36,795 nucleotides of DNA from assembly GCA_007695195.1 (NCBI GenBank), contig REEG01000268.1, positions 1 to 36,795 on the forward strand, written 5' to 3'. Each line of letters opens with the position of its first letter. The first letter of the stretch is position 1. Under the pieces are notes generated by a model, which saw only the letters and a list, made by a program, of their open reading frames with translations, ran no database searches and was not told the origin of the DNA. This document shows, in pieces, positions 1 through 36,795 of the stretch. This DNA comes from Gemmatimonadales bacterium. Lineage in GTDB: Bacteria; Gemmatimonadota; Gemmatimonadetes; Longimicrobiales; Gaopeijiaceae. Position numbers and translations under genes: made by a program.

Positions 1-65
1 CTCGCCTTGTCACGCCCGTTGCCCCCACCCTGGAAGCGCTGCGCCGGACGCTGGACCCGGGCTGA
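1..65 (+). CDS. C-terminal end of a plus-strand gene (partial)
   Basis: An open frame enters from the left edge and ends at TGA 63-65. It encodes about 20 residues ending in LRRTLDPG. It converges on the methyltransferase gene that ends at 73, leaving only 7 bases between them. The codons are GC-rich at third positions like the real genes here. The family cannot be told from so short a piece. It could be a chance open frame, so confidence is modest. Confidence 0.4.
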   Translation, partial: RLVTPVAPTLEALRRTLDPG

Positions 66-72
66 GACGGCG

Positions 73-1650
73 TCAGGAGCGCCTTCGCTCCATCACCTGC
101 CGGAGCCAGCCGGCCCGGGCCGGGGGCATGTCGTGGATCAGTCGGCGCCCCTTGCGGCGGGCGGTGGTGAGGGGCTCACCCCGGTAGAGGAGAATCCGGG
201 ACGGCTCGTCTCCGGCCGGGAGAGCCGCTCCGGCCAGAAGGTGGATCCACTCATCCTCGTCCAACTCGAGGCCGGTCTTCCTGAGCTGCGGCGCCAGAAA
301 GCGCAGAAGGTCGCCGGTGGGCCGGGGTGGACGGAAGCCCCGGGGGAGTTCGGCGCCCCGGAGTCCCACCGTCATGACCCGCCCCCGCCCCCCCTTCCCC
401 CCCTGGCGCAGGGCTCCGGAGCGCGCCCATTCGTCAAGGGGCCAGCGCGTCAGTCGGTGGAAGCGGAGGGCCCCGGCCCGCTCTATCCAGCCGATCTCCC
501 CACCCAGTCCGAAGGAGCCTTCCCCGTCCACCTCGCTCTCGCCGGCTCCCCTTCCGGCCGGCTTCAATGGATCCGTCGCCAGCTCCGCCGAGAGCGCCGT
601 GAGCGCTGAGGAGAGGTCCACGGAGGCCGTCTCTCCGGGGAGGACCGGACCGGGGCGGGTCCAGCCTTCTTCCCAGGGCGGTGATGGCGAATCTCCCGGG
701 CTCTCCCCCCCGGACCCATCATCCCTCCGCTCCAGCAGCGCCAGGAAGAGCCCTCCGGAGTCCAGATGATGGGGGTGGATACGGACCGTGCCCGCCAACT
801 CCGGGGCAAAGCGGAGCTCCCCGAACCGGGTCAGCCCAGGGGCATGGGGAATGTCCGGGGTCAGGGGAAGAAGGCGAGCGGGTGGAGAGCCTCCGGCGCC
901 CTGGCCGGTTTCGCGGAGAACCGCATCCACCACCGCCTCGTTCTCCTCCGGGGCCAGGGTACAGGTTACGTACAGGACCCGGCCGCCCGGCACCGTCATG
1001 CGCAGGGCCTTTCGCAGGAGCGCCTCCTGCAGGACGGGCAGCCGGCGCAGGTCCCCTTCCGAGGCCTGGTGGATAACGCCCCCCCGGGAGCGCCCTTCGC
1101 CGGAGCAGGGGACGTCGGCCAGCACCCGGTGGAAGCGCGGCTGCTCCGGAAGGTCCAGGGCATCGCCCACCACCGTGATGGCGGCGGGGTGGGCGAGGCG
1201 GGAGAGGTTCCCCGCCAGCGCCTGCACCCGCTTCTCCGAGAGGTCCACCGCAACCAGGCAGCCTCGGTCGTCCATGAGTTCGGCCAGGTGCGAGGTCTTG
1301 CCGCCCGGTGCGGCGCAGAGGTCGAGCACCGATTCCCCGGGTCGGGGCGCCAGCATGGGTGCAGCCAGTGTGGTGGCCGCCTGCTGCATGTACAAGAGCC
1401 CGAGCCAGTGCTCCAGCGTCTCCGAAAGGGGGAAGGGCTCCCGGTGGATCCGGAAGACGTCGGGCAATCCAGGGAAGCGGGAAACCTCAAAGCCCTGCGT
1501 CTCAAGGCCGTGGGCCAGGTCCGATGGATCGACCCGGGCCCCCCGGATCCGGAAGGTCCGGGGCTCCGGGCGCGCCAGTGCCTCGGTGAACGCCTGCCAC
1601 TCCCGGGGCGGGATGAAGCTCCGGTACCGGTGGAAGGGAGTCCCGGTCAT
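73..1650 (-). CDS. NSUN/RsmB-RsmF family RNA cytosine-5 methyltransferase
   Basis: A SAM-dependent methyltransferase of 525 residues that should place a 5-methyl group on cytosine in rRNA or tRNA in the cytoplasm. The SAM-binding motif I (DLCAAPGGKT) lies near residues 110-119. The two family cysteines are in the PCSGEG motif (about Cys182) and the TCT motif (about Cys230), which act in release and attack respectively. A short N-terminal RNA-binding region precedes the catalytic core. After it come a linker and a C-terminal domain of about 170 residues resembling the PUA-like tail of RsmF. The ATG at 1648-1650 is chosen because it overlaps the stop of the upstream pfkB-like gene (ATGA), which implies translational coupling; the frame runs further upstream only inside that gene. 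The exact target base (16S, 23S or tRNA) cannot be read from the sequence. Confidence 0.88.
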   Translation of the reverse strand: MTGTPFHRYRSFIPPREWQAFTEALARPEPRTFRIRGARVDPSDLAHGLETQGFEVSRFPGLPDVFRIHREPFPLSETLEHWLGLLYMQQAATTLAAPMLAPRPGESVLDLCAAPGGKTSHLAELMDDRGCLVAVDLSEKRVQALAGNLSRLAHPAAITVVGDALDLPEQPRFHRVLADVPCSGEGRSRGGVIHQASEGDLRRLPVLQEALLRKALRMTVPGGRVLYVTCTLAPEENEAVVDAVLRETGQGAGGSPPARLLPLTPDIPHAPGLTRFGELRFAPELAGTVRIHPHHLDSGGLFLALLERRDDGSGGESPGDSPSPPWEEGWTRPGPVLPGETASVDLSSALTALSAELATDPLKPAGRGAGESEVDGEGSFGLGGEIGWIERAGALRFHRLTRWPLDEWARSGALRQGGKGGRGRVMTVGLRGAELPRGFRPPRPTGDLLRFLAPQLRKTGLELDEDEWIHLLAGAALPAGDEPSRILLYRGEPLTTARRKGRRLIHDMPPARAGWLRQVMERRRS

Positions 1651-2591
1651 GATCCGCTGGCGCCTTCCTTCATGCCATGGAAGAGGCGCTCGGCGTCGAC
1701 CCGACGGGCCAACTCCGATCCATCGGTCATGACGGCGGCCGCGCCACAGGCAACCCCGAACCGCACGGCCCGGCCCAGCTCCCACTCCCGGGCCAGCCCC
1801 AGCACGATCCCGGCCACCATGCTGTCGCCGGCCCCCACCTTGCTGCGGATTGGAACGGTGGGGGTGCGGATGTGCTCGCCGCCCTCTGCGGTGATGAGGA
1901 GGGCGCCGCCGCGGCCCAGGGAGAGGGCCACCGCCTCGACCCGCCCCTCATCGATGAGTTCGAGACCCGCGTCGATCTGAGCCTCTTCATCGGGTAGATC
2001 CCGGCCCACCAACTCCTGGAATTCCCGGATGTTGGGCTTCACCAGGTACGCCCCCGCCGCCACCGCCCCCTGGAGCGGCGGTCCCGAGGTGTCCACCACC
2101 AGGCGGGCGCCCACCTGCGCTGCCACCTCCGAGACCCGTCCCAGGAAATCATCGGGCATTCCGGGAGCCAGACTCCCGCTAGCCACCAGGATGCCCGGGC
2201 GAGGATCCAGGTCCCGGAGGATGTCCAGCAGCGCCCTCCATTCGGACTCCTTCACCGTGGGACCGGGCATCCCGAACCGGAACTGATCCCCGGAGGACGC
2301 TTCCGTCACGTGGAGACTCTCCCGCGTCCACCCTTGGATGGGCAAGGGGTAGTGATCCAGCTCCTCCCCATCCAGGAGGTCTTCCAGGATCTCGCCGGTA
2401 GCTCCGCCGGAGAGGTAGAGGGCCCGGGACTTGCCCCCCATCTCCTGGATCACCCTGGACACATTGAGGCCGCCGCCGCCGGGCTCCCGGGTCGGTTCTT
2501 CGCACCGGAGCTTGCTGGACGGCTTCACCCGCTCGACTCGCGTACCCTTGTCGATGGTGGGATTCACGGTCAGGGTGACGATGGACGGCAT
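1647..2591 (-). CDS. pfkB: 6-phosphofructokinase, PfkB (Pfk-2) type
   Basis: A ribokinase-fold sugar kinase of 314 residues that phosphorylates fructose 6-phosphate with ATP. It resembles E. coli Pfk-2 (309 residues) closely along its length: an early TLTVNP segment, the PGGGG-NV sugar-binding motif, a GGATGE loop, a DTSG segment, and the ATP/catalytic GAGDS motif. The catalytic aspartate falls at residue 256 in this numbering, the same as in Pfk-2. Fructose-1-phosphate or tagatose-6-phosphate kinases share the fold, but the match to Pfk-2 is better. The ATG at 2589-2591 has a strong AGGAGG-type ribosome site 5 bases upstream (2597-2604 on the complement), so the longer upstream frame is rejected. 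The gene overlaps the following RNA methyltransferase by 4 bases. Confidence 0.88.
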   Translation of the reverse strand: MPSIVTLTVNPTIDKGTRVERVKPSSKLRCEEPTREPGGGGLNVSRVIQEMGGKSRALYLSGGATGEILEDLLDGEELDHYPLPIQGWTRESLHVTEASSGDQFRFGMPGPTVKESEWRALLDILRDLDPRPGILVASGSLAPGMPDDFLGRVSEVAAQVGARLVVDTSGPPLQGAVAAGAYLVKPNIREFQELVGRDLPDEEAQIDAGLELIDEGRVEAVALSLGRGGALLITAEGGEHIRTPTVPIRSKVGAGDSMVAGIVLGLAREWELGRAVRFGVACGAAAVMTDGSELARRVDAERLFHGMKEGASGS

Positions 2592-2596
2592 GTGCG

Positions 2597-2604
2597 CTCC
2601 TCCT
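2597..2604 (-). promoter_or_regulatory. Strong ribosome binding site of pfkB
   Basis: The complement reads AGGAGGAG, ending 5 bases before the ATG at 2591. It settles the start codon against in-frame alternatives further upstream. Confidence 0.75.
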
Positions 2605-2776
2605 ATGGGTGAGGGCTCGAAGCTACGGACGGACGGGGCTTTGGTGCCGGGCCGGTGAAGCCCATATTCAAGGGTAGTGGTGTCGATGCCGCATACCAAA
2701 GAAACCGGCAGGGGAGTGGTATCGCCACACCCTCGACACCTGGGAACTCGCCCTTTCCTACCACCGGAGCGCAGCC

Positions 2777-2953
2777 ATGGGACTTGCCCTCTTCATTCTC
2801 CTGGTCATCCTCATCGCCGTCTTCGGGTTCTGGGATACCCTTGCGGCGATTCTCGGGGCTACCGTCATGGTGGTGTTGGCCGTCCTGGTGGGGATCGGGT
2901 TCCTGGTGGTTCTGGGAATGCTGGTGCTGGGGCGGACGCGGGGTGGGCCGTGA
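2777..2953 (+). CDS. Small membrane protein (58 residues), hypothetical
   Basis: A short frame from ATG 2777 to TGA 2951-2953 encodes 58 residues that are almost entirely hydrophobic. Two membrane helices, roughly residues 3-17 and 24-52, are separated by a short FWDT turn. The end is basic (GRTRGGP). A GGAG ribosome site at 2766-2769 lies 7 bases before the ATG. The third positions are mostly G or C, as in the neighbouring genes. I do not recognise a family. It sits divergently from pfkB and upstream of the enoyl reductase, and may be unrelated to both. Confidence 0.55.
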   Translation: MGLALFILLVILIAVFGFWDTLAAILGATVMVVLAVLVGIGFLVVLGMLVLGRTRGGP

Positions 2954-2996
2954 AGGCGTTGAGCCTGAAGGTCCGTGAGTCGGAAGCGGCGAGTCG

Positions 2997-3026
2997 TTGA
3001 CGCCCCGCAACGTGGTGAGATACCCT
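2997..3026 (+). promoter_or_regulatory. Candidate sigma70-type promoter for the enoyl-ACP reductase
   Basis: TTGACG at 2997-3002 matches five of six -35 consensus bases. It is followed after 18 bases by TACCCT at 3021-3026, a weak -10 box. It lies about 90 bases before the ATG at 3113. The spacing is plausible but the -10 is poor, so this is a candidate only. Confidence 0.3.
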
Positions 3027-3112
3027 TCAGGGCCTACAGGCTCTCCATAGCGGACCGCCCTGGACCATTCGGGTCCCGGCTATGCCCCCCCGACCCTCTC
3101 CAAAAGAGTTAT

Positions 3113-4030
3113 ATGCTCCCCATCGACTTGTCCGGAAAGCGGGCTCTTGTTGCCGGTGTCGCCGACGACGGCGGATTCGGCTGGGCCATCGCCCGTGCCA
3201 TGGCCCAGGCCGGAGCCAGCGTCTGCATCGCATCCTGGCCTCCCGCCATGGGGATTTTCGAAAAGCTACTGGAACGGGGACGCCTTGACGGCTCCAGAAC
3301 CCTGCCGGACGGATCCATGCTGGAGTTCGAGCGCATCTATCCCCTGGATGCCGCCTTCGACACCCTGGCCGAGGTGCCGGACGAGGTGCTGGAGAGCAAG
3401 CGGTACGAAGGACGGGGGGATTTCAGCATTCAGGGCCTGGCGTCGGCCCTGGAGGCGGACTTCGGGTCCGACTCATTGGACATCCTTGTCCACTCCCTGG
3501 CCAATGGCCCGGAAGTGAAGAACCCGCTGCTGGAAACGAGTCGGAGGGGATATCTGGAAGCCATCAGCACCAGTTCCTACTCCCTTGTCAGCCTGCTGCA
3601 GACATTGGGACCCCTCATGAGGGCCGAGGCGTCGGCTCTCTCCCTGACCTATCTGGCCGCCGAGCGCGCCGTCCCGGGGTACGGGGGAGGGATGAGTTCG
3701 GCCAAGGCCGCGCTGGAGAGTGACACCCGGACGCTGGCGTGGGAGGCGGGCCGGAAGTGGGGAATGCGGGTCAATACCATCAGCGCCGGGCCCTACGCAA
3801 GTCGGGCGGCCAGCGCCATCGGATTCATCAGCCGGATCATCCGTTTCTACGAGGCCAATACACCCATGGAGCGCTCGCTGGACGCCCTGGACGTAGGGTA
3901 CACGGCCGCCTTCCTGGCCTCTCCATTGGCAGCGGGGATCACGGGAAGCACCATCTACGTAGACAACGGGTTCCACGCCATGGGGGCCACCATGCGGACA
4001 CCCGAACCCGAGGCTGAAACGGGCGGTTGA
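3113..4030 (+). CDS. fabI: Enoyl-[acyl-carrier-protein] reductase (NADH), plant/chlamydia-type FabI
   Basis: A short-chain dehydrogenase fold enzyme of 305 residues for the last step of each fatty acid elongation cycle, reducing enoyl-ACP with NAD(P)H. The N-terminal nucleotide-binding segment (GVADDGGFGWAIA) is typical of enoyl reductases. The active site holds two tyrosines ten residues apart (about Tyr180 and Tyr190) and a lysine eight residues after the second (about Lys198, in YGGGMSSAK). That spacing matches plant enoyl reductase (Tyr188, Tyr198, Lys206 in Brassica) rather than E. coli FabI, where the lysine is seven residues on. The insert around residues 50-95, containing LPDGS and a YPLDA segment, is also plant-like. 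The ATG at 3113 fits the family start (MLPIDLSGKRA). The ribosome site is weak. The gene stands alone, convergent with the hybrid kinase. Confidence 0.92.
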   Translation: MLPIDLSGKRALVAGVADDGGFGWAIARAMAQAGASVCIASWPPAMGIFEKLLERGRLDGSRTLPDGSMLEFERIYPLDAAFDTLAEVPDEVLESKRYEGRGDFSIQGLASALEADFGSDSLDILVHSLANGPEVKNPLLETSRRGYLEAISTSSYSLVSLLQTLGPLMRAEASALSLTYLAAERAVPGYGGGMSSAKAALESDTRTLAWEAGRKWGMRVNTISAGPYASRAASAIGFISRIIRFYEANTPMERSLDALDVGYTAAFLASPLAAGITGSTIYVDNGFHAMGATMRTPEPEAETGG

Positions 4031-4033
4031 TCC

Positions 4034-4053
4034 CCTGGGGGCCACCGGCCAGG
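4034..4053. terminator. Candidate bidirectional hairpin between convergent genes
   Basis: GGCC-ACC-GGCC (4040-4050) forms a 4-pair stem that can extend with CCT/AGG across a 3-base bulge. It lies between the enoyl reductase stop (4030) and the hybrid kinase stop (4081). There is no U-run on either side, so intrinsic termination is uncertain. Confidence 0.3.
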
Positions 4054-4080
4054 AATCCCAACGCCGATACGCCCGCCCCC

Positions 4081-7000
4081 CTACGCCTCCTCCCGTAGCA
4101 CCCGGTGGATCACTTCCAGCAGCGTATCCGCCGTGTACGGCTTGGGAAGGAAGTGGCGAATCCCCGAGTCCACGATACGGGCCACCCCACCGTTGGTCCC
4201 CAACCCGCTGGCGGCGATGATGCGTACATCGGCGTCCATGCGCTTCAGGGCGCGGATGGTGGCGGGGCCGTCCATGATGGGCATGACCATGTCGGTGAGA
4301 ACCAGGTCGATTTCTTCACCCCGCTGCGCATAGATGGCCACGGCGTCGGCCCCGTCCCGGGCGGTGATCACCCGGTAGCCAAAGGTCTGGAGGGTCTGTT
4401 TCGTGATCTCCCGCACGGAACTCTCGTCATCCACCACGAGGATCACTTCGCCATCTCCCCGCAGCAACTCGATCTCCGCCGACCCGGACTCCTCCCCATC
4501 CCCCTCCTCCCGAGCCGGAAAGTAGAGGCGGAAGGTGGTCCCATTTCCAGGCTCGGAGTAGACATTGATGAAGCCGCCGTGAGCCTTCACGATAGCCGCC
4601 ACGGTGGAGAGGCCGAGGCCCGTTCCCTTGCCCACCTCCTTCGTGGTGAAGAATGGATCGAAGATCTGATCCATGACCTGCTTGGACATCCCCACGCCCG
4701 AATCCACCACCGAAATCCGAACGTGCGGCCCTGGCTCCGCTTCGCCGCTCATGGTGGCGTAGTGCTCATCCAGAACCACATTGTCCAAGGCAATCCTGAC
4801 CGTCCCCCCCTGGGGAAGCGCATCGCGTGCGTTCACTGCCAGATTCATCAGAACCTGGTGGAGTTGGGTCGGGTCTGCCAGAACCGGCCAGAGTCCGTCG
4901 GGGGCTTCCACTCGGATTTCGATGGACTTGGGGAAGGCGTCCCGGATCACCCGCTCCAGATCGGAGACAACGCGGCGAATGTCGACGACCCGCTCCGTCC
5001 GGTCGAACCCCCGAGCGAAGCCCAGAACCTGCTTCACCATGTCCGCCCCACGCTGGGCGCTGCTTTCGATGGTGGTGAGGGTCTCCAGGATATCGGGGTC
5101 TTCCGACTCCATCTTCAACATCTCGATAGAGAGGAGTATGGGCGCCAGGACGTTGTTCAGATCGTGTGCAATGCCCCCGGCCAGAGTTCCGATGCTCTCC
5201 ATCCGCTGAGCACGGAGGAACTGGGCCAGGAGCCGCTTTCTCTCGGTAATGTCGGTGTGGATGGCCAGGATCCGGTGCGGCTCCCCGTTCTCAATCCGCA
5301 CCAGGGACCAGCGTCCCTCCACGGCGATGGTGGAGCTGTCTCGCCGACGCTGCTCCAACTCCCCGGTCCAGTCGCCCTCCGCCGTAACCCGGGTCAGGGC
5401 ACTGTCCACGGTGTCAAAGGCAGTGTGGAGAAGGCTGCGGAAGGATTGCCCCAGAACCTCGTCCCGCCCCCACCCGTAGATGCGTTCGGCTCCGGCATTC
5501 CAGAAGATGATGGTCCCCTCCCGGTCCAGCACCAGGATGGCATCCTGGGCCCGGTCCAGGAGTTCCGCTTGCTCCTCGAGGCGGCGATTCGCCTGGATCT
5601 CTTTCGAGACATCCCGAAAGTAGACGGCCAATCCCTCCACTGAGGGATATCCCTTGACGGCAAACCATCGGTCGAGGGGGGCGTAGAAGAAGGTGAACGC
5701 CGCCGTCTCACCGGTGTCCATGGCGGCGCGGTATTCCCGCTCCAACACCGAGCCCACCGTTTCGGGAAATTCATTCCAGACCGGTCGGCCGAGAAGCTTG
5801 TCCCGTGACCTCTCCAGAAGCTGCTCCGCCTCCTCGTTCAGGAAGCTGAATCGCCAATCGGGATCCAGGAGGTAGAAGGCATCGGTTATGCTCTCCAGGG
5901 TCACGGTCAGCTTCTCCCTGGCGCGCTCCGCCTCTTCCCTGTCCCGGATCTGCTGGTGAATGTTGGTGCTTGAGCCGTACCAACGGATCGGGCGACCATC
6001 TTCCCCGAGAACCGGCTGACCGCGGGTCAGGTGCCATTGCCAGGAGCCGTCGTGACGCCGGATCCTGAACTCCACGCTGTAGGGCTCTCCCGCTTCCACA
6101 GACCGGCGCCACACTTCGGCTGCTCGTGCACGGTCGTCCGGATGGACCACGTCGAACCACCCTTCGCCATGGAGTTCCTTGGCGCTGACTCCCGTGAACT
6201 CCTCGATCATTCCGCTATTGAAGTCCACCCGTCCTTCGTCGTCGGCGCTCCAGACAATAAGGGGCATGGACTCGGCCAGAAGCCGGAAGCGCCGGTCGCT
6301 CCACCGCAGCGCCGACTCGGCCTCCTTATGTGCCTGGATGTCCTGGACAATTCCCTGGACCCGGACGATGCGTCCATCCTCGGCTCTCACCGGCTCGGCC
6401 ATGATGCGGACCCATATCCGCTCGCCATCCCCTCGTTCGATCTGCACCTCTTCATCGGTGGGATGCCCCCCCTCAATGTACCGGCGGTGGGCTGCCTGAG
6501 CCCGGCCACGCCACTCGTCGGGAAAGAAGGCGAAAGCCTCTTCCGGCGTGAGTTCCGTGCCGGGAGGAACACCGTGGATCCGGCAGACCTCGTCGGACCA
6601 GCGGAGTCGGTTGGTCTCCAGATCCAGGGTCCACCCTCCCACCCTGGCCATGCGCCCAGCCATGGTGAGGAGTTGCTCCCGTTCCCCGAGATCCGCCTCC
6701 ATCCGTCGCTGTTCGGAAACATCCAGGAAGTAGACGGCGAGCCCCTCCTCGGAGGGGTAGGCCCGTACGCTGAACCATCGACCGAGTGGCTCATAGAAGG
6801 CGACCAGGTGCTGGGTGCGGCCTGTGGTCATGGCTTCCCGGTAGCACGCCTCGAACGGGCCGTCCACCGCGTCGGGAAAGGCGTCCCAGATGGACACACC
6901 CAGGAGGTCGCTTCGGTCCCGATTCAGGAGTCGCTCTGCCTCCGAATTCAGGAAGACGAAGCGCCACTCCCGATCCAGGGTGAAAAGAGCGTCGGTGATG

Positions 7001-7581
7001 CTCTCGAGGGTCGTGGATAGCCGATCCGCCAACTCCCGAACCCCCGACTCGGCCCTCACACGCGGCGTGGTCTCCTGGGTGACCACCAGCACACCCACCA
7101 CCCGGCCTTCGTCGTCGTGGGCGGGGCCGTAACTATAGGTCCACCAACTGTCGGCGAGGATCCCATCCCGGGTAAGGGGAACCCGTTGGTCCTCGTGCCA
7201 GGTCGCCTCTCCAGTGGCCAGGATCCGGTCGATCTGTGGCTTCACCACCTCGTCCCACACTTCGGCCCAGCACTCGTACGCCGGGATGGCCAACGCTTCC
7301 GGGTGCAGCGCTCCGGCGCCTACCGTGCCGAGACTCGGGCGGTAGGCGTCATTGTAGATCTGGATCGACTGCTCTCCCCACCACAGCGCCATGGGGAAGC
7401 GGGAGGTGAGTAGGGTTCGGACCAGCGTCCGGAGGCTCTTCGGCCAGGATTCCACCGGACCCAGGGGGGTCGCGGCCCAATCCAGGGAGCGACAGAGCCG
7501 GGCCATCTCGCCGTCACCTGGAAAGACGCTGCGAAGCTCCGGGCGCTCCTCGCCCGCCAGAGGGTGCGGATGCTCACTCAT
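4081..7581 (-). CDS. Multi-PAS hybrid sensor histidine kinase with C-terminal receiver
   Basis: A cytoplasmic signalling kinase of about 1166 residues with no signal peptide or membrane segment. In order I see an N-terminal PAS/GAF-like sensor segment (about 30-175), then five PAS/PAC segments near 185-295, 300-420, 425-550, 555-665 and 670-785. Next come a HisKA-type dimerisation helix with phosphoacceptor His near 806 in GGIAHDLNN, and an HATPase with N box (NLAVNARDAL, about 913-922), G1 (DSGVG) and G2 (GKGTGLGL). A receiver domain follows, with its acidic pair near 1051, phosphoacceptor Asp near 1097 in LTDMVMP, and Lys near 1147. PAS segments 2 and 5 are near-duplicates. The kinase and fused receiver suggest a phosphorelay, but no partner phosphotransfer protein or DNA-binding regulator lies nearby. 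A GTG one codon upstream of the ATG at 7579-7581 is an alternative start. The ribosome site is weak. Confidence 0.92.
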   Translation of the reverse strand: MSEHPHPLAGEERPELRSVFPGDGEMARLCRSLDWAATPLGPVESWPKSLRTLVRTLLTSRFPMALWWGEQSIQIYNDAYRPSLGTVGAGALHPEALAIPAYECWAEVWDEVVKPQIDRILATGEATWHEDQRVPLTRDGILADSWWTYSYGPAHDDEGRVVGVLVVTQETTPRVRAESGVRELADRLSTTLESITDALFTLDREWRFVFLNSEAERLLNRDRSDLLGVSIWDAFPDAVDGPFEACYREAMTTGRTQHLVAFYEPLGRWFSVRAYPSEEGLAVYFLDVSEQRRMEADLGEREQLLTMAGRMARVGGWTLDLETNRLRWSDEVCRIHGVPPGTELTPEEAFAFFPDEWRGRAQAAHRRYIEGGHPTDEEVQIERGDGERIWVRIMAEPVRAEDGRIVRVQGIVQDIQAHKEAESALRWSDRRFRLLAESMPLIVWSADDEGRVDFNSGMIEEFTGVSAKELHGEGWFDVVHPDDRARAAEVWRRSVEAGEPYSVEFRIRRHDGSWQWHLTRGQPVLGEDGRPIRWYGSSTNIHQQIRDREEAERAREKLTVTLESITDAFYLLDPDWRFSFLNEEAEQLLERSRDKLLGRPVWNEFPETVGSVLEREYRAAMDTGETAAFTFFYAPLDRWFAVKGYPSVEGLAVYFRDVSKEIQANRRLEEQAELLDRAQDAILVLDREGTIIFWNAGAERIYGWGRDEVLGQSFRSLLHTAFDTVDSALTRVTAEGDWTGELEQRRRDSSTIAVEGRWSLVRIENGEPHRILAIHTDITERKRLLAQFLRAQRMESIGTLAGGIAHDLNNVLAPILLSIEMLKMESEDPDILETLTTIESSAQRGADMVKQVLGFARGFDRTERVVDIRRVVSDLERVIRDAFPKSIEIRVEAPDGLWPVLADPTQLHQVLMNLAVNARDALPQGGTVRIALDNVVLDEHYATMSGEAEPGPHVRISVVDSGVGMSKQVMDQIFDPFFTTKEVGKGTGLGLSTVAAIVKAHGGFINVYSEPGNGTTFRLYFPAREEGDGEESGSAEIELLRGDGEVILVVDDESSVREITKQTLQTFGYRVITARDGADAVAIYAQRGEEIDLVLTDMVMPIMDGPATIRALKRMDADVRIIAASGLGTNGGVARIVDSGIRHFLPKPYTADTLLEVIHRVLREEA

Positions 7582-7654
7582 CACTGACTATCTCGGTGGG
7601 GACATGGCGGGTCACCGCGGTGGTAGCCCGGTCGAGGATACTGCGCGGGGCAAG

Positions 7655-9127
7655 TTACCGGGAAGGAATGAGGATCAGATCTTCCTGCGGCGGAATCAGG
7701 AGGCGGGCTCCCTCCTCGGTCACCACCGCCATCTCTTCCACCGAAATGGTTTTGGTCCCCTCTTCATCCCCTTCCAGCTCCCAGGCGAAGAACCCGTCGA
7801 AGGCGAAGACGTGTCCGGGAAGGAGCGGGCGCAGGGCGTGGGGCGACGGGTCCCGACCGCGCTGGGCACCGCCCAGCGACGGACCCACATCGTGGGCCCA
7901 GTATCCCACCGGATGACCGGTATTCCAGAAGACGTCCAGGGAGCCGGCCGCGTCCATGACCTCCCGTTGGGCCCGATCCACCTCGAGCCCCGTCACCCCC
8001 GGCCGCATGACCTCGAAGGCCGCCCGGTTTCCAGCCACTGCGGCCTCCCAGCGCCGCTGCACCTCCGCCGAGGGTTCGGTGGCGCCGGGGGCCAGGACGT
8101 AGGCGAAGCGCTGGATATCGCTGACCCACATGTCCCAGACCCGGATCCCGAAATCGGTCTGGATCACGTCGCCGGGTCGAATGACCCGGTCCGTGGCGTG
8201 GGAGTGCCCCCGATCAGGGCCGGAGTTGACGTTGGGGTTCTGATCCGGGGACCAGGCGTCCCCCACCCCGAACTGGGCCATGCGCGCCTTCAGGAACGCC
8301 GCCACATCCGAATCCCGGGTCTCGCCGGGTACCACACGACTGTATGCTTCGATCTCCAGGGCCGCCGTGATCTCCGCCGCCCGGGCCATGATCTCCACCT
8401 CACGGTCCGTCTTCACTGAGAGCCACTGCACCACCAACTCCTCTGATGACACCAGCCGTCCGGCAAGATCCGACCCCAGGGCCGCGGTGAGCTGCTGCCA
8501 CTGGGTGTGGGACAACCCGTCGGCCACCGCCAGCGACGAACTGTTCACGGCAATGGTCCGGGGGTTCCGGGCCCGGAGCTCCCGGGCCGCCGCCTGCCAC
8601 GCCGTTTCCCCGGAGAGCACCGCCACCGAGTCGTGGATCGCCACGTCCCGGAGCGCAGTGGCCTCGCCTCCGGGCGAGAAGGCGATGGAGCTCACCCCGC
8701 CCGGCTCCCGAAAGAAGAGGAAGGCCGCCAACCCGCCGGCATTCTCGCCCCCCACATGGCGGGCCAATGGATCGTTGTTGTTCTCTCGGAGGAAGAGGGC
8801 CCAGGCATCCACCTCAGCCCGGTCCATGGCCGGGCCCAGGAGCGACCCGATTCGCTCGGCCCGAATCTCGGGCCAGGGATTCTGGTCCGGGGGGAAGGGC
8901 AACCCGGGCCCAGTCCATGCCAGGGGAGCCTCGAAAATGGGGGGCCCCAGTCGGAGCCCCTCCGCCGCCGCTTCCGGGTCGAACCGGATTGTGTCCGTCG
9001 CTGCCCCGGCCCCGGCGGTGGGCTCACAGGCGGTGAGCGTCAGGAGCACCATGCCGGCGGAGGCCACCAGGGTGAGGGGTCTCCACCGAAGCAGCCGGGA
9101 ACGGGTGGAAGAAGGAAATGGCAACAT
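7655..9127 (-). CDS. M24 family (Xaa-Pro-type) metallopeptidase, lipoprotein
   Basis: An exported pita-bread-fold metallopeptidase of 490 residues. The N-terminus is a lipoprotein signal with basic residues, a hydrophobic stretch and an LTAC lipobox (Cys34), so the enzyme should be anchored to a membrane on the outside of the cytoplasm. An N-terminal creatinase-like domain covers about 50-240 and the catalytic domain about 250-480. Expected dinuclear metal ligands are visible: two aspartates in DFGI...SDIQR (about 325 and 337, one residue further apart than usual), a histidine in NTGHP (about 405), and glutamates near 450 (FAWE) and 464 (VEEM). The histidine of AHDVGP fits the second catalytic histidine. 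The family removes residues next to proline or from dipeptides; the substrate here is unknown. The ATG at 9125-9127 has a GGAG site upstream. The next gene on this strand is the hybrid kinase, 73 bases on. Confidence 0.85.
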   Translation of the reverse strand: MLPFPSSTRSRLLRWRPLTLVASAGMVLLTLTACEPTAGAGAATDTIRFDPEAAAEGLRLGPPIFEAPLAWTGPGLPFPPDQNPWPEIRAERIGSLLGPAMDRAEVDAWALFLRENNNDPLARHVGGENAGGLAAFLFFREPGGVSSIAFSPGGEATALRDVAIHDSVAVLSGETAWQAAARELRARNPRTIAVNSSSLAVADGLSHTQWQQLTAALGSDLAGRLVSSEELVVQWLSVKTDREVEIMARAAEITAALEIEAYSRVVPGETRDSDVAAFLKARMAQFGVGDAWSPDQNPNVNSGPDRGHSHATDRVIRPGDVIQTDFGIRVWDMWVSDIQRFAYVLAPGATEPSAEVQRRWEAAVAGNRAAFEVMRPGVTGLEVDRAQREVMDAAGSLDVFWNTGHPVGYWAHDVGPSLGGAQRGRDPSPHALRPLLPGHVFAFDGFFAWELEGDEEGTKTISVEEMAVVTEEGARLLIPPQEDLILIPSR

Positions 9128-9345
9128 TGGATCTCCGCTGTGGACTGGAGGAGCATCGGCGGGTACCAGGCCTCTTGCTGGTTTCGACCACATAAGTACG
9201 AAAAGAAGCCTAGTCGGGAAAGGCGCCTGGATGCGCCGGGTCACACAGAGTCCACTCCCAATCCGCCTTGCCGGAAGGCACTCCGACCCCGAGACTGACA
9301 GGATATCCCTCGTTCATGTTCTGCCCGTTCCCAACGGAGATGCCC
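9128..9345. promoter_or_regulatory. Divergent promoter region between the M24 peptidase and the FKBP operon
   Basis: 218 bases separate two divergent start codons, so promoters for both directions should lie here. The stretch around 9180-9215 is clearly richer in A and T than its surroundings (it includes CATAAGTACGAAAAG). I could not assign well-spaced -35/-10 pairs in either direction. Confidence 0.4.
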
Positions 9346-9873
9346 ATGCGTAGCTTCTGTCCCTTCGCCTTCCGCGTCCGACGAATGGTGCCCCCCTTCG
9401 TTGCCGCACTTCTTGCTGCACTCCTGGCCGCCTGCGGTGGAGACGCCCCTCCTCCCGAGGGAACGCCATTCGGACCCGACGTGTCTCCCACGGATCTCTC
9501 CTACGCCCCGGAACTGGGCGTGGACTTCCAGCAGATGGAGCAGACCGAGGGCGGCGTATGGATCCGGGATGTGGTGGAAGGCGAGGGGGATGAAGCGGTT
9601 CCCGGGCGGGGTGTTCGCGTCCACTACACCGGATTCCTCCCCGACGGGAGCTCGTTCGACAGCAGCCGGGATGGGGATGCGGGCTTCCGGTTCCCCCTGG
9701 GTCAGGGCCGGGTGATCCCGGGGTGGGATGAGGGCGTCGCCGGGATGCGGGTGGGCGGCGAGCGCATCCTGGTGATCCCCTGGGACATGGCCTACGGGCC
9801 GTCAGGCGCCGGTGGCGTGATCCCCCCGTACGCCGTCCTGGTCTTCGAGGTCGAACTGCTGGAGGTGGAGTAG
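9346..9873 (+). CDS. FKBP-type peptidyl-prolyl isomerase, lipoprotein
   Basis: A 175-residue exported protein. It begins with a lipoprotein signal (basic RVRR then a hydrophobic run) ending in LLAAC with Cys30. An acidic linker follows, then one FKBP domain from about residue 75 to the end. Family landmarks are VHYTGFL, a DSS turn, [15 protein letters not shown], the MRVGGER loop, and an IPP-Y segment near the end. These form the proline-isomerase pocket, so an extracytoplasmic foldase role is likely. The ATG at 9346 has GGAG 6 bases upstream (9336-9339); earlier in-frame ATGs at 9316 and 9340 lack this. Only one base separates its stop from the next gene, an exported M14 peptidase that may be a client. 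Confidence 0.88.
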
Positions 9874-9874
9874 C

Positions 9875-11701
9875 ATGGTGCGGCAATCCCCTTCCCGGAG
9901 CAGTGTTCCTGTCACGGCACTTCTTACGGCGGCTTTCCTGGTCCCGGTCACGCTTCAGGGAATGGGCCTTGCCCATCTCCCACCCCCCTCCCCTCTCCCG
10001 GTCGCCGCCGATACGGCGCTGGTGGATCCCGATGGTCAGGTGGACTGGTCCGTCTACCACGACACCCGGCAGACCCACCAGATCATGCGGGAATTCCAGG
10101 CGCTTCGCCCGGATCTGATCGAGCTTGAGGTCATCGGCCAGAGCCTCTACGGGCAGGACCTCCTGGTGGCTCGGGTGACCAATCAGGCTACCGGACCCCA
10201 CGACGAGAAGCCGGCCGTCTACGTGGACGGCGCCATCCACGCCCGGGAGTTCACCAGTAATCAGGTCGCCCTGTACTGGTTGGCTCACTTGGTGAACAAC
10301 CATGGGGAGGACCCGCAGGTCACCCGGCTGGTGGACACCCGCACCTTCTATATCCACCCGAAATTCAATCCGGACGGGGCCGATCTGGCGCTCTACGAGG
10401 ATGCCTGGCTCCGGAGTACCCCTCGTCCCATCGACCTGAACGGCGACGGGATCCCCGATTCGGATCCGCCCGAGGACCTGACGGGGAACGGGAAGATCCT
10501 GCAGATGCGCTTCCAGGACCCGGAGGGCCGCTTCGTCCTGGATCCCGACGACTCGCGGATCCTCCGACCTCGACGTGAGGGGGATCCGGGCCCCTTCTAC
10601 TCCGTGATGACGGAAGGGGTGGACCGGAATGGTGACGGTATCATCAACAGCGATGGGCTCGGCGGCATCGACATGAACCGGAACTGGCCCCGGAACTGGG
10701 AGCGCTGGCACCTGCAGGGAGGGTCCGGTGACTACCCTCTGTCCGAGCCCGAGACCCGGGCCGTAGCCGACTTCTTCCACCGGAACCGGAACATCAGTCT
10801 GGCCCTGTTCGGCCACACCTCCGGCGCCTTCATCTACCGGTTGCCATCGGCCATGGACCCCCGGGAGTTCGACTCCAACGACGAGGCCCTGGTGGTGCAT
10901 CTGGGCGAGTGGTACACGCGGGACACGGGGCGGCCGGTGCGCCCCAGCGCCGTGCATCCGGAGAATCGTCGCTACGGGACCCTCATGCAGTGGGCTTACT
11001 CGGACCTGGGAATCATCGGCTTCGTACCCGAATTCTCACCTCCCCCCGACCAGTGGGTGCCGGACTACGACGATAAGGGGTTCGTGGATGAGGCCGATTG
11101 GCACCGGTACAATGACGAGGAATTCGGCGGTCGGTATTTCGAGGACTGGGTTCCCTTCGACCACCCCCAACTCGGGCCCGTGGAGATCGGGGGGTGGCAC
11201 CGGGTCTATTGGGGCCAGAACCCGCCCCACGCCCTCCTGGAGCAGGAACTGGCCCTCCAGATTCCCTGGTATCTCTACATGGCCGAGCAGACGCCGCACC
11301 TGGCCATGGATTCGCCCGTGGTTCGGGCCTTGGCGGTGGATGGCGGCGACCAGGTGGAAATCGAAGTCACGGTCCGCAACGACGGCTTCCTCCCCACCAA
11401 CATCACGGAGCGGGGGCTGGTGGGGCAGGAGGCGACCCGGGGCGATATGCCCATCCCGGTGGTGCGCCTCCCCGTCGTGGAACTCCAGGTGGAAGGGGGC
11501 CGGATCGTGGACGGTGCGCCTCGACGCCGGATCGGGCATCTGGCGGGGTCCAGCCCCAACTCCGCCGGGGTGCAGGACCGGGAGGCCGTCATCCGCTTCG
11601 TGGTGGAGGTGGATGAGCCCGGCGCCGAGGTCAGGGTGGTCGTTCACGGCGGAGCGGGTGGAGTGGTCCGCTCGGATGCGGTGCCGCTCAGGGTCCCGTG
11701 A
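9875..11701 (+). CDS. Secreted M14 family zinc carboxypeptidase
   Basis: A 608-residue exported peptidase. A hydrophobic N-terminal segment (about 10-30) acts as a signal peptide. The M14 catalytic domain covers about 55-480. Zinc ligands are His122 and Glu125 in IHARE, and His314 in FGHTSG. The substrate-binding NR pair is at 268-269 (DMNRNWP), and the catalytic glutamate is probably Glu386 in VPEFSP. Two insertions inside the catalytic domain (about 187-198 and 250-260) read DLNGDG and DRNGDG, which look like EF-hand calcium loops. A beta-rich tail (about 480-608) follows, resembling a C-terminal sandwich domain. The family cleaves C-terminal residues from peptides; specificity is not clear. 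It sits between an FKBP foldase and a DUF3667 membrane protein and overlaps the latter by 4 bases. Confidence 0.88.
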   Translation: MVRQSPSRSSVPVTALLTAAFLVPVTLQGMGLAHLPPPSPLPVAADTALVDPDGQVDWSVYHDTRQTHQIMREFQALRPDLIELEVIGQSLYGQDLLVARVTNQATGPHDEKPAVYVDGAIHAREFTSNQVALYWLAHLVNNHGEDPQVTRLVDTRTFYIHPKFNPDGADLALYEDAWLRSTPRPIDLNGDGIPDSDPPEDLTGNGKILQMRFQDPEGRFVLDPDDSRILRPRREGDPGPFYSVMTEGVDRNGDGIINSDGLGGIDMNRNWPRNWERWHLQGGSGDYPLSEPETRAVADFFHRNRNISLALFGHTSGAFIYRLPSAMDPREFDSNDEALVVHLGEWYTRDTGRPVRPSAVHPENRRYGTLMQWAYSDLGIIGFVPEFSPPPDQWVPDYDDKGFVDEADWHRYNDEEFGGRYFEDWVPFDHPQLGPVEIGGWHRVYWGQNPPHALLEQELALQIPWYLYMAEQTPHLAMDSPVVRALAVDGGDQVEIEVTVRNDGFLPTNITERGLVGQEATRGDMPIPVVRLPVVELQVEGGRIVDGAPRRRIGHLAGSSPNSAGVQDREAVIRFVVEVDEPGAEVRVVVHGGAGGVVRSDAVPLRVP

Positions 11702-12666
11702 CACCGGGCCATGAAGAGGTGGGGTCCGCTCCCGGAAGGGGGCGGACCGATCTCTCCCAGGCCCCCTGTCTCAACTGCGGTGATCCGAGGCAGGGGGCCT
11801 TCTGCCCCCGATGCGGCCAGCGGAAGGCCCAGGTTCTGGGGTCCGTCCGTCAGCTCATGCAGGAGGTGGTGGCCGACCAGTTCAATCTCGACGGTCGGCT
11901 TCCCCGGACCCTCATGTCCCTCTTCTTCCGTCCCGGGCGACTGACGCGGGAGTATCTCGAGGGGCGGGTGGCTCCGTATGTGCGACCCTTCCGCCTGTAC
12001 CTCTTCAGTTCGATCCTCTTCTTCATCCTCTTGGGGGCGCTGGGGCTGCAGGGATTGAACGAGTTGTCCCTGGCCCCGGAGGGACGGGCCGGCTCCCCGG
12101 CATCGGAGATGGGCGAACCGGAGGCGGGCGAACCGCAGATGGCCGAAACGGAGACGGCGCCGGTACAGTGGGGGTGGGGACCCGACGCCGACATCCGGAT
12201 CAATACGGGAAGCTCCTTCCTGGATAGCCTGCTCCGGGAACGACTGGACCGTCTGACCCGGCTCGAACCGGTGGAGGCGCTCCAGGAGGTTGTACGTGTC
12301 CTTCTCCGTTACGTACCGACCCTCCTCTTTCTCCTCCTTCCGGTGTTTGCGGGGCTGTTCGCCCTGCTGTACGTGCGTCAGCGCCGTTTCTATCTGGAGC
12401 ACTTCATCTTCGTGCTCCACATCCACGCCTTCCTGTTCTCGGTCTTCTCGTTCCTTCTGGTCATGTCGGCGCTGGGTCAGGAGTGGTTGGTGGGGCCGCT
12501 GCAACTGGGCATCTGGATCTACCTCTTCCTGGCGCTCCGGAGGGTCTACGGTCAGAGCCGCCGCAAGACCGCGGTGAAGCTCATACTCATCAGTCTGGCC
12601 TACCTCATGATCCTGAGTTCGGCACTACCCCCGTTCCTGGTGATCTCCTTCCTCTTCGGGGGGTGA
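11698..12666 (+). CDS. DUF3667 family membrane protein with N-terminal zinc ribbon
   Basis: A 322-residue protein of unknown function. A four-cysteine zinc ribbon lies near the N-terminus (Cys24, Cys27, Cys36, Cys39 in CLNCG and CPRCGQ). The family segment with a DGRLPRTL and LFFRPG-LTREYL pattern follows, then about five membrane helices (near 100-120, 205-228, 240-262, 268-285, 293-318). A charged linker with repeated acidic-Pro residues lies at about 125-175. The start is taken as the GTG at 11698-11700, which overlaps the stop of the M14 gene (GTGA) and suggests translational coupling; no in-frame ATG occurs before the conserved region. The biochemical role of the family is not known. Confidence 0.75.
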   Translation: MTPGHEEVGSAPGRGRTDLSQAPCLNCGDPRQGAFCPRCGQRKAQVLGSVRQLMQEVVADQFNLDGRLPRTLMSLFFRPGRLTREYLEGRVAPYVRPFRLYLFSSILFFILLGALGLQGLNELSLAPEGRAGSPASEMGEPEAGEPQMAETETAPVQWGWGPDADIRINTGSSFLDSLLRERLDRLTRLEPVEALQEVVRVLLRYVPTLLFLLLPVFAGLFALLYVRQRRFYLEHFIFVLHIHAFLFSVFSFLLVMSALGQEWLVGPLQLGIWIYLFLALRRVYGQSRRKTAVKLILISLAYLMILSSALPPFLVISFLFGG

Positions 12667-12716
12667 GACACGGTCATGAGGGCCGGAACGTCGGGCGTGC
12701 CGACGCCGGCGCATGA

Positions 12717-12745
12717 TTGCACCCTGCCCCCTGACTTTCTAGCTT
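12717..12745 (+). promoter_or_regulatory. Candidate promoter of ppdK
   Basis: TTGCAC (12717-12722) and TAGCTT (12740-12745) are separated by 17 bases, in the 164-base gap before the dikinase start. The -35 is fair and the -10 weak, so this is only a candidate. Confidence 0.27.
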
Positions 12746-12765
12746 CTCGCGAACCTTCCATCGAC

Positions 12766-12788
12766 GGATCCCTCCCTTCCGGGGATCC
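12766..12788 (+). promoter_or_regulatory. Hairpin in the ppdK leader
   Basis: GGATCCC (12766-12772) and GGGATCC (12782-12788) form a perfect 7-pair stem with a 9-base loop, 42 bases before the GTG start. It could be a leader structure or a weak terminator for the upstream DUF3667 unit. There is no U-run. Confidence 0.3.
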
Positions 12789-12830
12789 CACTGCCCATCC
12801 GGGCACCCTAACCCCAAGGAGTCCCCACCT

Positions 12831-15464
12831 GTGACCAGCGACGCACGTTGGGTTGTGCCGTTCCGTGACGGAGACCGTACCCAGAGATCACTCCTGGGAG
12901 GCAAGGGAGCGAATCTCTGCGAGATGACCAACCTCGGCCTCCCGGTTCCGCCGGGATTCATCGTCACCACCGAGGCTTGCCGGAGCTACCGCGCCGAGGG
13001 TGGCCAGGTGCCGGGCGACCTCTTCCGGCAGATGGACGAGGCGCTGACGGAGCTGGAAGAGGCCACCGGTCGAAGACTGGGCGATCCCGAGGCACCCCTC
13101 CTCCTGGCCGTGCGGTCCGGGGCGGTCTTCTCCATGCCTGGAATGATGGACACGGTGCTGGATCTCGGGTCGACGCCCGTGACCCACCCCGGCCTGGTGG
13201 CGCTGGGCGGCGAACTCTTCGCCTGGGATGCCCGGCGCCGGTTCCTGGAGATGTTCGGCAAGGTGGTCCTGGGCGTTCCGGAGGAGGCCTTCTCCCAGGT
13301 TCTGGACCGGGCCATCGCCGAGGCAGGCGTGAAGGACGAGCGCTTCCTCACCCCCGATCAGATGGCCCAGGTGGTGAGTGGATTCCGGGCGGCTATCCGG
13401 GATGCCGGCGTCATCCTTCCTGAAGACCCGCGGGAGCAGCTCCGCATGGCGGTGGAAGCCGTCTTCCGCTCCTGGGACGGCGACCGTGCGGTGGCGTACC
13501 GGGAGATGGAGGGGATCGACCACGACCTGGGCACGGCGGTGAATGTCCAGATGATGGTGTTCGGCAATCTGAACCAGCGCTCCGCCTCTGGAGTCGCCTT
13601 CACCCGCGACCCGGCCACCGGCGAGAATGTGCCCTACGGCGACTTCCTCACGGCGGCCCAGGGTGAGGACGTGGTGGCCGGGACCCGGCTCCCGGAACCG
13701 CTGGCCACCCTCGCTGACGATTTCCCCGAGGCCCACGAAGAGCTGGTAGCGAACCTGGACCGCCTGGAAGCCCACTATCGGGACATGTGCGATATCGAGT
13801 TCACCATCGAGGACGACCGCCTCTGGATGCTCCAGACCCGGGTCGGGAAGCGCTCGGCGCTGGCGGCTCTCAATATCGCCATGGACCTGGTGGACGAAGG
13901 GACCATCACGCGGGAAGAAGCGGTTCGTCGCGTCACGCCGGTTCAGGTGGAGCGCCTCCTGCATCCCCGTTTTGCGGATCGGAAGGTCCCGGTTCTTACC
14001 ACGGGGCTGGCTGCCTCGCCGGGGGCTGCTACAGGTAAGATCGTCTTCTCGTCGGAAGAAGCCCGGGATCGGGGCCGTGCCGGGGAGCAGGTCATCCTGG
14101 TCCGGGGCGAGACCTCGCCGGAAGATCTGGAGGGGATGGTGGCCTCGGTGGGGCTCCTCACCGCTCGTGGCGGCCTGGTGAGCCACGCCGCGGTGGTGGC
14201 ACGGGGCCTGGGGAAGCCGGCGGTGTGCGGTGCCAGCGCTCTGGACATCCGCCTCGAGGATCAGACGGTCCGGGTCGGCGAGACCGTGCTCCATCACGAC
14301 GACGTCATCTCCATCGACGGGACCACGGGGAAGGTGGCCGTGGGCGAGGTGGAGTTGGTGATCCCCAAGGACGATCCACGTCTGGACACCCTCCTGGAAT
14401 GGGCCGACCAGTTCCGGGATATCCACATCTTCGCCAACGCCGACACCCCCGACGATGCCCGGCGCGCCCTGGCTGCAGGGGCCGAGGGGATCGGCCTCTG
14501 CCGCACCGAACACCAGTTCCTGGGTGAGCGGCTCCCCCTCATCCGGCAGATCATCCTGTCCCGATCGTTGGAGCAGGAGCGGGAGGCCCTCATCCCCCTG
14601 GAGGCGGCGCAGCGGCAGGACTTCGAGGAGCTCTTCCAGGTCATGGACGGGAAGAAGGTGGTGATCCGACTCCTGGATCCTCCTCTCCACGAGTTCCTCC
14701 CGAGCCTCGTGGACCTGAAGGTGAAGCACGCCCTGGGCACCCTGGACGCCGAGGGCGAGCGGCTCCTGGAGGCGGCGGTCCGCCTCCACGAGCACGACCC
14801 CATGCTGGGCGTCCGGGGAATCCGCCTCGGTGTGCTTCGCCCCGCCGTCTACGCCGGACAGGTGCGGGCCATCATTGGAGCCGCCGTGGCTCGGAAGGAG
14901 GCCGGTGGCGACCCCCGGCCGGAGATCATGCTCCCTCTCATCAGTACGGCCCACGAGCTGGCCTGGGGGCTGAACATCGTGCACAGCACCGCCCGGGAGG
15001 TCATGGACGCCGCCGGGGTGGAGGTGGACTACACCACGGCCACCATGATCGAGACCCCCCGGGCGGCGCTTCGGGCCGAGCATCTGGCGCCTCAGGTTGA
15101 CGCCTTCTCCTTTGGCACAAACGACCTGACCCAGCTCGTCTTCGGCCTTTCCCGGGACGACGTGGAGGTCACCTACCTCCCCAGCGCCATGGAGCTCGAT
15201 CTCATGCCCATCCAGCCCTTCGCCACCATCGACCGCAACGGGGTGGGCGTCCTGGTGGAGATGGCCACCAGAGCCGGGCGAGGGGTGAATCCCGACCTGG
15301 TCACGGGGATCTGCGGGGAGCACGGGGGGGACCCGGAGACCATCCGCTTCTGTCACGAGTTGGGCATGACCCACGTCTCGGCGTCGGCCTCGCGCATCAA
15401 GGTGGCCCGCCTCGCGGCGGCCCACGCCGCGCTGGCGCAGTCCGGACCCGACGCTTCGGCCTGA
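12831..15464 (+). CDS. ppdK: Pyruvate phosphate dikinase
   Basis: A cytoplasmic enzyme of 877 residues that interconverts pyruvate, ATP and phosphate with phosphoenolpyruvate, AMP and diphosphate. The length and all three parts match the family: an N-terminal ATP-binding domain (about 1-350, with GGKGANL and the VRSGA-SMPGMMDT segment), the swivelling phosphohistidine domain (about 390-505, phosphoacceptor His452 in SHAAVVARG), and the C-terminal pyruvate/PEP barrel (about 530-870, with catalytic Cys828 in GICGEHGG). The regulatory threonine two residues before the histidine in many dikinases is valine here. The start is GTG 12831, with AAGGAG at 12816-12821 nine bases upstream. The next gene follows after 9 bases. 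Together with the pfkB-like kinase it would permit reversible glycolysis. Confidence 0.95.
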   Translation: MTSDARWVVPFRDGDRTQRSLLGGKGANLCEMTNLGLPVPPGFIVTTEACRSYRAEGGQVPGDLFRQMDEALTELEEATGRRLGDPEAPLLLAVRSGAVFSMPGMMDTVLDLGSTPVTHPGLVALGGELFAWDARRRFLEMFGKVVLGVPEEAFSQVLDRAIAEAGVKDERFLTPDQMAQVVSGFRAAIRDAGVILPEDPREQLRMAVEAVFRSWDGDRAVAYREMEGIDHDLGTAVNVQMMVFGNLNQRSASGVAFTRDPATGENVPYGDFLTAAQGEDVVAGTRLPEPLATLADDFPEAHEELVANLDRLEAHYRDMCDIEFTIEDDRLWMLQTRVGKRSALAALNIAMDLVDEGTITREEAVRRVTPVQVERLLHPRFADRKVPVLTTGLAASPGAATGKIVFSSEEARDRGRAGEQVILVRGETSPEDLEGMVASVGLLTARGGLVSHAAVVARGLGKPAVCGASALDIRLEDQTVRVGETVLHHDDVISIDGTTGKVAVGEVELVIPKDDPRLDTLLEWADQFRDIHIFANADTPDDARRALAAGAEGIGLCRTEHQFLGERLPLIRQIILSRSLEQEREALIPLEAAQRQDFEELFQVMDGKKVVIRLLDPPLHEFLPSLVDLKVKHALGTLDAEGERLLEAAVRLHEHDPMLGVRGIRLGVLRPAVYAGQVRAIIGAAVARKEAGGDPRPEIMLPLISTAHELAWGLNIVHSTAREVMDAAGVEVDYTTATMIETPRAALRAEHLAPQVDAFSFGTNDLTQLVFGLSRDDVEVTYLPSAMELDLMPIQPFATIDRNGVGVLVEMATRAGRGVNPDLVTGICGEHGGDPETIRFCHELGMTHVSASASRIKVARLAAAHAALAQSGPDASA

Positions 15465-15473
15465 GGCGCCGGC

Positions 15474-17360
15474 ATGGAGATCCATCTCACCCCGGCCATG
15501 CGCCGGGAGATCCGGAAGGAGCGGGTCTGGGAGGCGGAGGTGGCGCCCCTTCCGGCCGTGTTCGACGACATGCCCGATGGACGTCCCGGAATCCTCATGC
15601 TGACGGTGGGGGACTGGGTGCTGGGAACCGAGGTCCTGCCGCGGCCGCCCCGGGAGATCCCGGAGTTGGTGGAGTTGCTGGCCGGGGCAATCCGTGAAGC
15701 CGCCTCGGAGGTGGGGCGAATGCCGAGGACCATCCGGGTTCGGGATCGGGAGTTGGCCGTTGTCCTCGACGGAAAGCTGGGGACTCGGAAGGTCCGGGTG
15801 GAGTGCGATCCCTCGCTCCCGAGTCTGGATGGCGCGTTGGCCAGCCTCGCGGAACGGATGGGGGCGGCCGCCGACCGCCCCCTCACGGCCTCGCCCCCGC
15901 GGTGGGCCGGGTGGGAGATGGAGGAAGGGGAGATCCGTGGATTCTTCACGGCGGCGGCTCGCCTCTACCGGGCCGACCCCTGGGCGGCTCGGGGGGAGAC
16001 GGAACCGGTGGAGCTGGACAGCGTCGAGGACGGTTTCTGGTATGCCTCCTTCTCAGGCGAGAAGGGGGATTTCCCGGCGGTCTCGGTCTTCCGGGAGCTG
16101 GACGACGTGGTGGCCAACCTCACCCTTCCCCGGGAGGCGGTGGGCGAGGCGCTGGTGGATCGCCACTTCATCGTGGTGTTCTCACCCCGGGACCACCTGC
16201 CCCACCCCATGACGTTGGAGGTGGTGGGACAGACCTGGCCGGTGGCGGCGCCGGAGGCCTACCCCAGGCTCATGACCGTGAACACGCCCGGCGGAGGGGT
16301 CTCCCGAGGGGATATGGAGGCCCTCACCTCGGTTGTGGAAGCGGTGGCCGCCTTCACGGAGGCGGGCGAACCGGCGCCGGACACCTTCGGCGGTGGCGAT
16401 GATCCCTCCATCCCCGGGTGGGCCGCCCCTGGTGCGCGCTGGCTCGTGCGCGACGGTTCCCACCTGGTGGCCGACCTGCTGGAGCCCCCCACCCTCCACG
16501 ACGAGATCGAAGGACTGGTGGGCGAACTGAATACGTCCCCGGACCTGGAGTTGGGCGGACTCAGCCCGGACCGGGTCCACCGCCTGCTCTACCAGGACTG
16601 GGAATCGGAAGACGAGCCGCTTCACTTCAAGCCGGATCTGCCGAACGGGGAACTCCAGGGGGTGGAGATCCTGGGCAACGCGCGTCGGCTGCTGGAGCTG
16701 TGTTTGGAAGGGGACGGGGCCGGCGCCACGGCGGCGGGGAACCTGAACCGGGTCGCGGTGGCCCGCATGCGGGACGAAGGAAGTTGGGAGAGTCTGGCCA
16801 CCAGCGACCAACCCCATGCCGACCATGAGATCCACCGCGATAAACCTCTGAATGAGGGAGACTTCCGGGGACTCCAGTGGGTCCGGATCCTCCTGGAGCT
16901 GGCAGGCATGGTGGAGCGGAGGGGGCCGCTCTTCCGGGCCACGGCACTGGGTGGGGACCTCCTGCATCCAACCCGGAGCGGAGAGCTCTTCCACCACCTC
17001 TTCCGGGTGCAGATGCGCGGGATGAATCTGGCCTTCAGTGATCGCTACCCCACCGAGGAAACCCTTCAATTCGGTGTCCCCTTCACACTGGTGCGACTGG
17101 CGAGGGAGGCCCGGGAGTGGATCCCGCCCCAGGAGCTGGTGCCCCGGATCCTCCTGCCCAGGGTCCTGGAAGAGGTGGAGGGCGACGTAGGGTCCGCGTC
17201 CCTCCCCGGCGTGGTCACCCACCGGATCCTGCGTCCGCTTCGCCGCTTCGGACTCCTGGAGTGGGAGTGGGATGAGGACGAGCGGCGCGGCCTACAGCTG
17301 TCGCCTCGCCGGGTGCGCCTCACCCCCTTGTTCGACAGATTCATCCACGTGCATTGGTAG
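15474..17360 (+). CDS. DUF6930/DUF7309-like multidomain protein, function unknown
   Basis: A 628-residue protein without signal peptide or membrane helices. The first 130 residues resemble DUF6930-type domains (a VW...PLP-VFDD start, an ILMLTVGDWVLG strand, and a MPRTIRVRDRELA segment). About 145-295 resembles DUF7309 (a LYRADPW start and a WYASFSGEKGDFPAVSVFR core). The C-terminal half (about 345-628) carries a LGGLSPDRVHRLL segment, a TAAGNLNR motif and winged-helix-like blocks, as in proteins often annotated near pRiA4b ORF-3 or SEC-C-type hypotheticals. I recognise these from memory of the families, so domain names are tentative. The ATG at 15474 lies 9 bases after the ppdK stop with a GAGG site upstream, so it is probably co-transcribed with the dikinase. 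No catalytic motif is evident. Confidence 0.65.
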   Translation: MEIHLTPAMRREIRKERVWEAEVAPLPAVFDDMPDGRPGILMLTVGDWVLGTEVLPRPPREIPELVELLAGAIREAASEVGRMPRTIRVRDRELAVVLDGKLGTRKVRVECDPSLPSLDGALASLAERMGAAADRPLTASPPRWAGWEMEEGEIRGFFTAAARLYRADPWAARGETEPVELDSVEDGFWYASFSGEKGDFPAVSVFRELDDVVANLTLPREAVGEALVDRHFIVVFSPRDHLPHPMTLEVVGQTWPVAAPEAYPRLMTVNTPGGGVSRGDMEALTSVVEAVAAFTEAGEPAPDTFGGGDDPSIPGWAAPGARWLVRDGSHLVADLLEPPTLHDEIEGLVGELNTSPDLELGGLSPDRVHRLLYQDWESEDEPLHFKPDLPNGELQGVEILGNARRLLELCLEGDGAGATAAGNLNRVAVARMRDEGSWESLATSDQPHADHEIHRDKPLNEGDFRGLQWVRILLELAGMVERRGPLFRATALGGDLLHPTRSGELFHHLFRVQMRGMNLAFSDRYPTEETLQFGVPFTLVRLAREAREWIPPQELVPRILLPRVLEEVEGDVGSASLPGVVTHRILRPLRRFGLLEWEWDEDERRGLQLSPRRVRLTPLFDRFIHVHW

Positions 17361-17419
17361 ATCTCCTCCGGTGGGCCTTCTGCACCACCCCGTCCCATCC
17401 ATCTAAAGCGACGCGCCTC

Positions 17420-19714
17420 ATGCCCTCATCGTCCTCGCCCTTCTCTTCCCGCTTCATTCCAGCCTCGCTGGTTCTCCCTCTGCTCCTCCTCACCACGATC
17501 CTGCTGGTACCTTGGCTGGCCGGGTGCGAAGGGGACGACCTGCCCGACCCCGCCGCCGCCGTCACCGAAGTCGAGCGCTGGGAGGCCCGGGCCGCTCGGG
17601 TCACCATCCAGCGGGATGAGTGGGGGATTCCCCATATCCATGGTCGTACCGACGCCGACGCCGTCTTCGGGATGATCTACGCCCAGGCCGAAGACGACTT
17701 CCCCCGGATCGAGCGGAACTACCTCATCTCCCAGGGACGGTGGGCCGAGGCGGAGGGCGAGTCGGAGGTCTGGCGGGACCTGCGCCAGCAGATGTTCATC
17801 CATGAGGCCGAGATGCGGGCGCTGTACGACGAGAGCCCCACATGGCTCCGGGAGATCATGGACGCCTGGGCCGACGGCCTCAACTACTTCCTCCACACCC
17901 ATCCCGAGGTGGAGCCCCGGGTCCTGGACCGGTTCGAGCCGTGGATGCCCCTCACCTTCAGCGAGGGGAGCATCGGTGGCGACATCGAGCGGGTGAATCT
18001 GGGCCGGCTGGCGGGTCTGTACGGCGACGATTCCGAACCGGCGCAGGTGGCGGGGATGGCCCGGACCGGGGAGCGTGTGCTGGCCTCGCTGGTCACCCCG
18101 GATCCGGACCGGGAGCCGAGGGGGTCCAATGGGTTCGCCATCGCGCCGCACCTGACGCAGGACGGGAACGCCCTCTTCCTCATCAATCCCCACACCTCCT
18201 TCTACTTCCGCCACGAGGCCAATATCCGGAGCGACGAGGGGCTCCACGCCTACGGCGCCAGCACCTGGGGGCAGTTCTTCATCTATCAGGGGTTCAACGA
18301 GACCGCCGGATGGATGCACACCTCGAGCCGCGCCGACAACATCGACGAGTTCCTGGAAGAGGTGGTGGAGCGGGATGGGGAGCTCTTCTACGTCTACGGT
18401 GACGAGGAGCGTCCCTTCCAGGTTCGCGACGTGGTGATCCGCTACCGCACCGACGACGGGGAGATGGCCGAGCGGCCCTTCACCATCTACCGGACCCACC
18501 GGGGGCCGGTGGTACGGGCGGTGGACGGTCGCTGGGTGAGTGTGGCCATGATGGAAGAGCCGCTGAACGCCCTCATCCAGTCCTACAGCCGCATGAAGGC
18601 CCGGAATCTGGATGAGTTCCTGGAGGTCATGCGGGCCCACACCAACTCGTCCAACAACACCCTCTTCGCCGACGCCGAAGGGAATGTGGCGTACCTCCAC
18701 TCCAACTTCGTCCCCATCCGGGACCCCCGCTTCGACTACGATAACCCGGTGGACGGGAGCGATCCGGCCACGGACTGGCAGGGGATCCACACCATCGAGG
18801 AGAGCCCCAACGCCATCAACCCCGGGACGGGGTGGGCCATGTGCACCAACAACTGGCCCTGGTCGGCGGCGGGCGAGGCGAGTCCGCGGCAGGAAGACTT
18901 CCCCGCCTACTTCGACCGGGGGACCGAGAACGCCCGGGGAGTCAACGCCATCCGGGAGCTGGAAGGGGTGGAAGGGTGGACGCTGGAAAGCCTGCACCAG
19001 GCGGCGTATACCACCCATCTGCCGGCCTTCGCCCTCATGGTACCGCCCCTCGTGGAAGGGTGGGACGGCCTGGCCGACGACCACGAGTTGAAGAGTGCCA
19101 CCGCCGAGGCGGTGGAGATGCTCCGGGAGTGGGACTTCGCCTGGGACGTAGAGTCGGTTCCCACCTCCCTGGCCATCTTCTGGGGGACCGGGTTCCTGCA
19201 GGGGATGGGGAGCCGGGCCCAGGCCGCCGGTATGGATGTCATGGACTATGCGGCGGAGCGGACCTCAGCGGAGGAGCGTCTCGAAGCGCTGGTGGAGGCC
19301 ATGGAACGGCTGGAAGACGACTTCGGGGACTGGCGCACCCCGTGGGGTGAGATCAACCGCTTCCAGCGACTCACCGGTGAGATCAGCGGCACCTTCGACG
19401 ACGATGCCCCCTCCTACCCGGTGGGCTTCACATCGGCGCGGTGGGGATCGCTGGCCTCCTACGGAGCCGCCCCTCGCGATGGGACCCGCCGCTGGTACGG
19501 GACCAGCGGGAACAGCTTCGTGGCCGTGGTGGAGTTCGGTGAGCGGGTGCGGGCCATGGCGGTGACCGCCGGCGGGTTGAACAACGACCCCGACTCGCCC
19601 CACTTCAACGATCAGGCCGAACTCTATTCCGCCGGTGGCCTCCGCCCGGTGCACTTCCACCCCGATGAGGTGGCGGCGGCGGCGGAGCGGAGCTACCGAC
19701 CGGGCCAGCGCTGA
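17420..19714 (+). CDS. Penicillin-acylase family Ntn-hydrolase, lipoprotein
   Basis: A 764-residue exported amidase of the penicillin G / acyl-homoserine-lactone acylase family, which matures by self-cleavage. The N-terminus has a hydrophobic stretch ending in LAGC (Cys36), a lipobox. The alpha-chain part includes the usual I-RDEWGIPHI segment (about 62-72). The beta-chain should begin at Ser236 in RGSNGF, the catalytic nucleophile. Later family landmarks are the NPH segment (about 257), a HRGPVV strand, and an SSNN-LFAD region with the asparagine used for the oxyanion hole. The substrate (N-acyl amino acid, lactone or other amide) cannot be read. The ATG at 17420 is chosen because it gives a normal lipoprotein leader; the frame stays open to a TTG at 17354. 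It is convergent with the following M14 gene. Confidence 0.85.
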   Translation: MPSSSSPFSSRFIPASLVLPLLLLTTILLVPWLAGCEGDDLPDPAAAVTEVERWEARAARVTIQRDEWGIPHIHGRTDADAVFGMIYAQAEDDFPRIERNYLISQGRWAEAEGESEVWRDLRQQMFIHEAEMRALYDESPTWLREIMDAWADGLNYFLHTHPEVEPRVLDRFEPWMPLTFSEGSIGGDIERVNLGRLAGLYGDDSEPAQVAGMARTGERVLASLVTPDPDREPRGSNGFAIAPHLTQDGNALFLINPHTSFYFRHEANIRSDEGLHAYGASTWGQFFIYQGFNETAGWMHTSSRADNIDEFLEEVVERDGELFYVYGDEERPFQVRDVVIRYRTDDGEMAERPFTIYRTHRGPVVRAVDGRWVSVAMMEEPLNALIQSYSRMKARNLDEFLEVMRAHTNSSNNTLFADAEGNVAYLHSNFVPIRDPRFDYDNPVDGSDPATDWQGIHTIEESPNAINPGTGWAMCTNNWPWSAAGEASPRQEDFPAYFDRGTENARGVNAIRELEGVEGWTLESLHQAAYTTHLPAFALMVPPLVEGWDGLADDHELKSATAEAVEMLREWDFAWDVESVPTSLAIFWGTGFLQGMGSRAQAAGMDVMDYAAERTSAEERLEALVEAMERLEDDFGDWRTPWGEINRFQRLTGEISGTFDDDAPSYPVGFTSARWGSLASYGAAPRDGTRRWYGTSGNSFVAVVEFGERVRAMAVTAGGLNNDPDSPHFNDQAELYSAGGLRPVHFHPDEVAAAAERSYRPGQR

Positions 19715-19717
19715 GGT

Positions 19718-19751
19718 GGTAGGGCGGGGGTGCCGCCATCCCCGCCCTACC
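19718..19751. terminator. Bidirectional terminator hairpin, perfect 12-pair stem
   Basis: GGTAGGGCGGGG (19718-19729) and CCCCGCCCTACC (19740-19751) are exact complements with a 10-base loop. They sit between the convergent acylase (stop 19714) and M14 (stop 19747) genes, with the right arm overlapping the M14 stop codon. No U-run follows on either strand, so it may work with Rho or as an mRNA 3'-end protector. Confidence 0.65.
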
Positions 19752-22353
19752 CCAGCGGCCCCAGCACCAGGGCGTTCAGGAAGGTGAGGTTCAGGCCGTA
19801 CCAGAGCCCCCGGTAGGTGATGTCGTCGGCCAGGTAGATGACCTGCCCCTGGCCGACGGGGTGGCGGACCACCAGGGGGCGCCCTACCACCGAGTCCCGG
19901 TCCGGCTCCCAGAGGAAGCCGTCCAGCTGGATCCGGTCGGGGTCGCTCCCGTAGGAGGCCAGGACCTGGGCGCCCCCATCTTCGGCGAGTTCCAGGAGCA
20001 CGGGCTGGCTCGCCGGTGCCGCGAACTCCCGCGGTAGCCCCGTGGACATGAGGGGCTGGCCCACCCGGATCCCGGGCTCCCAAGGGACGCGCGCTCCAGG
20101 CTCAGCGGGGTCGTAGTGGTGCCATTCGGCCCGGAGGATGGCGCCGAAGATGTTGGTGGCCCGGCCCTGCGCTTCGATCCCCGCCCCCAGAACCGGATCC
20201 CGCGCCAGCGCCTCGGCGGCCCCCTTGGCGGCCACCACCGTACCGCCGGCCCGGACGAACGCCCGAAGGTTCTCCATCTCCAGGCGACCCTCCCAACCTC
20301 GGGCATCGGGGAGAACAATGGTGGTGTACTCCCGCAGGTCGCCGCGATTCAGCGTCTCGGCCAGGACCGGGGTGAACGGGAACCCCAGATCGCCTTCCAG
20401 CGAGCTGCGAATCCCGCCCCATACGTGGTCGAAGGAGACCGGATGGTCCGCCACCACCGCCACCCGGGGCTGTGGGACCGCCACCACGAGCTGGGGATTC
20501 GCCAGCGTCACCCCGCCATCGGTGAGGGATCCGGCCACCGGGACCACCGGGGCGTCCAGCTCCCCGGCCAACTCCAGGAGCCGTGTCCCCAATGTGGAGG
20601 AGTTCCGGTCGGCCAGCGTCACCCACGTTCCCTGGGGAAACTCCCGTTCCCCCAACCGGAAGGGAGCGTTGGCCACCCGGATCCGGTACCCTTCCGCCAT
20701 GAGCGTCGTGACGAGGCGGGCCGAACTCTCCAGCCCCGTGGGGATGACGTAGCCGAAAGCATCTGCAGCCGCAGCGGCCCGATCCGCGCTCCAGGGCCGC
20801 GCCCACCCCTCCCCTTCCCCATAGGGCTGCCGCGCCGCCTCGACCGGTCCCGTGGAGGCGTAGGCAGCCACACCGAAGAGGAGGGGGAGATTCTCGATCT
20901 GCGCGTCGTAGAACGGTGAGGCGCGGCCGAGCCATGGATCCACCTCAGGCACACCGTACTGGAGGGTGGGATCCAGCACCGCCCGGGCCAGACGGCTGAA
21001 GGGCTGCACCAGATCCACCACGAAGGTACCGGCGGGGAAGCTCCGGGGGGCGCCGGCGTCCAGCTCCAGGAACGGCATGGCCGACGCAGTGAACCCTTCC
21101 GTGGTCCGATGCACCTGGATTCCCTGAAGGGCCAGGCGATCCACCAGCCGCTGAACCTTGTCCGGGTCCACCCCCTCCCCTTCTGCGGGGATGATGACGG
21201 TACGGACATCCTGGGTCCGGGCCTCGGCCGCGCTCCGGATGGCCACCTCATAGGCATCCCGGAGGAGCTCTTCCCGCCGCTCGGACTTCACCTCGAGGTG
21301 GGCCCAGGTGGCCAGCCCCGTCCGGTCCGTGGCGTCACGAAGGGTGGCCACCGTTCCGTCGGGGCGGGGACGGTCCGGATTCACCCCGCCGAAGCTCTCC
21401 ACGAACTGCCCCGTCACCACCGTCCCCATGAGGGCCCAGGTGAGGCCGTGCCCCAGATAGGTGATCCCGGCGTACTGCATCCCCGACGAGATGAGGAACC
21501 CCTCCCGGGAGAAGTGCTCCCCGGCCCGGGCGGTGGCGGCCCGGGCCCACTTCAGGTTCTCGGCGGGCCACAGGGGGTGGTACGGCGGGCCCGTGGGCGT
21601 CATGAAGAAGGTGTCCGGCCCCGTGTGCAGGTCCAGGATGGCCTGGGGCCGCCACCGAACGCCGAAGCGTGCCATGGCCCGGGTCTCCGGCGTGGTGAAC
21701 CAGGTGAAATCCCGGTTCATGTCGATGCCGAACACATTCCCGTCGCTGCTGATCCCCCAGTGTGGCCGATTCTGGATGGCGTTGGGATCCCGGGATGAGC
21801 CCGGGATATCGTAGATGGCGTGCCAGTTCACGTACTTCACCTGGGCGTCGGGCGTCGCCATGGGCATGATGGCGATGAGGAGGTTGTCGCGGATCCGGCG
21901 CGCCGTCTCGTCTTCCCGGGTGGCCAGCTCCCAGGCCACCTCCTGAAGCGCCTCCGGTCCCGGATTCTCGTTGGCGCTGTCCAGTATGAAGACCCAGACC
22001 GTGGCCGGAGTGTCTCGCACCAGCCGCTCCAGCTCCTCCTCCGCCAGTGGATCGGTGCGGTGCGTGAGAAGGTGGGTGGCCTCCCGGATCTCTTCCCGTC
22101 GCGCCAGGTTCTCCTCGCTGCTCACGAAGAGGACCGGCAGGGGCCGGCCCATCCCGCTTCGCCCATATGACTCGTACACCACCCGGGGGCTCTCAGCATC
22201 CAGATGCCGATAGTAGGCATCCATGGACTCGAGGATCAGGAAGCGGGAGCCCAGCTCCCGGCCGTGGAAGTCGGCAGGAGACTGCTGGGCGGCCGCCGGG
22301 TCTCCCAGGAGGAGGACGGCGGCAAGGGCGAGGAGGACGGAGCGGAGGGCCAT
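19747..22353 (-). CDS. M14-like peptidase family protein with degenerate zinc motif and GATase-like C-terminus
   Basis: An 868-residue exported protein with a clear signal peptide (hydrophobic run ending AAA-QQ near residue 22). The M14-like domain covers about 30-330. It keeps the DMNRD substrate-binding segment (about Arg214) and the third zinc ligand (about His243 in LDLHTGP). Where the HxxE pair is expected it reads SANE (about 126-129), so the first zinc histidine is serine. The last third (about 600-868) looks like a class I glutamine-amidotransferase/ThuA-like fold, as in other large M14 proteins of this type. It may be a non-hydrolytic binding protein or may use a different ligand set. 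The ATG at 22351-22353 is chosen for its signal peptide; no good ribosome site is visible. It is divergent from the S8-like gene. Confidence 0.75.
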   Translation of the reverse strand: MALRSVLLALAAVLLLGDPAAAQQSPADFHGRELGSRFLILESMDAYYRHLDAESPRVVYESYGRSGMGRPLPVLFVSSEENLARREEIREATHLLTHRTDPLAEEELERLVRDTPATVWVFILDSANENPGPEALQEVAWELATREDETARRIRDNLLIAIMPMATPDAQVKYVNWHAIYDIPGSSRDPNAIQNRPHWGISSDGNVFGIDMNRDFTWFTTPETRAMARFGVRWRPQAILDLHTGPDTFFMTPTGPPYHPLWPAENLKWARAATARAGEHFSREGFLISSGMQYAGITYLGHGLTWALMGTVVTGQFVESFGGVNPDRPRPDGTVATLRDATDRTGLATWAHLEVKSERREELLRDAYEVAIRSAAEARTQDVRTVIIPAEGEGVDPDKVQRLVDRLALQGIQVHRTTEGFTASAMPFLELDAGAPRSFPAGTFVVDLVQPFSRLARAVLDPTLQYGVPEVDPWLGRASPFYDAQIENLPLLFGVAAYASTGPVEAARQPYGEGEGWARPWSADRAAAAADAFGYVIPTGLESSARLVTTLMAEGYRIRVANAPFRLGEREFPQGTWVTLADRNSSTLGTRLLELAGELDAPVVPVAGSLTDGGVTLANPQLVVAVPQPRVAVVADHPVSFDHVWGGIRSSLEGDLGFPFTPVLAETLNRGDLREYTTIVLPDARGWEGRLEMENLRAFVRAGGTVVAAKGAAEALARDPVLGAGIEAQGRATNIFGAILRAEWHHYDPAEPGARVPWEPGIRVGQPLMSTGLPREFAAPASQPVLLELAEDGGAQVLASYGSDPDRIQLDGFLWEPDRDSVVGRPLVVRHPVGQGQVIYLADDITYRGLWYGLNLTFLNALVLGPLG

Positions 22354-22552
22354 GATCCGGTGGGTTGACGGATGTGGGGACGGTGAACGCCCCCACACTA
22401 CGGCGCCGAACGGGGCAAAGCCAGCCCGGTGGGGGACCCGCCGTCAAGACCTGTGGCGCCACGTGGGAACCGGGTGTATCCTGGCCACAGGTGCCGGGCC
22501 TCACCTCCCTGGCCCGGACCATGCGCCAATCCCACCCCCGCCCCGTGCACCC
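22354..22552. promoter_or_regulatory. Divergent intergenic region between the M14-like and S8-like genes
   Basis: 199 bases lie between two divergent starts. On the plus side GGTGTATCCTGG near 22470-22481 contains a weak -10-like box, but no convincing -35. No frame here encodes the Asp or His box that the downstream subtilase-like protein lacks. Confidence 0.3.
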
Positions 22553-23557
22553 ATGAGCACCCTCAATCCGTTCGAGCGGGTCCGAGCAGGGATCGAAGCG
22601 TGTGTCGTCCACGGCGTGGACGTCATCAACATCTCCCTGGGGCCGGCCTCCACCCGCTTCGACCCGGAGGATCCCCTCCAGAAAGCGACACGGGCCGCCC
22701 ATGACGCAGGCATCCCGGTGGTGGTGGCGGCGGGCAACTTCGGGCCGGGGCGCATCCAGGCCCTGGCGCAGGCACCGTGGGTGATCGGGGTGGGGGCGGT
22801 GGGAGAGGATGGCCGCCTCCTCCCCGCCTCGGGAACGGGGATTCCGCCCGCCGAGGCGGGGACCCTGGACGGCGGACGGCCCGGTCCCTCGGTGGTCTCG
22901 TCGGGGGTGCCGGGGAGCACCGGCCGCCCGCTTGGGGAGGGGCCCGCCTTTGGCGCCGGAACCAGTTTCGCCGCCCCGCGAGTCGCCGCCATCGCCGGGT
23001 GGCTCCGGTGTGCGTTCCGCCTGATTCTCTGGAACCTGGGTGACCAGCAGGCCGGCCGGTGGTCGCCCCTGAGCCCAGCCGTGGATGTCCCCACCGTGGG
23101 CCTGGTGGATACAGGTGTGGATCCGGACCACCTTCCGCCCCTCACGGAGCTGACGCGGCACCAGCGATTCCAACTGTCCCGGTCCGACCGGGAGCGGGCC
23201 TGGTACGACCGGGTGGTGGGCGCCCTGCAGGCCGAAGGCCTTCGGTGCTCCGTATCCCATGGCCCGGCCCCGGTGCGGCGGGCGCTGGAGGCCATGGCCC
23301 GCCCGGTCCCCGCTTCCTCGCCGTGGGAGGTGGGTGCCGGGGTCGTATCCCGGGAAGGTGCCGAGGACTTCCTGGCCAACCTCACCCCGGCCCGCTGGCT
23401 CGGGATCTTCTGCCCGGAAGCCCGGGACGCCATGGATCCCGGTCGCCTCCAGATCCTGGATCAGGAGGCGGGTCCCCTCTGGACTCCCGCCCAGGTTGCG
23501 GCACTCCGGCTCCACTTCCTCGAGGGCGTCCGGCTCTTCGTGGCGAAGGTCGTCTGA
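22553..23557 (+). CDS. Subtilase (S8)-like protein lacking the N-terminal Asp/His part of the triad
   Basis: A 334-residue protein that begins in the middle of an S8 peptidase fold. The first residues match the segment after the catalytic histidine (GVDVINISLG, about 21-30). The oxyanion asparagine is in AAGN (about Asn62) and the catalytic serine in GAGTSFAAP (about Ser138). A post-serine segment (VRRALEAMARPV then EVGAG) lies near 241-263, after an unusual insert of about 80 residues. The Asp and His boxes are absent here and in all frames just upstream. A VDTGVD sequence near 186 lies in the insert and looks like an Asp box but is in the wrong place. No signal peptide is visible. It is either a decayed gene or a pseudoprotease; its partner is the tandem-trypco2 gene 45 bases on. 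The ATG at 22553 has no clear ribosome site. Confidence 0.65.
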   Translation: MSTLNPFERVRAGIEACVVHGVDVINISLGPASTRFDPEDPLQKATRAAHDAGIPVVVAAGNFGPGRIQALAQAPWVIGVGAVGEDGRLLPASGTGIPPAEAGTLDGGRPGPSVVSSGVPGSTGRPLGEGPAFGAGTSFAAPRVAAIAGWLRCAFRLILWNLGDQQAGRWSPLSPAVDVPTVGLVDTGVDPDHLPPLTELTRHQRFQLSRSDRERAWYDRVVGALQAEGLRCSVSHGPAPVRRALEAMARPVPASSPWEVGAGVVSREGAEDFLANLTPARWLGIFCPEARDAMDPGRLQILDQEAGPLWTPAQVAALRLHFLEGVRLFVAKVV

Positions 23558-23602
23558 CCCGACCCTCCACCACCCACTCCACTCCCACCGGTCCCACCCG
23601 CC

Positions 23603-24109
23603 ATGACGCCCGACGACACGTCCGCCGCCTCTTCTTCCTCCGCCGGCCCACTCCCCGAACTGATCCGGCAGGTGAAGCAAGCCATTGAACAGGCCGAAGC
23701 TCGCCTCCCGGATGCGGCGCTCACGGTCACCCAGGTCGTCGTGGAGGTGAAGACCACGCTGGAGAAGAAGGTGGGAGCCGGCGGGAAGATCCGCTGGCTC
23801 CCCATCCCCATCGAACTGTCGGCGGCTGCGACGCGCGCCCGAACCCAGGTCATCACCGTCAAGCTCGAGCCCGAGCCCCAACCGGTTCTCATGGGGGAAG
23901 TAGCCGACGAGCTGGCCGACGCCATCTTCGCCGTCCACGCCGGGGTGGAAGAGGCCCGTCGGCGGCCGCCCCACTTCCGGCTGGCCGAAGCCACGGTGAA
24001 GCTGGAAATCGGCACCACCCGCGAGGGCAAGATCAAGGTGCTGGCAGGGGCCGAGGCCGATGGGGCCACCACCCACACCGTCACCCTGACGCTGGCGGCC
24101 CGGTCGTAG
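23603..24109 (+). CDS. Tandem trypco2-like domain protein
   Basis: A 168-residue cytoplasmic protein made of two copies of one small alpha-beta domain, about 18-91 and 97-166. Each copy has an opening helix (LIRQVKQAIEQA; LADAIFAVHAGVEEA), a strand with alternating valines (VTQVVVEVK; LAEATVKLEIG), a GKI turn, and a closing strand (TQVITVKLEPE; THTVTLTLAAR). This matches my memory of the Trypsin-co-occurring domain 2 (trypco2), found beside peptidases in predicted NTP-dependent bacterial conflict systems. Here the neighbour is an S8-like protein rather than a trypsin. The role of the domain is unknown; adaptor or effector-coupling is the usual guess. The start ATG has no good ribosome site. 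It converges on the S10 gene with only 9 bases between stops. Confidence 0.65.
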   Translation: MTPDDTSAASSSSAGPLPELIRQVKQAIEQAEARLPDAALTVTQVVVEVKTTLEKKVGAGGKIRWLPIPIELSAAATRARTQVITVKLEPEPQPVLMGEVADELADAIFAVHAGVEEARRRPPHFRLAEATVKLEIGTTREGKIKVLAGAEADGATTHTVTLTLAARS

Positions 24110-24118
24110 GGGGCGTCA

Positions 24119-25711
24119 TCAGCGCACCCCCAGGGCATCCCGGTAGAACCGGACGGCGTCGTCCTTCATCTTGATGAGGTCAGGCATGTGGATGTACATC
24201 ATGTGACCCGACTCGTAGTACTCGGTACGAATATTCGAGCGGACCGATTCATCCAGTTGCATGGTGGCCACCGTATAGTCCATGGCGAAGTAGGGGGTGG
24301 CGAGATCGTAGTATCCGCTCTGCACCAGCACGTGGAGATAGGGATTCATGGACATGGCCCGACGAAGGTCCTCGGCCACATTCAAATACCGGTTCTCCAC
24401 ATTGGAGTAGTCCCAGGGACTGGCGAACCCCCGGATCCAGTACGGCAGGGTGTTCTCGAGTCCGAGCTCCCGACGAAAGTAGTCGTTCACGGTCCCGGTG
24501 AAGGGCCCCATGATGGCTCCATCGTAGGACGGATCCCACTCGTACCCCTGCCCTTCCGAACTCCGGTCGATCCCCACGAACCGGCTGTCGAGGCGGCCCA
24601 CGGTGCGCCGGTCATCCCGACGAAGCTCCTTGGTCACCAACTGGGTGGTGAGCCGGAGATTGGCCTGCTCGACGAAGTCGACGGAGAGCCCTGTGAACCG
24701 GGCCACCTGCTCGGCCACAGCTCGGATCTCCGCCGCCGGGAGCATATCGCCGTGCATCAGGGCACGGGTGTACTGGTTCAGGGCGAAGGCCTCCACCTGT
24801 TCGAGGAATTCCGTCAGCTCAAGGCCCTGCAGATCCGGGTCGAGCCGGCCATGGTACCATGCGGTGGCGGCGAAGCTCGGGAGGAAGAGAATGGCGGGGA
24901 GGTCGTTCCCCACCTGCGGCCGAATGGTCTGGAAGTTCAGTACTGCCGACACCAGGATGACCCCGTTCAGATGCATCCCTCGGGTCTGGAGGTAGTTGGC
25001 CATTCCCGACACCCTGGTGGTTCCATAACTCTCACCCGCCAGGAACTTCGGCGAGGCCCACCGCTCGTATTGCGTGACGAAGAGGCGTACCCATTCCGAC
25101 AGGTATTCGATGTCCTGGGTATAGCCCAGGAACCGGGCCGGGTCCTGCCCCACGGCCGGCCGGCTGTACCCGGTATTCACCGGATCCACGAAGACCAGGT
25201 CGGTCTCGTCGAGCCAGGTGTACTCGTTGTCCACAAGGGTGAAGGGCGGCGGATGGGGGTCATCCTCCTGGAAGCGAGTGGTGGTGCCCGGGTCCCGCAT
25301 CACCACCCGGCGGGGGCCCAGCCCCAGGTGAAGCCAGACCGACGCCGCTCCGGGACCGCCGTTGAACATGAAGGTGATGGGCCGCTGGGCGGGGTCGTCC
25401 TCCCCGTCCTTCCTGTAATAGGTGAAGTGGATATTGGCCAGATGGGTCCCATCGCCGTCGTGGAGGGGGAGGTACCCGGTGGTGGCCGAGTACGAGAGTG
25501 TTTCCCCCCCCACCTGGATCTGGTGCTGCGTTGTTACCGGCTCCTGATCGGGCAATCGCTCGCTCCGAACCTGCTGTTCCGGAGGAGCGACCTGCGCCGC
25601 CGCAAGGCCCAGGAATTCCCCTCCCCCCGGAAGTGTCAGAAGGGTCAATCCCACCATCCAGAAGATCCAGCCGGGGCCACCACCGCTCTTCAGCTTCCAG
25701 CTCCTGGGCAT
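24119..25711 (-). CDS. S10 family serine carboxypeptidase
   Basis: An exported alpha/beta-hydrolase peptidase of 530 residues. A membrane segment at about 14-40 ending in LAAAQ acts as a signal peptide. The catalytic triad is visible: Ser228 in AGESYG, Asp469 in GYYDLATP, and His503 in SGHMMY. The oxyanion-hole segment FNGGPGAAS (about 115-123) is typical of S10. The enzyme should remove C-terminal residues from peptides in the periplasm or outside the cell, perhaps at acid pH as in the family. An AGGAG site lies about 9 bases before the ATG at 25709-25711. It follows susD by 52 bases, so it is likely the third gene of the SusCD operon, pointing to peptide use. Confidence 0.9.
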   Translation of the reverse strand: MPRSWKLKSGGGPGWIFWMVGLTLLTLPGGGEFLGLAAAQVAPPEQQVRSERLPDQEPVTTQHQIQVGGETLSYSATTGYLPLHDGDGTHLANIHFTYYRKDGEDDPAQRPITFMFNGGPGAASVWLHLGLGPRRVVMRDPGTTTRFQEDDPHPPPFTLVDNEYTWLDETDLVFVDPVNTGYSRPAVGQDPARFLGYTQDIEYLSEWVRLFVTQYERWASPKFLAGESYGTTRVSGMANYLQTRGMHLNGVILVSAVLNFQTIRPQVGNDLPAILFLPSFAATAWYHGRLDPDLQGLELTEFLEQVEAFALNQYTRALMHGDMLPAAEIRAVAEQVARFTGLSVDFVEQANLRLTTQLVTKELRRDDRRTVGRLDSRFVGIDRSSEGQGYEWDPSYDGAIMGPFTGTVNDYFRRELGLENTLPYWIRGFASPWDYSNVENRYLNVAEDLRRAMSMNPYLHVLVQSGYYDLATPYFAMDYTVATMQLDESVRSNIRTEYYESGHMMYIHMPDLIKMKDDAVRFYRDALGVR

Positions 25712-25763
25712 ACTTTCTATCTCCTGGATTTCGGGGGATCAGGTGCCGCCGATGACGTTGGCC

Positions 25764-27065
25764 TCAGATGTTCGGGAGATTCGGGTTTGAGAGGCGCTCT
25801 TCCCGGGAGATGGGCACACATGTAGCTCCCCACCCATCTGGAAAGAGCCCCCAGCGCCGCATATCGATCATTCGCCGTGCCTCGAGCCAGGTGCTGTGGC
25901 GCTTCTCTTCCTGAAAGAGGGGAACGGCCTCGACCAGGGGAATATCCGTGGGAAGTGGATCCAGCTCCCAGTCCGCCCTCACCCGGTTCACCAGTTCCAT
26001 GGCGGTGGCCACGTCTCCCCGATCGAGGTGGACCTCCGCCTCAATGAGTCGAGCTTCCCGCCAGGAACCGATGATCATGTTGTCGTTGTAGGTGGGATAC
26101 TTCATCTGGGCCCACACCGGTGTCTCGGTGTCCGGCCCCACCCGGCCCTGATCCTGGGTCGGCGTCCTGGGATCGTCGGACCCACGGAAGTCGGGGTGCA
26201 CCGACGATTCCCCCCGATCGTGGTTGTTGAACCAGAATTGAGCCCGCTCTCCGGCGGCGTCTCTGAAGTTCGCCTCCCACATGAGTCCATCCGGCACCGC
26301 TGCGGCCCGGGCAAGCGCCTCATCGGAGTTGCCCCGATCCAGGGCGATTCGAGCAAGAACCAGATCTGCCATGGCCCCGATGGAATCCACCTGAGCGGAC
26401 TGCGCAGTGCTCTTGGCCTGCTCCAGAAAGCTCTCCGCTCGATCGAACGCGTCGGTCCTTGGAAGGGCCGCGCTCCCATCGAACGCCACTTCGCAGAAGA
26501 GCTCGCCGAAGTCGGCGTGGGTCATTCCGGCGTAGAGTTGCATCATGGCAACCCGCTCGTCGGATCCGAAGTCCGATACCACGCCTTCCATGAGATCCAG
26601 GGTCTCCACGGCCGAGACCCGTGCCCGCTGCAGGTCCCGCCACATCCGCCACGGGATGTTGATGTGATCCGATTCAGAGGCCAGGAGATCGAGAATCCCG
26701 TTCTTGTCCGCCTGGTGCCAGGGATCCCAGCTTCCGGACGCCACAAGTTCATCGGAGATCACTCCGGTGAACATGATGTTCCGATTGTAGGAGAAATCGT
26801 AATTGAAGATGGCTCCAACCATCAGAGCCGTCATGGATGCGTCGGTGCCCAAGCTACCCTCCGTAATGGAGGTCGGGTCCGTTGCGTCAAAGTCACACGC
26901 AGTGATCAGGGTCGCCAGCAGGAGAGCTCCTGAAGTGAGCGCCGCGAATGCCGGCGGGCGCCGAGGAATTCCGGTGGTTCGGCGCGGCGATGGGCTCATC
27001 GCCCCCGGGATCGACGCCGCTGCAGGGACGGCTTCGGTCATCGTCTTCATGGTGATCTCTTTCAT
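25764..27065 (-). CDS. SusD/RagB-like outer-membrane lipoprotein
   Basis: A 433-residue lipoprotein of the SusD family, forming the lid over the SusC pore and binding oligomers at the cell surface. The lipobox is LITAC with Cys57 counted from the chosen start. The rest is helical, including the C-terminal RagB/SusD segment with a LIEAEVHLDRGD helix and an EEKRHSTWLEARRMIDMRRWG block that is diagnostic of the family. The N-terminal leader is long for a lipoprotein; a start at 26999 would give a normal leader but has a weaker ribosome site. I chose 27065 because GGAGAG (27072-27077) lies 6 bases upstream in the 13-base gap after susC. A perfect 15-base repeat duplicates the start region (27046-27075). 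Confidence 0.87.
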   Translation of the reverse strand: MKEITMKTMTEAVPAAASIPGAMSPSPRRTTGIPRRPPAFAALTSGALLLATLITACDFDATDPTSITEGSLGTDASMTALMVGAIFNYDFSYNRNIMFTGVISDELVASGSWDPWHQADKNGILDLLASESDHINIPWRMWRDLQRARVSAVETLDLMEGVVSDFGSDERVAMMQLYAGMTHADFGELFCEVAFDGSAALPRTDAFDRAESFLEQAKSTAQSAQVDSIGAMADLVLARIALDRGNSDEALARAAAVPDGLMWEANFRDAAGERAQFWFNNHDRGESSVHPDFRGSDDPRTPTQDQGRVGPDTETPVWAQMKYPTYNDNMIIGSWREARLIEAEVHLDRGDVATAMELVNRVRADWELDPLPTDIPLVEAVPLFQEEKRHSTWLEARRMIDMRRWGLFPDGWGATCVPISREERLSNPNLPNI

Positions 27066-27075
27066 GGTGATCTCT
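27046..27075 (-). repeat. 15-base tandem repeat duplicating the SusD start site
   Basis: TTCATGGTGATCTCT occurs twice in a row on the plus strand (27046-27060, 27061-27075). On the coding strand each copy is AGAGATCACCATGAA, so there are two in-frame ATGs (27065 and 27050), each preceded by an AGAGA element. The encoded EITMK is repeated. Confidence 0.9.
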
Positions 27076-27078
27076 CCG

Positions 27079-29979
27079 TTAGAAGGTGATGGTAAAGCCG
27101 GCCATGAACTGGCGCGATGGCGGAACACTGAAGAAATCCGCACCGATGGAGAGATTATTCCCATCCCCAAAGGTGGAGGACATTTCCGGGTCCGTGCCCG
27201 GGTAACTGGTCAGGGTCAGGAGATTCTGCCCGGCTGCCGTCACCCGCATGTCCGAAGCGCCGATCCTGGAAGCCAGAGCTTGCGGCAGGGTGTATCCCAC
27301 CGAGAGTTCCCGGAGCTTGAAGAAGTCTGCATCCTCGATGTTGGTCCCGTAGATCCGCTGTTCCGCAACGAAGCGCTGCACCGCCGGGTGATTGGAGTCA
27401 TTTCCGTTGGCAATGAGGACGTTGAAATACTCCTCGCCGGTCCTCTGCTGACCCATATAGGAGCGAATGTGATTGTTGATCACATGACCGAGGGCAAACT
27501 GACCATTGGCCTGAAGCACCAGATTCCGGTAGCTGAAATCCATCCCCAGATTTCCGGTGTGGGGCGGGATGCTCGGCCCGAAGTACACGGCGGTGTCCGA
27601 AGCAATGGGCATGTCGTTGGCGTCATACCCAACGATGACCCGCTCCCACTTTCCGGAGACGGGGTAGCCCGGCTGGATCCTGCTCCCGAATCGGTCCAGG
27701 GATATGAGGGGCGTCTCACCGAGATCCAGGACCTCGTTCCGGTTGTACCCGTATCCGGCTCGGGCATCCCAGGAGAAGTCACCCCGGCGCATGAGGTTCA
27801 TCTGGGCATTGAACTCGAAGCCCACATTCTCCACCTCACCAACGTTGGTCAACTGGGTTGCCAGTAGCCCAAGCGAAGGGGGGAGCCGCTGGTTCAGGAG
27901 CAGGTCGGAGGTCCGCTGATGGTAGGCGGTGAAGTCCACACCAATCCGGTCATCGAAGAGCGAGGCCTCGAACCCGGCTTCAAACTCCCGGCTCACTTCC
28001 GGGGCCAGATCGGGATTCCCGAAGGTCGCTGCCCGGATCCCCGGTCTCCCGTTGAAGCCCACCACATTCCCGAAGGTCCGAACGGCGTCGAACGCCCCAG
28101 GCTGGGTGCCCGCAGTCCCGAACCCTCCTCGGAGACGGAGGCTTGAGATCCAGTTCACGTCGAAGAAATCTTCATCCGAGATCACGTAGGACACATCCGC
28201 CTTGGGGAAGGCCTGCCATCCGAAATCGTCCCCGAAGGCCGATGAGCCATCCATCCGGAGGCCCACGGTGAAGAAAAGCCGGTCATCGAAAGCGAGTTGG
28301 TGCTGCACAAAGACGCCGCCCGTCGTGTAGTTCAGCTCCGATTCATTCACCGAGGCAAGAGCGGTCCCTCCCAAAGAACGAAGACCGGGACTGGCGAAAT
28401 CAGTCCCCGTGGCGAAGACCCGTTGATCGCGCCGAACAAAGAGCTGTCCGCCGACGCTCAACTCCGAAATCAGCGCGGAACTCCATGCACGATTCAGGAC
28501 GGCACCGTAGTCCAGGTTGAACTGGAGGTTCTGGCGCGTGTTCACCGAGCGGGTCCCCGGGCGGTCCGCCTGTCCCGGAGCCACATAGTAGGGCAGAAGA
28601 GTGGTGCCCTTCTGATCGATGTATTCCATTCCAACCGTGGCCCTCTGACTGAACCACGGCGCGGCTTGATGCCGTACCGACAGCCCCGACGTGAATCGCT
28701 TGGCGTCGTCGATGATTTCGCGCTGCAGCACCAGGGGGACCGGAAGGAATGCCCCACCCCACGGATCGGACTCGGTACCCCGGGTCGCCGGGTTACCGGC
28801 GTAGATATTCGTCAGCACACCTCCAATCCAGTTGTCGTTGGGCGGTAACTGGTTCTCCGTCATGGAGAACCCGGTATTCAGGTTCATGGTGAGTCGGTCT
28901 GCGGGCCGAACCTCCAGATTCAGCCGCATGGAGGTACGCTCGAAGGTGTTGTTGGGGAAGGACCCCTCGGTGTCCGTATGGCTGATGGACGCGAAGTACC
29001 CCAACTGATCGACACCGCCGCGGATGGAGGCGTTGTATTCCTGGTGCAGGCCTGTGCTGAGCAGGTCATTGGGATCCGGGAATTGGGGATCCGGATGCAT
29101 CCGCAGAAGGGGGGCGGCAAGACGGCTCATGCCGATCCGGGATCCTACGGTATAGGTGGTCTCACCGGGGCGCCCGCTCCGGGTGAAGATCTGGATGACG
29201 CCGCTGGATGCCTCACTCCCGTACATGGCCGTGGCTGCCGATCCCTTGATGACCTCCACCCGGGCAATATCCTGCGGATTGATGTCGTTGAGTCGGCTGA
29301 CGGCCTGCCCCCCGGTCCCCACCATGTTGGTGTTCCCTCGATCCAGGCGCACCCCGTCGAGGTAGATCAGCGGCTGATTGTCCTGGGTGAGCGATGTGAC
29401 CCCCCGCAGAATCACCGGTCCGGCCGCACCCACGGTACCGCTGGCAGCGAGACTCGTGACCCCGGCCTCTCGCCCCTGGAGCGCATCCTGGAGACGGGTG
29501 ATGGGCGCATCCCGCAGACGCGTTTCGATGTCGATGCTGGCGATGCCTGTTCCAGTGGCTCGACGACGGCGTTCACCCGCCGGCGACGCGGTCACCAGGA
29601 CCTCGTCCAGGTCGATGGCCTGGGAGGCCAGAGCAATGCTGATCTCCGTGGTCTCACCAGAGGTCACCGTCACCTCCTGGGAAACCGAGCGATATCCGAT
29701 GAATTGGACCTGGAGCTCATGGGTTCCGGCCGGGACGCCGGAGAGGCTGAACGCCCCATTGGAGTCGGAAAGGGAGCCGAGGTTCAACTGGGGAATGGAG
29801 ACCTGAGCTCCTGCTAGTGGACGTTGGTTGGCCCGGTCTCGCACCGTTCCGGTGATGGTCCCGGAGCGTTGGACTGCCGGTTCTTCATCCGGTGGGGCCT
29901 CTGCTTCCAGGTGGCCCGGCAGGACCAGGAGCAGGAGCAGGGCGAGCAGGGGGAGTGGCTTCAACAGAGCTTGCGTCAT
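27079..29979 (-). CDS. SusC/RagA-type TonB-dependent outer-membrane transporter
   Basis: A 966-residue outer-membrane transporter. The order is signal peptide (about 1-27), carboxypeptidase-D-regulatory-like domain (about 40-120, with TGTVRD and the GVPAGTHELQVQFIGY pattern), a TonB-box-like LDEVLVTAS (about 124-132), plug domain (about 140-270, including the YLDGVRLDRG and IEVIKGSAATAMYGSEASSG-type segment), and a beta-barrel to a terminal aromatic residue. It imports oligomers captured by SusD, using energy from TonB/ExbBD, which are not in this window. AGGAGG (29985-29990 on the complement) lies 5 bases before the ATG. First gene of the susC-susD-S10 operon. The substrate is not shown by the sequence; peptides are favoured because of the S10 peptidase. 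Confidence 0.93.
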   Translation of the reverse strand: MTQALLKPLPLLALLLLLVLPGHLEAEAPPDEEPAVQRSGTITGTVRDRANQRPLAGAQVSIPQLNLGSLSDSNGAFSLSGVPAGTHELQVQFIGYRSVSQEVTVTSGETTEISIALASQAIDLDEVLVTASPAGERRRRATGTGIASIDIETRLRDAPITRLQDALQGREAGVTSLAASGTVGAAGPVILRGVTSLTQDNQPLIYLDGVRLDRGNTNMVGTGGQAVSRLNDINPQDIARVEVIKGSAATAMYGSEASSGVIQIFTRSGRPGETTYTVGSRIGMSRLAAPLLRMHPDPQFPDPNDLLSTGLHQEYNASIRGGVDQLGYFASISHTDTEGSFPNNTFERTSMRLNLEVRPADRLTMNLNTGFSMTENQLPPNDNWIGGVLTNIYAGNPATRGTESDPWGGAFLPVPLVLQREIIDDAKRFTSGLSVRHQAAPWFSQRATVGMEYIDQKGTTLLPYYVAPGQADRPGTRSVNTRQNLQFNLDYGAVLNRAWSSALISELSVGGQLFVRRDQRVFATGTDFASPGLRSLGGTALASVNESELNYTTGGVFVQHQLAFDDRLFFTVGLRMDGSSAFGDDFGWQAFPKADVSYVISDEDFFDVNWISSLRLRGGFGTAGTQPGAFDAVRTFGNVVGFNGRPGIRAATFGNPDLAPEVSREFEAGFEASLFDDRIGVDFTAYHQRTSDLLLNQRLPPSLGLLATQLTNVGEVENVGFEFNAQMNLMRRGDFSWDARAGYGYNRNEVLDLGETPLISLDRFGSRIQPGYPVSGKWERVIVGYDANDMPIASDTAVYFGPSIPPHTGNLGMDFSYRNLVLQANGQFALGHVINNHIRSYMGQQRTGEEYFNVLIANGNDSNHPAVQRFVAEQRIYGTNIEDADFFKLRELSVGYTLPQALASRIGASDMRVTAAGQNLLTLTSYPGTDPEMSSTFGDGNNLSIGADFFSVPPSRQFMAGFTITF

Positions 29980-30080
29980 CTGGCCCTCCTGGCGGGAATC
30001 GGTCGACAGGACCCATGACGGATATCGAAGGATCGAAAGCCTTATCCCAACAGGAACAACCTCATCGATGCCATCGATCA

Positions 30081-30131
30081 GTCAGGGCATACGGATATGA
30101 CCTGACGAATCGCATGTCTTCTTGTCAGGTC
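30081..30131. promoter_or_regulatory. Three-site GTCAGG element, possible operator
   Basis: GTCAGG occurs at 30081-30086 and 30124-30129, with the complement CCTGAC at 30101-30106. The last two lie in an exact 8-base inverted repeat (GACCTGAC 30099-30106, GTCAGGTC 30124-30131). The sites are 20 and 23 bases apart, about two helical turns. They lie 100-150 bases upstream of susC. This arrangement would suit a dimeric regulator; none is encoded nearby. Confidence 0.4.
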
Positions 30132-30402
30132 CTCCGATTTACAGGTTATGACCGATACGGATCGTCCCGCAAGCCGAGCCGAACCAGTGATCGAACGATC
30201 CAAGGTCGTTGCCGAATCATTCGGGAGGGGGCGAGGCGGAGAAGGGGGGCCACCATCAATGTGAGGGCACCCAACGGGATCAGCGCGGCCGCTACCCCGA
30301 ACCGGTCCCAGGCGCCCTTACGGGTGGCGGCTTCGGTCCCAATGGACTGGAGTTCGGCCACCACCCTCCTCCACCACCCTGCACCGAACTGGCAAACCAC
30401 TG

Positions 30403-30408
30403 TATCAT
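30403..30408 (+). promoter_or_regulatory. Candidate -10 box for the SLC13 gene
   Basis: TATCAT matches five of six consensus bases and lies about 70 bases before the ATG at 30477. No good -35 sits at the usual distance. Confidence 0.27.
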
Positions 30409-30476
30409 CGAAGGTCGCAGCCGCGCAGGAAACGGCCTCCCCTATCGCCGAACCCCCACCGCCCCACTCGTCAGCC

Positions 30477-32291
30477 ATGAGCGCACTCACCCCGGACATG
30501 ATCCTGGTCCTGGCCATCCTGGCCGGCGCCATCTTCCTCTTTGTCAGCGAGATTGTCCGGATCGACGTGGCGGCCATCCTCATCATGGTGGTGGTGGGCC
30601 TCACCGGGTTGGTGGAAGGCGGAGACCTCTTCGCCGGCTTCGCCTCCAATGCCGTCATCTCCATCATCGCCGTCATGATCCTGGGCGCCGGGCTGGACCG
30701 GGTCGGCGTCATGCAGACCGTAGCGGCCTTCCTCCTGAAGATCGGGGGTGAGACGGAGCGACGCATCGGAGCGCTGGTGTCCTCGGCAGTGGCCCTCATC
30801 AGCGCCTTCATGCAGAACATCGGGGCCGCGGCGCTCTTCCTGCCGGTCACCGAACGCATGGCGGACCGGACCGGGATCCCCATCAGCCGCCTCCTCATGC
30901 CCATGGGGTTCGCGGCCATCCTGGGCGGGACCCTGACCCTGGTGGCGTCGAGCCCCCTCATCCTCCTGAACGACCTGCTGGCCTCCACCGCCCGCAACCT
31001 GGACATTGAGATCGAGCCCTACGGCCTCTTCTCGCCCACCCCCATCGGGCTGGCCATCACCATCTCGGGTCTCGTACTCTTCGCCGTGGCGGGGCGCTGG
31101 CTCCTCCCGTCGGTGAGCCCGGGGCGCGATGCCGGGGGAGGGCTTCCGGGGATCTCGGCCATCTACGGACTGGATCGCCCCATCGGCCCCTTCCTGGTTC
31201 CCGGCGGCAGCCCGCTCCGGGGCCGGCGGATCGAGGCCATCGAGGAGGACTACCCGGGGCTCCTGGTGGTGGCAGCCAAGGGGAGCGGAGGGCTCACGGT
31301 GGCACCCTACCGGGACTATGTGGTGGAAGCGGGGACGGTGCTGGGCCTGGTGGGTGAGCCGGAGGTCATCTCGGGCTTCGTGGAGTCCCAGCAGCTGGAG
31401 GCGGCGCAGGGAGATCCCTTCACCATTCTGAAGGACGAGGAACACGCCGGGTTGGCGGAGGTGGTGGTGCGGCCCGGCGGAGACGCCGTGGGAAGACGGG
31501 TCCGGGACCTTCGCCTCCGGGAGATCTTCGACGTGACCCTCCTGGGGGTTTACCGGGGCGGCCAGGTGATCACCGAGAACCTGCGGAAGGTGGAGTTGGA
31601 GGCCGGAGACGTACTCATCGTCTTCGCGCCATGGGAGCGGCTCGGGCCCCTCCTTGCCGACAGTCGCTCCTTCGTGGCCCTCTCCGATTTCCCCAAGGCG
31701 CCTCCCAGAACGGCCAAGCAGGGGTGGGCGCTGGGGGCCTTCGCCCTCTCCTTGGGGCTCGTGATCTTCACGAGCCTTCAGCTCTCCCTGGCCCTCATGG
31801 CCGGAGCCATCATCCTCCTCCTCTCCCGGGTCCTCACCCCCGATGAGGCCTACCGGTCCGTGTCGTGGAAGACGGTTTTCCTCCTGGCGGCCCTCATCCC
31901 CCTGGGGCAGGCACTGGAAGAGACGGGGACGGCGGCCTGGATCGCCAACGGGGTCATCACCGCCGCCGGGGACCTTCCGCCCTGGGGGATGCAGATGGTG
32001 GTGGCGATCCTGGCCACCGCCTTCACCCTCACCATCTCCAATGTGGGCGCCACCGTCCTTCTTGTGCCTCTGGCCGCCAATGTGGCGCTGGGGGTGGGAG
32101 CGGATCCGGCCCAGTTCGGCCTCATCGTGGCGCTGGCCGCCTCCAACGCCTTCCTCCTCCCCACCCATCAGGTGAACGCCCTGCTCATGGGGCCCGGTGG
32201 CTATGCGGTGAAGGACTTCCTGAGGGCGGGCACGGCTATGTCCGTGGTCTTCCTTGTGGTGCTGATCCCCATGGTGAACCTGTTCGGGTAG
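30477..32291 (+). CDS. SLC13/DASS-type membrane transporter with two TrkA-C domains
   Basis: A 604-residue inner-membrane permease. The membrane part is split into N-terminal helices (about 8-210) and C-terminal helices (about 415-600). Between them lie two RCK_C/TrkA-C regulatory domains (about 230-305 and 322-400). The re-entrant-loop motifs expected for the divalent anion:sodium symporter fold are seen as MQNIGA (about 112-117) and SNVGAT (about 521-526). Family members move dicarboxylates, sulfate or related anions with sodium. Which anion is carried here is not clear. The ATG at 30477 begins the conserved membrane region; no ribosome site is visible. DUF4282 follows after 111 bases. Confidence 0.85.
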   Translation: MSALTPDMILVLAILAGAIFLFVSEIVRIDVAAILIMVVVGLTGLVEGGDLFAGFASNAVISIIAVMILGAGLDRVGVMQTVAAFLLKIGGETERRIGALVSSAVALISAFMQNIGAAALFLPVTERMADRTGIPISRLLMPMGFAAILGGTLTLVASSPLILLNDLLASTARNLDIEIEPYGLFSPTPIGLAITISGLVLFAVAGRWLLPSVSPGRDAGGGLPGISAIYGLDRPIGPFLVPGGSPLRGRRIEAIEEDYPGLLVVAAKGSGGLTVAPYRDYVVEAGTVLGLVGEPEVISGFVESQQLEAAQGDPFTILKDEEHAGLAEVVVRPGGDAVGRRVRDLRLREIFDVTLLGVYRGGQVITENLRKVELEAGDVLIVFAPWERLGPLLADSRSFVALSDFPKAPPRTAKQGWALGAFALSLGLVIFTSLQLSLALMAGAIILLLSRVLTPDEAYRSVSWKTVFLLAALIPLGQALEETGTAAWIANGVITAAGDLPPWGMQMVVAILATAFTLTISNVGATVLLVPLAANVALGVGADPAQFGLIVALAASNAFLLPTHQVNALLMGPGGYAVKDFLRAGTAMSVVFLVVLIPMVNLFG

Positions 32292-32402
32292 GGCCGGGAC
32301 CCGCGCCGGTTCCCTTTCAGACGGTCCGGCGGACACCTATTGTGCGGAGGCCCCCGTCTTGCCGAGGCTCCCGGTCTCCGTTCCCCCAAACCGGCCCCAC
32401 CC

Positions 32403-32717
32403 ATGGATCAACCCAGCTTCTTCGGGACGCTGACGGACTTCTCCTTCTCGTCGTTCGTCACCACCCGCTTCATCAAGCTCCTCTACGCCCTTCTCTGGAT
32501 CGTGGCGCTCCTGAACGGGGTGGCCACCTTCCTCCTGGCCTCGGCTTGGGGGTGGGACAGCGGGACCATGGCCACCATGGCGGGGATGGCCCTGGGGGTG
32601 GTGGTGGGCTTCGTGGTCTTTCTTTTCAACCTCATCTTCGGGCGGATCTTCCTGGAGATCCTGGTGGTGGTCTTCCGCATCGCCGAGAACACCCAGCGCA
32701 TGGCGGACCGGGCCTGA
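32403..32717 (+). CDS. DUF4282 family small membrane protein
   Basis: A 104-residue inner-membrane protein with the family N-terminus (FFGTLTDFSFSSFVTTRFIKLLY, written here as its key pattern DFSF then RFIKLLY), two membrane helices (about 24-50 and 58-80), and the closing LEILVVVFRIAEN segment. The function of the family is unknown. It ends 6 bases before the helicase start, and a GAGG overlapping its stop may serve as the helicase ribosome site. Confidence 0.8.
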   Translation: MDQPSFFGTLTDFSFSSFVTTRFIKLLYALLWIVALLNGVATFLLASAWGWDSGTMATMAGMALGVVVGFVVFLFNLIFGRIFLEILVVVFRIAENTQRMADRA

Positions 32718-32723
32718 GGCCAG

Positions 32724-34175
32724 TTGGGCCGCTCCCGCGGATCGCTCCCCCTCCCCGTGTCTTCTTCCCCCTTCTTCGGATTTCGCAGCGGACTGGCGGT
32801 GCTCGCCCCGCCCGATGACGTGTCGCCTCCGCCCTGGATGACTCGGGATCCGCGCCTGGCCGCGTGGGTTGCCCCGGGACACCGCCTCCCGGAACTCCGC
32901 CGATGGGCCCGGGAAGAGGGCCTGGCCCATCTGGAAGACTCGGGCGCCGGCGCCGAGGCGCTGGATCCGGACTTCCACGATGCGCGGACTCCCCGGGACT
33001 ATCAGTGGGAGGCGGTGCGCCGCTGGGAGGCCGCCGGACGGAGGGGAAGCGTGGTCCTCCCCACCGGCGCCGGAAAGAGTCTGGTGGCCCTCCTGGCCAT
33101 TCGGGAGCAGGGGGAAGGGGCCCTGGTGGTGGCCCCCACCCGCGCCCTGGTGGCTCAGTGGTTCATCCAGCTGGCCGATGCCTTCGGAGGCCATCAGGTA
33201 GGCGTCTGGTACGGAGATGAGAAGGACCCCCGGCGCGTCACCGTCACCACCTACCACTCGGCCTTCTCCATCCTGGAGCGGCAGGGCGACCGCTTCGGAC
33301 TCCTGGTCCTGGACGAAGTCCATCACCTGGCCGACACCCGTGACGGCACCGAATCCACCTGGCTCGACCCGCTCCGCATTGCTCCGGCACCCCACCGCCT
33401 GGGGCTCACCGCCACCTACCCGGACGGTCGGGACACCGGACTGGAAGGGCTTCTGGGTCCCGTGGTCTACCGGAGGGCCATCGGCGAGATGGCCGACCGG
33501 GAGCTGGCCGACTTCGTCACCGAACGTCGCTTCGTCCCCCTGGCTCCCCATGAGACGGAGCGGTACCGGCGGGCGGACGGGCTCTACCAGGAGTGGATGG
33601 AAGCCCATGGGGATGGCGCCTCCTCCGAGGAGGTGTGGCTACGCTTCATGGCCGAGACCCGGCGTTCACCGGAGGCCCGGCGGGCCTTCCACGCCTATCT
33701 CGAGCGGGAGCGCATTGTCCACACCTGCCGGGGAAAGCTCCACGAGGCCGGTCGGATCCTCCGGCTTCACCCCGCCGAGCAGGCCATCCTATTCTGCGGG
33801 AGTCGCGACGCCGCCGAGGCCGTAGCCCGCCACTTCGCCATCCCCATGGTGACGGCCCACACCCCGGCCTCGGAGCGAAGGGATATCCTGGCGGGGATGG
33901 GAGGGGGACGCATCCGTGCGCTAGCCGGCGTCCGGGTCCTGGACGAGGGGTGGGACGTCCCCGGCGCAAAGGTGGGGATCATCCTGGGCGATTCCAGCCG
34001 GGGTGGGCGCCGACAGCACGCCCAGCGGCTTGGCCGCATCCTTCGGCGGCGCGGGGAGGAGGTGGCTTCCTTCTATGAACTGGTGGCGGCGGACACCTTC
34101 GAGTTCTTCGCCTCGCAGAAGCGGCGCGGCGCACTCCGGGATGCTCGGAGCCGGCAGCTGGGGCTCGGTCTCTGA
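32724..34175 (+). CDS. XPB/Rad25-like superfamily 2 helicase
   Basis: A 483-residue DNA translocase. Helicase motifs are visible: Q-like DYQWEAV (about 92-98), Walker A LPTGAGKS (112-119), Ia APTRALVAQW (137-146), DEVHH (197-201), TATYP (229-233), and motif VI QRLGRILRR (434-442). The linker of about 90 residues between the two RecA domains (about 255-350) has the charged helical content of a thumb-type insert found in XPB-like helicases. The start is uncertain: TTG 32724 has TGAGG nearby, but GTG 32757 and ATG 32838 are alternatives; the ATG would remove a conserved-looking segment. The stop overlaps the next gene (TGATG). With the DUF790 nuclease it resembles archaeal XPB-Bax1. Confidence 0.87.
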   Translation: MGRSRGSLPLPVSSSPFFGFRSGLAVLAPPDDVSPPPWMTRDPRLAAWVAPGHRLPELRRWAREEGLAHLEDSGAGAEALDPDFHDARTPRDYQWEAVRRWEAAGRRGSVVLPTGAGKSLVALLAIREQGEGALVVAPTRALVAQWFIQLADAFGGHQVGVWYGDEKDPRRVTVTTYHSAFSILERQGDRFGLLVLDEVHHLADTRDGTESTWLDPLRIAPAPHRLGLTATYPDGRDTGLEGLLGPVVYRRAIGEMADRELADFVTERRFVPLAPHETERYRRADGLYQEWMEAHGDGASSEEVWLRFMAETRRSPEARRAFHAYLERERIVHTCRGKLHEAGRILRLHPAEQAILFCGSRDAAEAVARHFAIPMVTAHTPASERRDILAGMGGGRIRALAGVRVLDEGWDVPGAKVGIILGDSSRGGRRQHAQRLGRILRRRGEEVASFYELVAADTFEFFASQKRRGALRDARSRQLGLGL

Positions 34176-35476
34176 TGCTTCGCCGTACCCATGTTCAGCC
34201 ATTCCTACGGTATGTCCCGGACCGGGCGGGGCCCCGGCCTCGGGTCGGTTCCGTGCTGGACGATGGGGGCGAGGATCTCGGAACCCTCCAGGTGGACTAC
34301 CTCACCGATCCCCGGAATGTGGTCCGCCCCTTCCTGGCCCGGGTGCTCCGCCTCATGCGGCGCCTCGAGGGGTCGTCCCGTCGGACGGTGGAAGAGGCGC
34401 TTCGACGGCAGCAGCGGCGCGTCAGGGACGCCCGGCGTATGGACGGCCTGGCCCGGACGATCCTCTCCCTCAGTCGCTTCCGGGCTCCCGACGGGGCCCA
34501 CCGGGCCGCCGAAGTCCGGCGGGAGCTTCACGAGCGGCGCGGCGAGTGGTGGCCGCCCGTCCCCGGGGACGAGGGGGCTCCCTACCAGGCAGCCGCGGAG
34601 GCGCTGGCGATGACGCCGGGCCAGGTGCGGGAGTTGCTCTTCGCCGATGATCCAGGGGCCCGGATCCTGGTGCGGGCGCCGCGCCTCTCCGCCGCCGCGC
34701 TCCTTCACCGGTACAACGTGGACCTGGCCCGCGGGGTCCTCTTGGATGCGGTGGAGATGGAGGTGGAAGCCGGCGAGGGGTGGCGGGACCTCTTTCGGAT
34801 GGTGAAGCTCGCGCGCCTCATGCACGAGATCCATCCGGTGGGGGCCCACCGGTTCCGGATCTCCCTCACCGGCCCCGCTGCGCCCTACGTCCTTCGGCCG
34901 CAGCGCTACGGGATCCGTCTCGCCCGGGTCGTCCTGGGCCTGGCCCGGACCCGCGGATGGACGGCAGAGGCCCGTGTCCTCCACGAGGGCCGGCCCGTGC
35001 CCTATCGTCTCTCGGCGTCCGGTCCCCTTCGCCCCCGGCGGGTGCGCCGGCCCCGCTTCGACTCCGGGTGGGAAGAGGATCTAGCCCAAGCCTTCGCGGA
35101 AAAGCTCGGCTCGGAGCGCGAGGGGTGGATCCTCACTCGGGAAGATGTCCCGGTCCAGGTGGGAGGTCGGGTCTTCCTCCCCGATTTCACCGTGCGGCAC
35201 CGGGACGGCCGTGTGGCGCTGGTGGAGATCGTGGGATTCTGGACACCGGAGTACCTGGACGAGAAGCTCCGGAAGCTGCGCGAGGCCGGGCTCCACAACC
35301 TGGTGGTGGTGGTGTTCCGGGGGCTCGCCGCCGGACGGGACGAGGCCTCACAGGGGAGGCTCATCCGTGAGTTGGCGGCGCTCCCCGGGGAGGTCACCTG
35401 GTTTACGAACCGGGTGCGGATCGGGCCCCTGATGGCGGCGGTGGAGCGGGTGGCTCACCGACCGGTCGGCGAGTAG
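34175..35476 (+). CDS. DUF790 (Bax1-like) nuclease
   Basis: A 433-residue protein of the DUF790 family, whose archaeal member Bax1 is a structure-specific nuclease that binds XPB. The N-terminal part (about 1-280) is a basic DNA-binding and helicase-binding region. The C-terminal nuclease domain (about 290-390) has a PD-(D/E)XK-type layout: Glu300 in FDSGWEE, Asp337 in LPDFTV, Glu351 in VEIVGFW, and Lys364 in LDEKL. It starts at ATG 34175, sharing one base with the helicase stop (TGATG), which implies coupled translation and a complex. The likely role is DNA repair, incising near a bubble or fork opened by the helicase. A defence role is possible but nothing around the pair supports it strongly. 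Confidence 0.88.
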   Translation: MLRRTHVQPFLRYVPDRAGPRPRVGSVLDDGGEDLGTLQVDYLTDPRNVVRPFLARVLRLMRRLEGSSRRTVEEALRRQQRRVRDARRMDGLARTILSLSRFRAPDGAHRAAEVRRELHERRGEWWPPVPGDEGAPYQAAAEALAMTPGQVRELLFADDPGARILVRAPRLSAAALLHRYNVDLARGVLLDAVEMEVEAGEGWRDLFRMVKLARLMHEIHPVGAHRFRISLTGPAAPYVLRPQRYGIRLARVVLGLARTRGWTAEARVLHEGRPVPYRLSASGPLRPRRVRRPRFDSGWEEDLAQAFAEKLGSEREGWILTREDVPVQVGGRVFLPDFTVRHRDGRVALVEIVGFWTPEYLDEKLRKLREAGLHNLVVVVFRGLAAGRDEASQGRLIRELAALPGEVTWFTNRVRIGPLMAAVERVAHRPVGE

Positions 35477-35564
35477 GATCGGTTCGCGAGCATCCCGACC
35501 CAACCTGTGATCCGCTCCCCGTCACCTCCTTCTGCCCCCCTTCTCCCCTCCCCCTCCCCGCCCC

Positions 35565-35592
35565 GTCTCCCGTCACCCGTCACCCGTCACCC
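35565..35592. repeat. Heptanucleotide tandem repeat across the ProDH stop
   Basis: GTCACCC is repeated three times (35572-35592), with a near-copy GTCTCCC before it (35565-35571). The proline dehydrogenase stop codon (35587-35589) lies inside the repeat. Confidence 0.85.
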
Positions 35593-36534
35593 GAAGATGG
35601 ACCGCGCCACGAACCAGACGTTGGCCGGCCGCTCCGCCAGCCGGCGCATGTACCATCGGTACCAGTCCTGGCCGTAGCTGATGAGGGTACTCACGGCCTG
35701 ACCCTCCGAGCGCAGCCGGGCCTGATGGTTGGCCCGGATCCCGTAGAGCATATGGACCTCGAAGGTGTTGGGGGGCAGACCCCGCTCCCGGGCCTCGGCC
35801 TGGATCCGACCCACCAGGAGGAGATCGTGGGTACCGAGAACGGCTCGGCTGGGCGGTCCTTCCCCGCGCCGCCCCTTGGCGGCGAGCTCCATCATGCGCA
35901 AGGCCACGTCCTGGAAGGTACGGTCCGTGTCGGCTTTCCGGGGGAAGGCCACCTCCGGCGGCTCGGAGTAGGCCCCCTTCACCAGGCGCACCACGGGGCC
36001 CAGCGGGGCTAGCCGCTCAAGGTCGGCGGGGGTCCGCCGCAGATAGGCCTGAAGGGCCAGGCCGGTTCGGGGATAATCCACCTTCAGGCTCTCGTAAAGA
36101 TCCAGGGTCCGGTCCACGTACGACGAGTCTTCCATATCCAGCCAGAGAACCGAACCTACCGCATGGGCCCGATCGGCCAACTCACCCGCCAACTCGGCGC
36201 ACCGCCGCGGGGACTGCTCGAGCCCCAACTGCGTCGGCTTCACCGAGATCTCGCCGGGGACTCCTGCAGCCGCCATCCGGTCCAGGAGACCCAGATAGTG
36301 GTCGCGAACCCGTTCCGCCTCGACCAGGGTGGTGAGTGCCTCGCCGAGGTGGGTGAAGAGAAGCCCGCGGCCGTCCGCATCGACCAGCCCACGGCCCGCC
36401 TCCAGTGCCGCTTCGACCGTCTCTCCCGGCATGAAGGCGCGGGTGGCCCGCCGAACCACCCGGCTGCGGGTAGCCATACGATTCAGTCGGTCACTGGCGG
36501 CGGCGGTCAGTAAAAGGGAACGACCGAGACCCAT
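35587..36534 (-). CDS. Proline dehydrogenase (monofunctional, FAD-dependent)
   Basis: A 315-residue FAD enzyme that oxidises proline to pyrroline-5-carboxylate. The length is that of monofunctional bacterial ProDH, not PutA. Landmarks of the TIM barrel are visible in order: SVKPTQLG, WLDMEDSSYVDRTL, LQAYLRRT, VRLVKGAYSEP, an aspartate-bearing GTHD strand, and a HMLYGIR segment; a C-terminal arginine-rich helix (RWYMRRLAERP) fits substrate binding. The ATG at 36532-36534 has AAGGAG 8 bases upstream and begins a normal N-terminus, so the longer frame to 36750 is rejected. No P5C dehydrogenase is adjacent. It converges on the DUF790 gene. Confidence 0.9.
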   Translation of the reverse strand: MGLGRSLLLTAAASDRLNRMATRSRVVRRATRAFMPGETVEAALEAGRGLVDADGRGLLFTHLGEALTTLVEAERVRDHYLGLLDRMAAAGVPGEISVKPTQLGLEQSPRRCAELAGELADRAHAVGSVLWLDMEDSSYVDRTLDLYESLKVDYPRTGLALQAYLRRTPADLERLAPLGPVVRLVKGAYSEPPEVAFPRKADTDRTFQDVALRMMELAAKGRRGEGPPSRAVLGTHDLLLVGRIQAEARERGLPPNTFEVHMLYGIRANHQARLRSEGQAVSTLISYGQDWYRWYMRRLAERPANVWFVARSIFG

Positions 36535-36795
36535 AAGGTGACTCCTTGCTGGTTCAACTCGGATGTGAGTACCCGTTCGTGCGTCAGCCACGGGAAGCGG
36601 TCGGAACTCTTCAATGGCGGCCACCCGAAAGACCCAGTGGTAGACCTCCTCATCATAATCAGGAAGAGGCCTACGAGCATTACTTCGCATCCACTTGGTG
36701 TACAGTTTGTCCCGTCTTCCCAGTTCCGGCCAGGGAGCCCGGTTTCCCACTTTCCCACCTGGCGAGGGGTGGGGTCACGCACTGGACAGCGGAGG
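36535..36795. other. Upstream region of ProDH, no gene seen
   Basis: 261 bases to the right edge. It is less GC-rich than the genes and presumably carries the ProDH promoter. I saw no convincing gene, hairpin or well-spaced promoter in it. Confidence 0.5.

Follow-up and report, generated by a model that had tools for sequence, protein, structure and literature searches.

Introduction

The helicase XPB and the nuclease Bax1 together provide a simple model for the way in which TFIIH opens DNA at damage.

XPB-Bax1 has been treated as an archaeal system, for which complex formation and activity were demonstrated and whose members were described as repair enzymes (PMC7293015 and PMC7672443); structures are those from Archaeoglobus fulgidus (6p66), Sulfolobus tokodaii (6p4o, 6p4w and 6p4f) and Pyrococcus furiosus (8gy8). 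Forked and bubble DNA are the preferred substrates of the archaeal complex (PMC7672443). The RED motif, which follows motif III of the helicase, has been called absolutely conserved among XPB proteins (PMC3353954). In S. tokodaii XPB (StXPB) the RED residues R205, D206 and D207 hold the junction, F278 is the wedge residue, and replacement of RED by alanine weakened the binding of bubble DNA and lowered the ATPase activity (67% with forked DNA) (PMC7672443). In A. fulgidus Bax1 (AfBax1) the C-terminal nuclease site is formed by E275, D305 and E318, and a second, N-terminal site, at the XPB interface, by D133 and E135 with Y155 and N156 (PMC7293015). In the S. tokodaii structure 6p4f the N-terminal domain of Bax1 lies against HD2 and the thumb. 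XPB of the M. tuberculosis type has a different N-terminal domain and lacks the thumb, and the 2012 paper on M. tuberculosis XPB states that a complex of this kind had not been known from bacteria (PMC3353954). In the titles and abstract openings of the open-access literature we came across neither a bacterial XPB-Bax1 pair nor a loss of RED, and we found in the literature no experiment on a bacterial pair.

Here we describe a bacterial helicase and nuclease that belong, on the evidence of sequence, predicted folds and trees, to the XPB-Bax1 lineage known from archaea. The window, that is, the whole stretch of DNA analysed (36,795 nucleotides), is one complete contig of a Gemmatimonadota assembly of 3.92 Mb in 306 contigs.

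Organization of the locus

The two genes and the features discussed below are located as follows.

32724..34175, + strand: gene of an XPB-like SF2 helicase; start TTG at 32724 or, more likely, GTG at 32757; stop TGA at 34173-34175
32757..32954 (borders approximate), + strand: N-terminal domain corresponding in position to the damage recognition domain (DRD) of archaeal XPB, placed by structure, XPB_DRD being below its cut-off
33405..33434, + strand: LTATYPDGRD, motif III and the loop expected to hold RED; RED absent here, as judged from alignments of 74 and of 122 helicases
33546..33722, + strand: thumb (ThM), previously noted as an inter-domain insert; wedge W at 33636-33638 (W294 when counted from the GTG start), equivalent to F278 of StXPB
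34173..34177, + strand: TGATG overlap; A34175 common to helicase stop and nuclease start
34175..35476, + strand: gene of the Bax1/DUF790 nuclease, 433 amino acids, ATG at 34175
34646..34654, + strand: what is left of the N-terminal nuclease site; D158 is retained, and P160 stands where the second acid would be
35072..35266, + strand: C-terminal PD-(D/E)XK site with E300 (35072), D337 (35183), E351 (35225) and K364 (35264)

Both candidate helicase starts lie 3' of an in-frame stop (32715-32717), GTG 32757 being the better fit to the starts of relatives, and the nuclease ATG is backed by a start, MLRRTHV.PF, that is conserved among relatives. The shared base reported in the preliminary description is indeed present, but the overlap is not conserved: across Gemmatimonadota the distance between helicase and nuclease varies between -1 and +51 nt. 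The pair is preceded by a DUF4282 protein that ends at 32717 and followed by a convergent proline dehydrogenase; the scanned neighbours further comprise a citrate-type transporter, peptidases, a TonB receptor and a kinase. As had been noted before, no further recognisable repair gene occurs among the scanned neighbours of the pair.

The helicase

The helicase matched the Pfam families ResIII (84 bits) and ERCC3_RAD25_C (PF16203; 56.7 bits, cut-off 27), and the motifs PTGAGKS, DEVHH, LTAT, DEGWDVP and QRLGRILRR were all found. In phmmer comparisons, A. fulgidus XPB (6p66/2fwr) was the best solved relative with 236 bits, and S. tokodaii XPB scored 198 bits. The AlphaFold2 model (pLDDT 92.0) aligned with DNA-bound S. 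tokodaii XPB (6p4f_C) over 433 residues, with Z 36.3 and rmsd 3.5. The two RecA-like domains, the SF2 motifs and the XPB-type C-terminal domain by which an XPB is recognised are thus all present, as judged from PF16203, the motifs and the fold. The score to the NCBIfam XPB equivalog NF045503 was 125.9 bits, far under its cut-off of 610; a classic XPB from the same order (L111), which carries VREDG, reaches 853 bits, against 126 bits for the helicase of the window.

In sequence, XPB_DRD was matched with 18.1 bits, under the cut-off of 26. In structure, the N-terminal half of A. fulgidus XPB (2fz4) aligned with the model from residue 4 onwards over 205 of its 206 residues (Z 24.1), by which the modelled helicase carries a DRD-type N-terminal domain. 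The preliminary description had also proposed a long inter-domain insert. This region aligns without a gap with the thumb of A. fulgidus XPB, and the distance from motif III to motif V, 179 residues in the window, is typical of the family (179-186 in Gemmatimonadota and 179-182 in archaea); we therefore rejected a unique insert and regard the region as the ordinary thumb of Bax1-linked XPBs. Its wedge residue is a tryptophan in all 14 Gemmatimonadota helicases, in place of the phenylalanine of StXPB (F278), the aromatic character being kept. The helicase differs from the M. tuberculosis type, with its long N-terminal domain and no thumb, in having a DRD-type N-terminus and a thumb; the two share the SF2 helicase and the XPB-type C-terminal domain.

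Loss of the RED motif

In the helicase of the window, the region in which RED is expected reads LTATYPDGRD in place of LTAT.ER.D, and its loop is two residues shorter than in archaeal XPBs. RED was scored as L[TS][AG]T.[EDK]R.D across 122 aligned helicases of the Bax1 type. All 41 archaeal and both Deinococcota rows carry it; among Myxococcota 31 of 41 rows do, and among Planctomycetota 8 of 23 (a sample that consists partly of best-scoring DUF790 matches). It occurs in none of the 14 Gemmatimonadota rows nor in the single Pseudomonadota row, which leaves 40 of the 122 aligned helicases without RED. Cultured holders of a RED-less helicase include Stieleria and Rhodopirellula. Two pairs of rows (L086/L088 and L172/L196) are identical helicases, and since L172 and L196 are the same gene, the distinct RED-bearing Myxococcota rows number 30 and not 31. 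RED-bearing XPBs of Myxococcota, Planctomycetota and Deinococcota keep ER.D or KR.D, in contrast to the window. A shifted RD (GRD, or ARD in L033) is present in the loop of 11 of the 14 Gemmatimonadota helicases and missing in L023, L024 and L026; judging from the alignment, some of these proteins may have RED at a shifted position, but it is not kept throughout.

The first census, of 74 helicases and biased by a single search pattern, found RED in none of the 10 Myxococcota/Pseudomonadota and none of the 7 Planctomycetota rows. After sampling by profile search most Myxococcota rows keep the motif, and the idea of a phylum-wide loss of RED in three phyla was rejected. RED changes state three times on a helicase tree built without the RED columns and four times on the nuclease tree. 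In the tree of 122 helicases the RED-less rows mostly cluster (split support 90), with six Planctomycetota rows and L128 standing apart; bacterial rows without RED, 31 in number, did not form one clade in the first nuclease tree, although their monophyly was not rejected (p-AU 0.38). Because it lacks RED, the helicase is not a canonical XPB. We place it in a branch without RED within the lineage of Bax1-linked XPBs, and it is this branch, as delineated by sequence comparison, that constitutes the novelty of the locus. The preliminary description had missed both the loss of RED and the partial loss of the Bax1 N-terminal site that is described below.

The nuclease

The nuclease belongs to the DUF790 family (229.2 bits, cut-off 28.8), and its five PDB matches are without exception Bax1 chains from archaea, with 114 bits for P. 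furiosus Bax1 (8gy8). This last entry carries two annotations: the sequence file names it a putative IF-2 homolog, the structure library Bax1. The AlphaFold2 model (pLDDT 90.2) aligned with 8gy8 over 362 residues with Z 21.4, and with the five Bax1 entries with Z 19-21, the next unrelated chain having Z 8.1; the accompanying rmsd of about 9-10 is likely to reflect domain movement between model and structures. Scores to the NCBIfam Bax1 equivalogs NF053694 and NF053695 were 122.7 and 110.6 bits, both below the cut-off of 500. The long C-terminal domain of archaeal Bax1 is missing in the window, as it is in some archaea.

The C-terminal PD-(D/E)XK site is complete: E300, D337, E351 and K364 are conserved in all 14 Gemmatimonadota nucleases, and the equivalents of AfBax1 E275, D305 and E318 were assigned by alignment column. 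In many RED-bearing bacterial pairs, by comparison, nuclease motif I is altered and K364 is replaced by arginine. The N-terminal site is incomplete, with D158, Y180 and N181 kept and a proline (P160) at the position equivalent to AfBax1 E135. In the first sample this column holds a glutamate or aspartate in 39 of 40 archaea and in none of the 14 Gemmatimonadota; the same sample, which is biased by its search pattern, gave 0/7 for Planctomycetota and 1/9 for Myxococcota. Among RED-bearing Myxococcota 14 of 30 have the acid, and its loss is therefore not strictly tied to that of RED. The N-terminal site is reported for TaBax1 and AfBax1 (PMC7293015), and it may thus be a property of some Bax1 members only.

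Linkage and phylogeny

With the archaeal systems, the locus shares the order of helicase then nuclease, the whole-length folds, a DRD-like N-terminus, a thumb with an aromatic wedge and the C-terminal PD-(D/E)XK site. In Myxococcota, Planctomycetota and Deinococcus, the Bax1-linked XPBs that keep RED and their nucleases represent the same two families, mostly in adjacent genes.

A DUF790 profile search of 298 Gemmatimonadota genomes gave nine above the cut-off, and in all nine the helicase lies directly upstream of the nuclease. A further genome (G025) was rejected as a DUF790 holder, being below the cut-off in the profile search and without a match in the linkage survey. In a wider contig collection the helicase is directly upstream in 71 of 80 loci; the other nine are four loci at contig edges (L032, L063, L090 and L094), three from Jordarchaea (L052, L062 and L066) and two fragments (L053 and L101). 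Scanning this collection with a single nuclease sequence retrieved no relative; when an alignment was used instead, a single pattern (VE[ILV]VGFWT) dominated the scan and biased the first sample. The loci added later from Myxococcota and Planctomycetota were taken from the top of the DUF790 matches (20 and 30 loci requested) and are not a random sample. Among 52 loci from these two phyla (L126-L177), 41 have the helicase upstream and 11 do not; a full-length helicase is encoded elsewhere in 10 of these 11 genomes, and in one of the 10 (L172) it adjoins the nuclease on the opposite strand, in convergent orientation. Whether the two genes stay together in relatives was a point raised in the preliminary description, which had named frequent separation as an argument against the pair; these counts speak for linkage.

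In both the helicase and the nuclease tree, the window falls in the same 14-member Gemmatimonadota clade, which has a long stem and a support of 100* in each, and its nearest relatives are Gemmatimonadota assemblies, several of them of the CSSed series. The two trees mirror each other, with r 0.93 for 74 pairs and r 0.95 for the 14 Gemmatimonadota pairs (in each case 0/1000 permutations as high), correlations that partly express plain common descent. The genes are thus not divided into unrelated families. All trees are of the quick type, with long branches and warnings, and rows left out as partial were L027, L080 and L100 (first sample) and L136 and L145 (set of 122 helicases). A third partner gene was considered and rejected: across 17 Gemmatimonadota loci, many of them with short flanks, several of these at contig ends, no further gene was found repeatedly beside the pair.

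Distribution and genome context

Outside Gemmatimonadota, DUF790 is above the cut-off in 36 of 199 genomes from the phylum to which L059, recorded as Planctomycetes, belongs (Planctomycetota), and in 101 of 188 from that of L055, recorded as Myxococcales (Myxococcota). It also occurs on 11 Deinococcus and many haloarchaeal plasmid records, and in the two Deinococcus plasmid records that were checked the helicase adjoins the nuclease. Cyanobacteria, too, have been named for DUF790 (PMC1189080). DUF790 is not an archaeal speciality, and the pair is a regular bacterial system that is rare in Gemmatimonadota, where it is absent even from one genome of the same genus. Of the view that the locus is an archaeal architecture in a bacterium, the kinship with archaeal XPB and Bax1 stands, and the exceptional status does not, given the frequency of DUF790 in Myxococcota.

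The genome of the window encodes UvrABC in full, with two UvrA, one UvrB and one UvrC above the cut-off; it has one XPB-type helicase. The pair, which in contrast to archaeal XPB-Bax1 coexists with UvrABC, is therefore an addition to UvrABC and not a replacement for it, and its patchy spread in Gemmatimonadota is what would be expected of an accessory repair gene more than of a core one.

Possible function

From the family, linkage, co-evolution, predicted folds and kept and lost residues described above, we infer that the two proteins probably form a RED-less XPB-Bax1 heterodimer that couples unwinding to cutting and contributes to DNA repair beside UvrABC. Translation-coupled expression would make both subunits together; the motor would grip duplex DNA beside a bubble or fork, the thumb with its tryptophan wedge would part the strands, and Bax1 would hold the other strand and cut near the junction of double- and single-stranded DNA by means of its C-terminal PD-(D/E)XK site. 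As RED is missing, the thumb and Bax1 would be expected to carry more of the strand opening, and with the Bax1 N-terminal site incomplete, cutting would proceed from one active site. The most likely role would be DNA repair that supplements UvrABC. Against this explanation stand the scores far under the NCBIfam cut-offs for the Bax1 and XPB equivalogs, the absence of a motif that is important for bubble binding and ATPase activity in StXPB (PMC7672443), the patchy distribution within Gemmatimonadota, and the complete UvrABC set, which leaves no repair gap that the pair would be needed to fill.

The preference of the archaeal complex for forked and bubble DNA (PMC7672443), together with an excision repair already covered by UvrABC, would also suit the processing of replication forks or recombination intermediates in place of the excision of bulky lesions; we consider this possible but the weaker reading, as neither the scanned neighbours nor the 17 Gemmatimonadota loci show a recombination gene in linkage with the pair. 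It is rather unlikely that the pair is a defence or selfish module, in which helicase and nuclease attack foreign DNA instead of repairing that of the cell. Such a role is possible in view of the patchy presence (9/298 Gemmatimonadota genomes), the plasmid copies in Deinococcus and haloarchaea, the flanks that vary between loci, a selfish character left open in section 19 of PMC1189080, and a weak likeness of the helicase to PADLOC PbeA (131 bits over part of the model, the best of its generic matches). On the other side, the nuclease matches no PADLOC model, no defence gene lies beside the pair in the scanned window, and the archaeal relatives are described as repair enzymes (PMC7293015, PMC7672443); direct support from PADLOC or phage records is thus lacking, and with no match among 50,697 phage records an origin from phages was rejected.

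The closest solved relatives are archaeal and the genome is a 306-contig assembly, both of which could point to recent transfer from archaea or to a binning artefact. This is very improbable: the window lies inside a Gemmatimonadota clade drawn from separate assemblies and recovered with 100* support by both genes, by which recent transfer was rejected, and other bacterial phyla have deep branches of their own. A RED-less XPB-Bax1 repair heterodimer is the reading that we prefer.

Implications

Tentatively, and with less confidence than we have in the heterodimer itself, we propose that several bacterial phyla run a second opening and incision machine of archaeal/eukaryote style beside UvrABC, and that in the branch of the window this machine might combine a RED-less motor, opening by the tryptophan wedge and Bax1, and a single nuclease site. 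RED would then have been lost about three times and be dispensable where Bax1 is a fixed partner.

With DUF790 in more than half of the Myxococcota genomes searched, and with UvrABC in the genome of the window, both excision strategies could be compared within one organism, and bacterial holders may be handled more easily than hyperthermophilic archaea. The natural RED-less motors, found in a third of the aligned helicases in spite of the motif having been called absolutely conserved, offer a ready test of what RED does.

Linkage of helicase and nuclease genes

In the Jordarchaea loci L052, L062 and L066, no helicase was found in the 1.7–4.8 kb upstream of the Bax1 genes, and these Bax1 genes are archaeal exceptions to helicase linkage. 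The Gemmatimonas sp. UKL202c assembly carries, besides a full pair (L034), a second, half-length DUF790 gene without helicase, which corresponds to the C-terminal half (L053, 5001–5621).

Genomic surroundings

On Deinococcus gobiensis plasmid P1 (L121, 2195–5954), the helicase-DUF790 pair is directly preceded by a further gene for DNA repair, a member of the spore photoproduct lyase family. The genome to which the window belongs encodes UvrA in two full-length genes, and the window contains one stretch with many peptide-handling genes as well as a short tandem repeat:

G000:C38:13454–16219, UvrA, full-length
G000:C89:44270–47065, UvrA, full-length
Window 7655–29979, peptidases M24, M14 (two), S8 and S10; a penicillin-amidase family protein; a TonB receptor with carboxypeptidase-regulatory domains
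Window 35569–35593, CCCGTCA short tandem repeat between the convergent genes, in the proline dehydrogenase gene end and the C-rich gap before that gene

Nuclease site in bacterial Bax1 with RED-bearing partners

Many of the Bax1 proteins whose partner helicase keeps the RED motif (L129–L177; Planctomycetota, Myxococcota) lack the motif-I glutamate (Glu300 column, window-nuclease numbering) and have arginine at Lys364. This pattern would reflect either an alignment shift in this region or a rebuilt nuclease site.
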